64,000 nucleotides of DNA from Pseudomonas karstica (GTDB lineage: Bacteria > Pseudomonadota > Gammaproteobacteria > Pseudomonadales > Pseudomonadaceae). The stretch lies in contig NZ_WLYI01000001.1 of assembly GCF_009707515.1 (NCBI RefSeq), forward strand, positions 248,001-312,000. Direction: 5' to 3'. Shown here one piece after another: positions 1-64,000 of this stretch (position 1 is the first letter of the stretch; every line of letters begins with the position of its first letter). The notes beneath the pieces were generated by a model. It worked only from the letters and a program-made list of their open reading frames with translations. It had not been told where the DNA came from and ran no database searches. Both the position numbers and the translations under genes were made by a program.

Positions 1-161
1 GAATGCTTGAGGGCATTTTCGGCATTGCTTTTCAGGGCCTTCAAGGTTTTTCGCGACTCGTCCGATGCATCATCCTTGAGGCTTTCAAGGGATTTGAGCA
101 GGCTCGAAATCTCGGCTTCCATGCTTTCCAATGACGCTTTGCGTAAAGAAGTGTTGGCCAT
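1..161 (-). CDS. DUF883 (ElaB/YqjD)-family protein, C-terminus cut off by window edge
   Basis: Reading leftwards from an ATG at 159-161, the first 53 codons are visible; the rest lies outside the window. The visible part is a charged, Ser/Lys/Glu-rich amphipathic helix beginning MANTSLRKASLES, as in the N-terminal half of ElaB/YqjD/DUF883 proteins. Those are small inner-membrane-anchored, ribosome-associated stationary-phase proteins with a C-terminal membrane helix, which cannot be checked here. A GGAG Shine-Dalgarno lies just upstream of the ATG. It is divergent from the dodecin gene, sharing about 154 bases of promoter space. Family is likely; function is inferred. Confidence 0.7.
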   Translation of the reverse strand, partial: MANTSLRKASLESMEAEISSLLKSLESLKDDASDESRKTLKALKSNAENALKH

Positions 162-315
162 GTGGGCTCTCCTGAAGTGATTGAGTGGTGTGTGTTGATT
201 CCGACTCCGGCGGTTTCAGAAAGTGCAGTAAATCTGAACTTTTGAATAGGAGTCGTCGCCAGAAGCGGTACGAGGAATCGCTGCTAGGCTTCATTTACAA
301 TTAAGGAGAACTGTC

Positions 316-531
316 ATGACCAATCATCACACTTACAAGAAAGTCGAATTGGTGGGCTCGTCCCCTACCAGCATCGAAGATGCCATCAACAATGCCTTGG
401 CCGAGGCCAGCAAGAGCATCAAGCACTTGGAGTGGTTTGAAGTGACTGAAACCCGGGGTCATATCAAGGATGGCAAGGCGGCGCATTTTCAGGTCACGCT
501 CAAGGTGGGCTTCCGTATTGCCAATAGTTGA
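316..531 (+). CDS. Dodecin family flavin-binding protein
   Basis: The product is 71 residues, the typical dodecin size. Dodecins form hollow dodecamers that bind riboflavin, FMN or FAD and are thought to buffer free flavin. The sequence has the beta-alpha-beta-beta layout of the family: YKKVELVGSS, a helix (EDAINNALAEASKSI), then HLEWFEVTETRGHI with the flavin-stacking tryptophan at W40, and a closing strand FQVTLKVGF. An AAGGAG Shine-Dalgarno sits 8 bases before the ATG. It stands alone between a divergent DUF883 gene and a DUF1161 gene. Confidence 0.93.
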   Translation: MTNHHTYKKVELVGSSPTSIEDAINNALAEASKSIKHLEWFEVTETRGHIKDGKAAHFQVTLKVGFRIANS

Positions 532-644
532 TTGCGCGGGTTGAACTTGCGAGCTGGCCGATTGCCATAAGCTTCGTTACACCTCAGGTGCCGACGCGAC
601 GAGCGTTGGCGCGCTCTTTTCGATCAGCGCAAGGAAAGTGACGG

Positions 645-869
645 ATGAAGAAGCTTCTATTGGCGATAGGCTTGTTGAGTATGGCGGGCACGGTCCTGGC
701 GGCGGGCAAGCCTTGTGAAGAGCTGAAAAGCGAAATTGCCGCAAAAATCGATGCCAAAGGCGTTTCGAGTTATTCGCTGGAAATTGTAGATAAAGGCGCC
801 ACTGCTGACGGCGAGGTAGTGGGTAGCTGTGAAGGCGGCACCAAGGAAATCGTCTACAAGCGCGGGTGA
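645..869 (+). CDS. DUF1161 small secreted protein (copy 1)
   Basis: This 74-residue protein has a signal peptide (MKKLLLAIGLLSMAGTVLA) followed by about 54 mature residues with two cysteines (CEEL and GSCEGG), which probably form a disulfide in the periplasm. The motif order PCEELKSEI..KIDAKGV..YSLEIV..GSCEGGTKEIVY matches DUF1161, a family of unknown function. A closely related copy lies at 2757-2996, so the two bracket the LLM oxidoreductase and osmC. A strong intrinsic terminator follows immediately. Function unknown. Confidence 0.88.
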   Translation: MKKLLLAIGLLSMAGTVLAAGKPCEELKSEIAAKIDAKGVSSYSLEIVDKGATADGEVVGSCEGGTKEIVYKRG

Positions 870-887
870 CCCTGTGTTGCAGACATG

Positions 888-916
888 AAAACCGACGCCA
901 GTGCGTCGGTTTTTTT
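888..916 (+). terminator. Intrinsic terminator
   Basis: A perfect GC-rich stem (AAAACCGACGC, short CAGT loop, GCGTCGGTTTT) is followed by a run of T. It lies 18 bases after the DUF1161 stop and just before the 3' end of the convergent LLM gene. The A-rich left edge means it could also stop transcription from the other strand. Confidence 0.9.
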
Positions 917-926
917 CGTCTGGCGT

Positions 927-1928
927 TTAGCCTTTCATTACATCCGCCAACAGCTCATAGGAATGAATCCGATCGGCATGTTCGTACAGGTCGCAGGTAA
1001 AGATCAGCTCGTCAGCGCCGGTCTGCTCCACCAGCACTTCCAGTTTGGCGCGAATCTTCGCCGGGCTGCCGACCATCGCCAGGCCCAGGAAACTGCCTAC
1101 GGCTTCTTTCTCATGGGGCAGCCACAGGCCATCCATGGTTTTTACCGGTGGGCGTTGCACCAGGCTTTGTCCACGCATCAAGGCGAGGATGCGCTGGTAG
1201 ACCGAAGTGGCCAGGTAATCGGCTTGCTCATCGGTGTCGGCGGCTACCAGCGGGATGCCGAGCATCACGTAAGGCTTGTCCAACACGGCCGAAGGCTTGA
1301 AGTGGTTGCGATAGACGCGAATCGCTTCGTGCATCATGCGCGGTGCGAAATGTGAGGCGAAGGCGTAAGGCAAACCGCGCTCGCCCGCCAATTGCGCACT
1401 GAATAGGCTCGAACCCAATAGCCACACGGGCACGTTGGTACCGGTGCCGGGTACGGCGATCACTCGTTGATCCGGGGTGCGCGGGCCCAGGTAGGCGATT
1501 AACTCGCTCACATCATCCGGAAAGTCATCGGCGCTGCCAGAGCGTTCGCGACGCAGGGCGCGGGCGGTCATCTGGTCGGAACCCGGCGCGCGGCCCAGAC
1601 CCAGGTCGATCCGGCCCGGGTAGAGGCTTTCCAGGGTGCCAAATTGTTCGGCGATGATCAGCGGCGCGTGATTGGGCAGCATCACGCCGCCGGAACCGAC
1701 GCGGATGGTCGAGGTGCCGCCCGCCAGATAGCCGAGCAACACCGAGGTCGCTGAGCTGGCGATGCCGTCCATGTTGTGGTGTTCAGCCACCCAGAAGCGG
1801 TGGTAGCCGAGCTTTTCCACATGCTGGGCCAGGTCCAGGGAGTTGCGCAGCGATTGCGCGGGGCTGCCATTGGCCCGCACAGGCACCAGGTCGAGGGTCG
1901 AAAATTTCACGTCGGACAGTGGTTTCAT
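927..1928 (-). CDS. Luciferase-like (LLM) flavin-dependent oxidoreductase
   Basis: This 333-residue protein belongs to the bacterial luciferase-like monooxygenase superfamily (TIM barrel using FMNH2). Family signatures are the [17 protein letters not shown] segment near residue 45, the [20 protein letters not shown] segment, and [14 protein letters not shown] in the middle. It looks closest to the E. coli YhbW subgroup, single-component proteins whose substrate is not known. It is monocistronic, read towards the DUF1161 terminator. The exact reaction cannot be read from the sequence. Confidence 0.88.
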
Positions 1929-2080
1929 AAGCCTGCTTCTCCAATGGGGGGGCGCAGGCTTTTTTGACGAGCCAAAACCTGCCGCTTCATATGCATGTTC
2001 TATGCAATGAGGGCATATACCCGAGATTCAATAGCAATCGGGAAATTTCCTACTGAGTTACTAGGTTTTTCCGATGATGT

Positions 2081-2108
2081 GAACTTTGCCAGAGCTTCTA
2101 TCCTCAGA
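2081..2108 (+). promoter_or_regulatory. Probable AlgU (sigma-22/RpoE-like) promoter of osmC
   Basis: GAACTT at 2081-2086 and TCAGA at 2104-2108 are separated by 17 bases. The AlgU consensus is GAACTT-N16/17-TCtgA. It ends 40 bases before the osmC start codon. osmC is a known AlgU-regulated gene in P. aeruginosa, which supports the call. The same TCAGA -10 variant occurs in front of the small RNA at 39580. Confidence 0.75.
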
Positions 2109-2148
2109 ACCCTAAGCAACCTAAAACCACAGGCACGAGGAGACTGAT

Positions 2149-2580
2149 ATGAGTATCAAGAAGAAAGCATCGGCGCACTGGGAGGGCGATCTGAAAACCG
2201 GCCTCGGTTCGATTTCCACGGAGACCGGGGTCCTGCGGGAAGCGCCCTACGGCTTTAAAGCCCGTTTCGAAGGCGGCAAGGGCACCAATCCCGAAGAACT
2301 GATCGGTGCTGCCCATGCGGGGTGTTTCTCCATGGCGTTTTCCATGATTCTCGGGGATGCCGGGCTCAAGGCCGACAGTATCGACACCCAGGCTGAAGTA
2401 ACCCTGGAACAAGTGGACGGTGGTTTTGCGATCACGGCGGTACACCTGATCCTCAAGGCGAAAATCCCGGGCGCGAGCCAGGCGCAGTTTGATGAACTGA
2501 GCAAGAAAGCCAAGGAAGGGTGCCCAGTGTCCAAGGTGTTGAATGCCAAGATCACGTTGGATGGCACCTTGGCTGGTTGA
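2149..2580 (+). CDS. osmC: OsmC peroxiredoxin (organic hydroperoxide reductase)
   Basis: At 143 residues this is a full-length OsmC. The family reduces organic hydroperoxides in the cytoplasm using two redox cysteines. Both are present: C59 in GAAHAGCFSMAF and C125 in AKEGCPVSK, with the conserved TNPEELIGAAHA helix before the first. The start has a GAGGAG Shine-Dalgarno. A recognisable AlgU promoter lies upstream, matching its role in osmotic and envelope stress. A REPIN begins immediately after the stop codon. Confidence 0.95.
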   Translation: MSIKKKASAHWEGDLKTGLGSISTETGVLREAPYGFKARFEGGKGTNPEELIGAAHAGCFSMAFSMILGDAGLKADSIDTQAEVTLEQVDGGFAITAVHLILKAKIPGASQAQFDELSKKAKEGCPVSKVLNAKITLDGTLAG

Positions 2581-2582
2581 TC

Positions 2583-2682
2583 TGTAGGAGAGAGCTTACT
2601 CGCGAAGAACCTGAGAGCAGCACGTTAAACCAGATAACACGCGTTATCGTTGACGTTCTTCGCGAGCAAGCTCGCTCCTACA
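2583..2682. repeat. REPIN (paired inverted REP elements)
   Basis: Two REP palindromes of the Pseudomonas type (TGTAGGAG.GAGCTT.CTCGCGAA) face each other with about 45 bases between them. The left copy is slightly decayed (AGAGCTTACTCG). The spacer contains CGTTATCGTTGACG, shared with the REPINs at 53990 and 58494. REPINs are moved in trans by RAYT transposases; none is encoded here. Lies between osmC and the second DUF1161 gene. Confidence 0.92.
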
Positions 2683-2756
2683 TGAGCAAATGTGATCGAA
2701 TAGCCCGTTGCAGCGTGAGCGCACACTTGTGCGCATGCATTTAGGGAGCCTCACTC

Positions 2757-2996
2757 ATGAAACGTTTTGCCTTGGCGATTATTTGCGCAGTCCTGGCCAC
2801 TTCGGCCCTCGCGGCCCCCAAAGACTGTGAAGAGCTCAGGAAAGAGATCGAGGTCAAGATCCAGGCCAATGCCGTGCCCTCTTACACCCTGGAAATCGTC
2901 AGCAAAGAAGAAGGCGAGAAGCATGACGAAGCCATGCGTGTCGGGACCTGTGAAAACGGCACTAAAACGATCATCTACCAGAGGAACAGCGACTGA
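2757..2996 (+). CDS. DUF1161 small secreted protein (copy 2)
   Basis: This 79-residue protein has a signal peptide (MKRFALAIICAVLATSALA) and a mature part aligning with copy 1 at 645: DCEELRKEIEVKIQANAV, YTLEIV, GTCENGTKTIIYQR. The two cysteines are conserved; five extra residues (KEEGEKHDE region) sit in the central loop. A GGGAG Shine-Dalgarno precedes the ATG. It converges with the lipoprotein gene to its right, whose stop codon directly adjoins. Function unknown; likely periplasmic. Confidence 0.87.
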   Translation: MKRFALAIICAVLATSALAAPKDCEELRKEIEVKIQANAVPSYTLEIVSKEEGEKHDEAMRVGTCENGTKTIIYQRNSD

Positions 2997-3419
2997 TCAA
3001 AGGCAGTTGACGCTGCGCTCCTGCGCCAACAATTGCCGCGCCGCGTTGTACAGCCGGATGTTCGGGGTGTAGGCCAATGAACGCCCTTCCAGGCGATATC
3101 GCTGGCCAGCTTGGAAATGGTCGTATTGCAAGGTGATGAAGCAGGTCCGTTCATTCATTTGGCCCAGGCCGCCGAAGCTGCCGCCGGTAGGCACTTCGAA
3201 ATCAAAGCGCACCATCAGTTCGTGACTGCCGGGGGGGACCTGGAAGAAGCGCCCGTCGCTCAGGTTTTTCCCGTCCAGGCGTTGAGCCATCACTAGCTTG
3301 GCCCCAGGTGTCGGCGTGGCAAAGTCGATCCAGGCTTGTTGTGGGTCGACAGGTGGGAGGGGCGTCGAAGTGCAAGCGCTTAGAAAGATTGCGGCAATAG
3401 GAAGCAAAAGCTGTCGCAT
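2997..3419 (-). CDS. PA0061/PA0062-family lipoprotein (copy A)
   Basis: I place the start at the ATG at 3417-3419 (MRQLLLPIAAIFLSAC), giving 140 residues with a lipobox and lipidated cysteine at position 16; a longer frame adds three residues without benefit. After the lipobox come PQQAWIDF and a beta-rich domain with PPGSHELMVRF and C-terminal cysteine. It is paralogous to the adjacent upstream gene at 3464-3877 and probably cotranscribed with it. Named after the P. aeruginosa pair at the same place; function unknown, likely an envelope lipoprotein. Confidence 0.85.
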   Translation of the reverse strand: MRQLLLPIAAIFLSACTSTPLPPVDPQQAWIDFATPTPGAKLVMAQRLDGKNLSDGRFFQVPPGSHELMVRFDFEVPTGGSFGGLGQMNERTCFITLQYDHFQAGQRYRLEGRSLAYTPNIRLYNAARQLLAQERSVNCL

Positions 3420-3463
3420 GTTAAGCACTCACCTGTGGGAAGAGAGCTCCAGCATACCGCCGA

Positions 3464-3877
3464 TCAACTGTGTTGACAGCCCGCAGGCTTTGCCTGGCTG
3501 ATGACCTTGTGATCCTGGCTGTACAGTTTTGCCCAAGGCCTGAAACCCGTGCTGCCGGCACGCACTTGGTAGCGCTCCCCGGCGCTGAAGTCCTTGAATG
3601 CGAGGCTGAGCGTGCAATCGCGCCACAGGCGTTGTGCATCGGGGCCGATGTTGGTGGCCTCGACGGGAAATTGATAGCGGACGGTCAACTCATGACGACC
3701 TGGAGGCACTTCGAAATAACGTTTATCGGTGGCGGCCTTGTCATCGGTTTCCAGTGCGTGCAGCACCGTGTTTTGATCGCTATCGAGGTCAATCCAGGCC
3801 TGAGCCGGATCGGGGTCCGGTAATCCGGCGCAACCTGCCAGGGTCAGCAAGCTTGCTGTAAGCATGAACATGCGCAT
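3464..3877 (-). CDS. PA0061/PA0062-family lipoprotein (copy B)
   Basis: The open frame extends upstream, but the ATG at 3875-3877 has a GGAG Shine-Dalgarno 7 bases away and opens a proper lipoprotein signal (MRMFMLTASLLTLAGC), giving 137 residues. It shares the core motifs AQAWIDL, YFEVPPGRHELTVRYQFPV and CTLSL with the downstream paralogue, which lies 44 bases away in the same direction. It is divergent from the aminopeptidase gene; 59 bases separate the start codons. Function unknown. Confidence 0.85.
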   Translation of the reverse strand: MRMFMLTASLLTLAGCAGLPDPDPAQAWIDLDSDQNTVLHALETDDKAATDKRYFEVPPGRHELTVRYQFPVEATNIGPDAQRLWRDCTLSLAFKDFSAGERYQVRAGSTGFRPWAKLYSQDHKVISQAKPAGCQHS

Positions 3878-3936
3878 GGCAAAACTCCGTGCAAGCGGGA
3901 TAGTCTGGCGGGCAGACTCTGTGAAGGATGTAAGTA

Positions 3937-5034
3937 ATGGTTGGGCGTTGGTGTTCACGTCATGGGGTACTTGATCGTCATTTCCGGTTTTTGTTTCCGG
4001 GGCTCATGCTTTTACTGCTCAACGGTTGTACGAGCGTCGGCTATTACGGCCAGTTGGCGAGTGGCCAATGGCATCTGTTGCGTGCTCGGGAACCGGTATC
4101 CGAAGTCATCGCCGATCCATCCCGTCCTCAGGCTTTGCGCGATCACCTGAGGCAATCGCAGAAAGCCCGCACCTTCGCCAGCCAGCAGTTGCATTTGCCG
4201 GACAACCGAAGTTACCGCTTGTACGCTGACATTGGACGTCCCTTTGTGGTCTGGAATCTCTTCGCCACGTCCGAATTTTCCATATTGCCAAAAACTCACT
4301 GTTTTCCGATTGCAGGGTGCGTGGCCTATCGCGGCTATTACGGCCAAGGCGCCGCCCGTGGCGAAGCCGCGTTATTGCGCCTGCGGGGCATGGACGTGTC
4401 GATTGGCGGGGTTGAGGCCTATTCCACGCTGGGCTGGTTCAATGATCCGATCATGAGCTCAATGATCGGTTGGGGCGATGAACGCCTGGCCACGCTGATC
4501 TTCCATGAACTGGCGCACCAGCGTTTCTATGTGAAGGACGACACCGAGTTCAATGAGTCGTTTGCCACCTTTGTCGAACAGGAAGGCACTCGCCAGTGGC
4601 GGGCAGTCCGGGGTTTGCCAGCGGTCAGCGCGTCATCCTTGATACAGCGGGATCAGTTTATCCAACTGATTCTTGACACTCGCCAGCGCCTTGAAGTGTT
4701 GTATGCCCAACCGCTGTCTGTAGACGCCATGCGCCAGGCCAAGACCGCCGAGTTTGAACGCTTGCGCAGCGAATACCGGCAAGTGCGGGATAGTCAGTGG
4801 GCCGGGGATAAGCGCTATGACAAATGGATCGATGCGCCGATGAACAACGCGCGGTTATTGCCATTCGGGCTGTATGACCGGTGGGTGCCGGCGTTTGCGG
4901 CGTTGTTTCGGCAAGAAGGCGGGGATTGGCTGAAGTTTTATGGGGCGGTGGAGCAACTGGGTGGGCTGCCGGTGGGGGAACGCAAGCTGGCGCTGGTCCG
5001 ATTGGAGGAGGCTGATCCTGTGGTGGGCAGATAG
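3937..5034 (+). CDS. Putative lipoprotein aminopeptidase (PF10023-type)
   Basis: The 365-residue product begins with a hydrophobic signal ending in LLLLNGC, consistent with a lipoprotein, and carries the zinc-protease signature HELAHQ at residues 190-195 followed by FNESFATFVEQEG, where the downstream acidic residue probably completes the metal site. These match the PF10023 putative aminopeptidase family. The chosen ATG has AAGGA 8-9 bases upstream; an internal TTG or ATG just before the hydrophobic stretch is possible. It is divergent from the lipoprotein pair. Peptidase activity is inferred from the motif only. Confidence 0.82.
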   Translation: MVGRWCSRHGVLDRHFRFLFPGLMLLLLNGCTSVGYYGQLASGQWHLLRAREPVSEVIADPSRPQALRDHLRQSQKARTFASQQLHLPDNRSYRLYADIGRPFVVWNLFATSEFSILPKTHCFPIAGCVAYRGYYGQGAARGEAALLRLRGMDVSIGGVEAYSTLGWFNDPIMSSMIGWGDERLATLIFHELAHQRFYVKDDTEFNESFATFVEQEGTRQWRAVRGLPAVSASSLIQRDQFIQLILDTRQRLEVLYAQPLSVDAMRQAKTAEFERLRSEYRQVRDSQWAGDKRYDKWIDAPMNNARLLPFGLYDRWVPAFAALFRQEGGDWLKFYGAVEQLGGLPVGERKLALVRLEEADPVVGR

Positions 5035-5091
5035 GGCCTCATCGCCGCATAGGTCTCTACACAGCACCTGAAGGCCTGGTTTTGTGTAGCT

Positions 5092-5193
5092 GCTGCCCAG
5101 GTACGAGGCTGCTGTAAGGGCCGAAGGACCTTCAGCAATTTCAAAACCCATGCGACTGTTGCGCAGCCGGTTGCAGGCTGCGCCAGCGGCTAC
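5092..5193. repeat. Imperfect inverted intergenic repeat
   Basis: GTAGCTGCTGCCCAGGTACG near the left edge and its imperfect inverse (CTGCGCCAGCGGCTAC) at the right edge frame a spacer containing AAGGGCCGAAGGACCTTCAG, itself a hairpin. The composition resembles the dispersed GTAGCCGCTGCC-type repeats common in P. fluorescens genomes (recalled, not searched). It lies between the convergent 3' ends of the aminopeptidase and HAD genes. Confidence 0.6.
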
Positions 5194-5233
5194 CAGTGCG
5201 GTGCGACGATTCGCCTTGCCCGCGATAACGACC

Positions 5234-5887
5234 TTATGGCCGCTGCAAAAACGCCTGGTGCAACTCGGCCAAGGTCTCGAAATGCCAGGTCGGCGCCTCG
5301 GCATTCAACTCCTCGAAACTGCCAAACCCATACCCCACCGCCGCCGCGTCCAGTCCATTGCTACGCGCGCCGATCAGGTCGTGCTTGCGGTCGCCAATCA
5401 TCAAGGTGCTGGCCGGGTCCAGGCCTTCTTCGCTCATCAAGTGTGCGATCAGCTCGACCTTGTTGGTCCGCGTTCCGTCCAGCTCACTGCCGTAGATCAC
5501 CTTGAAATGCTTGGCGAAGTCAAAGTGCCGGGCGATTTCCCGGGCAAACTCCCACGGCTTGGAGGTGGCGACATACAGCTGCCGGCCCTGCCCGTTCAAG
5601 TTTTCCAGCATCGGTATGACCCCGTCAAACACACGGTTTTCATACAGCCCGGTGACTTTGAAACGCTCGCGATAGAAGTTCACCGCTTCCCAGGCACGGG
5701 CCTCGTCGAAGTCATAAAACTGCATGAAGGCTTGCAGCAATGGCGGGCCGATAAAGTGTTCGAGTTTGCCCAGGTCGGGTTCATCGATCCCCAATTTGGC
5801 CAGGGCATACTGGATCGAGCGGGTGATGCCTTCCCGAGGGTCGGTAAGTGTGCCGTCGAGGTCGAATAAAACGTTTTGATAGTGCAT
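5234..5887 (-). CDS. HAD-family phosphatase (phosphoglycolate phosphatase-like)
   Basis: The start is taken at the ATG at 5885-5887 (MHYQNVLFDLDGTLTDP) because AAGGA lies 6 bases upstream; a longer frame lacks a Shine-Dalgarno. The 217-residue product has HAD motif I DLDGT (D9, D11), motif II in VATSKP, and motif III/IV in MIGDRKHDLIGA, with an alpha-helical cap between. The family hydrolyses small phosphoesters; the substrate is not predictable here. It follows the gamma-carbonic anhydrase gene by 8 bases and is likely cotranscribed with it. Confidence 0.87.
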   Translation of the reverse strand: MHYQNVLFDLDGTLTDPREGITRSIQYALAKLGIDEPDLGKLEHFIGPPLLQAFMQFYDFDEARAWEAVNFYRERFKVTGLYENRVFDGVIPMLENLNGQGRQLYVATSKPWEFAREIARHFDFAKHFKVIYGSELDGTRTNKVELIAHLMSEEGLDPASTLMIGDRKHDLIGARSNGLDAAAVGYGFGSFEELNAEAPTWHFETLAELHQAFLQRP

Positions 5888-5895
5888 GGACGTCC

Positions 5896-6441
5896 TTAAC
5901 ATTGGTCAAAACCTTCGGCCAGGTGCAGGTCTTTGAGCTTCACGTAGTTCGCGGCGCTGTAGGTGAAAAAGGCGCGTTCCTTGTCAGTCAGCGGGCGGAC
6001 CTGCTTTACCGGGCTGCCCACGTACAGAAAGCCGCTCTCGAGTTTCTTGCCCGGCGGTACCAGGCTGCCGGCGCCGATGATCACATCATCCTCCACCACC
6101 GCGCCATCCATCACAATACTGCCCATGCCGATCAGAATCCGGCTGCCTACCGTGCAGCCATGGAGCATGACCTTGTGGGCAATGGTCACGTCATCGCCAA
6201 TCAACAGCGGGAATCCTTCGGGGTTGAAGGGGCCTGCATGGGTAATGTGCAGCACGCAGCCGTCTTGCACGCTGGTGCGCGCACCAATACGGATGCGGTG
6301 CATGTCGCCGCGAATCACGGTCAGCGGCCAGACCGAGCTGTCGGTGCCGATTTCAACATCGCCGATCACCACGGCCGATGCATCGACAAAAGCCCCGGCG
6401 GCCAAGGCTGGCGTGTGATTCTGATAGGTGCGAAGGGTCAC
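5896..6441 (-). CDS. Gamma-class carbonic anhydrase-family protein
   Basis: The 181-residue product is a left-handed beta-helix protein with hexapeptide repeats (for example VVIGDVEIGTDSSV, VIRGDMHRIRIG, GCTVGSRILIGMGSIV). Candidate zinc ligands are histidines in VLHITH (65, 68), IAH (89) and MLH (94), as in YrdA-type gamma carbonic anhydrases. The start codon is GTG at 6439-6441 with GAGAGG upstream. It is divergent from prlC. Many family members lack proven CO2 hydration, so activity is unproven. Confidence 0.9.
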   Translation of the reverse strand: MTLRTYQNHTPALAAGAFVDASAVVIGDVEIGTDSSVWPLTVIRGDMHRIRIGARTSVQDGCVLHITHAGPFNPEGFPLLIGDDVTIAHKVMLHGCTVGSRILIGMGSIVMDGAVVEDDVIIGAGSLVPPGKKLESGFLYVGSPVKQVRPLTDKERAFFTYSAANYVKLKDLHLAEGFDQC

Positions 6442-6543
6442 GATAGCCTCTCTCTCTTTTGCTGATAGCTGCGGTGGGCATTGATTGTAATTAAGATGGC
6501 CCCATCTTTGTTCTAACCTGTTTCTTCAGCCAAGGTACCAACC

Positions 6544-8595
6544 GTGAGCGCGAACAACCCTCTTTTGCAGTCCTACGACCTGCCGCCGTTCTCGGCGATC
6601 CGTGCCGAGCACGTCCAGCCGGCCATTGAACAGATCCTGGCCGACAACCGCGTCGCCATCGAAGGCATCCTGCAAAGCCAGGGGAAAAATCCGACTTGGG
6701 CCGGCCTGGTCCTGGCCATGGACGAACTCAATGACCGCCTGGGCGCCGCCTGGAGCCCGGTCAGCCACCTCAACGCCGTGTGCAACAGCGCCGAACTGCG
6801 GGAAGCCTATGAGGCGTGCCTGCCGGCGTTGAGTGCCTACTCCACCGAGATGGGCCAGAACCGCGAACTGTTCCAGGCTTTCGAAGCCCTGGCCAACAGC
6901 CCGGAAGCCGCCGGTTTCGATGTGGCGCAAAAAACTATCCTGGAACACTCGCTGCGGGATTTCCGCCTGTCGGGTATCGACCTGCCCGAGGCTGAGCAAA
7001 AGCGCTACGCCGAAGTGCAGAGCAAGCTGTCAGAGCTGGGCAGCCGTTTCTCCAACCAATTGCTGGATGCCACCCAGGCCTGGACCAAGCATGTCACTGA
7101 GGTGGCCACCCTCGCCGGCCTGACCGATTCGGCCAAGGCCCAGATGGCCGCCGCCGCCCAGGCCAAAGGCCTTGATGGCTGGTTGATTACCCTGGAGTTT
7201 CCCAGCTACTACGCGGTGATGACCTACGCCCACGACCGTGCCCTGCGCGAGGAAATCTACGCTGCCTACTGCACTCGTGCGTCGGATCAAGGCCCGAATG
7301 CCGGTCAGAACGATAACGGCCCGGTGATGGAGCAGATCCTCGACCTGCGTCAGGAGCTTGCTCGTCTCTTGGGCTTTGCGTCCTTCTCCGAACTGAGCCT
7401 GGCCACGAAGATGGCTGAGTCCAGCGACCAGGTGCTGAGCTTCCTGCGCGACCTGGCCAAGCGTAGCAAACCGTTTGCCACCCAGGACCTGCAACAGCTC
7501 AAGGCCTACGCCGCCGAACAAGGTTGCCCGGACCTGCAAAGCTGGGACAGCGGTTTCTACGGTGAAAAACTGCGCGAACAGCGCTACAGCGTTGCCCAGG
7601 AAACCTTGCGGGCCTATTTCCCTATCGACAAGGTGCTGGGCGGCCTGTTCGCCATCGTCCAGCGTTTGTACGGCATCGAAATTGCCGAGCACAAAGGCTT
7701 CGACACTTGGCACCCGGATGTTCGTCTGTTTGAAATCAAGGAAAATGGCCAGCACGTCGGCCGCTTCTTCTTCGACCTGTATGCCCGCGCCAACAAGCGT
7801 GGCGGTGCCTGGATGGACGGCGCTCGCGATCGTCGTCGCACCGCTGATGGCGTCTTGCAGAGCCCCGTCGCCAACCTGGTGTGCAACTTCACCCCGGCCG
7901 ACAGCGGCAAGCCTGCCCTGCTGACCCATGATGAAGTCACTACGTTGTTCCACGAATTCGGTCACGGCCTGCATCACCTGTTGACCCGTGTCGAACACGC
8001 GGGTGTGTCCGGCATCAACGGCGTGGCCTGGGATGCGGTGGAGTTACCGAGCCAGTTCATGGAGAACTGGTGCTGGGAGCCGGAAGGCCTGGCACTGATT
8101 TCCGGGCACTATGAAACCGGCGAGCCGCTGCCTCAGGACTTGCTGGAGAAAATGCTCGCGGCGAAGAACTTCCAGTCTGGCCTGATGATGGTCCGTCAGT
8201 TGGAGTTCTCGCTGTTCGACTTCGAACTACATGCCACCCACGGCGATGGCCGCAGCGTGGCGCAGGTACTGGAAGGCGTGCGTGACGACGTTTCAGTGAT
8301 GCGTCCGCCGGCGTACAACCGTTTCCCCAACAGCTTCGCTCATATCTTTGCCGGCGGTTATGCCGCGGGTTACTACAGCTACAAATGGGCTGAAGTGTTA
8401 TCGGCGGATGCATTCTCCAAGTTTGAAGAGGACGGTGTGCTCAACGCACAAACCGGTCGCGCCTTCCGTGAGGCGATCCTGGCCCGCGGTGGCTCCCAGG
8501 CGCCGATGGTGCTATTCGTCGATTTTCGCGGACGTGCGCCATCGATTGACGCACTCTTGCGTCACAGCGGCCTGAGTGAGGACGCGGCAGCATGA
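6544..8595 (+). CDS. prlC: Oligopeptidase A (M3 metallopeptidase)
   Basis: At 683 residues this is a full-length M3 zinc oligopeptidase, which degrades short peptides, including cleaved signal peptides, in the cytoplasm. The catalytic motif HEFGH is at residues 470-474 (in LFHEFGHGLHHLL), with the third ligand probably E500 in WDAVELPSQF. Translation starts at GTG 6544. The stop codon overlaps the start of the next gene (ATGA), so the two are translationally coupled. The pair matches PA0067-PA0068 order in P. aeruginosa. Confidence 0.96.
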   Translation: MSANNPLLQSYDLPPFSAIRAEHVQPAIEQILADNRVAIEGILQSQGKNPTWAGLVLAMDELNDRLGAAWSPVSHLNAVCNSAELREAYEACLPALSAYSTEMGQNRELFQAFEALANSPEAAGFDVAQKTILEHSLRDFRLSGIDLPEAEQKRYAEVQSKLSELGSRFSNQLLDATQAWTKHVTEVATLAGLTDSAKAQMAAAAQAKGLDGWLITLEFPSYYAVMTYAHDRALREEIYAAYCTRASDQGPNAGQNDNGPVMEQILDLRQELARLLGFASFSELSLATKMAESSDQVLSFLRDLAKRSKPFATQDLQQLKAYAAEQGCPDLQSWDSGFYGEKLREQRYSVAQETLRAYFPIDKVLGGLFAIVQRLYGIEIAEHKGFDTWHPDVRLFEIKENGQHVGRFFFDLYARANKRGGAWMDGARDRRRTADGVLQSPVANLVCNFTPADSGKPALLTHDEVTTLFHEFGHGLHHLLTRVEHAGVSGINGVAWDAVELPSQFMENWCWEPEGLALISGHYETGEPLPQDLLEKMLAAKNFQSGLMMVRQLEFSLFDFELHATHGDGRSVAQVLEGVRDDVSVMRPPAYNRFPNSFAHIFAGGYAAGYYSYKWAEVLSADAFSKFEEDGVLNAQTGRAFREAILARGGSQAPMVLFVDFRGRAPSIDALLRHSGLSEDAAA

Positions 8596-8864
8596 GCGAG
8601 GAGCCTGTGAAGACCAAAAAACGCTTTATCGCCGGCGCGGTCTGCCCGGCGTGCAGCGAGCCGGACAAGTTGATGATGTGGAGCGAGAACGAGGTGCCGC
8701 ACCGCGAATGCGTGGCCTGCGGTTATACCGACACGCTTAATGAGCAAGGCCTGTCAGTGCCCAAGGAATTGGGCACCCGGGTTAATACCTCGGCGTTGAA
8801 AGCGCCGGACCCGCAGGTGCAGGCTGTGCAGTTTTTCCCTAACCCGAAGCTGAAAAAAGACTAG
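8592..8864 (+). CDS. YheV-family zinc ribbon protein
   Basis: This 90-residue protein carries two CxxC knuckles, C18-C21 (VCPAC) and C40-C43 (ECVACGY), forming a predicted zinc ribbon. In enterobacteria and pseudomonads YheV-family genes sit directly downstream of prlC, as here, where the start overlaps the prlC stop by four bases. Role unknown; nucleic-acid or protein binding is plausible. A strong terminator closes the operon. Confidence 0.9.
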   Translation: MSEEPVKTKKRFIAGAVCPACSEPDKLMMWSENEVPHRECVACGYTDTLNEQGLSVPKELGTRVNTSALKAPDPQVQAVQFFPNPKLKKD

Positions 8865-8884
8865 ACGGCTACACGCTGTTCAAC

Positions 8885-8918
8885 TGTAGGAGTGACAAGT
8901 TCACTCCTACATTTTTTT
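8885..8918 (+). terminator. Intrinsic terminator after the prlC operon
   Basis: TGTAGGAGTGA, a five-base loop, TCACTCCTACA, then seven T. The stem begins TGTAGGAG like a REP element but lacks the GAGCTTGCTC core, so I treat it as a terminator that may have derived from a REP. Confidence 0.88.
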
Positions 8919-9011
8919 GCCCGCATTTCTTCCATTCCCCCTGCTGAATCGATTCTCTAGTACTTAGCCTGCTATCACTTGTAACTATTGATTGCCACTG
9001 CGTTCTACCCC

Positions 9012-9036
9012 CTGGATCTTTTGGATCCGGTTTTTT
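9012..9036 (+). terminator. Terminator-like hairpin in the leader of the gluconate dehydrogenase operon
   Basis: CTGGATC, five-base loop TTTTG, GATCCGG (one G-T wobble), then six T. It lies 66 bases upstream of the first gene of the operon and well after the prlC terminator. It could end a short leader transcript or act as an attenuator; the weak seven-pair stem makes this tentative. Confidence 0.45.
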
Positions 9037-9101
9037 GCCAAAACGACAAGCCGCTCCTTGAAGCGACTGATCACTCCGTGACCCCATGATGAGGTGCCCC
9101 C

Positions 9102-9854
9102 ATGTCTGATCAAGATCAAGACAACCCCCGGCGTGACTTTTTACGCAAATCCTTGACCTTGATTCCTGTGGTCACTGTCGCCAGCACGGGCCTGGGTGGG
9201 TCAGTGCTGTTGGCCGCCTCCGAGCCTGTTCAGGCCCGCCCTGCGAAGGCACCGGTTGTCAGCAAGGCCTATGAGCCGAGCTATTTCACCGCCCAAGAAT
9301 GGGCGTTTATCAACGCTGCCGTCGCCCACCTGATTCCGGCTGATGCCCAAGGCCCTGGCGCGCTGGAAGCCGGCGCGCCGGAATACATCGACCGTCAGAT
9401 GAACACCCCCTATGCCAGCGGTGCCTTGTGGTTTATGCAAGGTCCGTTCAATGCCGACGCCGCGCCTGAGATGGGCTGGCAGAGCAAATTGGTGCCCAAG
9501 GAGATCTATCGCCTGGGTATTGCCGCGACGGATGCGTGGTCGAAGGCGTTCAACGGCAAGTCTTTTGCCGACCAAGACAGCGCTACCCAGAACGATATGC
9601 TTAAGCGTCTGGAGGCTGGCGGAGGCGAAACCGCCGCGCACTTCAACACAGTACCGCCAAAGATGTTCTTCAATTTGTTGCTGCAAAACACCAAGGAAGG
9701 GTTCTTCTGTGACCCGATCCATGGCGGTAACCAAGGCATGGTCGGTTGGACCATGATCGGCTTCCCCGGCGCCCGTGCCGACTTCATGGATTGGGTTGAA
9801 CGCAACGAGCCATACCCCTTCCCGGCTGTTTCTATCCGTGGCGAGAGGGCGTAA
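9102..9854 (+). CDS. Gluconate 2-dehydrogenase small (gamma) subunit
   Basis: The 250-residue product starts with a twin-arginine signal (NPRRDFLRKSL, R10-R11) and is of the gluconate 2-dehydrogenase subunit 3 family. These subunits carry the Tat signal for the whole complex and export the flavoprotein, which has no signal of its own, in a hitch-hiker manner. It is followed after 3 bases by the flavoprotein gene and then by a cytochrome c gene, the canonical three-subunit order. Acts on the periplasmic side of the inner membrane. Confidence 0.93.
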   Translation: MSDQDQDNPRRDFLRKSLTLIPVVTVASTGLGGSVLLAASEPVQARPAKAPVVSKAYEPSYFTAQEWAFINAAVAHLIPADAQGPGALEAGAPEYIDRQMNTPYASGALWFMQGPFNADAAPEMGWQSKLVPKEIYRLGIAATDAWSKAFNGKSFADQDSATQNDMLKRLEAGGGETAAHFNTVPPKMFFNLLLQNTKEGFFCDPIHGGNQGMVGWTMIGFPGARADFMDWVERNEPYPFPAVSIRGERA

Positions 9855-9857
9855 AGC

Positions 9858-11642
9858 ATGGCAACCATCATGAAAAAAGTGGATGCGGTCATTGTTGGCT
9901 TCGGCTGGACAGGCGCGATCATGGCCAAGGAATTGACCGAGGCGGGTTTGCACGTCGTGGCGCTTGAGCGCGGGCCGATGCAGGACACTTACCCGGACGG
10001 CAACTATCCCCAAGTCATCGACGAACTGACCTACAGCGTTCGCAAAAAGCTCTTCCAGGACATTTCCAAGGAAACCGTGACTATTCGCCATAGCGTGAAT
10101 GACGTGGCCTTGCCCAACCGTCAGTTGGGCGCCTTCCTGCCAGGCAATGGCGTCGGCGGCGCCGGTTTGCACTGGTCGGGCGTGCACTTTCGTGTAGACC
10201 CTATCGAGTTGCGCATGCGCAGCCATTACGAAGAGCGCTACGGGAAAAACTTCATTCCCAAGGACATGACCATCCAGGACTTCGGCGTCAGCTACGAGGA
10301 GCTGGAACCGTTTTTTGACTACGCCGAAAAGGTTTTCGGCACCTCCGGCCAGGCCTGGACGGTGAAGGGGCAGTTGGTGGGCGAAGGCCGCGGCGGGAAC
10401 CCGTATGCGCCTGATCGCTCGAACCCTTTCCCACTGGAGTCGCAGAAAAACACCGTCTCGGCACAGCTGTTTCAGCACGCCGCGAATGCCGTCGGCTACA
10501 AGCCTTACAACCTGCCGTCCGCCAATACCTCGGGGCCTTACACCAACCCTTACGGTGCGCAGATGGGGCCGTGCAACTTCTGCGGATTCTGCAGTGGTTA
10601 TGTGTGCTACATGTATTCCAAAGCCTCGCCGAACGTGAACATCTTGCCGGCTTTGAAGCAGGTGCCGAACTTCGAGCTGCGGCCTAATTCTCACGTACTG
10701 AAGGTCAATCTCGACAGCACCAAGAGCAAGGCCACCGGCGTGACCTATATCGACGCACAGGGGCGTGAAATCGAGCAGCCGGCGGACCTGGTGATTCTCG
10801 GCGCTTTTCAGTTCCATAACGTGCGACTGATGTTGCTGTCGGGCATCGGCAAGCCTTACGACCCAATCAGCGGCGAAGGCGTGGTGGGCAAAAACTTTGC
10901 TTACCAGAACATGGCCACCATCAAGGCCTTCTTCGACAAGGACGTGCACACCAACAACTTTATCGGTGCCGGTGGCAACGGTGTGGCGGTGGATGACTTC
11001 AACGCCGACAACTTCGATCACGGGCCTCACGGTTTTGTCGGCGGCTCGCCGATGTGGGTCAACCAGGCGGGAAGCCGGCCGATTGCCGGCACCTCAAACC
11101 CTCCGGGCACGCCGGCCTGGGGTAGCGCCTGGAAGCGTGCCACTGCCGATTACTACACCCACCAGGTGTCGATGGACGCCCACGGTGCTCATCAATCCTA
11201 CCGGGGCAACTACCTCGATCTGGATCCGGTTTACCGGGATGCCCACGGCCTGCCGCTGCTGCGCATGACCTTCGATTGGCAGGAAAACGACATCAAGATG
11301 AACCGCTTCATGGTCGAGAAAATGAGCAAGATCGCCGAAGCGATGAATCCGAAGGCAATTGCCCTGCTGGGTAAAAAAGTGGGTGAGCATTTTAATACTG
11401 CGGCTTACCAGACCACTCACCTCAACGGCGGCGCGATTATGGGTACTGACCCGAAAACCAGTGCCTTGAACCGCTACTTGCAGTGCTGGGATGTACATAA
11501 CGTATTCGTCCCTGGTGCATCTGCGTTCCCCCAAGGCTTGGGCTACAACCCTACCGGCCTGGTGGCGGCGTTGACCTACTGGTCGGCCCGGGCCATTCGC
11601 GAGCAGTACCTGAAAAACCCCGGCCCGCTGGTTCAGGCATAA
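9858..11642 (+). CDS. GMC flavoprotein subunit of a gluconate 2-dehydrogenase-type enzyme
   Basis: This 594-residue GMC oxidoreductase has the FAD-binding VIVGFGWTGAIMAKEL at its N-terminus and the GMC C-terminal region (NTAAYQTTHLNGGAIMG, then GYNPTGLVAALTYWSA). A cysteine cluster, C239-x2-C-x2-C-x4-C250 in CNFCGFCSGYVC, resembles the region that binds an iron-sulfur cluster in FAD-dependent glucose dehydrogenases, so an Fe-S centre is possible. It oxidises a sugar acid or sugar in the periplasm and passes electrons to the cytochrome subunit. Gluconate is the family default; the substrate is not proven by sequence. Confidence 0.92.
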   Translation: MATIMKKVDAVIVGFGWTGAIMAKELTEAGLHVVALERGPMQDTYPDGNYPQVIDELTYSVRKKLFQDISKETVTIRHSVNDVALPNRQLGAFLPGNGVGGAGLHWSGVHFRVDPIELRMRSHYEERYGKNFIPKDMTIQDFGVSYEELEPFFDYAEKVFGTSGQAWTVKGQLVGEGRGGNPYAPDRSNPFPLESQKNTVSAQLFQHAANAVGYKPYNLPSANTSGPYTNPYGAQMGPCNFCGFCSGYVCYMYSKASPNVNILPALKQVPNFELRPNSHVLKVNLDSTKSKATGVTYIDAQGREIEQPADLVILGAFQFHNVRLMLLSGIGKPYDPISGEGVVGKNFAYQNMATIKAFFDKDVHTNNFIGAGGNGVAVDDFNADNFDHGPHGFVGGSPMWVNQAGSRPIAGTSNPPGTPAWGSAWKRATADYYTHQVSMDAHGAHQSYRGNYLDLDPVYRDAHGLPLLRMTFDWQENDIKMNRFMVEKMSKIAEAMNPKAIALLGKKVGEHFNTAAYQTTHLNGGAIMGTDPKTSALNRYLQCWDVHNVFVPGASAFPQGLGYNPTGLVAALTYWSARAIREQYLKNPGPLVQA

Positions 11643-11654
11643 GGAGTGATAACC

Positions 11655-12953
11655 ATGAAAGCACTCGTTATCGCCTCCTTGGCTTTGTTCAGTAGCTGCT
11701 CGGTGAGCGCGGCTGAAACCGACCTGATCAAACAGGGTGAATATCTCGCCCGTGCCGGCGACTGCGTGGCCTGCCACACTGCCAAGGGCGGCAAACCCTT
11801 TGCCGGCGGCCTGCCGATGGAAACTCCCATTGGCGTGATCTACTCCACTAACATCACCCCGGACAAAACCGGCCTGGGAGACTACAGCTTCGAAGACTTC
11901 GACAAGGCCGTGCGCCATGGTGTCGTCAAAAACGGTAGTACCCTTTACCCGGCGATGCCCTACCCGTCCTATGCGCGGGTCAGCGAAAGCGACATGCAGG
12001 CGTTGTATGCGTACTTCATGAAAGGTGTCGAACCGGTGGCTCAAGAGAACAGGGATAGTGATATTCCCTGGCCGCTGAGCATGCGCTGGCCCCTGACCGC
12101 CTGGCGCTGGATGTTTGCGCCTGGCGTCTCGGATTATCAGCCCCAGGCCGGCGCCGATCCGGTGATCAGCCGTGGCGCCTACCTGGTGGAAGGCCTTGGC
12201 CATTGCGGCGCGTGCCATACACCACGGGCCCTGACCATGCAGGAAAAAGCCTTGAGTGCCTCTGAAGGCCGTGCGTTTCTCTCGGGTAGCGCACCGTTGG
12301 AAGGCTGGATCGCCAAAAGCCTGCGGGGTGACCATAAAGATGGCCTGGGCAGTTGGAGCGAAGAGCAGTTGGTACAATTTCTCAAGACCGGTCGCAGTGA
12401 CCGCAGTGCGGTGTTTGGTGGCATGAGTGACGTTGTGGTCCATAGCATGCAGTACATGTCGCCAGGCGACCTGAGTGCTATTGCTCGCTACCTCAAGAGC
12501 CTGCCGGCGGTCGACCCCAAGGACCAACCTCACCTGTACGACAGGCAAGTGGCGGACGCGTTGTGGAAGGGCGATGACAGCAAGCCCGGGGCGTCGGTTT
12601 ATATCGACAACTGCGCGGCGTGTCACCGCACCGATGGCCAGGGTTACACCCGGGTATTCCCGGCGCTGGCAGGCAACCCGGTGGTGCAGACGGCGGACGC
12701 CACCTCGCTGATTAACATTGTGTTGAGCGGCGGTACATTGCCGGCGACTCACACGGCGCCTTCGACCTTCACCATGCCGGCCTTTGCCTGGCGGTTGTCG
12801 GATCAGGAAGTGGCGGATGTGGTCAGTTTTATTCGCGGCAGTTGGGGGAACAAGGGGACGCCGGTAAAAGCCGGTGAAGTGGCGGACCTGCGCAAAAGCG
12901 ATAGGCAGACCACGTCCAATGACGATCTTGGTCAAATAACACGCAAGCACTGA
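11655..12953 (+). CDS. Triheme cytochrome c subunit of the gluconate 2-dehydrogenase-type enzyme
   Basis: Start chosen at ATG 11655, with AAGGAG 8 bases upstream; an in-frame GTG three codons earlier overlaps that Shine-Dalgarno. The 432-residue product has a Sec signal (MKALVIASLALFSSCSVSA) and three heme motifs: CVACH from C37, CGACH from C184 and CAACH from C320. It matches the membrane-associated cytochrome subunits of gluconate, alcohol and FAD-dependent glucose dehydrogenases, which feed ubiquinone. It ends the three-gene operon. Confidence 0.94.
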   Translation: MKALVIASLALFSSCSVSAAETDLIKQGEYLARAGDCVACHTAKGGKPFAGGLPMETPIGVIYSTNITPDKTGLGDYSFEDFDKAVRHGVVKNGSTLYPAMPYPSYARVSESDMQALYAYFMKGVEPVAQENRDSDIPWPLSMRWPLTAWRWMFAPGVSDYQPQAGADPVISRGAYLVEGLGHCGACHTPRALTMQEKALSASEGRAFLSGSAPLEGWIAKSLRGDHKDGLGSWSEEQLVQFLKTGRSDRSAVFGGMSDVVVHSMQYMSPGDLSAIARYLKSLPAVDPKDQPHLYDRQVADALWKGDDSKPGASVYIDNCAACHRTDGQGYTRVFPALAGNPVVQTADATSLINIVLSGGTLPATHTAPSTFTMPAFAWRLSDQEVADVVSFIRGSWGNKGTPVKAGEVADLRKSDRQTTSNDDLGQITRKH

Positions 12954-12992
12954 TTCGTCCCTTGCCGCCCAACGGCACTGGTCAGAAACATT

Positions 12993-13030
12993 ACGCCTCT
13001 ATACTGTATATAAAAACAGTATAGAGGCGT
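12993..13030. promoter_or_regulatory. LexA (SOS) box within an extended 15-bp inverted repeat
   Basis: CTGTATATAAAAACAG at 13004-13019 fits the CTG-N10-CAG LexA operator, very close to the gamma-proteobacterial consensus. The symmetry extends far beyond the operator: ACGCCTCTATACTGT (12993-13007) is perfectly inverted as ACAGTATAGAGGCGT (13016-13030). A -10-like TATACT (13000-13005) and a TATAAA (13009-13014) overlap it. The right arm contains AGAGG, the probable Shine-Dalgarno of the radical SAM gene starting 5 bases later. The P. aeruginosa counterpart (PA0069) is among reported LexA-regulated genes as I recall. Confidence 0.9.
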
Positions 13031-13034
13031 TTTC

Positions 13035-14093
13035 ATGTCCACTCCGTTGCCACCCCGCGGGCGCGGCACCGCCACCAACCTGCACAATCGTTTTGCGCCC
13101 ACTGTCAGTGTGTCCGAGGACGATGGCTGGTATCAGGAAGTGCCGCAGACGCAGGGCACCGAGGTTCGCATCGAGACGGCGAAAACCATCATTACCCGTA
13201 ACAACTCGCCAGACCTGCCGTTTGATCGGTCGATCAATCCGTATCGCGGTTGCGAGCATGGTTGTATCTACTGTTATGCCCGGCCCAGTCATGCTTACTG
13301 GGACCTGTCGCCCGGGCTGGATTTCGAAACCAAGCTGATCGCCAAGACCAACGCCGCCGACGTGCTGGAGCAGCAACTGTCGAAACCGGGCTATACCTGC
13401 GCACCGATCAACCTGGGGTCCAACACCGACCCGTACCAGCCCATCGAGCGCGAGCACAGGATCACCCGGCAAATTCTTGAGGTGCTGCTGCGTTATCGCC
13501 ATCCGGTGACGATCATCACCAAGGGCTCGCTGATCCTGCGGGACCTCGACCTGCTGACCGAGTTGGCGCGCCAGCGGTTGGTAGCCGTGATGATCAGCCT
13601 GACCAGCCTGGACGACGAACTCAAACGCATTCTCGAACCACGCACGGCAGCGCCCAAAGCCAGATTGCGGGCCATCAGGGTGATGCGCGAGGCGGGGGTT
13701 CCAGTGGGCGTGCTGTGTTCACCGATGATCCCGATGATCAATGACAGTGAACTGGAAAGCCTGCTGGCTGAAGCGCATGCCGCCGGAGCGCAAAGTGCCG
13801 CCTATATGATGCTGCGCCTGCCCCTGGAAGTGGCACCGCTGTTCGAGGAGTGGCTGGCGGCCCATTATCCGCAACGGGCGGCCCATGTGATGAGCCTGGT
13901 GCGGCAAGTACGCGGTGGCGAAGTTTATGACAGTCGCTTCGGCGTTCGTATGCGTGGCGAGGGACCGTTTGCCGATCTGCTGGCGCAACGTTTTGCCAAG
14001 GCCATCAAACGGTTGGGGTTGAATCGCCGAGAAGGGTTTAATCTGGATTGCACGGCGTTTTGCCCTCCCGGTAGGCAAATGGCATTGCTGTAA
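13035..14093 (+). CDS. PA0069-family radical SAM protein (SplB-like), SOS-controlled
   Basis: The 352-residue product has a radical SAM cluster motif C73-x3-C77-x2-C80 (CEHGCIYCYARPSH), followed by a TIM-barrel segment with NLGSNTDPYQPIE. It belongs to the Rv2578c/PA0069-like radical SAM proteins related to spore photoproduct lyase, so a DNA-lesion role is attractive but unproven. The LexA box directly before the start codon places it in the damage response. In P. aeruginosa it adjoins PA0068; here the dehydrogenase operon separates them. Confidence 0.92.
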   Translation: MSTPLPPRGRGTATNLHNRFAPTVSVSEDDGWYQEVPQTQGTEVRIETAKTIITRNNSPDLPFDRSINPYRGCEHGCIYCYARPSHAYWDLSPGLDFETKLIAKTNAADVLEQQLSKPGYTCAPINLGSNTDPYQPIEREHRITRQILEVLLRYRHPVTIITKGSLILRDLDLLTELARQRLVAVMISLTSLDDELKRILEPRTAAPKARLRAIRVMREAGVPVGVLCSPMIPMINDSELESLLAEAHAAGAQSAAYMMLRLPLEVAPLFEEWLAAHYPQRAAHVMSLVRQVRGGEVYDSRFGVRMRGEGPFADLLAQRFAKAIKRLGLNRREGFNLDCTAFCPPGRQMALL

Positions 14094-14320
14094 ACTGCCA
14101 GGTAAAAGTGAACTACCATTAAAGAATGGTCGCGTTTTGATATCACTGAAAGCCGCGACCTAGAGCGGTTCATTCAGTTTGAATTAAGTTTAGGCGGATA
14201 CCTTGTTCATCAAGTGACTAATGAGTCGGCGGAGTGGTTTTGGAGGTTTCCAACTTTTTCACTGGCAAGACGCCGAATCACACTGGAAAACACCCCCTAC
14301 TCCAACCAAGAGAATGAATC

Positions 14321-15052
14321 ATGAGTGATAAGGATAAACAGCCGTTGGCTGCGTCGGCTTCAGCCCCCCACGGAGCGGAGTCCGCCGATGCAGCGCTGCA
14401 GCACATCGTTGAAGGATTTCTGCATTTCCACCACGAGATTTTTCCCCAGAAGGAAGAGCTCTTCAAGAAACTCGCCACGGCCCAGAGCCCGCGAGCGATG
14501 TTCATTACGTGTGCCGACTCGCGCATTGTTCCAGAGCTGATCACCCATAGCTCCCCAGGCGACTTGTTCGTGACCCGCAACGTCGGCAACGTGGTTCCAC
14601 CCTATGGGCAGATGAACGGCGGTGTTTCCACGGCCATCGAGTACGCAGTACTTGCTCTGGGTGTGCAGCACATCATTGTTTGCGGCCACTCTGATTGTGG
14701 CGCCATGCGTGCGGTGCTCAACCCCCAGAGCCTGGAAAAGATGCCTACGGTCAAAGCCTGGTTGCGTCATGCCGAGGTCGCCAAGACCATGGTCCAGGAC
14801 AACTGTAATTGCGCCAGTGAAAGCGAAAGCATGCATGTGCTGACCGAAGAAAACGTCATCGCCCAGTTGCAGCACCTGCGCACGCATCCGTCGGTGGCCT
14901 CGCGCATGGCCAACGGTCATTTGTTCATCCATGGCTGGGTGTACAACATCGAAACCAGCGAAATCAGAGCCTACGATGCGGATCAAGCGGCGTTCCTTCC
15001 GTTGAACGGTACCCAACCGATCCCTTCGGCGACGCCTAAAGCGCGCTTTTAA
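14321..15052 (+). CDS. Beta-class carbonic anhydrase
   Basis: The 243-residue enzyme interconverts CO2 and bicarbonate in the cytoplasm. The zinc ligands are C64 (in FITCADSR), H123 and C126 (in CGHSDCGA), and the catalytic D66/R68 pair is intact. The N-terminus carries about 25 extra, poorly conserved residues. It is followed after 87 bases by a SulP-family transporter, the PA0102-PA0103 arrangement, which suggests coupled bicarbonate uptake and hydration. Confidence 0.95.
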   Translation: MSDKDKQPLAASASAPHGAESADAALQHIVEGFLHFHHEIFPQKEELFKKLATAQSPRAMFITCADSRIVPELITHSSPGDLFVTRNVGNVVPPYGQMNGGVSTAIEYAVLALGVQHIIVCGHSDCGAMRAVLNPQSLEKMPTVKAWLRHAEVAKTMVQDNCNCASESESMHVLTEENVIAQLQHLRTHPSVASRMANGHLFIHGWVYNIETSEIRAYDADQAAFLPLNGTQPIPSATPKARF

Positions 15053-15139
15053 AACATTCCCCCTGTCGGGTAACGCGATTGGCTGCCATTTGTGCAGCCA
15101 GGCCTTGCCATGTCCGGCGAATGCCTCGGGAGAGTCATC

Positions 15140-16681
15140 ATGCGTGCTGCTCAATTAAAAGCTGTATTGCCACGGGAGTTATTGGCGTCCGTGGTTGTGT
15201 TTCTGGTCGCCCTGCCCTTGTGCATGGGGATTGCCATTGCCTCTGGCATGCCACCGGCCAAAGGCCTGATCACCGGGATCATTGGTGGCCTGGTGGTGGG
15301 ATGGTTGGCCGGTTCGCCGCTGCAGGTCAGTGGCCCGGCGGCCGGGTTGGCGGTGCTGGTGTTCGAGCTGGTACGCCAGCATGGCATGCTCATGCTCGGC
15401 CCTATCCTGCTGCTGGCGGGCTTCCTGCAACTGGTGGCAGGGCGCCTGCGCCTGGGTTGCTGGTTCCGTGTGACAGCCCCTGCGGTGGTGTACGGGATGT
15501 TGGCCGGGATCGGGGTGCTGATCGTCCTGTCACAAGTCCATGTGATGCTCGACGGTGCGCCGAAACCGTCAGGCCTGGATAACCTTGCCGGCTTCCCGGC
15601 AGCGTTGGTTCAGGCCATTCCCACGCTGGGTGGCGGGTTGGGTTGGCAGGCCGGTTTATTAGGGCTATCGACGATTCTGGTGATGTGGCTGTGGGACAAG
15701 TTTCGTCCGCAAAAGCTGCGTTTCGTGCCGGGCGCTCTCCTTGGCGTGGGTATGGCGACGGTGGCGAGTCTGGTACTGGCCCTGCAGGTCAAGCGCGTGG
15801 AGGTGCCGGAGAACCTGGCCGACGCTATCGATTGGTTGCGCCCCAGCGATCTGTTGAACCTGGCGGATCCCAACCTGTTGATCGCGGCCTTCGCCGTGGC
15901 CTTTATCGCCAGTGCTGAAACCCTGCTTTCGGCAGCAGCCGTTGATCGAATGCACAATGGCCAGCGCTCCGATTTTGATAAAGAACTGTCGGCGCAAGGC
16001 GTAGGCAACATGCTCTGCGGCTTGATGGGCGCGTTGCCCATGACTGGCGTGATCGTGCGCAGTTCAGCCAACGTCCAGGCGGGTGCCACCACGCGTTTGT
16101 CTGCGATATTCCATGGCGTGTGGTTGCTCGCCTTTGTGTTGCTGCTGTCCAGTGTGCTGCAAAGCATTCCTGTGGCGAGCCTGGCGGGTGTGCTGGTGTA
16201 CACCGGGATCAAGCTGGTGGATATCAAGGCCTTTCGTGGCCTGGGCCGCTATGGTCGGATGCCGATGTTCACCTATGCAGCCACTGCCCTGGCGATCATC
16301 TTTACTGACTTGCTGACTGGTGTTCTGGTGGGTTTTGGATTGACCCTGGTCAAGCTGGCGTGGAAGGCTTCACGGCTGAAAGTCAGTCTGATCGATCTGC
16401 CTCAGGATGGTGAAATGGAGCTGCGGCTGATCGGGGCGGCGACCTTTCTCAAGGTGCCGGCGTTGACCCGGGTACTGTCGACGGTACCGGCGGGGTCTAC
16501 CGTGCATGTGCCGCTCAATAACCTGAGTTATATCGATCACTCCTGCCTTGAGTTACTGGAGGAATGGGGGCGTGCTAACGCGGCCAACGGTTCGAAGCTG
16601 GTGATTGAGGCTCGAGGGTTGAAGCGCAGATTGGAAGGCAGGGTGCGGACGACTACCAGAATAGGATCGGCAGCAGTCTGA
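15140..16681 (+). CDS. SulP-family anion (likely bicarbonate or sulfate) transporter
   Basis: Start set at ATG 15140 (MRAAQLKAVLPREL), with GGGAGAG 6 bases upstream; an upstream GTG in frame has no better support. The 513-residue product has about ten to twelve hydrophobic segments, the SulP signature region PLCMGIAIASGMPPAKGLITGI, and a short C-terminal STAS-like domain (LRLIGAATFLKVPAL..YIDHSCLELLEEW). The carbonic anhydrase just upstream suggests bicarbonate as a substrate. Located in the inner membrane. Confidence 0.92.
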   Translation: MRAAQLKAVLPRELLASVVVFLVALPLCMGIAIASGMPPAKGLITGIIGGLVVGWLAGSPLQVSGPAAGLAVLVFELVRQHGMLMLGPILLLAGFLQLVAGRLRLGCWFRVTAPAVVYGMLAGIGVLIVLSQVHVMLDGAPKPSGLDNLAGFPAALVQAIPTLGGGLGWQAGLLGLSTILVMWLWDKFRPQKLRFVPGALLGVGMATVASLVLALQVKRVEVPENLADAIDWLRPSDLLNLADPNLLIAAFAVAFIASAETLLSAAAVDRMHNGQRSDFDKELSAQGVGNMLCGLMGALPMTGVIVRSSANVQAGATTRLSAIFHGVWLLAFVLLLSSVLQSIPVASLAGVLVYTGIKLVDIKAFRGLGRYGRMPMFTYAATALAIIFTDLLTGVLVGFGLTLVKLAWKASRLKVSLIDLPQDGEMELRLIGAATFLKVPALTRVLSTVPAGSTVHVPLNNLSYIDHSCLELLEEWGRANAANGSKLVIEARGLKRRLEGRVRTTTRIGSAAV

Positions 16682-16694
16682 ACATGTTGAGCCC

Positions 16695-16784
16695 TGTGGG
16701 AGTCGGGCTTGCCCATGATGGTGGCGCGTCAGTCATATAAGATATCGACTGTCACACCCTCATCATGGGCAAGTCCGGTTCCAC
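16695..16784. repeat. REP-like inverted pair, second family
   Basis: TGTGGGAGTCGGGCTTGCCC with ATGATGG at the left is inverted at the right as CATCATGGGCAAGTCCGGTTCCACA. This is the TGTGGGAGC.GGCTTGCC type of Pseudomonas REP, different in sequence from the GAGCTTGCTCGCGAA type elsewhere in the window. It separates the convergent SulP and PA0104-like genes and may act as a bidirectional terminator. Confidence 0.75.
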
Positions 16785-16801
16785 ATTTGATTTGTGTCAG
16801 C

Positions 16802-17455
16802 CTACAACGATGCCGGCTGATCCAATTCCAGCCCCACGCCCAGTTGCCGCGACAGGCATGGCCAGCGCTTCCAGGCCGCTTCGGTGTCTGGGCTCTTGAG
16901 CGTGTCGCGGTAGGTTTCGACAGACTCCAGGGCGAAGCTGTCTTCATCGAGCATTTCATCCACTGCGTGGTGCACTGCCTCATCCAGTTGATTGGCGAAC
17001 GTTTCACCAATCAACTGGTGGGCAATCAAGTTTGCCACGGTGGTATCCAGCGGAATCAGTGGCTGGCCGAAATGCTTGATGTACAGGTCGTTGACCTCTT
17101 CCACCAGGCGGTGAGCCAGGTAAGCCTCATCCAGCAAACCATCCAGGCCTTCATGGCCGGCAAGGATCGCTGGCGGTTGCAGGAAGAAATGCTCGGCGAT
17201 TTTCAGTACCGGTTTGATCTGGCTCTCGATTCCAGCCTCTCGAGCCACGTCGTTGGCGGCGTCTAGCAGGTCCGGGACGAGGTCAATGTAGGCCGTGACA
17301 AAACGGGTCATGACAACATTGCGATCACCCTCTGCCAAGGAAATGGCCGAGTGCAGGTGCGGCAATTTGGCTTCCAGTTGCCGGGCAAGCTGGCCGGTGC
17401 TGGCTTCGTGTTGACGGGCACGGGAAATCTGCTCGCGCAATGCGGCGGTGTTCAT
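16802..17455 (-). CDS. Conserved hypothetical protein (PA0104-like)
   Basis: This 217-residue, largely helical and acidic cytoplasmic protein has no signal peptide or membrane segment. I do not recognise a catalytic motif. It corresponds in position to P. aeruginosa PA0104, divergent from the aa3 oxidase operon. Sequence features are long amphipathic helices (ALREQISRARQHE, VVMTRFVTAYIDLVPDLLDAAND) and a helix rich in Asp/Glu/His near residues 160-175 (LDEAVHHAVDEMLDED), which might bind metal. Function unknown. Confidence 0.82.
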   Translation of the reverse strand: MNTAALREQISRARQHEASTGQLARQLEAKLPHLHSAISLAEGDRNVVMTRFVTAYIDLVPDLLDAANDVAREAGIESQIKPVLKIAEHFFLQPPAILAGHEGLDGLLDEAYLAHRLVEEVNDLYIKHFGQPLIPLDTTVANLIAHQLIGETFANQLDEAVHHAVDEMLDEDSFALESVETYRDTLKSPDTEAAWKRWPCLSRQLGVGLELDQPASL

Positions 17456-17824
17456 GAAAGCTCCGAGAATACAGGCGTAGGAAAAGGGAGAGCATAAGGT
17501 AGCTCGTTACTACGAGCGGCTAAGACGCATTTGACATAATTATTTCATGGTTATGCACAAGCGTTATATCGAAATGCCATCGTTCGTCGGATAAACCCCA
17601 TTACTTGCCGGTTTGAGGGCCCCGTTCGTCCATTTTTACTCATTTGGCCCCTCACATTGCGGGGTGGCGGTCGCTGTCTATACTCGGGGTTGTACGCAAT
17701 TAGCTGATGACGCCAGACTGCATGAGCAGGCAAGGCTTGGCGGTGTGTTTGCAGTATTGGAAGCCGCTCCCTTGGCCGCAGGTGCAAACCGGCGGGATAA
17801 CAAGAACGATAAGGGGAACCCGCA
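17456..17824. other. Gene-free promoter region upstream of coxB
   Basis: No credible open frame occupies this 369-base divergent space. It contains a TTGACA hexamer at 17531-17536 without a good -10 at normal spacing and the RpoS-like CTATACT listed separately. The roughly 140 bases between that -10 and the coxB start would be a long leader. Confidence 0.7.
17678..17684 (+). promoter_or_regulatory. RpoS-type -10 element upstream of coxB
   Basis: CTATACT, preceded by TGT, matches the extended -10 preferred by sigma-S. No strong -35 is present, as is common for sigma-S promoters. The P. aeruginosa aa3 oxidase operon is reported to be RpoS-dependent and starvation-induced, which agrees. Start site untested. 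Confidence 0.55.
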
Positions 17825-18952
17825 ATGACGCGACATCCACACGTTTGGATGGGCCTACTCTTGTGGTCAGTATTCAGCCAGGCGCAGGCCGCCTGGACGA
17901 CGAATATGGCACCAGGGGCGACTGAAGTAAGTCACGCCGTGTTTGACCTGCACATGACCATTTTCTGGATCTGTGTGGTGATCGGAGTCATCGTGTTTGG
18001 CGCGATGTTCTGGTCGATGATCATTCATCGACGCTCAACCGGCCAGGTGGCGGCCAAGTTCCACGAGAGCACGACGGTTGAGATTCTCTGGACAGTGGTG
18101 CCCTTGCTGATCCTGGTGGCTATGGCCATTCCAGCTACCAAGACCCTGATCAACATCTACGACAGCAGTGAGTCGGATATCGATATCCAGGTCACCGGCT
18201 ATCAGTGGAAGTGGCATTACAAGTATCTGGGCCAGGACGTCGAGTTCTTCAGCAACCTGGCCACCCCCGCCGAGCAAATCCATAATCAGGCTGTCAAAGG
18301 CGAGCATTACCTTCTGGAAGTCGATCAGCCTCTGGTGTTGCCGGTGGGCGCCAAAGTGCGTTTCCTGGTGACTGCCGCCGACGTGATCCACTCCTGGTGG
18401 GTGCCGGCGTTTGCGGTCAAGCGCGATGCCATCCCCGGCTTCGTCAACGAGGCCTGGACCCGTGTCGAGAAGCCTGGCATCTACCGTGGCCAATGCGCCG
18501 AGTTGTGCGGCAAGGACCACGGCTTCATGCCGATCGTGGTGGAGGTCAAGTCCAAGGCCGACTACGACACCTGGCTGGGCGAGCGCAAGGAAGAGGCCGC
18601 CAAGCTCAAGGAACTGACCTCCAAGGAATGGACCCTTGAAGAGCTGGTGGCCCGTGGCGACAAGGTCTACCACACCACCTGTGTGGCCTGTCACCAGGCC
18701 GAAGGCCAGGGCCTGCCACCGATGTTCCCGGCGCTCAAGGGTTCGAAAATCGCCACAGGGGCCAAGGAAGAACACTTGGGTATCGTCTATCACGGCAAGC
18801 CAGGAACCGCGATGGCTGCGTTCGGCAAGCAACTCTCGGAAGTTGATATCGCCGCTGTCGTGACCTACGAGCGCAACGCCTGGGGCAACAATAAAGGCGA
18901 CATGGTCACCCCCAAAGACGTGCTGGCACTCAAACAGGCGGAAAGCAAATGA
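17825..18952 (+). CDS. coxB: Cytochrome c oxidase (aa3) subunit II with fused cytochrome c domain
   Basis: The 375-residue protein has a signal peptide, two membrane helices near residues 30-105, and a periplasmic cupredoxin domain holding the CuA centre (YRGQCAELCGKDHGFM). A C-terminal cytochrome c domain follows with CVACHQAEGQG, so this is a caa3-type subunit II that takes electrons from soluble cytochrome c. First gene of the operon coxB-coxA-ctaG-coxC in the terminal-oxidase locus (PA0105-PA0108 order). Confidence 0.97.
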   Translation: MTRHPHVWMGLLLWSVFSQAQAAWTTNMAPGATEVSHAVFDLHMTIFWICVVIGVIVFGAMFWSMIIHRRSTGQVAAKFHESTTVEILWTVVPLLILVAMAIPATKTLINIYDSSESDIDIQVTGYQWKWHYKYLGQDVEFFSNLATPAEQIHNQAVKGEHYLLEVDQPLVLPVGAKVRFLVTAADVIHSWWVPAFAVKRDAIPGFVNEAWTRVEKPGIYRGQCAELCGKDHGFMPIVVEVKSKADYDTWLGERKEEAAKLKELTSKEWTLEELVARGDKVYHTTCVACHQAEGQGLPPMFPALKGSKIATGAKEEHLGIVYHGKPGTAMAAFGKQLSEVDIAAVVTYERNAWGNNKGDMVTPKDVLALKQAESK

Positions 18953-19022
18953 CCTCATTCATTGCGTATTCCCTGAACCGGTCTGATGACCGACCCGCCC
19001 ACTCGTTTGCAGGAGAAAGGCC

Positions 19023-20612
19023 ATGAGCGCTGTGATCGATGACCACGCTCACGCCGGTGACCACGCTCACGGCCCCGCCAAGGGCCTGATGCGCTGGGTG
19101 CTGACCACCAACCATAAAGACATCGGGACCATGTACCTGTGGTTCAGCTTCGCCATGTTCCTGCTCGGCGGCTCGTTTGCCATGGTGATCCGTGCCGAAC
19201 TGTTCCAGCCGGGCTTGCAGATCGTCGAGCCGGCGTTCTTCAACCAGATGACCACCATGCATGGCCTGATCATGGTCTTCGGTGCGGTGATGCCGGCGTT
19301 CGTGGGCCTGGCCAACTGGATGGTGCCCTTAATGATCGGCGCGCCCGACATGGCCCTGCCACGGATGAACAATTTCAGTTTCTGGCTACTGCCGGCGGCG
19401 TTTCTGCTGTTGGTATCGACCCTGTTCATGCCCGGTGGCGGGCCTAACTTTGGCTGGACCTTCTACGCCCCGCTGTCCACTACGTACGCGCCGGAAAGCG
19501 TGACCTTTTTTATCTTCGCCATTCACCTGATGGGCATCAGCTCGATCATGGGCGCGATCAATGTGGTCGCCACCATCCTCAACCTGCGCGCGCCAGGCAT
19601 GACCTTGATGAAGATGCCGCTTTTCGTCTGGACCTGGCTGATCACGGCCTTCCTGCTGATCGCGGTGATGCCGGTGCTGGCCGGTTGCGTGACCATGATG
19701 CTGATGGACATCCACTTCGGCACCAGCTTCTTCAGTGCCGCCGGGGGCGGTGACCCGGTGTTGTTCCAGCACGTGTTCTGGTTCTTCGGCCACCCAGAGG
19801 TTTACATCATGATCCTGCCGGCCTTCGGGGCCGTCAGCTCGATCATTCCCGCGTTCTCGCGCAAGCCGCTGTTCGGCTACACCTCAATGGTGTACGCCAC
19901 GGCGAGCATTGCGTTCCTGTCGTTCATCGTGTGGGCGCACCACATGTTCGTGGTAGGCATTCCGCTGGTGGGCGAACTGTTCTTCATGTACGCCACCCTG
20001 TTGATCGCGGTGCCCACCGGGGTCAAGGTGTTCAACTGGGTCAGTACTATGTGGCAAGGCTCGCTGACCTTTGAGACGCCGATGCTGTTTGCCGTGGCCT
20101 TTGTGATCCTGTTCACCATTGGCGGCTTCTCGGGGCTGATGTTGGCCATTGCTCCGGCAGACTTCCAGTACCACGACACTTACTTTGTGGTGGCGCACTT
20201 CCATTACGTACTGGTGCCGGGAGCGATCTTCGGGATTTTCGCTTCGGCCTACTACTGGCTGCCGAAATGGACCGGCCATATGTACGACGAAACCCTTGGC
20301 AAGCTGCATTTCTGGCTGTCGTTCATCGGGATGAACATGGCGTTTTTCCCGATGCACTTCGTCGGCCTGGCCGGTATGCCGCGACGGGTGCCGGACTACA
20401 ACCTGCAGTTCGCCGATTTCAACATGGTTTCCTCCATCGGTGCCTTCGCCTTTGGTGCGACGCAGATCTTCTTCCTGTTTATCGTCATCAAGTGCATCCG
20501 TGGCGGCAAGCCAGCGCCGGCCAAGCCATGGGATGGGGCTGAAGGGTTGGAGTGGAGCATTCCTTCGCCGGCGCCGTACCACACCTTCTCCACGCCACCG
20601 GAGGTCAAATGA
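19023..20612 (+). CDS. coxA: Cytochrome c oxidase (aa3) subunit I
   Basis: The 529-residue product has twelve predicted membrane helices and the heme-copper oxidase core: low-spin heme ligand in TTMHGLIMVFG, the CuB/cross-link region WFFGHPEVYIMILPAFG, the HH pair in WAHHMFVVG, and HDTYFVVAHFHYVL near the C-terminus. It reduces oxygen at the heme a3-CuB site while pumping protons. An AGGAGAAAGGCC leader gives the Shine-Dalgarno. It is 70 bases after coxB; a REPIN separates it from ctaG. Confidence 0.97.
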   Translation: MSAVIDDHAHAGDHAHGPAKGLMRWVLTTNHKDIGTMYLWFSFAMFLLGGSFAMVIRAELFQPGLQIVEPAFFNQMTTMHGLIMVFGAVMPAFVGLANWMVPLMIGAPDMALPRMNNFSFWLLPAAFLLLVSTLFMPGGGPNFGWTFYAPLSTTYAPESVTFFIFAIHLMGISSIMGAINVVATILNLRAPGMTLMKMPLFVWTWLITAFLLIAVMPVLAGCVTMMLMDIHFGTSFFSAAGGGDPVLFQHVFWFFGHPEVYIMILPAFGAVSSIIPAFSRKPLFGYTSMVYATASIAFLSFIVWAHHMFVVGIPLVGELFFMYATLLIAVPTGVKVFNWVSTMWQGSLTFETPMLFAVAFVILFTIGGFSGLMLAIAPADFQYHDTYFVVAHFHYVLVPGAIFGIFASAYYWLPKWTGHMYDETLGKLHFWLSFIGMNMAFFPMHFVGLAGMPRRVPDYNLQFADFNMVSSIGAFAFGATQIFFLFIVIKCIRGGKPAPAKPWDGAEGLEWSIPSPAPYHTFSTPPEVK

Positions 20613-20640
20613 GCATTGCCGCCGGCGGCTGGCGCTCTCC

Positions 20641-20725
20641 TGTAGGAGCGAGCTTGCTCGCGAAGGGCGGCAGCCTGGATGAGCGCGGTGCTCTCGGGTT
20701 TTTCGCGAGCAGGCTCGCTCCTACA
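20641..20725. repeat. REPIN inside the cox operon
   Basis: TGTAGGAGCGAGCTTGCTCGCGAA at the left and its inverse TTCGCGAGCAGGCTCGCTCCTACA at the right, 85 bases in all. It fills most of the coxA-ctaG gap; the ctaG Shine-Dalgarno (AGAGGA) begins at its right edge. It shares GCTCTCGGG/TTTTTCGCGAG with one half of the REPIN at 53990. Confidence 0.95.
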
Positions 20726-20738
20726 GAGGAAAGCGGTC

Positions 20739-21290
20739 ATGTCTGACTCCGTGCCTCTGCGGCGCCTAGTCACCCGGTTGTTGATCCTGGTGCTGGCGAT
20801 GTTCGCGTTCGGCTTCGCCCTGGTGCCGATCTACGACGTGATGTGTAAGGCGTTCGGTATCAACGGCAAGACCGCCGGGCAGTACGAGGGGTCACAGGTT
20901 GTCGATCCGTCGAGGCAGGTGCGGGTGCAGTTTCTCTCCACCAATGCGATCGATATGGTCTGGGAATTTCACTCCACGGCTGATGAGATCGTGGTCAATC
21001 CCGGTGCCGTCAACGAGATGTTGTTCGTGGCCTACAACCCCACTGACAAACCGATGACGGCCCAGGCGATCCCGAGCATTTCGCCAGCCGAGGCGGCGAT
21101 GTACTTCCACAAGACCGAGTGTTTTTGTTTCACCCAGCAAGTGCTGCAGCCAGGCGAGCGTATCGAGATGCCGGTGCGCTTCATTGTCGACCGCGACATG
21201 CCCAAGGATGTAAAGCATTTGACCCTGGCGTACACGCTGTTCGATATCACCGCGCGCCAACCGCCCGTGGCTGTCCATACCGGCGGCTAG
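20739..21290 (+). CDS. ctaG: Cytochrome c oxidase assembly protein CtaG/Cox11
   Basis: The open frame extends back through the REPIN, but the real start is the ATG at 20739 (MSDSVPLRRLVTRL), preceded by AGAGGA. The 183-residue protein has one N-terminal membrane anchor and a periplasmic domain with the copper-binding ECFCFTQQ motif, which delivers copper to the CuB site of subunit I. It sits between coxA and coxC, its usual place. Confidence 0.95.
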   Translation: MSDSVPLRRLVTRLLILVLAMFAFGFALVPIYDVMCKAFGINGKTAGQYEGSQVVDPSRQVRVQFLSTNAIDMVWEFHSTADEIVVNPGAVNEMLFVAYNPTDKPMTAQAIPSISPAEAAMYFHKTECFCFTQQVLQPGERIEMPVRFIVDRDMPKDVKHLTLAYTLFDITARQPPVAVHTGG

Positions 21291-21324
21291 GCGTGCCTGC
21301 GGGCTCGATTAGGAGAACGAATAC

Positions 21325-22212
21325 ATGTCGACTCATGATACGTACTACGTACCAGCGCAAAGCAAATGGCCCATAATTGCCACGATTGGCATGCTGGTCA
21401 CGGTGTATGGCCTGGGTGTCTGGTTCAATGATCTGAAGGCGGCACGCCCGGAATCCCACGGGCCGTTGATCTTTTTCGTCGGCGGTTTGTTGTTGGCCTA
21501 CATGATGTTTGGCTGGTTTGGCGCGGTAATCAAAGAAAGCCGCGCCGGGTTGTACAGCCCGCAGATGGACCGGTCTTTTCGTTGGGGCATGACTTGGTTC
21601 ATCTTTTCCGAGGTGATGTTCTTTATCGCTTTCTTCGGTGCGCTGTTTTACGTGCGCCACCTGTCAGGGCCATGGCTGGGTGGCGAAGGTTCCAAGGGCG
21701 TGGCGCACATGCTCTGGCCAAACTTCGAATTCGCCTGGCCGTTGCTCAACAACCCCGATCCGAAATTGTTCCCGGCGCCTGAAGGCACCATCAGCCCGTG
21801 GGGCCTGCCTCTGCTCAATACCATTTTGTTGGTGAGTTCCAGCGTGACTATCACCATTGCCCACCATGCCTTGCGCAAAGGTCATCGTGGCGCTTTGAAA
21901 ATCTGGCTGGCGATTACTGTGTTGCTGGGCATGGCGTTTCTCGGGTTCCAGGTCGAAGAGTACGTTCATGCCTATAAAGAGCTGGGGCTGACCTTGGGTT
22001 CCGGCGTGTATGGCGCGACGTTCTTCATGCTCACCGGCTTTCACGGTGCCCACGTGACCATCGGTACCATCATCCTGTTTGTGATGCTTATGCGGATCAT
22101 GCGGGGGCATTTCAATGCCGAGCACCAGTTTGGTTTCGAGGCGGCCAGTTGGTATTGGCACTTTGTGGATGTGGTGTGGGTCGGGCTGTTTTTCTTCGTT
22201 TATGTGCTTTAG
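21325..22212 (+). CDS. coxC: Cytochrome c oxidase (aa3) subunit III
   Basis: This 295-residue membrane protein has about seven helices and family signatures FRWGMTWFIFSEVMFFIAFFG and EAASWYWHFVDVVWV. Subunit III stabilises the oxidase. GGAG precedes the ATG by 8 bases. It is the last gene of the structural operon; a small membrane protein gene converges on it 20 bases after its stop. Confidence 0.96.
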   Translation: MSTHDTYYVPAQSKWPIIATIGMLVTVYGLGVWFNDLKAARPESHGPLIFFVGGLLLAYMMFGWFGAVIKESRAGLYSPQMDRSFRWGMTWFIFSEVMFFIAFFGALFYVRHLSGPWLGGEGSKGVAHMLWPNFEFAWPLLNNPDPKLFPAPEGTISPWGLPLLNTILLVSSSVTITIAHHALRKGHRGALKIWLAITVLLGMAFLGFQVEEYVHAYKELGLTLGSGVYGATFFMLTGFHGAHVTIGTIILFVMLMRIMRGHFNAEHQFGFEAASWYWHFVDVVWVGLFFFVYVL

Positions 22213-22232
22213 ATGCCTTGGCGCAGCAATTT

Positions 22233-22436
22233 TTACCAAGGAGCATGGGACACCAGCTGGCCGCTGTAGAAACCCCAGGTGATCAAGCCCAGGGTGATCA
22301 CGGCCAGCGTGACACGCACGGTCAAGGCAGTGACGAGGCGGTTGGAGTGGCCCTCGTCCTTGACCAGAAAGAACAAACCACTGAACAGGCTTACAACGGT
22401 AGCGATCAGCATCAGGGCAATAACTGCTTTGAGCAT
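22233..22436 (-). CDS. Twin transmembrane protein (DUF2909)
   Basis: This 67-residue protein consists almost entirely of two hydrophobic helices (VIALMLIATVVSLFSGLFFLV and TLAVITLGLITWGFYSG) joined by a short polar loop, as in DUF2909 proteins found next to aa3 oxidase genes. AGGAGC precedes the ATG by 7 bases. It is divergent from the SURF1 gene and convergent with coxC. A link to oxidase assembly is inferred from position. Confidence 0.88.
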   Translation of the reverse strand: MLKAVIALMLIATVVSLFSGLFFLVKDEGHSNRLVTALTVRVTLAVITLGLITWGFYSGQLVSHAPW

Positions 22437-22522
22437 GGTCCGGCTCCTGGGCTCTTTTTTGGGGAGGGGCGAGCAATGAGATTCAGTATAGCCAGCGCCG
22501 CGTCGATCTCAGCGGCCATGCC

Positions 22523-23257
22523 ATGAAATGCTTTCGCCCCGGGATTGCGCCGACGTTGGTGGTACTGGTGCTGCTGCCATTGCTGGTGTTTCTGGGCTTC
22601 TGGCAATTGGCCCGTGGCGAGGAAAAACAGGCGCTGCTGGAAAGCTACGCCGAGCGCCGTGCTGCCGAGCCCGTGAGCGGTAAACAATTACCTGCCATGG
22701 TCGATCCAGCCTTTCGCCGGGTGCATTTGCGCGGGCAGTTCGATGCCGAGCACAGCGTGCTGCTGGATAACCGAATGCGTGACGGCAAGGTTGGCGTCGA
22801 GTTGTTGCAACCCTTCCATGATCAGGCCAGCGGTTTATGGCTGCTGCTCAATCGTGGCTGGCTGCCTTGGCCTGATCGGCGTACGCCGCCGGTTTTCACA
22901 ACCCCTGAACAGCCGCTGAATATCGATGCCTGGGTCTACGTAGCGCCCGGCGCGACGTTCCAATTGCATGTCGACCCGGCCGGCGCGCCATGGCCGCGGC
23001 TGCTGACAGCACTGCATCCCGATACGTTGTGGGCGGAGTTGGGGCGCACCGGATTTGGTTATGAATTACGAGCCGAGGCGGGTCCCGGAACCTACGAAAC
23101 CCATTGGCCGGTGGTGGCCATGGGGCCGGAAAAACACCTCGGCTATGCCGTGCAGTGGTTCGCCATGGCGGTGGCACTGTTCGGCCTTTACCTCTACCTC
23201 GGATGGCACAGCGCAAGGGAGAAGCACCATGGGAGCGGTCATGAACAACATGTCTGA
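22523..23257 (+). CDS. SURF1-family cytochrome oxidase assembly protein
   Basis: At 244 residues with a membrane helix at each end (TLVVLVLLPLLVFLGFWQLARG and YAVQWFAMAVALFGLYLYLG), this fits the SURF1 family, which helps insert heme A into subunit I. Internal landmarks are LLDNRMRDGKVG, LLLNRGWLPW and HLGYAVQWFAMA. The start at 22523 lacks a strong Shine-Dalgarno. First gene of a second operon (SURF1, PA0111-like, ctaA, ctaB, SCO) whose members overlap or nearly touch. Confidence 0.93.
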   Translation: MKCFRPGIAPTLVVLVLLPLLVFLGFWQLARGEEKQALLESYAERRAAEPVSGKQLPAMVDPAFRRVHLRGQFDAEHSVLLDNRMRDGKVGVELLQPFHDQASGLWLLLNRGWLPWPDRRTPPVFTTPEQPLNIDAWVYVAPGATFQLHVDPAGAPWPRLLTALHPDTLWAELGRTGFGYELRAEAGPGTYETHWPVVAMGPEKHLGYAVQWFAMAVALFGLYLYLGWHSAREKHHGSGHEQHV

Positions 23258-23816
23258 AGCGCCAGCAGCGCCCAATCGTCGCAAGGGGCGCTGGCAACTG
23301 ATCCTGATCCTGCTGGTGGTTATCGGCCCGATGACGCTGGCTACCTTCATGTACAAGTTTCAGTTCTGGGTGCCGCAAAGTCGCAGCTACCACGGCGAGT
23401 TGATCGGCAATGGCCAGACCCGCGCCGACATCGGCGTGCAGGCGGACGAAGACCGCTGGCAATTATTGGTCACCGCCCCCACTGCCTGTGCCGCCGATTG
23501 CCAGCAACTGGTGTATCTGGCGCGCCAACTGCAGATCGGCCTGGGGCGTGATGCGTCCCGGGCCAGTCACGCCTTGGCCAGCGCGCAACCGGTAAGTGGC
23601 GACTATGAAGCCAAGTTGAACGCCGAATACCCACAGTTGCAGCGCTACCCGTTGGACCTCTCGACCTTTAACAAAGGCGCCGCCATACCGGGCGCCGCCC
23701 AGCTGTGGATTGTCGACCCCCATGGGAATCTGGTGCTGCGCTATGACGCTCGGGCCACGGGCAAGGATCTGCTGAACGATCTGCGCCACCTGTTAAAACT
23801 GTCGAATATCGGATAA
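23229..23816 (+). CDS. PA0111-like membrane-anchored protein of the oxidase cluster
   Basis: I start this 195-residue protein at ATG 23229 (GGGAG 9 bases upstream); ATG 23241 is equally possible. Either way it overlaps the end of the SURF1 gene. It has one N-terminal membrane helix (LILILLVVIGPMTLATFMY) and a periplasmic domain with CAADCQQLVYLARQ and WIVDPHGNLVLRYD, which recalls a divergent SCO/thioredoxin-like fold. It is conserved at this place in pseudomonads. Exact role unknown; oxidase assembly inferred. Confidence 0.85.
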   Translation: MGAVMNNMSEAPAAPNRRKGRWQLILILLVVIGPMTLATFMYKFQFWVPQSRSYHGELIGNGQTRADIGVQADEDRWQLLVTAPTACAADCQQLVYLARQLQIGLGRDASRASHALASAQPVSGDYEAKLNAEYPQLQRYPLDLSTFNKGAAIPGAAQLWIVDPHGNLVLRYDARATGKDLLNDLRHLLKLSNIG

Positions 23817-23826
23817 GGGCATCGTC

Positions 23827-24906
23827 ATGGCCAAACTTGGATTTCGCCTCGCGTTGTTTGCCACATTACTGGCACTGATTGTGGTGCTGCTCGGGGCTTA
23901 TACCCGGCTGACCCACGCAGGCCTCGGTTGCCCGGACTGGCCGGGTTGCTATGGCTTTATCAGCGTGCCGAAAAGCGAAGCCCAATTGGCCCATGCCGAA
24001 CTGCATTTCCCGGATACTCCCGTAGAAGCCGATAAAGGCTGGAGCGAGATGATCCATCGTTACTTTGCCGGGTTCCTTGGCTTGTTGATCGTCTTGCTGG
24101 CCGCGCGTGCCTGGACCCATCGGCGCCATCTGGGGCAGCCATTGAAGTTGCCGCTGTTTCTGCTGGCGGTGGTGTTCGCCCAAGCGGCGTTTGGCATGTG
24201 GACAGTGACACTCAAGCTCTGGCCACAGGTGGTGACCGGGCATTTACTCGGTGGCTTTGCGACCTTGAGCCTGCTGTTTTTGCTCACGCTGCGACTGTCT
24301 GGCGTCTTGCCCGCGCTGATCGTGCCCAAGCGCCTGCAATATTGGGCGACGGCCGGTTTGGTGCTGGTGATCGGTCAGATTGCCTTGGGCGGCTGGGTCA
24401 GCTCCAACTATGCGGCGGTGGCGTGTATCGACTTGCCGACCTGCCACGGCCAGTGGTGGCCGGCGGCTGATTTTGCCAATGGTTTTCACCTGACCCAGCA
24501 CATCGGCCCCAATTACCTGGGTGGGCAACTCGACAGTGATGCGCGCACGGCAATACATCTCACCCATCGGATCGGGGCGCTAGTGGTGACGGTCGTGTTG
24601 CTGGGCTTGGCCTGGCAGCTCAAGGTGGTCGGCATGACCCGTCTGGCTGGTCTGCTGCTGATTGCCCTGGCATTGCAAGTCAGCCTTGGGCTGAGCAACG
24701 TTTATTTCCATCTGCCGTTGTCGGTGGCAGTCGCTCATAACGCGGGTGGCGCAGGGTTATTGCTGACCCTGGTGCTGATCAATTACCACGCTCGAACCAG
24801 CCTGGTCCGGGTTCGGCATCACTTGCCGCTGGGGTGGCGCTTCAGTCCGCGTCGGCATGTGTCGGGCCTCATGACCATTAAAGGAGAGATGCCATGGCGT
24901 CCCTGA
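23827..24906 (+). CDS. ctaA: Heme A synthase (COX15/CtaA)
   Basis: The 359-residue protein has eight predicted membrane helices and the paired heme-binding histidine segments of COX15/Cta[41 protein letters not shown] and [11 protein letters not shown]. It oxidises heme O to heme A for the aa3 site. Its 3' end overlaps ctaB by 13 bases. Confidence 0.95.
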
Positions 24907-25793
24907 TCGGCGAACGTCACAGCCAGGCGATCTGGCGTGACTACCTGGAACTGACCAAGCCCAAAGTGGTGGTGCTGATGCTCATCACCTCCCTGGTTGG
25001 CATGTTCCTCGCCACTCGCGCGGGTGTGCCGTGGGCGGTTCTGATCTTCGGCAACCTGGGCATCGCCCTGTGTGCCGGTGGTGCTGCGGCGGTCAATCAT
25101 GTAGTGGATCGTCGTATTGATGCGGTGATGGCGCGCACTCACAAACGTCCACTGGCAGAAGGTCGCGTCTCACCCGTCGCTGCCCTGACCTTCGCCCTGG
25201 CGCTGGCTGTGGCCGGGTTGGCCTTGTTACTGGCGTTTACCAATCCATTGGCGGCCTGGCTGACGCTGGCGTCATTGTTGGGCTACGCGGTGATCTACAC
25301 TGGCTTCCTAAAGCGGGCGACACCACAGAATATCGTCATCGGCGGCCTGGCGGGCGCCGCGCCTCCCTTGCTGGGCTGGGTCGCTGTCACCGGGCACGTC
25401 AGTGCCGAACCGCTGCTGTTGGTGTTGATCATCTTCGCCTGGACGCCGCCACATTTCTGGGCCCTGGCCATTCACCGCAAGGAGGAATACGCCAAGGCCG
25501 ATATACCGATGTTGCCGGTCACCCATGGCGAGTACTACACCAAGGTGCATATCCTGCTGTACACCTTCGTCTTGCTGGCGGTCAGCCTGATGCCCTATGT
25601 CATCCACATGAGTGGCCTGCTGTACCTGGGGTGTGCACTGGTTCTGGGCGGGCGCTTTCTGCAATGGGCCTGGGTGCTGTACCGTGGCAGTCGGCCGCAC
25701 GCGGCGATCAGCACCTTCAAGTACTCTATCTGGTACCTGTTTTTGCTGTTTATCGCCCTGCTCGTAGACCACTACTTACTGTTGAACCTATGA
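24894..25793 (+). CDS. ctaB: Protoheme IX farnesyltransferase (heme O synthase)
   Basis: This 299-residue UbiA-superfamily membrane enzyme adds a farnesyl chain to heme B to make heme O. Both aspartate-rich regions are visible: [20 protein letters not shown] and the later [24 protein letters not shown] precedes its start. It overlaps ctaA upstream and the SCO gene downstream (ATGA), indicating tight coupling of heme A synthesis with copper delivery. Confidence 0.96.
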
Positions 25794-26425
25794 CTCGAAC
25801 TCAAAAAACTGTCTTTATTCTGGTGGCCGTGGTCGCGTTGATCATGGGCCTGACCGTTAACAAGGTGCTGTCCGGCAAAGGCCAGGGCGATCCGACGGCG
25901 TTGATCGATGCGGGTATTATCCTGCTGCCGCAAAGCCGGCAGCTACCGCCCGTGACCATGACCAACCAGGACGGCCAGCCGGTAGTGGTCAATGAGCTGA
26001 AAGACAAGTGGAGCGTGCTGTTTTTCGGCTACACCTTTTGTCCGGACATTTGCCCGACCACTCTCGCCCAACTGCGACAGATCAAGAGCGAGTTGCCCAA
26101 GGACGTGGTGGACAAGCTGCAGGTGATCCTGGTCAGTGTCGATCCCCATCGCGACACCCCGGCGCAGCTCAAGCAGTACCTGGGTTACTTTGACCCGCAG
26201 TTTGCAGGCTTGACCGGTGCATCGGTGGACGATGTGCAGAAGGTGTCCAATGCGGTGAGTATCCCGTTCATTCCGGCGGATACCAGCAAGCCCAACTACA
26301 CCGTCGACCACAGCGGCAACCTGGCGCTGATTGGCCCGGATGGGACCCAGCGTGGGTTTATCCGTGCGCCGTTGAATAACCAGAAGCTGCTGGCGCAGTT
26401 GCCGGGGTTGTTGCAGCGTAAATAA
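25790..26425 (+). CDS. SCO1/SenC-family copper chaperone
   Basis: The true start is the ATG at 25790, overlapping the ctaB stop. The 211-residue product has an N-terminal membrane anchor and a thioredoxin fold with the CxxxC copper motif in [13 protein letters not shown] and the conserved histidine in [15 protein letters not shown] proteins load the CuA centre of subunit II. Last gene of the assembly operon; a palindromic repeat follows. Confidence 0.95.
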
Positions 26426-26435
26426 GCCTGGTGCG

Positions 26436-26465
26436 GATCGTTCCCGCGCGCGCGTGGGAACGATC
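26436..26465. repeat. Short palindromic repeat (GATCGTTCCC type)
   Basis: GATCGTTCCCGCGCG and CGCGTGGGAACGATC form a 15-bp inverted repeat with one mismatch and no spacer. The same family occurs at 31403-31437. It probably acts as a transcription terminator between the convergent SCO and metQ genes. Confidence 0.82.
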
Positions 26466-26477
26466 AGGCGGGGAGGG

Positions 26478-27251
26478 TCAGAACGCCGGCTTTACTGCGC
26501 CTTTGTACTTCTCTTCGATGAACTTCTTCACTTGCGGGTTGTGCAGGGCTGCAGCCAGCTTCTTCATGGCGTCCGAATCTTTGTTGTCCTCGCGGGCCAC
26601 CAGGATGTTCACGTAAGGTGAGTCGCTGCCTTCGATGGCCAGCGCGTCCTTGGCCGGATCCAGCTTGGCTTCCAGGGCGTAGTTGGTGTTGATCAGTGCC
26701 AGGTCGACCTGGGTCAGCACGCGCGGCAGGGTGGCGGCTTCCAGTTCGCGGAATTTCAGGTCTTTCGGGTTACTGGTGATGTCCTTGATGGTCGCCAGGA
26801 TGTTGGTCGGATCCTTCAGGGTGATCAGGTTGTTCTTGGCCAGCAGCAGCAAGGCACGACCTCCGTTGGTGGCGTCGTTGGGGATCACCACGTTGGCGCC
26901 GCTTGGCAACTCGTCCAGCTTCTTGTACTTGCTGGAGTAAGCGCCCAGGGGTTCCAGGTGCACACCGGCAACGCTCACCAGGTGAGTGCCCTTGGCTTTG
27001 TTGAATTCATCCAGGTACGGCTGGTGCTGGAAAAAGTTGGCGTCCAGGCGCTTTTCAGCCACCTGTACGTTCGGCTGCACGTAGTCGGTGAAGACTTTGA
27101 CTTGCAGGTCGACACCTTCTTTGGCAAGTGCAGGCTTCACGAATTCAAGAATTTCCGCATGCGGTACCGGCGAGGCAGCGACCGTCAGGGTCTCGGCGGC
27201 GTGGGCGGAAAACGCGGCAACGGCGGCGAAAGCAACCAGTATTTTTTTCAT
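26478..27251 (-). CDS. metQ: Methionine ABC transporter substrate-binding protein
   Basis: The 257-residue NlpA/MetQ-family protein binds methionine in the periplasm for MetNI. It has a Sec signal (MKKILVAFAAVAAFSAHA) without a lipobox cysteine, so it appears soluble instead of lipidated. Family landmarks include ASPVPHAEILEFVKP, NFFQHQPYLD and NYALEAKLDPAKDAL. Third gene of metN-metI-metQ, transcribed leftwards. Confidence 0.95.
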   Translation of the reverse strand: MKKILVAFAAVAAFSAHAAETLTVAASPVPHAEILEFVKPALAKEGVDLQVKVFTDYVQPNVQVAEKRLDANFFQHQPYLDEFNKAKGTHLVSVAGVHLEPLGAYSSKYKKLDELPSGANVVIPNDATNGGRALLLLAKNNLITLKDPTNILATIKDITSNPKDLKFRELEAATLPRVLTQVDLALINTNYALEAKLDPAKDALAIEGSDSPYVNILVAREDNKDSDAMKKLAAALHNPQVKKFIEEKYKGAVKPAF

Positions 27252-27302
27252 CCAGTAAGCTCCTTATTCGGGCATTTGTCGGCTTCGTGCCGGGAATTGC
27301 CG

Positions 27303-27977
27303 TTATTTTCGAGAAAAGTGCACCACCAGCTTATCGCCGACGGTTTGCAGAATTTGCACCAGGATCAACAGCAGCACCACAGTCACAACCATTACGTCGG
27401 TCTGGAAACGCTGGTAGCCGAAACGGATTGCCAAGTCACCCAGGCCGCCAGCGCCCACTACACCGGCCATGGCCGTGTAGGAAACCAGCGTAATTGCCGT
27501 CACCGTAATCGCTGCGAAAATACCGGGACGGGCTTCGGGCAGCAGCGCATTGGTGATGATTTGCCGGGTACTGGCCCCCATGGCCTGGGTGGCTTCGATA
27601 ATCCCGCGATCCACTTCACGCAAGGCGGTTTCCACCAGTCGCGCAAAAAATGGCGTCGCTCCAACGACCAGTGGCGGAATCGCGCCTGCAACGCCGAGGG
27701 AGGTGCCGGTGATCAGCACCGTGAACGGAATCATCACAATCAGCAAAATGATGAACGGCAGCGAGCGCAGGATGTTCACGATCAGTGACAGCAGGGCGTA
27801 CAGGCCTTTTTGTTCGAACAATTGGCGTGGGCTGCACAGAAACAGCAGCACGCCCAAAGGCAGGCCAAGCAATACGGTGAACAGCAGCGAACCGAAGAGC
27901 ATGAACATAGTGTCGCCAGTAGCGAGCCAGATTTCATACCAGTCGATGTTGGCGAAAAAACTCAACAGGGTCTCCAT
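27303..27977 (-). CDS. metI: Methionine ABC transporter permease
   Basis: The 224-residue inner-membrane protein has five to six helices and the ABC permease EAA loop (VDRGIIEATQAMGASTRQII). It overlaps metN by one base at the TAATG-type junction. With MetN and MetQ it forms a methionine importer. Confidence 0.95.
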   Translation of the reverse strand: METLLSFFANIDWYEIWLATGDTMFMLFGSLLFTVLLGLPLGVLLFLCSPRQLFEQKGLYALLSLIVNILRSLPFIILLIVMIPFTVLITGTSLGVAGAIPPLVVGATPFFARLVETALREVDRGIIEATQAMGASTRQIITNALLPEARPGIFAAITVTAITLVSYTAMAGVVGAGGLGDLAIRFGYQRFQTDVMVVTVVLLLILVQILQTVGDKLVVHFSRK

Positions 27978-28984
27978 TAGCGCAGCACCTCCATGTGGAC
28001 GTCTGCCGCGGTGAAGCGGGCGAATGCCGCCTCCATGTCGCCGCCGGTGACGGCGAGGGTCAGTTGCCCGTAGGGGATGTCTTTGATGCGGTCGATACGA
28101 CCGGCGAGGATGCTGTAGTCCACTCCCGTTTCGCGGGCGACGGTACCCAGCAGCGGTGCGTAGGTCGCTTCGCCCTGGAACGTCAGGCGCACGATGCGGC
28201 CCGGGACGTGGGCGAAGTCATCGCGCTGCTCACCTTCGTCGATCTGCTCGGATTCTTGTACGAAACGCTTGGTAGTCGGGTGTTTGGGGTGCAAGAAAAC
28301 ATCGGCCACCGAGCCCTGCTCGACGATGACGCCGGCGTCCATCACGGCCACCTGGTCGCAGACCCGGCGAATCACGTCCATCTCATGGGTGATCAGTACG
28401 ATGGTCAGCTTCAGCTCGCGGTTGATCTCTGCCAGCAGCTGCAATACCGAAGCCGTCGTCTGCGGGTCGAGGGCGCTGGTGGCCTCGTCGCACAGCAGGA
28501 TTTTTGGTTTGGTGGCCAGGGCGCGGGCGATGCCGACCCGTTGTTTCTGGCCACCGGACAGCTGCGCCGGGTACTTCTTGGCATGGTCCGACAGGCCGAC
28601 CCGCTCCAGCAATTGCGCCACGCGTTGATCGATCTCGCGGCGCGACAACTCGCCCGCCAGGGTCAGCGGCAGCGCCACGTTGTCGGCAACAGTCTTGGAC
28701 GCCAGCAGGTTGAAGTGCTGGAAGATCATCCCGACCTGCTGGCGGAAACGCCGCAGGTCGTTGGCATCCAGGGAGGTGACTACTTCGTCATCCACGTTGA
28801 TCTGGCCACCGCTGGGTTCTTCCAGACGATTGATCAGGCGCAGCAGAGTACTTTTTCCCGCACCGGAGTGGCCAATCAGGCCGAACACCTGGCCGTTCTC
28901 GACGCGCAGGCTGGTGGGGTGCAGGGCGGGAATATCCTTACCGGCGACGCGGTAGGTTTTATGGACGTTATGAAACTCGATCAC
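27977..28984 (-). CDS. metN: Methionine ABC transporter ATP-binding protein
   Basis: The 335-residue ATPase has Walker A GHSGAGKS at 38-45, the signature LSGGQKQR, Walker [13 protein letters not shown], and a C-terminal NIL/ACT-like regulatory domain ([17 protein letters not shown]) that binds methionine and inhibits transport. First gene of the metNIQ operon. I saw no S-adenosylmethionine riboswitch in the 268 bases upstream. Confidence 0.96.
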
Positions 28985-29252
28985 GTAGCGAACCTTGTGG
29001 GGCGCATTGAAAAGGGATCAGCGGTTAGCCGGACGCGCATTTTAGCCTGTCCGTATAGCGTTTCTTAGCATTTATTTCGCATTCATCCAGCGATTTGGCA
29101 ATAACGCGATCAAAGGTCATAAAAAAGGAACGGCGTAAAACCGTGCCAGTCACTACTTAAGCAACTCGAAGTTCCCGGGTGCCGTGCCCAGGGTTTTTCT
29201 TATGCGAGCCGGGGGATAGCTCTGGCCCATGCAAACAAGGAGCTTTTGTCTG

Positions 29253-31394
29253 ATGAGCACAAAAAAACCAATGACCCCGCCTAAAAGCGAGCTTGCGGGG
29301 ACTGATACCGTGGACCGTGGCAACACCAATGCCAAGCTGCAAAGCCTGGAAGCGTTTCGTTCTGATGCGACGGGCCAGGCATTGCGCACCAATCAAGGTG
29401 TAAAAATCTCCGATAACCAGAACAGCTTGAAGGGCGGCGCTCGCGGTCCCTCACTGCTGGAAGATTTCATCATGCGTGAAAAGATCACGCACTTTGACCA
29501 CGAGCGCATTCCGGAACGCATCGTCCATGCTCGCGGCACTGGGGCCCATGGGTATTTCCAGAGTTATGAGAATCACTCGGCGCTGACCAAGGCCGGTTTC
29601 TTGAGTAATCCTGCGCACAAGACTCCAGTCTTTGCCCGCTTCTCAACCGTGCAGGGCCCGCGAGGTTCCGGCGATACCGTGCGTGATGTACGTGGTTTTG
29701 CCGTGAAGTTTTTCACCGACGAAGGCAACTTCGATCTGGTGGGCAACAACATGCCGATATTTTTCATTCAGGATGCGATCAAGTTTCCTGACTTCGTCCA
29801 TGCGGTAAAACCTGAGCCTCATAACGAAACGCCTACTGGCGGCTCGGCCCACGATACCTTCTGGGATTTTGTTTCGCTGCAGCCGGAGTCGGCGCACATG
29901 GTGATTTGGGCCATGTCTGACCGGGCGATTCCTAAAAGCCTGCGGATGATGCAAGGGTTTGGCGTGCACACCTTTCGTCTGGTGAATGCCGAAGGTAAAT
30001 CCTGTTTCGTCAAATTCCACTGGCGTCCTACGGTAGGTACTTGCTCGCTGGTGTGGGATGAGGCGCAAAAGCTTGCCGGTAAAGACACCGACTTCCATCG
30101 TCGGGACCTGTGGGAATCCATTGAGGGGGGGGATTACCCAGAGTGGGAGCTGGGGGTGCAGGTCGTTGCCGAAGAGGACGAACATAGCTTCGATTTCGAT
30201 CTTCTTGACCCGACCAAGCTCATTCCCGAAGAGCTTGTACCTATTACGCCACTGGGCAAGATGGTACTTAACCGTAACCCGGACAACTTTTTTGCCGAAG
30301 TCGAGCAGGTTGCTTTCTGCCCGGGGCATATCGTGCCGGGTATCGATTTCAGCAATGATCCGCTGCTGCAGGGGCGGCTGTTTTCCTACACCGACACGCA
30401 GATCAGTCGTCTGGGTGGGCCGAACTTTCACGAGTTGCCGATCAACCGCCCGGTGGCGCCGTTCCATAGCGGCCAGCGTGATGCCATGCACCGCACCACC
30501 ATCGACAAGGGGCGTGCCTCTTATGAGCCGAACTCGATTGATGGCGGTTGGCCGAAAGAAACCCCGCCTGCGGCGCAAGACGGTGGGTTTGAAACCTATC
30601 CGGAGCGCATTGATGCCCACAAGATTCGCGAACGTAGTGAGTCGTTCGGCGATCACTTCTCCCAGGCGCGGCTGTTTTTCCGCAGCATGAGCAAGCCTGA
30701 ACAGGAGCACATCATTGCGGCCTACAGCTTTGAACTCGGTAAGGTGGAGCGCGAATTTATCCGGGCGCGCCAGGTCAATGAGATCCTGGCCAATATCGAC
30801 CTGGAACTGGCCAAGCGTGTGGCGCTGAACCTGGGGCTGCCGGTGCCGAAGAAAGGTACGGTGGCGGAACGCAAGACATCCCCCGAACGTTCGCCGGCAC
30901 TGAGCCAGGCGAATCTTCTGGCAGGGGATATCAAGACGCGAAAAGTGGCCATTCTTGCGGCCAATGGCGTCGATGGTGCAGCGATTGCCGCGCTGAAGAA
31001 GGCACTGCGAGCCGAAGGCGCTCACGCCAAGCTGTTGGGGCCAACTTCCGCTCCGGTGATTACCTCTGATGGCAAGAGCCTGCCGGTAGACGCCTCCATG
31101 GAAGGCTTGCCGTCGGTAGCGTTTGACGCGGTGTTTGTGCCTGGTGGTGCCAAGTCGGTCCAAGCGTTGAGCGGCGACGGCGTTGCGTTGCATTACCTGC
31201 TGGAGGCCTACAAGCATTTGAAGGCGATTGCCTTGGCCGGGGAGGCAAAGCAGTTGCTGGATGTGCTGAAGCTTACGACGGATGCGGGGTTGATTGTTGG
31301 CGGGGATGCCAAGGCGTTCAAGGCGTTTTTTGCGGCGATTGCCCAGCACCGGGTCTGGGATCGCGAGCCGAAGGCCAAGGCGGTTCCGGCTTAA
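29253..31394 (+). CDS. katE: Large-subunit monofunctional catalase HPII
   Basis: Start chosen at ATG 29253 ([14 protein letters not shown]), 10 bases after AAGGAG; an upstream in-frame ATG precedes that Shine-Dalgarno. The 713-residue protein is a clade 2 catalase: catalytic histidine in [14 protein letters not shown], conserved [17 protein letters not shown], proximal tyrosine region [10 protein letters not shown], and a C-terminal flavodoxin/DJ-1-like domain ([25 protein letters not shown]). It breaks down hydrogen peroxide, typically in stationary phase. In PAO1 katE lies elsewhere, so this placement is lineage-specific. Confidence 0.96.
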
Positions 31395-31402
31395 TCACCA
31401 GC

Positions 31403-31437
31403 ATGATCATTCCCACGCTCTTCGTGGGAATGATCAT
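31403..31437. repeat. Short palindromic repeat (GATCATTCCC type)
   Basis: ATGATCATTCCCACG, five-base loop, CGTGGGAATGATCAT, a perfect 15-bp inverted repeat. Same family as 26436-26465. Located between the convergent katE and PA5502-like genes, likely serving as a terminator. Confidence 0.85.
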
Positions 31438-31446
31438 CACGTGGTG

Positions 31447-32166
31447 TCAGTCCGTCTTGTGCGGAATCAGCACGACCTGCGCCGGAATGTGCTTGAGAAT
31501 CTGCCGGTGAATTTTCAGGTCATACGCAGGGTCAATCCGTTTCACCCGTTTGGTCAGCAAAGTAGCCAGCCATGGGTAGTCCTGGGTGCGGGGCGCCTGA
31601 ATGCTGACATCGCACTGGTAATTCACCACATCGGTGGCAATCGCATCCAATTGATGGCGCAACGCCTGGATATCAGTGAGGTTCAACGCCACGGTAGTGC
31701 TTTCAGCCGCCGGATCGATGACCTTGGCGGGGGGCTTGGTTTCGGCCGCTTTCAAAGCGGCTTCGGCCTTGTCGAGCTCGGCTTTGCGGGCATGGGCGAT
31801 AGCGCTGTTGACGCCGCCAGTCAGGGCAGGGGCCGTGGGCATCAGCGCTCGAGCGCGGCTCAACGCCGTCGCGGCCGCGTTGACATCGCCTTTTTGCAGG
31901 ACGATCTGGCTGCGCTGCAAATAAGCTTCGGCCAATTGGCGTTGGTAAGGCTCCAGGGTTGGATCGTTGGGCGACTGGGCCTGTAATGTGGAGAGCTGGT
32001 CTTCAGCGGTGGCCAGCTCACTGCTGGCCAGGTTTTGTTCCAGCTGCGCGATGACCGCGGCCCGCGTCTGCGAGGCCTCGGGGGGCGCGAGCGGCGTGCT
32101 TTGACAGGCGCCCAGCAGCAGGGAAAATGCGGCAAGGAGCAGATAACGGGAGGTGAACAGCTTCAT
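31447..32166 (-). CDS. PA5502-like lipoprotein with TPR-like repeats
   Basis: The 239-residue product has a lipobox signal (LLLAAFSLLLGAC) and a helical region (AVIAQLEQNLASSELATAEDQL, YQRQLAEAYLQRSQIVLQKGDVNAAATALSRA, split here) reminiscent of tetratricopeptide repeats. A C-terminal basic domain (LLTKRVKRIDPAYDL) follows. It lies 37 bases after znuB in the same direction, the same neighbour as PA5502 next to znuB in P. aeruginosa, so it may belong to the zinc operon. Function unknown. Confidence 0.8.
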   Translation of the reverse strand: MKLFTSRYLLLAAFSLLLGACQSTPLAPPEASQTRAAVIAQLEQNLASSELATAEDQLSTLQAQSPNDPTLEPYQRQLAEAYLQRSQIVLQKGDVNAAATALSRARALMPTAPALTGGVNSAIAHARKAELDKAEAALKAAETKPPAKVIDPAAESTTVALNLTDIQALRHQLDAIATDVVNYQCDVSIQAPRTQDYPWLATLLTKRVKRIDPAYDLKIHRQILKHIPAQVVLIPHKTD

Positions 32167-32203
32167 TCCTGCGACTCTCTATTTGCGCAAAAAGCGAGCA
32201 AGT

Positions 32204-32992
32204 CTACACCCCACGGCGAGGCAGGACAAAGCTCAGCAGAAACAGCGCGGCTGCCGTGACCACAATCGACGGCCCGGCGGGGGTATCTTTGAACCAGGAC
32301 AGCGCCAGGCCACCACACACCGCAATCGTCCCCAAAAAGCTGGCGCCAACCGCCATTTGCTCCGGAGAGCGGGCGTGACGCTGGGCGGCAGCCGCAGGAA
32401 TGATCAGCAGTGAGGTGATCAACAATACGCCGACAATCTTCATTGCGACAGCGATCACTACGGCAATTAACAGCATCAGGGCCAAGCGCAGTGCAGCCAC
32501 CGGCAAGCCTTCGACGGTGGCCAACTCTTCGTGGACGGTGATCGCCAGCAACGGGCGCCACAGCACTACCAACAGCACCAGCACGACTGCGCTGCCACCG
32601 AGGATCCAGGCCAGATCGTTCGGGCTGATTGCCAGCAGGTCGCCAAACAGATAGGCCATCAGGTCGATGCGCACTTCATGCATGAAGCTCAGCACCACCA
32701 AGCCTAATGACAGGGTGCTCGGCGCCAGAATCCCCAGTAGCGTGTCGGAAGCCAGTGGCTGGCGCTGTTGCAAGGTCACCAGTAGCACCGCCAGCAGCAG
32801 GCAGCCGACGGTGACGGCGATGGTTGGGCTGACATCCAGCAGAAAACCCATGGCCACGCCGAGTAGCGCAGCATGGGACAGGGTGTCGCCAAAATAGGCC
32901 ATGCGGCGCCAGACCACGAACGAACCCAGCGGGCCTGCCACCAGTGCCAGGGCCAAGCCTGCCAGCAGGGCGTAGAGCAGAAAATCAGCCAT
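32204..32992 (-). CDS. znuB: Zinc ABC transporter permease
   Basis: The open frame runs further upstream, but the start at ATG 32990-32992 ([23 protein letters not shown]) gives the normal 262 residues and overlaps the znuC stop by eight bases. It has about eight membrane helices and the family segments [21 protein letters not shown] and [10 protein letters not shown]. It is the membrane channel for zinc import with ZnuA and ZnuC. Confidence 0.95.
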
Positions 32993-33770
32993 GCTTGCAG
33001 CTATCTCCGTGAACGTGAGTATGGGGCGCAGATGTGTCGTCGACCACGGCACCATGCAGGTCATGGGCGTGATCATGGTGGTGGTGATAAATCGCCAGGC
33101 TTTGGGCGTTCTTGCCGAACAGCTCGACGAAGGCTGGGTCGCCGCTGACCTGCTCCGGGTGGCCGGAGCAACAGACGTGGCGATTGAGGCATACCACCTG
33201 GTCGGTAGTGCTCATCACCAGGTGCAAATCATGAGAGACCATCAGCACGCCGCAGCCGTGGCGGTCTCGCAGGCGAGTGATCAGGCTATACAGCTCGGCC
33301 TGGCCGGCGACGTCGACGCCTTGGACGGGCTCATCGAGCACCAGCAACTGCGGTTCGCGCAACAGTGCGCGGGCCAGCAATACGCGCTGCATTTCGCCGC
33401 CGGAGATTTTTTGTATCGGGCTGTCGATCACTTGCTCGGCGCCGACCTCCTTGAGAGCGGACAGGGCGCGGGCGCGGTCGGTCCCCGGCACCAGGCGCAG
33501 GAAGCGCAATACCGACAGTGGCAGGGTTGGGTCGACATGCAGTTTTTGCGGCATATAGCCCACCCGCAGCTTCGGCTTGCGCCACACGCTGCCGCTGTCG
33601 GGCTTGAGCAAGCCAAGTACGGCGCGCACCAGGGTGGTCTTGCCCGCACCGTTGGGTCCGATCAGCGTGACGATCTGCCCTGGCTCGACGCTCAGCGCAA
33701 TATTGTCCAGCACGTTCTGCCCGGCGAATGTGACGCCGACCTGCTCCAGGCGGATTAGCGCAGTGCTCAT
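32985..33770 (-). CDS. znuC: Zinc ABC transporter ATP-binding protein
   Basis: Start at ATG 33768-33770 ([13 protein letters not shown]), giving 261 residues and an ATGA overlap with zur. Walker A is GPNGAGKTT, the signature motif is ISGGEMQR, and Walker B is [12 protein letters not shown]. The C-terminus is a histidine-rich tail ([26 protein letters not shown]) that probably binds zinc and may regulate the ATPase. Operon zur-znuC-znuB. Confidence 0.96.
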
Positions 33771-34252
33771 CAAGCCCCCCGGCAGCCCGAGCAAATGCCA
33801 ACGACTTCGACGGTTTGCCCTTCCACCGTGAAGCCGACATCACCCGCGCTCTTGATGATGCTGTCGCTGATGCTTTTTTGTTCAAGCTCGATGGCGGCGT
33901 GGCATTCGCGGCAGATCAGGAACTGGCCTTGATGGGCGTGTTCTGGATGATTGCAGCCGACGAACGCGTTGAGCGAGGCGATGCGGTGCACCAAGCCGTT
34001 TTCCAGCAGGAAGTCCAGTGCGCGGTAAACCGTCGGCGGCGCAGCGCGACGGCCATCCTGCTCGCTGAGCACGCCGAGGATGTCGTAGGCGCCCAAGGGT
34101 TTATGGCTTTGCCAGACCAACTCCAGCACCCGCCGGCGCAAGGCGGTCAGGCGCAGGCCTTGACGTGCGCACAGGGCATCGGCCTCCGACAGCGCGGTGT
34201 GTACGCAGTGAGAGTGATCATGGGGACGGCTGGCAAGCGGTGTTTTAGGCAT
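33770..34252 (-). CDS. zur: Zinc uptake regulator Zur (Fur family)
   Basis: This 160-residue Fur-family repressor has a winged helix ([35 protein letters not shown]) and a dimerisation/metal domain with [17 protein letters not shown] and a C-terminal CSGC. The two CxxC pairs form the structural zinc site. It heads the leftward zur-znuC-znuB operon and is divergent from znuA, so it likely represses both from the shared 67-base promoter. Confidence 0.95.
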
Positions 34253-34279
34253 GAGCGGCGACAGATATTTGTGAGAGAC

Positions 34280-34292
34280 GTTATTATGTTAC
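34280..34292. promoter_or_regulatory. Putative Zur box in the zur/znuA divergent promoter
   Basis: GTTATTATGTTAC is an imperfect dyad resembling Zur operators (GTTAT.AT..TAAC type). It is the only candidate in the 67 bases between the zur and znuA starts and the context strongly predicts an operator. The symmetry is only partial. Confidence 0.5.
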
Positions 34293-34319
34293 CCGTTCCT
34301 GCCTCCTTGAGTGGTTATC

Positions 34320-35240
34320 GTGTCCCGACTTTTTCCCATTTTTGTCGTATTTGTCACCAGTTTGTTCATTGCAGGCGCTGCTCAGGCCGAGGTTCGAGTG
34401 CTGACCAGTATCAAGCCTCTGCAACTGATTGCTGCGGCTGTGCAGGACGGAGTGGCCGTTCCAGAGGTGTTGCTGGCGCCGGGGGCGTCGCCGCATAACT
34501 ACGCGTTGCGTCCTTCCGACGTACGGCGTGTGCAGTCGGTGGAACTGTTGTATTGGATCGGTCCTGACATGGAAAGCTTTCTGCCGCGTGTCTTGAAGGG
34601 TCGCCATTTGCCGACGGTGGCGGTTCAGGACCTGCCTGGGATGAAACTCCGGCGTTTTGGCGAAGATAGCCACTCACATGGCGATGAAGCCGACGAGCAT
34701 GATCACGATCATCGCCCTGGCAGCCTGGATGCCCATTTGTGGCTGTCGACGGTCAATGCCCGGGTAATCGCCGCCCGCATGGCGGCGGACCTCAGTGCGG
34801 CCGATCCCACCAATGCCGAGCGTTATCAGAGCAACGTAAAGGCCTTTGAAGGCCGTCTGGATGCGCTGGATATACGCTTGAAGACGCGTCTGGCGGGTAC
34901 CGCCGGCAAACCTTACTTCGTATTCCACGAAGCGTTTGATTATTTCGAAGAGGCCTACGGTCTCAAGCACGCTGGGGTGTTCAGCGTTGCTGCCGAAGTG
35001 CAGCCCGGCGCCCAGCATGTGGCGGCGATGCGCACCCGTTTGCAGGAAGTGGGCAAGACTTGCGTGTTCAGTGAGCCGCCGTTGCGCCCGCGCCTGGCAG
35101 AGACGCTGGTTGCTGGTTTGCCAGTAAAACTGGCAGAACTGGACGCACTCGGTGGCTACACCCCGGCTACGGCCCAGGGTTATGAGCAGGTGCTGGAAAA
35201 GCTGGGCAATGACCTGGCAGGGTGCCTGGAGTCGTTGTAA
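34320..35240 (+). CDS. znuA: Zinc ABC transporter substrate-binding protein
   Basis: Start chosen at GTG 34320, about 6 bases after GAGTGG, giving 306 residues with a Sec signal ending AGAAQA. The cluster A-1 metal-binding protein has ligand histidines in SPHNYALRPSDV, LDAHLWLSTVNA and FHEAFDYFEEAYG, and a histidine/aspartate-rich loop (SHSHGDEADEHDHDH) typical of zinc-specific members. It captures zinc in the periplasm for ZnuBC. A solitary REP palindrome follows its stop. Confidence 0.95.
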   Translation: MSRLFPIFVVFVTSLFIAGAAQAEVRVLTSIKPLQLIAAAVQDGVAVPEVLLAPGASPHNYALRPSDVRRVQSVELLYWIGPDMESFLPRVLKGRHLPTVAVQDLPGMKLRRFGEDSHSHGDEADEHDHDHRPGSLDAHLWLSTVNARVIAARMAADLSAADPTNAERYQSNVKAFEGRLDALDIRLKTRLAGTAGKPYFVFHEAFDYFEEAYGLKHAGVFSVAAEVQPGAQHVAAMRTRLQEVGKTCVFSEPPLRPRLAETLVAGLPVKLAELDALGGYTPATAQGYEQVLEKLGNDLAGCLESL

Positions 35241-35250
35241 CGCCCTTTTC

Positions 35251-35278
35251 TGTAGGCGCGAGCTTGCTCGCGCCTACA
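35251..35278. repeat. Solitary REP palindrome
   Basis: TGTAGGCGCGAGC-TT-GCTCGCGCCTACA, a perfect 13-bp inverted repeat. Unlike the other REPs here it is single, not paired. It sits five bases before the 3' end of thrB and 10 bases after znuA, so it probably terminates both convergent genes. Confidence 0.88.
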
Positions 35279-35283
35279 GGGAA

Positions 35284-36234
35284 TTACAGGGCAAACGGCA
35301 GCGGTGTGCTGACCTGCTGACGCTGGGCCAAGCGCTGCTGAAACTCGGCCGGGTCGTGAATCAGTACATCCTGGCCGGCAAAGGATTCGGCCGCGATCAG
35401 CCGTGACAGCCAGAACCGTACACATGCCACCCGCAGCATCGTCGGCCACAGCTGCGCTTCCTTCGCGGTAAACGGTCGCAAACCCGCATAAGCCCCCAAC
35501 AATGCCCGCGCCCGTTGCCCGTCAATGACGCCGTCGGCATCCGAGCACCAGTCATTCAAGGCAATGGCCACGTCGTACAGCATCGGCCCGGAGCAGGCGT
35601 TGTAGAAATCGATCAGCCCGGTCAGGTGGGTGCCTTCGAACATCGCGTTGTCGCGAAACAGGTCGGCGTGGATATTGGCCTGGGGCAGCGCGAGGATCTG
35701 CGCCTTGTGCGTTTCGATTTCATCCAGGGCGTCTTGCAGTAGACGCTGTTGTTCCTGATCAAGGTGCGAGATCAGTTGTGTGCCTTCGCTGAGCATCCAG
35801 TCCAGCCCGCGATCGGTCTTGCGCTCCAGCACTTTGGTTTGGGTTGCCAGGTGCAGATGGCCAAGCAACTCGCCCACTTGTACGCAATGTTGGGCATTGG
35901 CGTCCTTGACGTGCTTGCCTGCCAGGCGCGGTTGCAGCAGCGCCGGCTTGCCGGCAAGCATGCGCAGGGCTACGCCGTCGGTGGTGCGCAGGGCGTAAGG
36001 CACTGGCAGGTCGGCCTCGTGGAGTACATCCAGCAGTTCGATGAAGAACGGCATTTCCTGCACGGGGCCGCGTTCAATCAGGGTCAGGACAAACTCGCCC
36101 TGTTCCAGGCTGATGAAGAAATTGGTGTTTTCACTACCGGCAGCGATCCCCTGGAAGTCAAGCAGGCGGCCGAGTCCGTAAGGGGCGAGAAAGGTTTCCA
36201 GCTCGGGCCGAGCCAGGGGGGTGAACACAGACAT
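35284..36234 (-). CDS. thrB: Homoserine kinase (ThrB, APH-fold type)
   Basis: The 316-residue enzyme phosphorylates homoserine in threonine synthesis. It is the pseudomonad type with an aminoglycoside phosphotransferase fold, not the GHMP-type ThrB of E. coli. Motifs are the nucleotide-binding GSENTNFFISL, the catalytic NIHADLFRDNAMF, and the metal-binding GLIDFYNACSGPMLYDVA. It lies immediately downstream of the DUF2782 gene on the same strand (56 bases). Confidence 0.93.
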   Translation of the reverse strand: MSVFTPLARPELETFLAPYGLGRLLDFQGIAAGSENTNFFISLEQGEFVLTLIERGPVQEMPFFIELLDVLHEADLPVPYALRTTDGVALRMLAGKPALLQPRLAGKHVKDANAQHCVQVGELLGHLHLATQTKVLERKTDRGLDWMLSEGTQLISHLDQEQQRLLQDALDEIETHKAQILALPQANIHADLFRDNAMFEGTHLTGLIDFYNACSGPMLYDVAIALNDWCSDADGVIDGQRARALLGAYAGLRPFTAKEAQLWPTMLRVACVRFWLSRLIAAESFAGQDVLIHDPAEFQQRLAQRQQVSTPLPFAL

Positions 36235-36290
36235 GGTTAAAACTGCCAGTACGGGCGCTGCAGGTCGCAGCGCCGATTAAAGTTAAGAAA

Positions 36291-36581
36291 TCATTTCCAT
36301 TCGAAGATCTTCCATGACGGGATCAGCATATCCGGCTGGTCCGAGCGAATGAAATTCGCATCGGTTCCGTCCGCGCGCACCAGGAAATAAGGCGGTGCGC
36401 CCTTGGGGGTAACCTTGATGGCATACAGGAAGCCGTTTTGGCGGTATTCCTGAATCGTCTTGTCGCCTTCGGTGCGGATAGTAACTTCCGGGTCTCCCGA
36501 GGGTGCAGTGTCTGCCGCGACGGCGGCCAGCGGAACGAATGCAATCAAACCCGTCAGCAACAGGCGATTTAGTGTACGCAT
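36291..36581 (-). CDS. DUF2782 small secreted protein
   Basis: This 96-residue protein has a Sec signal (MRTLNRLLLTGLIAFVPLAAVAA) and a compact beta domain (VTIRTEGDKTIQEYRQNGFLYAIKV, split here, then GAPPYFLVRADG and IPSWKIFEW). It matches DUF2782, found between thrB and polA in pseudomonads. Divergent from polA with 74 bases between starts. Function unknown. Confidence 0.88.
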   Translation of the reverse strand: MRTLNRLLLTGLIAFVPLAAVAADTAPSGDPEVTIRTEGDKTIQEYRQNGFLYAIKVTPKGAPPYFLVRADGTDANFIRSDQPDMLIPSWKIFEWK

Positions 36582-36655
36582 GATAACCTTGTCCCTTTGT
36601 CGTCATTGGTCCGGCTATTCTAGCGCCTGACCCGCCGAAAAGGTTGATTCTGCTC

Positions 36656-39460
36656 ATGAGCCAAGCCCCCCTCGTCCTGGTGGACGGTTCTTCATATCTG
36701 TACCGCGCCTTTCATGCGCTGCCACCGCTGACCACCTCCAAAGGCCTGCCGACCGGTGCGGTCAAGGGCGTGTTGAACATGCTCAAGAGCCTGCGCAAAC
36801 AGTACCCGGACAGTCCGTTCGCGGTGGTGTTCGACGCCAAGGGCGGGACATTTCGCGACGAGATGTATGCCGAATACAAGGCCAACCGCCCGAGTATGCC
36901 TGACGATATGCGCCTGCAGATCGAGCCGCTGCACCAAAGCGTGGTCGCCCTGGGCTTTCCGTTGCTGTGTGTCGAAGGTGTCGAGGCAGACGACGTGATT
37001 GGCACCCTGGCCCGCAGTAGCGCGGCTGCCGACCGGCCGGTGGTGATCTCCACGGGCGACAAAGACATGGCACAGTTGGTAGATGGGCACATTACCTTGG
37101 TCAACACCATGACCGGTAGCGCCATGGACATTGAGGGAGTGAAGGAGAAATTCGGTGTCGCTCCCGAACAGATCATCGACTATCTGGCACTGATGGGGGA
37201 TTCGTCCGACAACATTCCAGGTGTTCCGGGCATCGGGCCGAAGACCGCGTCCGGCTTGCTGGTGGGCGTCAATGGTGGCCTGAAAGAGCTTTACGAGCAG
37301 CTCGATATCGTCCCGGCCCTGCCAATCCGGGGGGCCAAGACCTTGCCGGCCAAGCTGGTGGAGCATAAGGAGATGGCTTTCCTCTCCTACCAACTGGCAA
37401 CCATCAAGATCGATGTGCCACTGGATATAGGGCTGGAAGATTTGCACCTGGTTGAGCCGGATCGTGAAAAGCTGCTTGAGCTTTACACCTTGCTTGAGTT
37501 CAAGAGCTGGTTTGAAGAGATTCAGCGCGATACCAGGCGTGTCGAGCTGAAGGTGGTTAACGAGGTTGCTCCTGTAACTGCTGTCGCAAAGGGCACGATT
37601 GAGACGGCCGCGCCGGTTCCTGTCGAGACGGTGTACGAAACCATCCTTGACCAAGCTCGACTCGATATCTGGCTGAAGAAACTCAGTGATGCGAAGTTGT
37701 TCGCCTTCGATACCGAAACCACCGGGATCGATGCCCAGCAAGCGCAGTTGGTTGGTGTGTCCTTTGCGGTCCAGGCGAATGAAGCGGCCTACATCCCGTT
37801 GACCCATTCCTACATCGGCGTGCCGCAGCAACTGGACCGGGACACCGTCCTGCTGGCCTTGAAGCCATTGCTGGAGGATCCGCACAAACTCAAGGTCGGC
37901 CAGCACGCCAAGTTCGACATGAACATTCTGGCCAACTGCGCCATCGGCGGTGACCCTGCATGCGGCATCACCGTGCGCGGCATAGCCTTCGATACCATGC
38001 TCGAATCCTACGTCTTGAACTCCACCGCGACCCGGCACGACATGGACAGTCTGGCGAAAATGTACCTGGGCCATGACACGGTCAGCTTTCAGGACATCGC
38101 CGGCAAGGGCGCCAAGCAACTGACCTTCGACCAGATTCCCCTTGAGCAGGCCGGCCCTTATGCGGCTGAAGATGCCGATGTCACCCTGCGCCTGCACCAG
38201 GCGCTGTACGAGCAGCTTACTGCTCTGCCGAGCCTGGCTGGCGTGTTGACGGACATCGAGATGCCGTTGGTGCCGGTGTTGGCCCGCATCGAGCGCCAGG
38301 GCGCCTTGGTGGATGCGCAGCTGCTGGGCGTCCAGAGTATTGAGTTGGGCAACAAGATGGTGGAGCTGGAGCGCGAGGCGTTTGAGATCGCTGGCGAGGA
38401 GTTCAACCTCGGCTCGCCCAAGCAATTGGGGGTGATCCTCTACGAAAAGTTGGGACTGCCGGTACTGAAGAAGACCGGCAAGGGCCAGGCCTCTACCGCT
38501 GAGGAAGTGCTGGCCAAGTTGGCCGAAGATGACTATCCGCTGCCCAAGGTACTGATGCAGTACCGCAGCATGAGCAAGTTGAAAAGCACGTACACCGACC
38601 GATTGCCCGAGCAGATCAACCCGCGCACCGGGCGTATTCATACCTCGTACCATCAGGCTGTGGCTGCGACCGGGCGTCTGTCCTCCAGCGACCCCAACTT
38701 GCAGAACATTCCGGTGCGTACCGCAGAAGGCCGGCGGATCCGTCAGGCATTCGTCGCCCCCAAAGGCTACAAGTTGCTGGCGGCGGACTATTCGCAGATC
38801 GAGCTGCGCATCATGGCGCATTTGTCCAAGGACGAAGGTTTGCTGAATGCGTTTCGCGACAATCTGGATGTTCACACGGCCACGGCGGCCGAGGTGTTCA
38901 AGGTTGAGCTGGGAGAGGTCACGTCCGATCAGCGCCGCAGTGCCAAGGCGATCAACTTCGGCCTGATCTACGGCATGGGGGCGCAGAAACTGGGCAAGGA
39001 CATTGGCGTCGACACCAAGACGGCCAAGGCCTACATCGATGTCTACTTCGCCCGCTATCCCGGGGTTCGCGAGTATATGGAGCGAACCCGCGCCCAGGCC
39101 TCTGATCAGGGTTATGTGGAAACCCTGTTCGGACGTCGGCTGTATCTGCCGGATATTCACTCCAACAGGCCTCAGGAGCGCGCCGGTGCAGAGCGTACGG
39201 CGATCAATGCGCCGATGCAGGGTACTGCGGCAGATATCATCAAGAAGGCAATGGTCAAGGTGGACGACTGGCTGAGCGCATCAGGCCTGGATGCCAAGGT
39301 CATCCTTCAGGTACACGACGAACTGGTGCTTGAAGTCCGTGAGGATCTGGTGGCCGAAGTCAGCGAGAAAATTCGCGAGCACATGAGTGCTGCGGCGAAG
39401 CTGGATGTGCCGTTGCTGGTTGACGTCGGGGTAGGCAACAACTGGGATGAAGCTCATTGA
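36656..39460 (+). CDS. polA: DNA polymerase I
   Basis: Start at ATG 36656 (MSQAPLVLVDGSSYLYRAFHA) gives 934 residues, the normal length. The N-terminal 5'-3' exonuclease has DAKGGTFRDEMY and GDSSDNIPGVPGIGPKTA. The 3'-5' proofreading domain is active-looking, with FDTETTG and the later YAAEDADVTLRL. The polymerase domain shows motif A DYSQIELRIMAHLS, motif B RRSAKAINFGLIYGMG, and motif C QVHDELVLEV. It fills gaps in repair and Okazaki processing. A small RNA gene follows, as at the spf locus of E. coli. Confidence 0.98.
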   Translation: MSQAPLVLVDGSSYLYRAFHALPPLTTSKGLPTGAVKGVLNMLKSLRKQYPDSPFAVVFDAKGGTFRDEMYAEYKANRPSMPDDMRLQIEPLHQSVVALGFPLLCVEGVEADDVIGTLARSSAAADRPVVISTGDKDMAQLVDGHITLVNTMTGSAMDIEGVKEKFGVAPEQIIDYLALMGDSSDNIPGVPGIGPKTASGLLVGVNGGLKELYEQLDIVPALPIRGAKTLPAKLVEHKEMAFLSYQLATIKIDVPLDIGLEDLHLVEPDREKLLELYTLLEFKSWFEEIQRDTRRVELKVVNEVAPVTAVAKGTIETAAPVPVETVYETILDQARLDIWLKKLSDAKLFAFDTETTGIDAQQAQLVGVSFAVQANEAAYIPLTHSYIGVPQQLDRDTVLLALKPLLEDPHKLKVGQHAKFDMNILANCAIGGDPACGITVRGIAFDTMLESYVLNSTATRHDMDSLAKMYLGHDTVSFQDIAGKGAKQLTFDQIPLEQAGPYAAEDADVTLRLHQALYEQLTALPSLAGVLTDIEMPLVPVLARIERQGALVDAQLLGVQSIELGNKMVELEREAFEIAGEEFNLGSPKQLGVILYEKLGLPVLKKTGKGQASTAEEVLAKLAEDDYPLPKVLMQYRSMSKLKSTYTDRLPEQINPRTGRIHTSYHQAVAATGRLSSSDPNLQNIPVRTAEGRRIRQAFVAPKGYKLLAADYSQIELRIMAHLSKDEGLLNAFRDNLDVHTATAAEVFKVELGEVTSDQRRSAKAINFGLIYGMGAQKLGKDIGVDTKTAKAYIDVYFARYPGVREYMERTRAQASDQGYVETLFGRRLYLPDIHSNRPQERAGAERTAINAPMQGTAADIIKKAMVKVDDWLSASGLDAKVILQVHDELVLEVREDLVAEVSEKIREHMSAAAKLDVPLLVDVGVGNNWDEAH

Positions 39461-39547
39461 AAACGGGTTTTTGTCGCGGCAAATGAATGTCGGCTTTTTA
39501 GGTGGAAAACACTAACGGCTATTTCCAATAGTTTTTCCAGCTTGCCG

Positions 39548-39574
39548 GAACTTAACCCATGAAAGCCACTCAGA
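39548..39574 (+). promoter_or_regulatory. AlgU-type promoter of the polA-engB small RNA
   Basis: GAACTT at 39548-39553, a 16-base spacer, and TCAGA at 39570-39574. ErsA of P. aeruginosa is transcribed from an AlgU-dependent promoter in the same intergenic region. The start site would fall near 39580. Confidence 0.82.
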
Positions 39575-39579
39575 GCTAC

Positions 39580-39709
39580 TGAATGGGTGGTGAAGCCCTT
39601 CAATGCTCCTATGTTGTGTTAAGTGTTGGCAGATATCCGGACTGCACCCTAGCGGTCCGGAACTTGTACCCCGAACTTCCCTCCCCATACGAAGTCCGGG
39701 GTTTTTTTT
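39580..39709 (+). ncRNA. ersA: ErsA-like small regulatory RNA (Spot 42 position)
   Basis: No gene fills the 273 bases between polA and engB, but a promoter, two hairpins and a terminator do. From the predicted start near 39580 the transcript would be about 130 nt, close to the reported ErsA length. An internal stem pairs TCCGGAC (39636-39642) with GTCCGGA (39655-39661). The terminator is CCCCGAACTTC (39669-39679) with GAAGTCCGGGG (39691-39701) and eight T. ErsA is an Hfq-dependent envelope-stress RNA controlling exopolysaccharide and biofilm genes in P. aeruginosa; targets here are untested. It converges on engB. Confidence 0.85.
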
Positions 39710-39733
39710 GCCTGCGTTTTCGCCCAAAACGTA

Positions 39734-40375
39734 TTATTCGGCCGCTTCAGAGCCTTTGTCCGCCAACTCCATCCAGCCTGCCAGCACGGTGTAGGCGTCT
39801 TCCAGGCCCAGGCGTTTTGGCGCCGAGAACAACTGGATAGTGATCGCATCACCCCAACTTTTGCGAATTTCAGCTTGTACCTTGAGTAAGGTATTTTTCG
39901 CTGCGCCGTAGGTCAGCTTGTCAGCCTTGGTCAGCAGAATATGCATTGGCATGCCGCTGGCGACGGCCCAGTCAAGCATCAGCAGGTCGAAATCGGTCAT
40001 TGGATGACGGATGTCCATCATCAGAATCAAACCCTTCAAACTCTCCCGGCCGCCCAGATAGGCCTCCAGGTGACGCTGCCAGTGCAGCTTCAACGGGATG
40101 GGTACTTTTGCATAACCGTAGCCCGGCAGGTCGACCAGACGCCGATCATCGTCTAGTTTGAAGAAGTTGAGTAACTGTGTACGCCCTGGTGTTTTTGAGG
40201 TGCGTGCCAGGCTGGCATGGGTCAGGGTGTTCAGCGCGCTGGATTTGCCAGCATTGGAACGGCCGGCGAAGGCTACTTCGAAGCCTTCGTCGTCGGGGCA
40301 TTGGTCGACTTTGGCGGCGCTGAGCATGAAGGTGGACTGTTGGCACAGACCGAGGATGGGATTCTTGAGTTGCAT
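39734..40375 (-). CDS. engB: Ribosome biogenesis GTPase EngB (YihA/YsxC)
   Basis: The frame extends upstream, but the ATG at 40373-40375 ([12 protein letters not shown]) gives the usual 213 residues. GTPase motifs are G1 [10 protein letters not shown]3 DLPGYGYA and G4 TKADK. EngB helps assemble the 50S ribosomal subunit and is often essential. Its 3' end faces the small-RNA terminator. Confidence 0.95.
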
Positions 40376-40448
40376 GAGATTTCCGATGTGGGCGGTGCCG
40401 GGAATGGGTGCGGCAAGCGGTGTCGTTTCCGTTTCAGTAGCGCCAGTA

Positions 40449-40454
40449 TATAAT
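40449..40454 (+). promoter_or_regulatory. Consensus -10 hexamer upstream of the cytochrome c5 gene
   Basis: A perfect TATAAT lies 119 bases before the cytochrome start, in the divergent region with engB. No clear TTGACA occurs at 16-18 bases upstream, so strength is uncertain. Confidence 0.4.
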
Positions 40455-40567
40455 GCCGCAGATTTTGTGTGTGCTTTGTCCCAGCGAAGGATGAAGTTCA
40501 CGGGGGCGATAGACCTTTATTGCGCATTAGAACGCAAAACGCTCTCAAACCCTGAAAAGGTTGTTGC

Positions 40568-40876
40568 ATGACCAAGTGGTTGCTAGCTGTCAGTGCCTTG
40601 ATGCCGCTTTATAGCGCTCAGGCTACACAGGATCCGGAAGGTGTGTACAACCGCGTTTGCGTGGCCTGCCATGCCGGACAACTGCCCTCGGCCCCCAAAC
40701 GGGGTGACCAGGCAGCTTGGGAGCCGAGATTGGCGCAAGGCATGGATACGCTGGTGCAACACGTGATCCAGGGTTTCAAAGCGATGCCGCCGCGTGGTTT
40801 GTGCATGGAATGCAGTGCCGAGGATTACCAGGCCATCATTCGTTTGATGGCGAGTAAACCCGGTTCAACTCTATAA
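40568..40876 (+). CDS. Cytochrome c5-family protein
   Basis: This 102-residue periplasmic monoheme cytochrome has a short signal peptide (MTKWLLAVSALMPLYSAQA), the heme motif CVACH, an axial methionine in KAMPPRG, and the extra GLCMEC cysteine pair typical of c5 cytochromes. It is followed after 25 bases by cytochrome c4, forming an electron-carrier pair likely serving terminal oxidases. Confidence 0.93.
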   Translation: MTKWLLAVSALMPLYSAQATQDPEGVYNRVCVACHAGQLPSAPKRGDQAAWEPRLAQGMDTLVQHVIQGFKAMPPRGLCMECSAEDYQAIIRLMASKPGSTL

Positions 40877-40901
40877 CCCTTAGCCGTAGTTGGATTAGCT
40901 G

Positions 40902-41513
40902 ATGAACAAACTGATCGTGAGTCTGCTGTTGACCTTGGGCATCACCGGTGTTGCCCATGCTGCAGGCGACGCCACTGCTGGCCAGGCGAAAGCCGCCGTA
41001 TGTGGTGCTTGCCATGGACCGGATGGCAACAGCCCGGCGCCAAACTTCCCCAAACTGGCAGGTCAGGGCGAGCGTTACCTGACCAAGCAGATGCACGACA
41101 TCAAGGATGGCAAGCGCACGGTCCTGGAAATGACCGGCTTGCTGACCAACCTCAGCGATCAGGACCTGGCGGATATCGCGGCATATTATGCCAGCCAGAA
41201 GGGCAGCGTTGGGGCCGCAGATCCGAAACTTGTGGCGCGCGGAGAGAAGTTGTTCCGCGGCGGCGATCTGGATAAAGGCCTACCCGCCTGCACCGGGTGC
41301 CACTCGCCAAACGGCGCAGGCAATGCTGCCGCTGGCTTCCCGCATCTGAGTGGCCAGCATGCTCAATACATCGCCAAGCAGTTGACGGACTTCCGTAAGG
41401 AAGAAGCTGGTCGAAACAACGATGGTGATGCTCAGACCATGCGCACTATCGCCCGTAAGCTGAGCGACGAAGACATCGCTGCCGTCTCCAGCTACATTCA
41501 AGGCCTGCATTAA
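40902..41513 (+). CDS. cc4: Diheme cytochrome c4
   Basis: The 203-residue product has a signal peptide (MNKLIVSLLLTLGITGVAHA) and two cytochrome c domains with CGACHGPDGN and CTGCHSPNGAG, each with a later methionine region. Cytochrome c4 donates electrons to cbb3 and aa3 oxidases in pseudomonads. A terminator follows. Confidence 0.95.
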   Translation: MNKLIVSLLLTLGITGVAHAAGDATAGQAKAAVCGACHGPDGNSPAPNFPKLAGQGERYLTKQMHDIKDGKRTVLEMTGLLTNLSDQDLADIAAYYASQKGSVGAADPKLVARGEKLFRGGDLDKGLPACTGCHSPNGAGNAAAGFPHLSGQHAQYIAKQLTDFRKEEAGRNNDGDAQTMRTIARKLSDEDIAAVSSYIQGLH

Positions 41514-41556
41514 GACCTGCAATGTTAACGCTCGATTAATCCGTCGATGCAAGCAT

Positions 41557-41585
41557 AAAAAGGGTGGCTTTGGCCGCCCTTTTTT
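41557..41585 (+). terminator. Intrinsic terminator after cytochrome c4
   Basis: AAGGGTGGC, loop TTTG, GCCGCCCTT (one G-T pair) followed by T. Lies 46 bases after the cytochrome stop and separates it from dsbA. Confidence 0.85.
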
Positions 41586-41679
41586 GTGGCCGCTGCCGTT
41601 ACACTAACGAACTCATGCCCGTGTAGACCTGTCTGAATAAAGGTCGCGCGAGGCGACTTTATTTGTCCAGGAGTAAAGC

Positions 41680-42315
41680 ATGCGTAATCTGATCCTCAGC
41701 GCCGCTCTCGTCACTGCCAGCCTCTTCGGCATGACTGCACAAGCTGCCGATGTGCCGCTTGAAGCGGGTAAAACCTATGTTGAGCTGGCCAATCCTGTGC
41801 CAGTTGCCGTGCCGGGCAAGATCGAAGTCGTGGAGCTGTTCTGGTATGGCTGCCCGCATTGCTACGCGTTTGAGCCGACCATCAACCCTTGGGCCGAGAA
41901 GTTGCCATCGGACGTGAATTTCGTACGTATCCCGGCCATGTTCGGCGGCCCTTGGGATGCCCACGGCCAACTGTTCCTGACCCTGGAAGCCATGGGTGTT
42001 GAGCACAAGGTCCACAACGCTGTGTTCAATGCGATCCAGAAAGAAGGCAAGCGCCTGACCAAACCTGAGGAAATGGCTGACTTCATCGCCACTCAGGGTG
42101 TTGATAAGGAAAAATTCCTGGCGACCTTCAACTCCTTCGCTATCCAGGGCCAGATTAAAAAGGCCAAGGAACTTGCCCAGAAATACGGTGTGCAGGGCGT
42201 TCCAACCATGATCGTCAACGGCAAGTACCGCTTCGACCTGGGCACCTCCGGTGGTCCGGAAGAAACCCTGAACGTTGCCGACCAGCTGATCGCCAAAGAG
42301 CGTGCAGCCAAGTAA
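41680..42315 (+). CDS. dsbA: Thiol:disulfide interchange protein DsbA
   Basis: The 211-residue periplasmic oxidase introduces disulfides into exported proteins. It has a signal peptide ending AQA, the active site C-P-H-C in WYGCPHCYAFEP, and the cis-proline loop GVQGVPTMIVNGKY. An AGGAG Shine-Dalgarno is present. The next gene begins 10 bases after its stop, so they are probably cotranscribed. Confidence 0.96.
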   Translation: MRNLILSAALVTASLFGMTAQAADVPLEAGKTYVELANPVPVAVPGKIEVVELFWYGCPHCYAFEPTINPWAEKLPSDVNFVRIPAMFGGPWDAHGQLFLTLEAMGVEHKVHNAVFNAIQKEGKRLTKPEEMADFIATQGVDKEKFLATFNSFAIQGQIKKAKELAQKYGVQGVPTMIVNGKYRFDLGTSGGPEETLNVADQLIAKERAAK

Positions 42316-42325
42316 GGGGCCCGTC

Positions 42326-43204
42326 ATGCGCCGCTGGGGTACCGAACGCGTCGTTGGCTTGCATGATCCGCGAGTCAATGAGCACCATCTGGAATCCACA
42401 GGCCTGCCGGCAGACAGCCGTCTACGCCTGCTCAGCTTCAATATCCAGGTGGGGATCAGTACCGAGAAGTACCGGCATTACCTGACTCGTGGCTGGCAGC
42501 ATTTGCTGCCCCACAACGGACGTGCCGGCAATCTGCAAAAGATTGGCGATCTATTGGGTGACTTCGACCTGGTAGCCCTGCAGGAGGCCGACGGTGGCAG
42601 CTTGCGTTCCGGCTACGTCAATCAGGTGGAGCATCTGGCCCAGTTGGGTGCTTTTCCCTATTGGTATCAACAACTCAACCGCAACCTCGGAAGACTCGGC
42701 CAGCACAGCAATGGCGTGCTTAGCCGCCTGAAGCCCTGGGCGATCGAGGATCATCCCTTGCCGGGCCCCAAAGGCCGGGGAGCCATTCTTGTGCGTTTCG
42801 GTGAAGGTCCCGAGGCGTTGGTGGTGGTGATGATGCATCTGGCGTTGGGGGCTCGAACCCGAACCCTGCAACTCTCCTACATCCGAGAGTTGATTAGCGA
42901 TTACAAGCACCAAGTGTTGATGGGGGACATGAACACCCATGCCAACGACCTGTTGCAGAACTCTCCATTACGCGACCTTGGGTTACTGGCCCCGCAAGTC
43001 GAGGCCACGTTTCCCAGTTGGCGTCCGCAACGTTGTCTTGACCATATCCTGCTAAGCCCGACCCTGACACTTGAAAGCGTACAGGTGCTGGCGCAGCCAA
43101 TCTCCGATCACCTGCCGGTTGCGGTAGAAATTCGTTTGCCGGGTTCGCTCACGGCTGATGCATTACCCGCGTTGAGCCCCGGCCCTCGCGGATCCCTGGC
43201 ATGA
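42326..43204 (+). CDS. Endonuclease/exonuclease/phosphatase-family protein
   Basis: The chosen ATG at 42326 follows AAGGGG; the frame opens 24 bases earlier inside dsbA. The 292-residue protein has the EEP fold signatures LLSFNIQVGI, VALQEADGG, MHLALGARTRTLQL, LMGDMNTHAND and a closing ISDHLPVAVEIRL, which hold the metal-binding and catalytic residues. No signal peptide. The substrate (nucleic acid, phospholipid or phosphate ester) cannot be told. It overlaps the diguanylate cyclase gene by four bases (ATGA). Confidence 0.88.
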   Translation: MRRWGTERVVGLHDPRVNEHHLESTGLPADSRLRLLSFNIQVGISTEKYRHYLTRGWQHLLPHNGRAGNLQKIGDLLGDFDLVALQEADGGSLRSGYVNQVEHLAQLGAFPYWYQQLNRNLGRLGQHSNGVLSRLKPWAIEDHPLPGPKGRGAILVRFGEGPEALVVVMMHLALGARTRTLQLSYIRELISDYKHQVLMGDMNTHANDLLQNSPLRDLGLLAPQVEATFPSWRPQRCLDHILLSPTLTLESVQVLAQPISDHLPVAVEIRLPGSLTADALPALSPGPRGSLA

Positions 43205-45126
43205 GCGACGATGCCCAGCGCTGGAAAGAAAAATACCTGTTAAGCGTTGAGCAACAAGACAAGCTTGAGCGCCGTTGGGCGGCCCGCCTCGACCTGCTGC
43301 GCCGGGGGCTGGTACGCAGCACCTTGGCCGCTGAAGGGACTGACCGCGCGGTTGATCAATGTATGAAGGAAATGCGCGATGTCGTCCGTTCGGATGACAT
43401 GGACGCAGCCTTGGCGGCTTTGTTGCCACGGCTGGAAAAAGCGGTGCTGGACTCCGAACAACGGCGGGAAACCCGGGTTGATCAGATCAGCAGTGCGCTC
43501 AGCGCATTGGTCACGCAATTGCAGGCGTTGCCTCTGCCCCGTGAGGTCAGTCGCCCGCTGAAGGCTTTTGCCAGGCAATTGGATAGCCGAGTGGGCAAGT
43601 CGCGGGAGATTCCGCTGCTGCTCAGTGAGTTGAGTGATCTTCAGGGGCAGGCGTTGAATAGGCTGGAGCCGGATGGTGAGCCCAGTCGCCCGGGATTGCT
43701 GCAGCGCCTGTTTGGTGCAAGGGAGACCGCCGCCAAAGCGCCTGCGTCCGAGGCTGAGTATGCTGCGGCGCAAGAAACCGCCGAGGTTGTGTTTCCCTCG
43801 CCCGTAAATGTCGCACCGCATGTGCCGGTTATCGAAGCACTGTCAGAAACCCTCGCGTCCCAGGCACCCGAGCCGTCTGACGCCGAGACGGAGGTAGCGG
43901 TACCCGAAAGCGCGCTCGCCGCCATGGTTTCGGCGCCAGCGACACAGATCAATACGCCAGAGCTCACGGTCATCGGCAGCCTCTCCTTGCCGCCCGTTAT
44001 GGCCGAAGAGCCGGAAGGCCTCGACCCTGAAGCGTTGGCGCAGAATGTTCTGTATGCCCTGCCGGACTCTCCCGAGCCTTCTTACAGCTCGGTGGCCAAG
44101 CACATCGAAGACACCCTACTCGGCTTGCTGGAAGACCTGTCTTTGCCCGAACGCCATCGGCCCCAGGCCGAAGCCATGCGCGAGCGGCTGGCCCAGGGGC
44201 TGAATTGGTATGAGTTGCTGCCGATCCTCGACGATCTGGCGGTGTTGCTGCTGGCGATTACCAACAGCGGCCAACACGAGTTCGAGGCCTATCTCAAGCA
44301 GCTCAACGGTCGGCTTGACGCGTTCCAGAGCAATTTACGGGCTGCCAGTGAGGGGCACGCGGATAGCCGCTTGGCTGCGCGGGCACTGGATACACAGATT
44401 CGTGAGCAGGTGGGTGGCCTGCAAAGCAGTGTTCAAGAGGCTGGCGACCTGGATAGCCTCAAGCAGGTACTGGAAAGCCATCTTGAAGGTTTGTTGGGCA
44501 CCATGGACCAGCATCAGCGGCAACGCGACCAGCGCGATCAGGACGTCGCAGCGCGTTTGCAGGGGCTGGCAGCACGGGTCGCCAACATGGAGCAAGAGGC
44601 CCGGGGTTATCGCGAGCATCTTGAGGTGCAGCGCCAGAAAGCCTTGGTCGATCCGCTCACCGAGTTGCCCAATCGTGCGGCCTGGAGCGAGCGCCTGGAG
44701 CATGAGGTCAATACCTGGCATCAGTGTGGCAACAACTTGTCGTTGGCCATGCTCGACCTTGATTATTTCAAGCGTATCAACGACAACTATGGCCATCTGG
44801 CGGGTGATAAGGTATTGAAAATTATCGCCAGCGTATTCAGCAAGCAACTGCGACCTACGGACTTTATGGCTCGCTTTGGCGGTGAGGAGTTTGTCTTGCT
44901 GATGCCGGACTCAGCCTTGGGCGATGCATTGGCGCTGGGTGAAAGGCTTCGTGCGGCTATCGAAACCTGCCCGTTTCATTTCAAGGGTGAGCCTGTGACG
45001 ATCACGGTATCTATCGGCATGGCGCAGCTTCAGCCGGGGGAGCGCAGTGAGTTGGCGCTCAAGCGCGCCGACGAAGCGTTGTATCGGGCCAAGGCTGCCG
45101 GGCGCAATCAAGTGCAGGCCGCTTAA
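43201..45126 (+). CDS. dgcH: GGDEF diguanylate cyclase (PA5487/DgcH-like)
   Basis: The 641-residue cytoplasmic protein ends in a GGDEF domain with the active site GGEEF at 560-564 and intact substrate segments (DPLTELPNRAAW, LDLDYFKRINDNYGHLAGD). No RxxD inhibitory site is seen immediately upstream. The first 450 residues are low-conservation helical and Ala/Pro/Glu-rich sequence with a coiled coil before the catalytic domain, with no membrane helix or known sensor domain. It makes cyclic di-GMP. The P. aeruginosa homologue at this locus is DgcH. Confidence 0.93.
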   Translation: MSDDAQRWKEKYLLSVEQQDKLERRWAARLDLLRRGLVRSTLAAEGTDRAVDQCMKEMRDVVRSDDMDAALAALLPRLEKAVLDSEQRRETRVDQISSALSALVTQLQALPLPREVSRPLKAFARQLDSRVGKSREIPLLLSELSDLQGQALNRLEPDGEPSRPGLLQRLFGARETAAKAPASEAEYAAAQETAEVVFPSPVNVAPHVPVIEALSETLASQAPEPSDAETEVAVPESALAAMVSAPATQINTPELTVIGSLSLPPVMAEEPEGLDPEALAQNVLYALPDSPEPSYSSVAKHIEDTLLGLLEDLSLPERHRPQAEAMRERLAQGLNWYELLPILDDLAVLLLAITNSGQHEFEAYLKQLNGRLDAFQSNLRAASEGHADSRLAARALDTQIREQVGGLQSSVQEAGDLDSLKQVLESHLEGLLGTMDQHQRQRDQRDQDVAARLQGLAARVANMEQEARGYREHLEVQRQKALVDPLTELPNRAAWSERLEHEVNTWHQCGNNLSLAMLDLDYFKRINDNYGHLAGDKVLKIIASVFSKQLRPTDFMARFGGEEFVLLMPDSALGDALALGERLRAAIETCPFHFKGEPVTITVSIGMAQLQPGERSELALKRADEALYRAKAAGRNQVQAA

Positions 45127-45227
45127 AAAATGTTCCATTTTGTATAAAGCGCCCGTATTTGCCCGCTCGCTGGCAATAGGTACGTTACACTATTGCATTA
45201 TTGTCTTTAAGCGTACCGTCTTCTGCC

Positions 45228-46004
45228 ATGAAATTTCTGTGCTCTGCCTTTCTGCTTCTGATGCTCGCCGGCTGCGCGAGCGGTCCTCGCCTGGATACCG
45301 ACCACCCTTCGGTAAACCACGATAACCGCGTGCAATTTGTCGTCGTGCACTACACCTCTACTTCGCTTGAGCGCTCCCTGGCGCTGCTGACTCAAGGTCA
45401 GGTCAGCAGTCATTACCTGATCGGCGACGACGCGCCCGCCACCATCTATAAGCTGGTGGATGAAAGCCAGCGCGCCTGGCATGCCGGGGACAGTGAATGG
45501 ATGGGCCGCACCTGGCTCAATTCCAGCTCCATCGGGATCGAGATTGTTAACCCCGGCTATCGTGATACACCCACAGGTCGGGTCTGGTATCCATACTCCG
45601 AGGCACAGGTCCAGGCGTTGGTGGTCTTGCTCAAGGACATCAGCAAACGTAACAAGATCGAGCCGCGAAATATCATTGGCCACAGCGACATAGCGCCGCT
45701 GCGCAAACTGGATCCGGGACCGTTATTCCCCTGGAAGCGCCTGGCTGACGAGGGGCTCGGGATTTGGCCGGACGCCCAGGCAGTCGCTCGCTATAAGGCG
45801 CAGTACAGCAACGAGCTGCCGAGTATTACTTGGTTCCAGGAGGAGTTGGTGCGATTGGGCTACCCGACACCGCAGACGGGTGAGCTGGATGTGGCAACGC
45901 GCCATGTGCTGGCCGCGTTCCAGATGCGTTTTCGGGCATCGTTGTTTGATGGGACGCCGGACGCTGAAAGTGCGGCGATCTTGCGCGTTCTGAATCAGCG
46001 TTAG
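45228..46004 (+). CDS. ampDh2: N-acetylmuramoyl-L-alanine amidase (AmpDh2-like lipoprotein)
   Basis: Start at ATG 45228 (MKFLCSAFLLLMLAGC) gives 258 residues with a lipobox cysteine at 16. The amidase_2 domain has zinc histidines in VVHYTST and IIGHSDIAP, and a C-terminal peptidoglycan-binding helix bundle (WFQEELVRLGYPTPQTGELD). It cleaves the lactyl-peptide bond of peptidoglycan in the envelope. The locus equals PA5485, next to kinB/algB. Confidence 0.93.
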   Translation: MKFLCSAFLLLMLAGCASGPRLDTDHPSVNHDNRVQFVVVHYTSTSLERSLALLTQGQVSSHYLIGDDAPATIYKLVDESQRAWHAGDSEWMGRTWLNSSSIGIEIVNPGYRDTPTGRVWYPYSEAQVQALVVLLKDISKRNKIEPRNIIGHSDIAPLRKLDPGPLFPWKRLADEGLGIWPDAQAVARYKAQYSNELPSITWFQEELVRLGYPTPQTGELDVATRHVLAAFQMRFRASLFDGTPDAESAAILRVLNQR

Positions 46005-46033
46005 CTGCAAGCTAGAACCTTGCAGCTCAAATC

Positions 46034-47821
46034 TCACAACGGCAGTGCCATATAAAACTGCGTTCCTTGCCCGGGGCGCGAATAAACACCCATGCGTCCG
46101 CCGTGCAATTGCACGATTTCCTTGCACAGCGCCAACCCCAGGCCGGCACCTCCTTTCTTGCGGCCCACCTGGACGAAGGGTTCGAAGATCCGTCCCTGCT
46201 GGCCGTAGGCAATGCCTTCGCCATTGTCCTCGACGCTGACGATTACCCGTTCGCCGTGACGACGCGCCTGCAGATGGATTTGCCCACCTTCGGCGGTATG
46301 GCGCAGGGCATTGCCCAGCAAGTTGTCGAGGACACGTTCCAGCTGTGCCTGATCGGCATGGAGCCTCGGCAATTGAGATTGCTCTTCCACCAGCAGTTCG
46401 ATGTGTTGCGCGTTTGCTTGTTCCGCGAAGCGGGCGCGGGCATGCTCAAGCAGATCAGTGATATCACAAGGCGCCAGGGTGAGTTTCTGCAAACCGTTCT
46501 GGTAGCGCGAGAAGTTGAGCAAGTCATTGATCAGTTGCATCAGGCGCTGCATTTCTTCATTGACCGTGCTCAACAGGTCGGCTTCGCGAGACTCGGGAGC
46601 AAACTTCGCTCGCTCCTGGAACAGGCCGAACGCCATGTGCATGCCGGTGACCGGCGTACGCAGCTCATGGGAGGCGCGCAATACAAACTCACTGCGCACT
46701 CGCTCGAAGGCGCGTTGTTCGGTGACGTCGTGCAACACCATCACCGCCCCCAAAATATGCCCTTGGGTATGGATGACTGGCGTCAGGCTGTAGGTCAGCA
46801 GGCGCAGCTCGCCCTCAACTTCTACCTCCAGATCTTCGGGCGCCCGCTCCAGGTTGCCACCGCGCAACACCAGGTGCAGTTGCTCATCCAGCTCCGGGCG
46901 CTCAAGTGCTTCGCCCAGGCCTTGCCCCAGGCGATGCCCCTCCCAGCCCAATTGGCGCTGCGCTACCGGGTTCAAGTGTTCCAGGCGGCCTTGGCGGTCG
47001 ATCATCAGCAAACCATCGTCGATGCTGTCGAGCACCGCCTGCAGGCGCTGCTGACCTGCGAGCAGTTCATCGACATTGGTCGCCTGATGCTGACGCAAGG
47101 CTTCTGCCATGATGCCGAAGCGTCGGGTCAACAGGTTCATTTCCGCAGCCGAGGAGATCGGCAGCGTCACTTCGAAGTTACCCTGGCCGATCTTGTCGGC
47201 GGCCTTGGCCAGTGCCTCGATTGGCGCACCAAAGCGGCGTGCGATGCCGTGGGCGGTGATGAAGCCGATGATCAGTACCGAAAGGCCGACCAATCCCAGC
47301 AGGCCGGCAACCAGCAAGGCACGCTCCCGTGACTTGTGCTCGGTGTCGTTGATGTTTTCCAGGGCATTTCGGTGTTCGGCAAGGAGACCGTTGCGCAGCA
47401 CGTTGAAGGTGTTGGTGAGCTTATCGTTGTTGCCCGGCGCTGGAGAAATTTGAGGGGGCTCGTTGAAGGCTTGCAGGAAGTTCAGGTAATCGGCTCGCGC
47501 CTGGCTGAACCCGCTGCTCTTGCCATCCTCCTGTTCGTGGGTGATTCCTTGGTCCAGCAGGTCCAAAAACTGCTGTTTTGAAGCCTGCAACACGGCCTGG
47601 TCCGGGTGTTCGTTCAGCATCGTGATCAATTGGTTACCCAGGGACTGGCGCAGTTTGAGCCCCAGGTCCAGGGTGATGAAATTGCTGTGAATCAGCGACT
47701 CCTGGGCCTTGGCCATTTGCATGACGCTCACCAGGCCCAGCAGTAATCCCAGCAGGGCAACGGTGATCAGCGCTGAAATACTCAAAAAAAGCCGAGTACG
47801 CAGTTTCATCGCAATTTTCAT
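46034..47821 (-). CDS. kinB: Sensor histidine kinase KinB
   Basis: Start set at ATG 47819-47821 (MKIAMKLRTRLFLS), giving 595 residues; ATG 47809 is an alternative. Two membrane helices flank a periplasmic four-helix sensor, then HAMP (GIARRFGAPIEALAKAADKIG), a PAS domain (LDSIDDGLLMIDRQG), HisKA with ASHELRTPVTGM, and HATPase_c (NLLGNALRHTAEGG, GGAGLGLALCKEIV). KinB controls AlgB phosphorylation and alginate/virulence genes in P. aeruginosa. It lies 10 bases after algB. Confidence 0.95.
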   Translation of the reverse strand: MKIAMKLRTRLFLSISALITVALLGLLLGLVSVMQMAKAQESLIHSNFITLDLGLKLRQSLGNQLITMLNEHPDQAVLQASKQQFLDLLDQGITHEQEDGKSSGFSQARADYLNFLQAFNEPPQISPAPGNNDKLTNTFNVLRNGLLAEHRNALENINDTEHKSRERALLVAGLLGLVGLSVLIIGFITAHGIARRFGAPIEALAKAADKIGQGNFEVTLPISSAAEMNLLTRRFGIMAEALRQHQATNVDELLAGQQRLQAVLDSIDDGLLMIDRQGRLEHLNPVAQRQLGWEGHRLGQGLGEALERPELDEQLHLVLRGGNLERAPEDLEVEVEGELRLLTYSLTPVIHTQGHILGAVMVLHDVTEQRAFERVRSEFVLRASHELRTPVTGMHMAFGLFQERAKFAPESREADLLSTVNEEMQRLMQLINDLLNFSRYQNGLQKLTLAPCDITDLLEHARARFAEQANAQHIELLVEEQSQLPRLHADQAQLERVLDNLLGNALRHTAEGGQIHLQARRHGERVIVSVEDNGEGIAYGQQGRIFEPFVQVGRKKGGAGLGLALCKEIVQLHGGRMGVYSRPGQGTQFYMALPL

Positions 47822-47831
47822 AGGGCGCAGC

Positions 47832-49178
47832 TCACAGATTGTACTGCTTGCGTTTGCGGTACAGCGTCGACGCGTCAATGCCGAGGGTTCTGGCCGCCTG
47901 ATCAAGGGTGTCGCTGGTGGCCAGCACCGCACCGATATGGGCTTTTTCCAGCTCATCCAGACTCAATAACGCACCGATGCGCGGGGCGTTGTTGGTCGGT
48001 TGCTCGGCCATTCCGAGGTGGCTGATCTCGACCTTCTCTTGTGGGCAGATGATGCTGGCCCGTTCGACTACGTTACGCAGTTCGCGGATATTGCCTGGCC
48101 AGCGGTAGTTGAGCAGCGCTTCCCGGGCCTCATCGCTGAAGCCCCGGGCAGGTCGTGCGTATTCCTTGACGAAGCGCGCCAGGAAACGGTCGGCGAGGGT
48201 GAGGATGTCTTCGCTGCGCTCGCGCAGAGGCGGCAGGTGCAAAGTGATGACGTTCAGGCGATACAGCAAGTCTTCGCGAAAGCGTCCATCACGGACCATG
48301 TCTTCCAGGTTCAGGTTGGTGGCTGCCAGGATCCGCACATCAGCGCGGCGAGTGACCGGGTCGCCCACGCGTTCGTATTCCTTGTCCTGGATGAAACGCA
48401 GTAACTTGGGTTGTAACGTGAGGGGGAAATCGCCGATCTCATCGAGAAACAGCGTGCCACCATCGGCCTGATTGACTCGCCCCAAGGTGCTTTCGCTGGC
48501 GCCGGTGAAGGCGCCGCGGCTGTGGCCGAAGAGCTCGCTTTCCATCAGCTCCGCCGTCAACGAAGGGCAGTTGATGGTGATGCAGGATTTCTTTGCGCGT
48601 TTGCTCCAGCCATGAATTGCCCGGGCCAGCTCACCTTTGCCGGTGCCGGACTCACCCAAGATCAGGATATTGGCATCAGTGCTGGCCACTTGGCGCGCGG
48701 TTTCCAGCACTGTCATCATCGCCGGGCTGTGGGAGTCGAGGCCATCCTTGGGTTGGCGCACTTCGCCTTCCAGTGCTTCCAGGCGGGCCGAGAGCTGACG
48801 CACTTCCAGTTGTTTGGCGGTGGCCAGGCGCAGTTGGTCGGGGCTGCACGGCTTAACCAGATAATCCGCAGCCCCGGCTTGAATGGCGTCTACGGCGGTG
48901 TCGACGGCCGAATGGGCAGTGACAATCACCACGCGCATCCAAGGCGCCTGGATGCGCATTTGCGCCAGCACATCCAGACCGTTGTCTTCCCCCAGGCGCA
49001 GGTCCAGGAAGCACAAATCGAACACTTGGCGTTGCAGCAGGGCATCGGCTTGGGCGGCGCTGCTGGCAGTGGCTACGGTGTAGCCTTCATCTTCCAGGCA
49101 GTAGCGGAAGGTGCGAAGGATCGCGGATTCGTCATCCACTAAAAGAATGCGGCCTTGAAGTTCCTTGGCTGATTCCAT
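47832..49178 (-). CDS. algB: NtrC-family response regulator AlgB
   Basis: Start chosen at ATG 49176-49178, ten bases after AAAGGAG; an upstream GTG abuts the Shine-Dalgarno. The 448-residue protein has a receiver domain with phospho-acceptor D59 (CFLDLRLGED), a sigma-54 AAA+ domain (Walker A GESGTGKG, sigma contact loop GAFTGA), and a Fis-type helix-turn-helix (LDQAARTLGIDASTLYRKRKQY). AlgB activates alginate genes in P. aeruginosa. The intact GAFTGA loop allows sigma-54 activation, and a sigma-54 promoter lies divergently upstream. Confidence 0.96.
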   Translation of the reverse strand: MESAKELQGRILLVDDESAILRTFRYCLEDEGYTVATASSAAQADALLQRQVFDLCFLDLRLGEDNGLDVLAQMRIQAPWMRVVIVTAHSAVDTAVDAIQAGAADYLVKPCSPDQLRLATAKQLEVRQLSARLEALEGEVRQPKDGLDSHSPAMMTVLETARQVASTDANILILGESGTGKGELARAIHGWSKRAKKSCITINCPSLTAELMESELFGHSRGAFTGASESTLGRVNQADGGTLFLDEIGDFPLTLQPKLLRFIQDKEYERVGDPVTRRADVRILAATNLNLEDMVRDGRFREDLLYRLNVITLHLPPLRERSEDILTLADRFLARFVKEYARPARGFSDEAREALLNYRWPGNIRELRNVVERASIICPQEKVEISHLGMAEQPTNNAPRIGALLSLDELEKAHIGAVLATSDTLDQAARTLGIDASTLYRKRKQYNL

Positions 49179-49457
49179 CTGTCCCACGCTCCTTTAAAAA
49201 TGAATGATCTTGTTTAGTCCCGCAATAATCGGGCAAGTTGCATGGTTTATTCTGATTGATTAAATGCCCTGCTGTGCAGCTATCTGCGACAGACCCTCAA
49301 ACAGGGGCTGATTAGCCTGTTCAAGCAACCTGTGCCACTTCGGCATCCCGACTTTCATTTGCGCTCCCTTGATCCGACCAGTGACCATCGTGCATTTCGC
49401 ACGGTGTGGACAGCACTATCGTGCAGGATGCTCGCGAGAAGAAAATCGTATTAATAA

Positions 49458-49470
49458 TAACCAATTGATT
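49458..49470 (-). promoter_or_regulatory. Predicted IHF binding site
   Basis: On the minus strand AATCAATTGGTTA matches the IHF consensus WATCAANNNNTTR at every defined position. It is centred about 35 bases upstream of the -24 element, the usual place for IHF to bend DNA between an enhancer and a sigma-54 promoter. Confidence 0.65.
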
Positions 49471-49493
49471 TAATTGAAATTTATTTCAATTAA
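49470..49493. promoter_or_regulatory. 24-bp perfect palindrome adjacent to the sigma-54 promoter
   Basis: TTAATTGAAAT-TT-ATTTCAATTAA has 11-bp arms with no mismatch and ends 5 bases before the -24 element. Such a close site could hold a regulator that blocks or modulates promoter access. AT-richness means chance symmetry cannot be excluded. Confidence 0.5.
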
Positions 49494-49497
49494 AAAC

Positions 49498-49513
49498 TGG
49501 CATGCGGGCTGCA
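49498..49513 (+). promoter_or_regulatory. Predicted sigma-54 (RpoN) -24/-12 promoter
   Basis: TGGCATGCGGGCTGCA fits TGGCAC-N5-TTGCA with the invariant GG (49499-49500) and GC (49511-49512) exactly ten bases apart. Transcription would begin near 49524, about 70 bases before the first gene of the operon at 49594. Confidence 0.75.
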
Positions 49514-49593
49514 ATGCTTCTCCTATAAGCGTCGTCAGGCACTTAAACAGCCGACGGCCCTAACCCAATAATCAGAATGCGGAGAGAATCAGG

Positions 49594-49878
49594 ATGACTC
49601 GCCAACGCTTCAGCCTATTGCATGTATCGCCGCTGCGTTTGCAGCAAGGCCTGTTTGCCAGCTTGGTATTAATGGTGACCTTGATCGGTGGTCAGCAGTT
49701 GCAGCATTGGAAGCAGAGCCAGCAGCCTGCTCCGCAGTTCGAGCGTGCGATGACGACGCAGACCCATTTCCGTTCTGTTGGCAGCGCAGCCGCCGACGTG
49801 ACAGCCCCGCAATTGATGGCGGTTGATCAAGGCTCGGCCTTGGATGACCTGCCTTATCAGGAGCGTTGGGTATTTTAG
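49594..49878 (+). CDS. Small membrane-anchored protein of unknown function
   Basis: This 94-residue protein has a basic N-terminus, one hydrophobic segment (LFASLVLMVTLIGG, residues 20-33) and a polar C-terminal tail rich in Gln, Ala and Asp that probably faces the periplasm. I recognise no family. A GGAGAG Shine-Dalgarno lies upstream, and it is the first gene after the predicted sigma-54 promoter. It is followed after 79 bases by the DUF1328 and Ivy-family genes in the same direction. Coding status is supported by context and start signal only. Confidence 0.65.
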   Translation: MTRQRFSLLHVSPLRLQQGLFASLVLMVTLIGGQQLQHWKQSQQPAPQFERAMTTQTHFRSVGSAAADVTAPQLMAVDQGSALDDLPYQERWVF

Positions 49879-49957
49879 GCATGAAGCGGCTGCTCTAGTT
49901 GGGCGCCTGCAGGGTTGTAGCGCTGTTACCTCTTAAAGAAGCGAAAGGAGAATCACC

Positions 49958-50122
49958 ATGTTGAGTTGGGCAATCACATTTCTGATCATCGCCATTGTGG
50001 CTGCAGTCCTGGGCTTCGGTGGTATCGCGGGCACCGCCACGGGTATTGCCAAGATTCTGTTTGTGGTCTTCCTGGTGATGTTCATCGCTTCCTTCTTCTT
50101 TAGTCGTCGTGGCCGAGGCTGA
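49958..50122 (+). CDS. DUF1328 (YtjA-family) small membrane protein
   Basis: This 54-residue protein reads [19 protein letters not shown] followed by [16 protein letters not shown], a second hydrophobic stretch [13 protein letters not shown] and a basic end SRRGRG. This is the two-helix DUF1328/YtjA pattern, often stress-induced. AAAGGAG lies 7 bases before the ATG. The stop is two bases before the Ivy-family start, so the two are cotranscribed. Confidence 0.92.
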
Positions 50123-50124
50123 AT

Positions 50125-50592
50125 ATGTTCAATTCGTCTCTTAAAGCTGTAGCTGCCGTCCTGTTGTTGGGCGGCAGCGGCTTGGCCATGGCTACCAATG
50201 ATGGCCAGTCCAGGGTCAACGAGCTGCTGAGCGCGGACCCGCAATACCGCGAAACCTGGCAGGGTGTGGTCAAGGAGGAAGAGCGTCTGCCTGAGTGGGT
50301 GATGAACCTTTCCGGTTCTGCCGAGCAAATGAATGCGGTGACGGAAGACGGCGATCAATACTTGGTCGGACCGCTCTGTGAAACCGAACAGACCTGTCTG
50401 AGCAAACGCCTGATTGTGGCTGTCAGCTTCGACAAGAAGCACGCCTACGGGATGCTGGTGGAAGTGCCGGCCGGCTTGCCGGCGGACAAGTCCCCGACAC
50501 GGCACGCCGAATACCGTTTCCTTGGTAAGCCAAACGAAGGCATGCAGGGGCTGCTTAAAGAGCAGCTGAAGAGAGATCCCAATTGGTATTAG
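50125..50592 (+). CDS. Ivy-family (inhibitor of vertebrate lysozyme-like) periplasmic protein
   Basis: The 155-residue product has a signal peptide (MFNSSLKAVAAVLLLGGSGLA, cut before MATNDGQ) and the Ivy fold core (ELLSADPQYRETWQGVV, YLVGPLCETEQTCLSKRLIVAVS, HAYGMLVEVPA, split here). The loop between the two cysteines reads CETEQTC instead of the CKPHDC that enters the lysozyme active site in E. coli Ivy. It therefore resembles the divergent P. aeruginosa paralogue PA5481 (Ivyp2), reported not to inhibit lysozyme. A terminator follows. Confidence 0.88.
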   Translation: MFNSSLKAVAAVLLLGGSGLAMATNDGQSRVNELLSADPQYRETWQGVVKEEERLPEWVMNLSGSAEQMNAVTEDGDQYLVGPLCETEQTCLSKRLIVAVSFDKKHAYGMLVEVPAGLPADKSPTRHAEYRFLGKPNEGMQGLLKEQLKRDPNWY

Positions 50593-50619
50593 GCTCCGTC
50601 TGAGGGAGCTGACCTACAT

Positions 50620-50647
50620 AGAAAGGAGCCCCCCGCTCCTTTCTGTT
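50620..50647 (+). terminator. Intrinsic terminator after the Ivy-family gene
   Basis: AGAAAGGAGC, a C-rich five-base loop, GCTCCTTTCT, then GTTTGT. Perfect 10-bp stem, modest T tract. Confidence 0.82.
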
Positions 50648-51304
50648 TGTACCACTCTATAACGGTGGTGCATGACCAGGGGGCCGGGTTGTTCTGATCC
50701 AACGGGATCGGCGTGACCTACGGGTGCAGGGAGTGCCTGCGCGAGGGCCGGGTCAGGAGGAAAGCTGTGCCGCAGGTTCTCAGGCCGGATGGCTTGTTGA
50801 ACTTGCGACAGGCTTGCAGCGCTCATGCAGTTCTTCTCTTATGCAGCTCATAGTTGCAAATTTCCTTTTCGCTTCACTTCAACCAATTCTTAGTGTTTCC
50901 GCGCGACCATCTATCGAGAAAGTTTGGCCTTCGTCAGACCAACTTTTTGAGGGTATGCGTAGGAATTTTAAAGGTTTTTATTCCTTGCTATAAAATCCAT
51001 AAAATCTCTGCGCGAGCCTGAAATTACCGGTTCACGGCAGATATGCCGGCCGAAATGGCTTATTCGAACTGACCGATCAGACAGAAATTTCTAAAAAAAC
51101 TCATGCCGATTCGGCATAGGGTAGGCGTTTACGGCATTAGACGCCGCCCCTTTGCATCGGAATAGTTGCGCCTTTTTTCCCTGCCAGTGAACCGTTCCGG
51201 TGGCTGGTAGTGACCTTCTACGGGGGCCGATGCACACACTTTTTCGCTCTCGAGCGTTCCAGCTGGCGCATCTGCCTGAGTCCACTTGAAGTAAGGGTAA
51301 TGAC
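50648..51304. other. Long intergenic region before gltP
   Basis: About 650 bases with no frame I can support. The composition shifts to AT-rich from about 50850. It contains a weak bulged hairpin with T tract (50919-50948), a TATAAAAT at about 50990, a 15-bp palindrome at 51103, and presumably the gltP promoter. A small RNA or long leader is possible. Confidence 0.6.
51103..51117. promoter_or_regulatory. Operator-like palindrome upstream of gltP
   Basis: ATGCCGA-T-TCGGCAT, perfect seven-base arms around a single base, 188 bases before the gltP start. It has the shape of a dimeric regulator site; no T tract follows, so it is not a terminator. The binding protein is unknown. Confidence 0.4.
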
Positions 51305-52636
51305 ATGAAGAAGGCAAAGCTAAGCCTCGCCTGGCAGATCCTCATCGGTTTGGTATTGGGGATTGCAATCGGTGCGCTGCTCAACCATTTCAGCGCCGAA
51401 AAAGCCTGGTGGATCAGCAACGTGCTGCAACCAGCTGGCGATATCTTTATCCGCCTGATCAAGATGATCGTGATCCCGATCGTGATTTCGTCGCTGATTG
51501 TCGGAATCGCCGGTGTAGGTGATGCGAAAAAGCTCGGTCGGATCGGTGTGAAAACTATCCTTTACTTCGAAATCGTCACCACCATTGCCATTGTGGTCGG
51601 TCTGTTGCTGGCGAACGTGTTCCATCCCGGTGCCGGCATCGACATGAGTACCTTGGGTACCGTCGATATCTCCAAGTACCAGGCGACCGCCGCCGAAGTT
51701 CAGCATGAACATGCATTCATCCAGACCATCCTCAACCTGATCCCGTCGAATATCTTCGCCGCTGTGGCTCGCGGTGACATGCTGCCGATCATCTTCTTCT
51801 CCGTGCTGTTCGGCCTGGGCTTGTCGAGCCTCAAGCCGGAGTTGCGCGAGCCGCTGGTGAACATGTTCCAGGGCGTGTCCGAGAGCATGTTCAAAGTCAC
51901 CCACATGATCATGAAGTACGCGCCCATTGGTGTATTTGCGCTGATCGCGGTGACGGTGGCCAACTTCGGCTTTGCCTCCTTGCTGCCGCTGGCCAAGCTG
52001 GTGATCCTGGTTTACGTCGCGATTCTGTTCTTCGCGTTTGTGATCCTGGGCCTGATCGCTCGCCTGTTTGGCTTTTCGGTGATCAAGCTGATGCGCATCT
52101 TCAAGGACGAGTTGGTGCTGGCCTACTCTACCGCCAGCTCCGAAACCGTGTTGCCGCGGGTGATCGAGAAGATGGAAGCCTATGGCGCGCCGAAAGCTAT
52201 CTGCAGCTTCGTGGTGCCTACCGGCTATTCGTTCAACCTCGACGGTTCGACCCTGTACCAGAGCATCGCCGCGATCTTTATCGCCCAGCTGTATGGCATC
52301 GACTTGTCGATTGGCCAGCAACTGATGCTGGTGCTGACCCTGATGGTCACCTCCAAAGGCATCGCCGGCGTGCCAGGCGTGTCGTTCGTGGTGCTGCTGG
52401 CCACCTTGGGCAGCGTGGGCATTCCGTTGGAAGGCCTGGCGTTCATCGCCGGGGTCGACCGTGTCATGGACATGGCCCGTACCGCACTCAACGTGATTGG
52501 CAACGCCCTGGCGGTGCTGGTTATCTCGCGCTGGGAAGGCATGTACGACGATGCCAAGGGCGAACGCTACTGGAACTCCCTGCCGCACTGGCGCAGCAAG
52601 CAAGCGCTGCCGGTTGGCGAAGCCTCTCGCGGCTGA
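51305..52636 (+). CDS. gltP: Glutamate/aspartate:proton symporter
   Basis: The 443-residue member of the dicarboxylate/amino acid:cation symporter family has eight membrane helices and two re-entrant loops. Diagnostic motifs are the serine-rich loop AYSTASSETVLPRVIEKME and the SFNLDGSTLYQSIAAIFIAQ region, followed by GIAGVPGVSFVVLLATL. It imports acidic amino acids. The PA5479 gltP homologue sits at this locus in P. aeruginosa. Confidence 0.94.
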   Translation: MKKAKLSLAWQILIGLVLGIAIGALLNHFSAEKAWWISNVLQPAGDIFIRLIKMIVIPIVISSLIVGIAGVGDAKKLGRIGVKTILYFEIVTTIAIVVGLLLANVFHPGAGIDMSTLGTVDISKYQATAAEVQHEHAFIQTILNLIPSNIFAAVARGDMLPIIFFSVLFGLGLSSLKPELREPLVNMFQGVSESMFKVTHMIMKYAPIGVFALIAVTVANFGFASLLPLAKLVILVYVAILFFAFVILGLIARLFGFSVIKLMRIFKDELVLAYSTASSETVLPRVIEKMEAYGAPKAICSFVVPTGYSFNLDGSTLYQSIAAIFIAQLYGIDLSIGQQLMLVLTLMVTSKGIAGVPGVSFVVLLATLGSVGIPLEGLAFIAGVDRVMDMARTALNVIGNALAVLVISRWEGMYDDAKGERYWNSLPHWRSKQALPVGEASRG

Positions 52637-52664
52637 TGGCACCTGTTTAGGCTCGGTCCTACGC

Positions 52665-52687
52665 AAACCCCGGGAAATCCGGGGTTT
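52665..52687 (+). terminator. Intrinsic terminator after gltP
   Basis: AAACCCCGG, loop GAAAT, CCGGGGTTT, then GTCGTTT. Nine-bp perfect stem 28 bases after the stop. Confidence 0.8.
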
Positions 52688-52741
52688 GTCGTTTCTGTCA
52701 GCCCCGCTATCATTCGCCCCATCTTTCGGGGGATTTAACTG

Positions 52742-53971
52742 ATGCTCAATGGCCTGTGGCTTGGCTTCTTTGTCGTGGCAATGGTGTCGGCACTGGCGCA
52801 ATGGCTGGTTGGTGGTAACGCCGGGGTCTTTGCGGCAATGGTGGAAAGCATTTTCGCCATGGCCAAGCTGTCGGTAGAAGTGATGGTGCTGCTGTTCGGC
52901 ACCCTGACCTTGTGGCTGGGTTTTCTGCGCATTGCCGAGAAAGCCGGAATTGTCGACTGGCTGGCCAAGGCCTTGGGCCCGTTGTTTCGCCGCCTGATGC
53001 CAGAGGTGCCTGCTGGCCATCCGGCCATTGGCCTGATCACCCTCAATTTCGCCGCCAACGGCCTGGGCTTGGACAATGCCGCTACGCCTATCGGCTTGAA
53101 AGCCATGAGGGCGCTGCAAGAGCTCAACCCCATCCCCAACACCGCCAGTAATGCGCAAATCCTGTTCCTGGTGCTCAACGCGTCCTCCCTGACTCTGCTG
53201 CCGGTGACCATCTTTATGTACCGCGCCCAGCAAGGTGCGCCTGACCCGACGCTGGTATTCCTGCCGATTTTGCTGGCTACCAGCGCCTCGACCCTGGTGG
53301 GCCTGTTGTCGGTGGCTATCATGCAGCGTCTGCGCTTGTGGGATCCGGTGGTGTTGGCCTACCTGATTCCGGGCGCGTTGGTGCTGGGCGGTTTCATGGC
53401 GTTGCTGGCGACGCTATCCGCCACAGCCCTGGCCGGCCTGTCATCAATCCTCGGCAACCTGACATTGTTCGGGCTGATCATGTTGTTCCTGGTGATCGGC
53501 GCGCTGCGCAAGGTGAAGGTGTACGAGGCGTTTGTCGAAGGTGCCAAAGAAGGTTTTGACGTCGCCAAGAACCTGCTGCCTTACCTGGTGGCGATGCTCT
53601 GTGCGGTGGGGGTGTTGCGGGCTTCCGGGGCGCTGGAGTTCGGCTTGGAAGGAATTCGCCATCTGGTGGCCTGGACCGGCATGGATACGCGCTTCGTCGA
53701 TGCCTTGCCGACGGCCATGGTCAAGCCGTTCTCCGGCAGTGCGGCGCGGGCAATGCTGATTGAGACGATGCAAACCCAGGGAGTGGACAGTTTCCCGGCG
53801 TTGGTGGCGGCAACGATTCAGGGCAGTACCGAGACCACCTTTTATGTGCTGGCGGTGTATTTCGGTTCGGTAGGGATCCAGCGGGCGCGGCATGCCGTTG
53901 GCTGTGCATTGTTGGCGGAGTTTGCCGGTGTCGTTGCTGCAATCGCGGTGTGTTACTGGTTCTTCGGTTAA
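52742..53971 (+). CDS. Nucleoside recognition (Gate) domain membrane protein, SpmA-SpmB fusion type
   Basis: The 409-residue membrane protein contains two Gate domains in tandem. The N-terminal half resembles Bacillus spore maturation protein A (FGTLTLWLGFLRIAEKAGIVDWLAK, split; LITLNFAANGLGLDNAATPIG), the C-terminal half SpmB (VDALPTAMVKPFSGSAARAML, split; ATIQGSTETTFYVLAVYFG). In non-sporulating bacteria the role is unknown; nucleoside or small-molecule transport has been suggested. Monocistronic, ended by a REPIN. Confidence 0.9.
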   Translation: MLNGLWLGFFVVAMVSALAQWLVGGNAGVFAAMVESIFAMAKLSVEVMVLLFGTLTLWLGFLRIAEKAGIVDWLAKALGPLFRRLMPEVPAGHPAIGLITLNFAANGLGLDNAATPIGLKAMRALQELNPIPNTASNAQILFLVLNASSLTLLPVTIFMYRAQQGAPDPTLVFLPILLATSASTLVGLLSVAIMQRLRLWDPVVLAYLIPGALVLGGFMALLATLSATALAGLSSILGNLTLFGLIMLFLVIGALRKVKVYEAFVEGAKEGFDVAKNLLPYLVAMLCAVGVLRASGALEFGLEGIRHLVAWTGMDTRFVDALPTAMVKPFSGSAARAMLIETMQTQGVDSFPALVAATIQGSTETTFYVLAVYFGSVGIQRARHAVGCALLAEFAGVVAAIAVCYWFFG

Positions 53972-53989
53972 GGTCCCGATCGATGTCCC

Positions 53990-54089
53990 TGTAGGAGCGA
54001 GCTTGCTCGCGAAAATCGTTAACGATAACGCGGGGAACCTGACACCCCGCGGCGCTCTCAGGCTTTTCGCGAGCACGCTCGCTCCTACA
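53990..54089. repeat. REPIN overlapping the 3' end of the DUF5924 gene
   Basis: TGTAGGAGCGAGCTTGCTCGCGAA at the left, inverse TTTTCGCGAGCACGCTCGCTCCTACA at the right, with an inner ATCGTTAACGATAACGCG and ACACCCCGCGGCGCTCTCAGG. Its right end contains the CTA that is the TAG stop of the leftward DUF5924 gene at 54085-54087. Confidence 0.95.
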
Positions 54090-55131
54090 GGGGGGCTATT
54101 TTTTCGGAACGGTATGTCACGGTGGTGTCAGTCACCTTGAAGCGCAGCACGCCGATCACCTGCCCGTCCTCCGTCAACACCTGCACTTGCCAGCGCCCCG
54201 CTGAGTTCGGTGGGAAGTTCTGTTTATGGGTCCAGGCCCGATAACCTTCCTTGCGCCCACCGTGGATATCCAGGGCAATGCGGTCGACCTCCGTGCCGTT
54301 GAACTTCCAGACATGGTAGATCCGCTCGTCCAGCCCGCGCGGTGCATTGATTGCGGTGTAGGCGTACAAGCCGCTGCTGCGCAGTTGGCTGGCGCTGACT
54401 TCCTCCAAATCATCACCGGGGGTACGGTCTTGCAATTGAGTGCTGATGGCCACTTCGGTCATCCACAGGGTTGCGGGTGGGACCCAACTGCGCAGGAACC
54501 AGCCGGCGCAGCCAATCGCGGCGGTTACGCCCAGCAACATCACCCAACCGCGCACGCTGCGCAGGGGCAGGCTGACGGCGAGACTGGGGATCGACAACAG
54601 CATCGCGACGCCAAGTGCCAGCTTGTAACTCTCGGCGGTGGTCAGGTGCAGGATGATCGGCAGTGCGGTAAGCAGGGCCGCAAACAGGGTCAGCGTGTGC
54701 AGGGCCAGAAATAATGAACGTTTGGGCGCCAACCACTTGTAGTACAGCGGGTCGATGATCGAGACCAGCGCCGCCGCTCCCAGCAGGCTGGTGAAGATCG
54801 ACTGGCCGCTGTTCCAGGTGGTGGTGACAAAAAAGAACGGCAGCACGAAAAACAGACTTTCCTGGTGAATCATTTGCGTGGCGTAGCGCAGTAGCGGCTC
54901 GGGGATTTCTCGTTTGAAGATTTTGCTGAACAGCTGGGTGAAGCTGTTTTCCAGCATCAGCCATAACCAGCTCACCAACATGATGATCGCGATCCAACTG
55001 GCCATGCCTTGCTGGCGGTCCACCAGGATGAAGCTGCCCACGCCCGAGATAAAACCACCGAGCGCAATTACCCCTGGGTAGCGCTTTATCAGTTCAAGGA
55101 TGCGCTGGATGTAGTGGGTCAGGTTAGGCAT
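54085..55131 (-). CDS. DUF5924/DUF2914-family membrane protein
   Basis: Start at ATG 55129-55131 (MPNLTHYIQRILE), 348 residues; a GTG four codons earlier is possible. The N-terminal 200 residues hold about six membrane helices (DUF5924-like) and the C-terminal part is a soluble beta domain (YHVWKFNGTEVDRIALDIHGG, split; GRWQVQVLTEDGQVIGVLRF) of the DUF2914 type, probably in the periplasm. The stop codon and last codons lie at the edge of a REP element. Function unknown. Confidence 0.85.
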   Translation of the reverse strand: MPNLTHYIQRILELIKRYPGVIALGGFISGVGSFILVDRQQGMASWIAIIMLVSWLWLMLENSFTQLFSKIFKREIPEPLLRYATQMIHQESLFFVLPFFFVTTTWNSGQSIFTSLLGAAALVSIIDPLYYKWLAPKRSLFLALHTLTLFAALLTALPIILHLTTAESYKLALGVAMLLSIPSLAVSLPLRSVRGWVMLLGVTAAIGCAGWFLRSWVPPATLWMTEVAISTQLQDRTPGDDLEEVSASQLRSSGLYAYTAINAPRGLDERIYHVWKFNGTEVDRIALDIHGGRKEGYRAWTHKQNFPPNSAGRWQVQVLTEDGQVIGVLRFKVTDTTVTYRSEKIAPL

Positions 55132-55202
55132 TCGGCAGTTCACAGTCTTGGTAGGGAAAAACCCAGACAGAATAACGCCTTGGCCGTTTTATCGGGGCCT
55201 GA

Positions 55203-56585
55203 TTACACAATTGCTTTGCGATAATGGCGGATGCCAAGCAACGCAATCGCAATCAGTCCCACCACGCCGGTTCCGATCCAGGTAAGGGCGTCGTAACTGA
55301 ATAACGGTTTTTCGATGCGCCAGTAACCGGGCTGGTTGAAGACCTGTCGCATGGCCTGGTTGGCCTGCTCAAGACTGACGGCCTTGATACGTTTGGCTGG
55401 GTCGCTGAAGCGCCCGTCGGCATAATCGCCCGCAGCGCTCCAGTAGTAGTCGGCCAAGGCACTGTTGCCCTGTACCGCCCAGGCTTGGCGGGCGATGGCG
55501 GCTTGTTGCAGGCGGGCGAACGTAGCGGGGTCGAGGCCGTCCTTGAGCAGTTGGGCCTTGAGGGTTTCCACTACGTGCTCGGCTTCGGGCAGGTTTTCCC
55601 GGTCAAGGTCGGCGTTGAGGCTCAGGAAGCCGACCCCGCCGAGTACTTCGCGCTTGCTCCAGGGTCCGTAGGACACGCTGTATTTGAGCCTGAGCTGGCG
55701 ATAAAGCGCCCAGCCCAGATAGTCCTTGAGCAAGTCGTAGGTTTCATTATGTTGCTCGTCCAACATGGGCTCGGGGAACAGCCAATGCAGCTTGGCCCCA
55801 TCACCGACCCAGCTGTGAATCAGCGCGCGGTGTGTGGCGGCCGCTTGCCGGATCTCCGGCAGGGGACGATGTTCGGTCGGTTCAACCGGAACCAGCTGGC
55901 CGTAGGTTCGTTCCAGATAGGCCGGCAGCAACTTGTCGAGGTCGCCGACGATGATCAGGGTCATATTGTTGGGGGCGTACCAATCCCGGCGTACGGTTTC
56001 CAGTTGGGCACGGGTCAGGTGGTCGACGTCGGCGCGCTCGGCGCACTTGAGGCCCAGCTCCACCGCCAATTGGTTGCTGGTGCTGTGACCCAGGTCCTGG
56101 CGATCAAGCAGGCGTTGCAAGTGTGAATAGTGGCCGCCACCTTCCCGCTCGACGACTTGCTTGGCGGCGGTAATCGCAGCATCGCTCAGTTGGGTGCGCG
56201 TCAGGATGGCCAGTAGCAGGTCCAGCACTTTGCGCTGGTTTTTTACGGGGGCCTCGATGACGAAGGCGGTGTCGGCGTTGCTGGTGTAGGCGTTCCATTC
56301 CCCGCCCAGAGCTTGCATCCGCTCCTCCAGAGCGCCTTCGCCGCCACCGTCGATGCCGGTGAACAGCAGGTGCTCCAGTAAGTGTGGCAGTTCTTTTTCC
56401 TGGCAACTGAAGTCATCCAGGCCGACTCCCACCACCAGGCGAATCGCCACGTGCCCGCGCTCGGTGCCTGGCTTGAGCAACAGTTGCAGGCCGTTGGGCA
56501 GTGTATAGCCTTCGACCTGGAGGCGGTCAAAGGCAAAGGTGTGGGCCGAGCCCATTAGCAGGCAGGCGAGTAGCAGGCGACGCAT
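55203..56585 (-). CDS. M16-family zinc metallopeptidase
   Basis: The 460-residue protein has a signal peptide (MRRLLLACLLMGSAHTFA), the inverted zinc motif H68-LL-E71-H72 in LPHLLEHLLFTG, and a downstream glutamate in VVEREGGGHYS. The second M16 half (LIHSWVGDGAKLHW, YSVSYGPWSKREVLGG) is present, and a C-terminal membrane helix (WIGTGVVGLIAIALLG) anchors it. It is likely a periplasmic, membrane-tethered pitrilysin-like peptidase; substrate unknown. Confidence 0.9.
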   Translation of the reverse strand: MRRLLLACLLMGSAHTFAFDRLQVEGYTLPNGLQLLLKPGTERGHVAIRLVVGVGLDDFSCQEKELPHLLEHLLFTGIDGGGEGALEERMQALGGEWNAYTSNADTAFVIEAPVKNQRKVLDLLLAILTRTQLSDAAITAAKQVVEREGGGHYSHLQRLLDRQDLGHSTSNQLAVELGLKCAERADVDHLTRAQLETVRRDWYAPNNMTLIIVGDLDKLLPAYLERTYGQLVPVEPTEHRPLPEIRQAAATHRALIHSWVGDGAKLHWLFPEPMLDEQHNETYDLLKDYLGWALYRQLRLKYSVSYGPWSKREVLGGVGFLSLNADLDRENLPEAEHVVETLKAQLLKDGLDPATFARLQQAAIARQAWAVQGNSALADYYWSAAGDYADGRFSDPAKRIKAVSLEQANQAMRQVFNQPGYWRIEKPLFSYDALTWIGTGVVGLIAIALLGIRHYRKAIV

Positions 56586-56654
56586 AAGCAGGTTCCCTGG
56601 AAGAGCGTGTGTTTCTCCCGTCAGCTATAACTGACTTCTGTGTCTGCCGGACGT

Positions 56655-58313
56655 TCAGGGTGAATGGGTGATGTCGGTGATATTGTCCTCTGCCAAGGCG
56701 CCGGTCTCGGACGTTCCCAGTACCACATAGGCGCTGCTGCAGAACAGTGAGTTCAGGCGCTTCATGTCGGCAATCAGCTCCAGATGCAGGGAGCTGGTCT
56801 CCAGGCTCTGTACGACCTTGCGTTGCAAACGGCTGACGTGGGCGTGGGCCAGTCGCCGCTCCTGGGCACGGAAGCGACGCTTTTCTCGCAGCAGTTGCCG
56901 AGCGCTTTCAGGGTCGGCGCTGAGGAATACCGAGAGGCCCAGGCGTAGATTGGCGATCAACTGGCTGTGCAGGCCGGCCAGTTCTTCCAGGCCGACGTCG
57001 GAAAACGAGCGCCGTTGGGAGGTCTTTTGCTGCTGGACCTTGCGCAGCATGCGCTCGATCAAGTCGCCGGCCAGTTTCAGGTTGATCGACAGTTCGATGA
57101 TCTCGGCCCAGCGCCGGCTGTCCTGTTCGCTGAGGTCTTCGCGGGGCATTTGCGCCAGGTAGAGCTTGATGGCGCTGTAGAGCGCTTCGACGTCGTCGCT
57201 CAGGCTGCGCATTTCCTGGGTAACGGCTGTCTGCTTGCCTCGCAGCACCTCCAGCATCGAAATAAGCATGTTGTCGATCAGGTCGCCCAGACGCAGGGTT
57301 TCGCGAGCGGCATTGGCCAGCGCCAGGCTCGGTGTGGCCAGTGCCGCCAGATCCAGGTGACGCGGCTTGGCCTGGCCGTTGACCTCCTCGCGCTCCGGTA
57401 GCAACCAGGCGCATAGCCGGGCCATCGGGCCGATGGTGGGCAGTAGAATCAGGCAGCGGGTGACGTTATAGAGCAGGTGGAAAGTGATCACCATGCCTTG
57501 GGCGCTGTAGTCCAGGCCGTCCATCCACTTCACCAGTGGATCAAGGACCGGGATGATCAGCAGCAAACCGATCAGTTTGTACAGCAAGCTGCCCAAGGCC
57601 ACCTGGCGACCGGCGGCGTTCTGCATGCTGGTGCTGAGGAAGGCCAATACGCCGCTGCCGATGTTGGCGCCGATCACCAGGCCGATGGCCACGTGCAGGC
57701 CAATTACGCCTGCGCCAGCGAGGGTCGCGGTCAGCAGGACGGCGGCCAGGCTGGAGTAGGAAATCATCGCGAACAACGCACCGATCAGAGCATCGAGCAA
57801 GATATCGCCGGTCAGCGAGGCGAACAGGACCTTGACGCCCTGGGCCTGGGTAATGGGCCCGGCGGCTTCGACGATCAATTGCAGCGCGAGAATGATCAGG
57901 CCCAGGCCTATACCGACGCGGCCCATTTGCCCGGCGGGGGTCTGTTTGCGGGACAGGAAGAAAATCACGCCAAGAAAAATCAGCAGCGGTGATAGCCAGG
58001 ACAGGTCGAGGGTCAGCACCCGAGCCATCAACGCGGTGCCTACATCGGCCCCCAGCATGGTCGCCAGGGCGGGTGTCAGGCCCATCAGGCCCTGGCCGAC
58101 GAAAGAGGTCACCAGCATCGCTGTGGCGTTGCTGCTTTGCACCATGGCGGTGACGAGGATCCCGGCAATAAACGCCAGCCAGCGCCTGGACATGTTCTGC
58201 CCGATGACTTGGCGCAAGTTGGAGCCGTAAACCCGCAGGATGCCAGTCCGGACGATGTGCGTGCCCCAGATCAGCAGGGTTACCGCGGAAAGTAGATTGA
58301 GCAGGGTCAGCAT
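56655..58313 (-). CDS. Na/Pi cotransporter family protein (NptA/YjbB-like)
   Basis: Start at ATG 58311-58313 (MLTLLNLLSAVTLLIWG) with AGGGGG upstream, 552 residues. The N-terminal half has two inverted repeats of the SLC34-type fold with the QSSNATAMLVTSFVGQGLMG, GADVGTALMARVLTL and GANIGSGVLAFLST signatures. The C-terminal 200 residues are a PhoU-like helical domain. It moves phosphate with sodium, in many bacteria outward. No Pho box was noticed upstream. Confidence 0.9.
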   Translation of the reverse strand: MLTLLNLLSAVTLLIWGTHIVRTGILRVYGSNLRQVIGQNMSRRWLAFIAGILVTAMVQSSNATAMLVTSFVGQGLMGLTPALATMLGADVGTALMARVLTLDLSWLSPLLIFLGVIFFLSRKQTPAGQMGRVGIGLGLIILALQLIVEAAGPITQAQGVKVLFASLTGDILLDALIGALFAMISYSSLAAVLLTATLAGAGVIGLHVAIGLVIGANIGSGVLAFLSTSMQNAAGRQVALGSLLYKLIGLLLIIPVLDPLVKWMDGLDYSAQGMVITFHLLYNVTRCLILLPTIGPMARLCAWLLPEREEVNGQAKPRHLDLAALATPSLALANAARETLRLGDLIDNMLISMLEVLRGKQTAVTQEMRSLSDDVEALYSAIKLYLAQMPREDLSEQDSRRWAEIIELSINLKLAGDLIERMLRKVQQQKTSQRRSFSDVGLEELAGLHSQLIANLRLGLSVFLSADPESARQLLREKRRFRAQERRLAHAHVSRLQRKVVQSLETSSLHLELIADMKRLNSLFCSSAYVVLGTSETGALAEDNITDITHSP

Positions 58314-58493
58314 GCTCGGCCCCCTGTATTGAGTCGTGCTCCATTGGAGCAAGTCATAGTGCCGCGTGCCGTTATACGTCTTGTACTTAAGCTGTAGTTG
58401 GCGAATGGGCTCTGCGCCAGCTTCGCATAGCTAAAGATGGGATTGAAACAAAACTGTCATGAAAATCAGCTTTTTGCAGATAAAAAGGGGCTC

Positions 58494-58581
58494 TGTAGGC
58501 GCGAGCTTGCTCGCGAAGAACGTCAGGACACCGCGTTTAGCAGTATCGTTGACGATTTTCGCGAGCAAGCTCGCTCCTACA
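58494..58581. repeat. REPIN between the Na/Pi and TerC genes
   Basis: TGTAGGCGCGAGCTTGCTCGCGAA faces TTTTCGCGAGCAAGCTCGCTCCTACA. The spacer holds AGTATCGTTGACGATT, shared with the REPINs at 2583 and 53990. It ends 13 bases before the TerC stop codon. Confidence 0.95.
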
Positions 58582-58594
58582 GGGAGCCCCTAGA

Positions 58595-59362
58595 TTATTG
58601 ACCCGGGATGTCCTTGCGCAGTTTCACTGGGTCTTGCTGTTTTCTCTTTTTCGCGATGGCGGTGCGCATCTTGATATTGATGGCTTCTACCGCCAGGGAG
58701 AACGCCATGGCGAAGTACACGTAGCCTTTTGGCACATGAACGTCGAAGGATTCGGCGATCAGTACGGTACCCACCACCAGCAGGAACGACAGTGCCAGCA
58801 TTTTCAGCGACGGGTGTTTGTCGATGAACGCGCTGATGGTGCCGGCAGACAGCATCATCACCAGTACGGCGACGACGATTGCAGCGACCATGACCGGTAC
58901 GTGAGAAACCATACCCACAGCGGTGATCACCGAGTCCAGAGAGAAGACGATGTCGATGATCGCGATCTGGATGATGGTGTAGATGAACTTGCCACCGGCG
59001 CCTTTCGGCTCGTCGTGGGTTTCGTCTTCACCTTCCAGGGCGTGGTACATCTCCTGGGAGCTTTTCCATAGCAGGAACAGGCCACCGAAGAACAAAATCA
59101 TATCGCGACCGGAAATGCCTTGGCCGGCTACCGTGAACAAGTCAGCGGTCAGTTGCATGACCCAGGTGATCGACAGCAGTAACAGGATCCGCGTGACCAT
59201 GGCCAGGGCCAGGCCGAAGATCCGGGTACGCGCCTGCATATGCTTGGGCATGCGGCTGACCAGGATCGAAATCATGATGATGTTATCGATGCCCAGGACG
59301 ATCTCAAGAGCCGTCAGGGTGAAGAAGGCAATCCAGATTTCCGGATTGGTCAGCCATTCCAT
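58595..59362 (-). CDS. TerC-family integral membrane protein
   Basis: The 255-residue protein has about seven membrane helices and the TerC aspartate motifs in ALEIVLGIDNIIMISI and IAIIDIVFSLDSVITAVGM, which suggest cation binding. TerC relatives include manganese exporters (Alx/MntX type) and tellurite-resistance proteins. The middle polar loop (EGEDETHDEPKGAGG) is cytoplasmic. Metal transport is inferred from family only. Confidence 0.92.
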   Translation of the reverse strand: MEWLTNPEIWIAFFTLTALEIVLGIDNIIMISILVSRMPKHMQARTRIFGLALAMVTRILLLLSITWVMQLTADLFTVAGQGISGRDMILFFGGLFLLWKSSQEMYHALEGEDETHDEPKGAGGKFIYTIIQIAIIDIVFSLDSVITAVGMVSHVPVMVAAIVVAVLVMMLSAGTISAFIDKHPSLKMLALSFLLVVGTVLIAESFDVHVPKGYVYFAMAFSLAVEAINIKMRTAIAKKRKQQDPVKLRKDIPGQ

Positions 59363-59427
59363 GTGTATTCCTTTGAGCGAGTGTTAGACCGCGCCGGCGG
59401 TAAGACCGGCGCAGTGAGTTGTTACGA

Positions 59428-60735
59428 TTATAGAGTGCTGAACAGCGGAAAAATCCCCATCAGCAATGCGGCGACCATTATGCACAGGCATACCAGTACT
59501 GCCCACTTCAGGGTGAAGCGTTGGTGATCGCCAAATTCGATACCGGCCAGGGCCACCAGCAGGTAGGTCGAAGGCACCAATGGGCTGAGCAAATGCACGG
59601 GCTGGCCAACGATGGAGGCGCGGGCCATTTCCACGGCGGTGATGCCGTAGTGGCTGGCGGCTTCGGCCAATACCGGCAGTACGCCGTAATAGAACGCATC
59701 GTTGGACATGAAGAAGGTGAACGGCATGCTCACGAGTGCTGTGATCACCGCGAGGTAAGGGCCCATGGTTTCGGGGATGACCGCCAGCAGGCTCTTGGAC
59801 ATGGCGTCGACCATGCCGGTGCCGGACAGGATGCCAGTGAAAATGCCCGCTGCGAAAATCAACCCGACCACAGCCAGTACGCTACCGGCGTGGGCGGCCA
59901 CGCGGTCTTTCTGCTGCTGCAGGCACGGATAGTTGACGATCATCGCGATACTGAAGGCCACCATGAATAGCACCGGCAGCGGCAACAGACCGGCGATCAA
60001 GGTGCACATCAAGGCAAAGGTCAGGGCGCCGTTGAACCAGATCAGTTTCGGACGGCGGGCATCTGGAAATTGCGAGACGCTGATTTCGCTGTGGTCGATC
60101 TCATCGCCCTGCAGGTGCAACTCACCGAGACGGGCACGTTCGCGCTTGCCGTACATGTAGGCAATCACCAGGATTGCCACCACGCCGGCCAGCATCGCCG
60201 GGATCATCGGTACGAAAATATCCGACGGGTCCACGTGCAAGGCGCTGGCGGCGCGGGCGGTCGGGCCTCCCCAGGGGGTCATGTTCATCACGCCGCCAGC
60301 GAGGATGATCAGGCCAGCCATGATCCGCGGGCTCATGCCAATACGCTGGTACAACGGCAGCATGGCGGCCACGCAAATCATGTAGGTGGTAGCGCCGTCA
60401 CCGTCCAGGGACACTACCAGCGCCAGTACGGCTGTGCCGACCGAGACCTTCAGCGGGTCACCCTTTACCAGTTTGAGAATCTTGCGCACGGCGGGGTCGA
60501 ACAGGCCGGAGTCAATCATCAAGGCGAAATACAGGATGGCGAACATCAGCATCACGCCCGTTGGCGCAAGCTTAGTGATGCCTTCGAGCATCATCGGGCC
60601 GATCTTCGGGGCAAAACCACCGAACAGTGCGAACAGGATCGGAATGATGATCAGGGCGATCAGCGCGGACAGGCGCTTGGTCATGATCAGGAACATGAAC
60701 GTGATGACCATGGCAAAGCCAAGGAAAGTCAGCAT
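59428..60735 (-). CDS. CitMHS-family citrate transporter
   Basis: The 435-residue protein has eleven to twelve membrane helices and CitMHS landmarks: LDGDGATTYMICVAAMLPLY (split), GGVMNMTPWGGPTARAASAL, and SNDAFYYGVLPVLAEAA. Members import citrate complexed with a divalent metal in exchange for protons. The 294-base upstream gap contains a GTTGTTAACAAC palindrome. It probably lets the cell use citrate or metal-citrate. Confidence 0.93.
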   Translation of the reverse strand: MLTFLGFAMVITFMFLIMTKRLSALIALIIIPILFALFGGFAPKIGPMMLEGITKLAPTGVMLMFAILYFALMIDSGLFDPAVRKILKLVKGDPLKVSVGTAVLALVVSLDGDGATTYMICVAAMLPLYQRIGMSPRIMAGLIILAGGVMNMTPWGGPTARAASALHVDPSDIFVPMIPAMLAGVVAILVIAYMYGKRERARLGELHLQGDEIDHSEISVSQFPDARRPKLIWFNGALTFALMCTLIAGLLPLPVLFMVAFSIAMIVNYPCLQQQKDRVAAHAGSVLAVVGLIFAAGIFTGILSGTGMVDAMSKSLLAVIPETMGPYLAVITALVSMPFTFFMSNDAFYYGVLPVLAEAASHYGITAVEMARASIVGQPVHLLSPLVPSTYLLVALAGIEFGDHQRFTLKWAVLVCLCIMVAALLMGIFPLFSTL

Positions 60736-60870
60736 AGGAATACTCCAGGCGTAGCGCGGCTAGGGAATGGCGAACCGGGTTGGGTCAGCGCAGAACGAAA
60801 AACGCGAGGCGTACGGGTGGAGTTGAAGTAAACGGGAAGGTAGGAGCAGACATCAGGAATCACCATTGTT

Positions 60871-60882
60871 GTTGTTAACAAC
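60871..60882. promoter_or_regulatory. Operator-like palindrome upstream of the citrate transporter
   Basis: GTTGTTAACAAC, a perfect 12-bp palindrome 136 bases upstream of the CitMHS start, within an otherwise featureless gap of 294 bases. It could bind a LysR or GntR-type regulator; none is encoded next to it. Confidence 0.4.
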
Positions 60883-61029
60883 CGGTCTGTTGCCGGCAGT
60901 GGGAGGCGATCCTAGACCTGGAAGCTTTCAGCCAGCTTTCGCTGGATAAACTGGTGACGAGGGGTAATCTGGCCAATTACTGGCTCTGGGGGGTGGAGGA
61001 TGAGTGAGCAGCACGTGGGTGGCTGCTTT

Positions 61030-62991
61030 TCAGGGCAGCTCCAATCCTCCGGCTGCCTTATGCAATGCCCGCAAATGCTCGCCTAATCGCTTGAGGTTGG
61101 CCTCGCATGCAGCAATTTCTGCCGCTCGTGAAGGCTCAAGCAGTGCCCTTACCTCTTTATCCAGATCGCCGGTCAGCGACTGCAGCTGCTTCTGGCGCGA
61201 GGCGCTTTCCGACTCCAGGCGTTGCCATTCGACGGGCTGCGGCAATCCGTAGCCGCTGTTGCCCAGCAGTTCCGCCGGGCGGCTGAGAAAGCCGCTGTTG
61301 GCGAGGATCTGCTGCAAGGTGGCATTGGCCTTGTCCATGCCGCCGTTCTTCAACTCCCGGGCGCCGAGGTAGCGTTGCTTGACCTCGTCCTGGGCCAGCA
61401 TCAATTGCCGACGGAAACTCGCCTGCTCCAGCAGCAGCAAGGCGGCGCTGGTGCGCAGGTCGGCCTGATCGAACCAGGGGCGACGCTCTTCGGCGCTGAG
61501 GGCCAGCCAGTCTTCGACCTGGGCTTGCTTGATCGGCAGATGTTTGCGCAGCACCTCGAACATTGCCTGGTAACGCTCGCGGAAGGAATCGAAGTGATAG
61601 CCCAGGCGCAGGGCTTCTTTAGGATCGTCGAGCACGCTGGTATCGGCCAGGCCCCGGCCCTTGAGTACTTCCAACAGGCCGTTGGGGGTGATGTTGTCCA
61701 GCCCGGTCAGTTGCGGATTGGCGCTGCCACTGCGTAACAGTTTCAGGCTTTCCACTGCACAGTTGTTGGAGATGAAGTAGTAATTGCCGTCGTAGCTCCA
61801 GTGCATTTCGGCAGCGTGCTCGACGGTGTCGTTGATCTCCTGGCGGCTCAGGATCAGCGGTACCGAAGCCAGGCCGCGCAATTCGGTCTTGGTGTATTCG
61901 TCGATCACCTGGGCCAGCGGCAGCACGAATAGCCGTGACGGGTACTTGCCGACCAGCCCGTCCCAGCTCGACAGCTGTACGTCACCGACAAAGGCGCGGT
62001 AGGACAAAACCAGGTGTTGATCCAGGTCCAGGCGACAATCCGGGCCGCGAGGCCGGCCTGGTGCGCAGATCACCAGGCGCAGCATGCTATGGCCCCAGCG
62101 GCTGACCAGGTTTTGGTTGGCTTCGGCCAGCAGGTAGTCAATGGAGTAGACCCGTTCCGGGTCGACCTGGCCCAAGGGTGTCTTGGCGAAATCGTTGCCG
62201 GCGTTAAGGAAGGCGAATGTCTTGGCGCAAGCGTCTTTGCTGGGCGGCGCCCAGCCAAAGTGTTCCTGGTAATAGCGATACAACGAAGGGCGGCGACAGG
62301 TGTAGCTGGGGTCTAGGAGGAAATACTCCATGTTGACCGCCACGAATTCCTTGGGATTAGTGATCTCGTAGATATCCGGGCTGCGGGCTACCTGGTGGTT
62401 GTGCTGTTCGCGTTCACCACGGCGGCCGACATATTGCGGCCAGCCGGCCAGGTCAAGCAGGCGCGGATCATCGCTGAGGGTGAAGCGGCGGTCATTTTGG
62501 CCACGGCATTGATCGGGCAGGCCGATCAGGCCGGTGATGCTGTTCTGGCGGCTGCAACGCTGGATCAACGTGCGCTCAGGGCCGGACCACAGGCGGGCGC
62601 GGTCGTAGATGTGGGTCAGTTCATGCAGCACGGTGGCGAGCATTTCCCGGCGGACGGTGCCGTGGGGGCGGTTGGTTTTCTGGGTTGCGGCGCTGCCGTC
62701 GGTCAGGCTGGCCAGCAGGTTGCGGTTCAAGTCCAGCTCGGACACCAGTGAGGCCTGGCCGTAGGCGTTGCCGGGCATGTCGTTGGTCCAGCCGACGTCG
62801 ATGCGACGGTCCAACCGCTCGATAAAGCGTGGCGGCAGGGCTTGCATGGCTTCATCAAGCAATGCCTGGCTGGCCTGCTGTTCGGCCGGGCTCAAGCCGT
62901 CGGTCTTGAGGCGTAGTTGCAGGCCGGCCTGGGCTGCACTGCCACACAGCAGCACAGTCCCGGCCAATAGCCAGGCCGCGAGGCGCCTCAC
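61030..62991 (-). CDS. DUF4105-domain periplasmic protein with a zinc-protease-like motif
   Basis: The 653-residue product starts at GTG 62989-62991, overlapping the stop of the upstream DUF2388 gene (GTGA). It has a Sec signal (MRRLAAWLLAGTVLLCGSAAQA), an N-terminal domain with HELTHIYD, and a DUF4105 domain (RWGHSMLRLVICA, LSSWDGLVGKYPSRLFVLPL, YFISNNCAVESLKLL, split) whose RWGHS..NNC pattern recalls papain-like NlpC/P60 relatives. The C-terminus is a long helix. Function unknown; peptidoglycan or lipid hydrolysis is speculation. Confidence 0.85.
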   Translation of the reverse strand: MRRLAAWLLAGTVLLCGSAAQAGLQLRLKTDGLSPAEQQASQALLDEAMQALPPRFIERLDRRIDVGWTNDMPGNAYGQASLVSELDLNRNLLASLTDGSAATQKTNRPHGTVRREMLATVLHELTHIYDRARLWSGPERTLIQRCSRQNSITGLIGLPDQCRGQNDRRFTLSDDPRLLDLAGWPQYVGRRGEREQHNHQVARSPDIYEITNPKEFVAVNMEYFLLDPSYTCRRPSLYRYYQEHFGWAPPSKDACAKTFAFLNAGNDFAKTPLGQVDPERVYSIDYLLAEANQNLVSRWGHSMLRLVICAPGRPRGPDCRLDLDQHLVLSYRAFVGDVQLSSWDGLVGKYPSRLFVLPLAQVIDEYTKTELRGLASVPLILSRQEINDTVEHAAEMHWSYDGNYYFISNNCAVESLKLLRSGSANPQLTGLDNITPNGLLEVLKGRGLADTSVLDDPKEALRLGYHFDSFRERYQAMFEVLRKHLPIKQAQVEDWLALSAEERRPWFDQADLRTSAALLLLEQASFRRQLMLAQDEVKQRYLGARELKNGGMDKANATLQQILANSGFLSRPAELLGNSGYGLPQPVEWQRLESESASRQKQLQSLTGDLDKEVRALLEPSRAAEIAACEANLKRLGEHLRALHKAAGGLELP

Positions 62992-63308
62992 AGTGCGAGG
63001 ATGGCTTCGGCGAGGACCTGGTCACTGGCATCCCGGGCTTCGGGCACGCGGGTACGGAGGGTGTCGAAGGCGGCTTCCAGTTGGGCACCGCGAATATCGC
63101 CGTTGCTGGCGACGAAACTGGCGGCGTCATCGTGGGCCTCACGCACGACTTTGGAGTCGCGGATCGAGGTGGTGGTGTCTGAGGTGAAATCAATGGTGCG
63201 GCCAAAGGCACGAACAATGATGTTACTGGTGGCTACCAGGGTTTGCGCCTGGGCAACATCAGCCAACAACAGCAGGCCAAGGGCGGCAGCGATCAGCGGG
63301 TTACGCAT
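62988..63308 (-). CDS. DUF2388 small secreted protein (copy 1)
   Basis: Start at ATG 63306-63308 with GGAG 8 bases upstream, 106 residues. Signal peptide MRNPLIAAALGLLLLADVAQA is followed by a beta-rich stretch and a conserved segment REAHDDAASFVASNGDIRGAQLEAAF and a closing LAEAILAL (segment split in reality at 62988-63200). It is translationally coupled to the DUF4105 gene and is one of three tandem paralogues. Function unknown. Confidence 0.88.
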   Translation of the reverse strand: MRNPLIAAALGLLLLADVAQAQTLVATSNIIVRAFGRTIDFTSDTTTSIRDSKVVREAHDDAASFVASNGDIRGAQLEAAFDTLRTRVPEARDASDQVLAEAILAL

Positions 63309-63334
63309 GGAGTGACTCCGAAACATAAAGATAG

Positions 63335-63643
63335 TTATTGGACGAGAATTGCCTGGGCCAGTTCAAGGTCGCTGGCTTTAAGTTTTGGCTGGGCGCGGCG
63401 TAGATAATCCAGCGCCGATTCCAGGCGGGCTCCTCGCCATTGGCCATCAGTGGCAATAAAAGCAGCAGCATCATCCTGGGCGGCCAGTATCAGTTTATGG
63501 TCGAACGGCGCGGAGGTCACTTTGCTGGTGGCGTACGCACTGACAACAACGCTCTGGGTGGACAAGTCAAAGGCCAGGGTCGATGTCGACCAGCAAGCAG
63601 CAAGCAATACGGGAGCGATCAATAGACGGTATGAAAAAAACAT
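63335..63643 (-). CDS. DUF2388 small secreted protein (copy 2)
   Basis: Start at ATG 63641-63643 (MFFSYRLLIAPVLLAAC), 102 residues. It keeps the family pattern AAQDDAAAFIATDG, RGARLESALDYLR and a C-terminal LAQAILVQ, with a signal peptide ending STLA. A cysteine in the signal region (AACWS) is not followed by a clear lipobox. It lies 26 bases upstream of copy 1 on the same strand. Function unknown. Confidence 0.87.
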   Translation of the reverse strand: MFFSYRLLIAPVLLAACWSTSTLAFDLSTQSVVVSAYATSKVTSAPFDHKLILAAQDDAAAFIATDGQWRGARLESALDYLRRAQPKLKASDLELAQAILVQ

Positions 63644-63751
63644 GGGGGTTCGACAACTGAAAACGAGCGCCAAGGCTAGCGTAATGCCCGGGCGAGAGCC
63701 AGCGCGGAGGAATCAGGGAGCGGCTGGCGCCCCCTTCGTCCCGACCTGCGG

Positions 63752-64000
63752 TCAGATGGCCAGGATAGCTTGGGCCAACTGAGTGTCAGTTGCGGTGTTC
63801 AGTTGTGGGGCCTGTTGGCGGATCTGTGCCAGGGCGCTTTCCAGTTTTACGCCACGAATAGCGCCTTCGCTGGCGACGAAGCTGGCGGCGTCATCACGGG
63901 CGGCACGTACGACCTTATTATCACGCAGGGAGGACGTTGCGTCGGAAGTTGCATCGGAAGTGACTTTCAGTGCGCCGACGATCGAATCCGTGGTGACGAT
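63752..64000 (-). CDS. DUF2388 protein (copy 3), N-terminus outside the window
   Basis: The visible 82 codons lack the start and signal peptide, which lie beyond the right edge. They show the same pattern: SLRDNKVVRAARDDAASFVAS, IRGVKLESALAQIR, and the closing LAQAILAI before a TGA at 63752-63754. It is more like copy 1 than copy 2 around the NKVVRAARDDAASF segment. Function unknown. Confidence 0.88.
   Translation of the reverse strand: MVTTDSIVGALKVTSDATSDATSSLRDNKVVRAARDDAASFVASEGAIRGVKLESALAQIRQQAPQLNTATDTQLAQAILAI

Follow-up and report, generated by a model that had tools for sequence, protein, structure and literature searches.

The small RNA ErsA of Pseudomonas aeruginosa was published with a length of 132 nt (PMC5819304) and was described as a molecule of four domains, in which the stem-loops SL1 to SL3 are accompanied by an unstructured, U-rich domain II of 34 nt (PMC8575079). 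In both PAO1 and PA14, its expression was reported to depend strictly on sigma-22 (PMC7565897). Among its targets, algC is reported in a review to be paired at the ribosome-binding site (PMC6321483), anr is predicted to pair with the nucleotides 31-54 of ErsA (PMC8575079) and amrZ with the nucleotides 26-56 and 41-52 (PMC5819304). The regulation of amrZ by ErsA was given as Hfq-independent in one report (PMC5819304) and listed as Hfq-dependent in another (PMC8575079). Under the name Pseudomon-1, the RNA was already listed for the Pseudomonadales in the survey of 2010 that named it (PMC2864571).

We analysed a stretch of 64 kb from Pseudomonas karstica, which we refer to as the window. The initial annotation had claimed an ErsA homologue in it and had set a covariance search beforehand as the refuting test. 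When the whole window was searched, RF01719 (Pseudomon-1/ErsA) matched at 39603-39717 (+) with 121.7 bits (E 4.2e-24), well over the curated cut-off of 50 and over the full model length of 1-116. The claim therefore stands, and the locus, the promoter, the length and the domain layout also agree with the published ErsA. The match was the sole one in the genome at E <= 0.001. Judged from its sequence, the region 39580-39709 very probably (about 0.96) encodes an AlgU-driven base-pairing sRNA that is the orthologue of ErsA in Pseudomonas. ErsA is an already described, well-studied regulatory RNA of envelope stress, and the copy of P. karstica adds one species.

The RNA gene was found between polA and engB, where it had been placed initially, and its predicted start lies about 120 nt downstream of the polA stop (39460). 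The convergent neighbour is an open frame whose true start is possibly further in; it is presumably engB, a name given from its position. Among 36 in-genus ErsA loci, within 1-1.5 kb on each side, polA was adjacent in all and engB in 35. The nearest named relatives in the comparison were P. brenneri, P. proteolytica and P. gessardii, with PolA proteins 93-96% identical in the part compared. We take these three species to belong to the fluorescens group, and the host is probably a Pseudomonas species of the same group. The features of the locus are listed in Table 1.

Table 1. Features of the ErsA locus of P. karstica, in window positions
Feature	Position	Strand	Evidence or remark
AlgU (sigma-22) type promoter	39548..39574	+	-35 GAACTT 39548-39553, spacer 16, -10 TCAGA 39570-39574
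Putative ErsA transcript, ~130 nt, start predicted from the promoter	39580..39709	+	RF01719 match 39603-39717; fold z -3.0
Stem-loop 1	39581..39601	+	Outside the Rfam model (match starts at 39603); alignment columns 5-12 with 18-25
Domain II, 34 nt, putative mRNA-pairing region (AATGCTCCTATGTTGTGTTAAGTGTTGGCAGATA)	39602..39635	+	Strongly conserved in alignments
Stem-loop 2	39636..39661	+	6/8 pairs changed on both sides; pairing in 98.6% of cells
Stem-loop 3 (39669-39701) and T8 tail (39702-39709): intrinsic terminator, putative Hfq 3' site	39669..39709	+	Covariation
polA, upstream neighbour	36656..39460	+	Pfam DNA_pol_A and exonuclease domains
engB/yihA (presumed name), ribosome-assembly GTPase, convergent neighbour	39734..40501	-	Open frame; Pfam MMR_HSR1, 58.3 bits

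The promoter claimed for the RNA, GAACTT-N16-TCAGA, is present and by its sequence is of the sigma-22 (AlgU) type. The motif GAACTT-N16-TCNGA occurred once in the 64 kb window, where 0.08 matches were expected from shuffles, and with a spacer of 16 or 17 there were 2 matches against 0.11 expected. All 36 in-genus ErsA copies were preceded by GAACTN-spacer-TCNGA, with a spacer of 17 in 34 of them and of 16 in 2, one of which is P. karstica. That its spacer has the rarer length counts against reading the RNA as the ErsA orthologue. A spacer of 17 was also seen in all named relatives that were compared, three species and one strain, as against 16 in P. karstica. In the genome, a single sigma factor, of the AlgU/RpoE type, exceeded the cut-off of RpoE_Sigma70 (323 bits; 12 further matches were below it), and one Hfq is encoded (100 bits).

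Two other elements were noted in the window. A second promoter of the AlgU type, GAACTT-N17-TCAGA, is located at 2081-2108 (+), about 40 bases before the start (2149) of an OsmC-family gene (Pfam OsmC, E 5e-22). The cis-regulatory Rfam family ivy-DE (RF02999) matched at 50673-50763 (+) with 85.5 bits (cut-off 41.4).

The distribution of the RNA was followed through the genus. Of 249 genus genomes, 246 had an RF01719 match over the cut-off, and all 240 genomes of good quality were matched; the three genomes without such a match were 73-86% complete. None of 14 control genomes was matched. A pattern that combined the promoter with the 5' box was found in 232 of the 249 genomes, and the reversed control pattern in 4. 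Of the 17 genomes without the pattern, 3 were also without the RNA, and in at least one of the 17 (G031, locus L017) the promoter is intact and a letter of the box alone differs. The pattern occurred twice in 4 genomes; the second match in G005 is located elsewhere and appears to be a chance match. These counts confirm that ErsA is near-universal in the genus Pseudomonas, its stress promoter included. The ErsA regulon can therefore be studied in harmless species.

Some genus genomes had a second match. In G089 and G205, RF01719 matched a second time. In two genomes a second, weak RF01719-like RNA was found away from polA, at 1001-1098 of both L033 and L034, with 36 and 34 bits (cut-off 50), and the surroundings are alike in both. 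These RNAs follow a DUF3509 frame, assigned by Pfam in L033 and by eye in L034, and GGGAACC is found 51-53 bases upstream. The frame that comes after them is on the opposite strand and had a weak, sub-cut-off match to a solute-binding family in L034 and none in L033.

The transcript had been claimed to be about 130 nt long, which agrees with the 39580-39709 interval predicted from promoter and terminator and with the 132 nt of the published ErsA. These 130 nt folded better than their shuffles (z = -3.0), only 2 of 200 being as good. The base pairs were counted in the alignment A1, which was thinned for near-duplicates and holds 29 sequences with 27 distinct rows: 26 of the 36 in-genus sequences, among which L030 is represented by the window, and 3 of the 4 sequences that came from the family's other genera. 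The structure of three hairpins was paired in 93.8% of the cells, and 12 of its 25 pairs were changed on both sides, which was reached in none of 500 shuffles. When the structure was slid along the alignment, at most 3 pairs were changed on both sides, a control that favours the counted structure because the analyst had drawn this structure from the same A1 rows.

A single internal hairpin had been proposed upstream of the terminator. A hairpin does exist, but the comparative pairing supports two, stem-loops 1 and 2 (39581-39601 and 39636-39661). Stem-loop 1 is the weakest of the three hairpins: 2 of its 8 pairs were changed on both sides, 84.3% of the cells were paired, the pair 8-22 was unpaired in 22 of the 27 rows and the copy of P. 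karstica has a mismatch at two of the eight positions. In stem-loop 3, 4 of the 9 pairs were changed on both sides and 97.9% of the cells were paired. The hairpins, which covariation supports, correspond to the published layout, in which SL1 and SL2 flank a U-rich domain II; from this layout, domain II is predicted to be open.

The length of 34 nt for domain II depends on the hairpin boundaries that we chose; it agrees, as does the place of the domain, with the description in PMC8575079. In the minimum-energy fold of the P. karstica copy the domain is partly paired. RNAalifold preferred an alternative helix, in which the 3' arm of stem-loop 1 and part of domain II are paired with the rest of domain II; the minimum-energy fold is partly of this kind. 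Both predictions count against our explanation of the RNA as ErsA. The pairs of the alternative helix are nearly invariant, with no double change among them, so that covariation speaks neither for nor against it; domain II may instead fold in this way.

The claimed terminator was recovered as a hairpin followed by a run of eight T. The generic promoter and terminator scan, of which the terminator part allows loops of 3-8 bases only, listed neither this hairpin (39669-39701) nor the AlgU promoter (39548-39574) and gave a terminator at 39477-39492 instead. This site bears on the reading that the gap between polA and engB contains only the terminator of polA, conserved by chance or as a read-through product. 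In its favour are the short distance, about 120 nt, from the polA stop to the predicted start of the RNA gene and the presence of the terminator-like site, with 0.7 expected in shuffles of the region. Against it are the separate promoter, conserved at all 36 loci, the strongly conserved domain II and the three covarying hairpins, and the orthologue of P. aeruginosa is an RNA studied by experiment (PMC8575079, PMC5819304). We give this reading practically no weight.

For the ErsA orthologue, the following mode of action is the most likely. Envelope stress would free AlgU (sigma-22), which would start the transcription near position 39580, and an RNA of about 130 nt would be made that ends, according to the sequence, at the U-tract at 39709. 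Hfq would bind the RNA, probably at its U-rich tail, as the published work on ErsA suggests. Domain II, located between the stem-loops 1 and 2, would then base-pair with mRNAs near their starts and lower or raise their translation, as it would be expected from the published ErsA targets algC, oprD, amrZ and anr. Shine-Dalgarno sequences are possible pairing partners of the CUCC within domain II. The differing reports on the role of Hfq in the case of amrZ (PMC5819304 versus PMC8575079) were counted against this explanation.

The pairing with two of the known targets, algC and amrZ, was scored crudely: duplex energies were computed for a 34-nt piece (39603-39636), and the opening energy of the target was added. 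The set consisted of 54 start-region windows of 120 nt, taken from 50 control genes of the 64 kb window, algC, glmM and two amrZ windows. The algC and amrZ genes were picked by their Pfam family and by eye, and the start codons followed a simple rule in the control genes and were chosen by eye elsewhere. With this score, which was not calibrated on known pairs of P. aeruginosa, algC ranked 3rd of 54 with two control genes above it, and amrZ took ranks 40 and 41 with its two windows. The best algC site, from +18 to +53, was within the coding region; in P. aeruginosa, the reported site is the ribosome-binding site. These ranks and the position of the algC site were counted against our explanation. 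Since two controls were above algC and amrZ was near the bottom, the crude score is evidence neither for nor against the known targets.

The same results bear on whether the RNA is ErsA by descent and has a set of targets in P. karstica that differs from that in P. aeruginosa. The unremarkable score of amrZ and the displaced algC site would fit such a change, but algC was third among the 54, and an uncalibrated score cannot show a loss of pairing. We regard a differing target set as possible but doubtful.

Relatives of ErsA were found beyond the family. When RF01719 was searched in 244 genomes of the order, with filters under which weak matches are lost, 13 matches below the cut-off (32.8-45.8 bits) were obtained, spread over 11 genomes from other families. 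For 9 of the 11, polA and/or engB adjoins the match. The two exceptions (L049 and L057) are from one genus of family f2 and have the ErsA-like RNA near a frame that resembles msrA by eye, with the box GGAACTTTTT; polA was not found in the stretch examined around them, but in L049 the match is preceded by only about 290 bases of contig. GAACTT was present upstream of all 13 matches, 56-58 bases before the match start in 12 and at 70 in L054, compared with 54-56 bases in the genus. The -10 element was less uniform. The box TGTGTTnAGTGTTG was found in 11 of the 13, with one extra T in L055 and no box in L054, and the hairpins differ in sequence. The divergent relatives thus show which part is constrained: the box is kept and the hairpins are rewritten. 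The matches below the cut-off, mostly at the same locus and with GAACTT at a similar distance, suggest that the Rfam model RF01719 is too narrow.

For a new covariance model, a wide alignment A2 was made that left out L054, a weak match without the box. Stem-loop 2 aligned poorly between the families, and therefore no model was built from A2 and the box pattern was searched instead. The pattern was found in 17 of the 244 genomes, 9 of them Pseudomonadaceae and 8 of the families f8 and f34, whereas the reversed control had none. It missed some copies that the covariance search had found, such as G028 and the pair of f2, and it found the copy of G451 that the covariance search had missed. In three genomes of family f8, two ErsA-like genes stand in tandem beside polA, 186-209 bases apart. 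These are L053 and L060 (G409), L052 and L061 (G431) and L077 (G470); the copies share the seed box, and each has a separate GGAACTT or GGGAACTT box. Among the matches listed in the open-licence literature, no title dealt with ErsA outside Pseudomonas. The relatives outside the family are a modest extension, and the relatives of ErsA seem to reach a little further across the bacteria than the public model does.

Taken together, the sequences and the locus provide good support for an apparently older polA-linked sRNA lineage that is present in several families and was duplicated in tandem in one of them. A fuller proposal would place ErsA, as the branch of Pseudomonas, within an older sRNA lineage that is driven by envelope stress, became fixed beside polA in several families of the order, was duplicated in tandem in one of these families and perhaps has an origin shared with Spot 42 and sX13; as a whole, we hold it to be unlikely.

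The shared place beside polA could also mean that the RNA is a homologue of Spot 42 (spf) rather than ErsA, which we consider highly improbable. Spot 42 is controlled by cAMP-CRP and is not known to depend on an envelope-stress sigma factor. We presume that a Spot 42 model exists in Rfam; in the region 39300-39900, Spot 42 was absent among the four families listed to E = 5, and RF01719 reached 121.7 bits. In addition, when 369 genomes from across the class were sampled, the ErsA box pattern was found in 2, each from the Pseudomonadaceae. The Spot 42 reading is favoured by the position of Spot 42 next to polA in E. coli (PMC3771888), by a review in which ErsA is said to have been recognised first as a functional orthologue of Spot 42 (PMC8395346) and by one paper that gives Spot42 as an alternative name of ErsA (PMC5458535). 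From the parallel to Spot 42 drawn in the initial annotation, the polA-linked position is shared, but with no Spot 42 among the families to E = 5 the link supported here is one of position only.

In conclusion, the RNA of P. karstica can be compared with three known systems. sX13 of Xanthomonas, an sRNA with a length of 115 nt, also has three stem-loops and is encoded downstream of polA; it is set apart by its description as confined to the Xanthomonadaceae, as carrying C-rich loop motifs and as Hfq-independent (PMC3771888). Spot 42 of E. coli likewise adjoins polA and is described as a regulator that requires Hfq, but it serves carbon metabolism (PMC3771888) and was not among the families listed to E = 5 in the covariance search of the P. 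karstica locus. ErsA of P. aeruginosa is matched by the full-length covariance hit, the polA locus, the sigma-22 type promoter, the length of about 130 nt and, compared via the published description, the domain order of SL1, a predicted open domain II of about 34 nt, SL2 and SL3. The P. karstica copy differs by its spacer of 16, compared with 17 in 34 of the 36 in-genus copies, by the two mismatches in stem-loop 1 and by the stem-loop 2 region, which reads ACUGCACCC where most rows of A1 have ACCCCGCCC.
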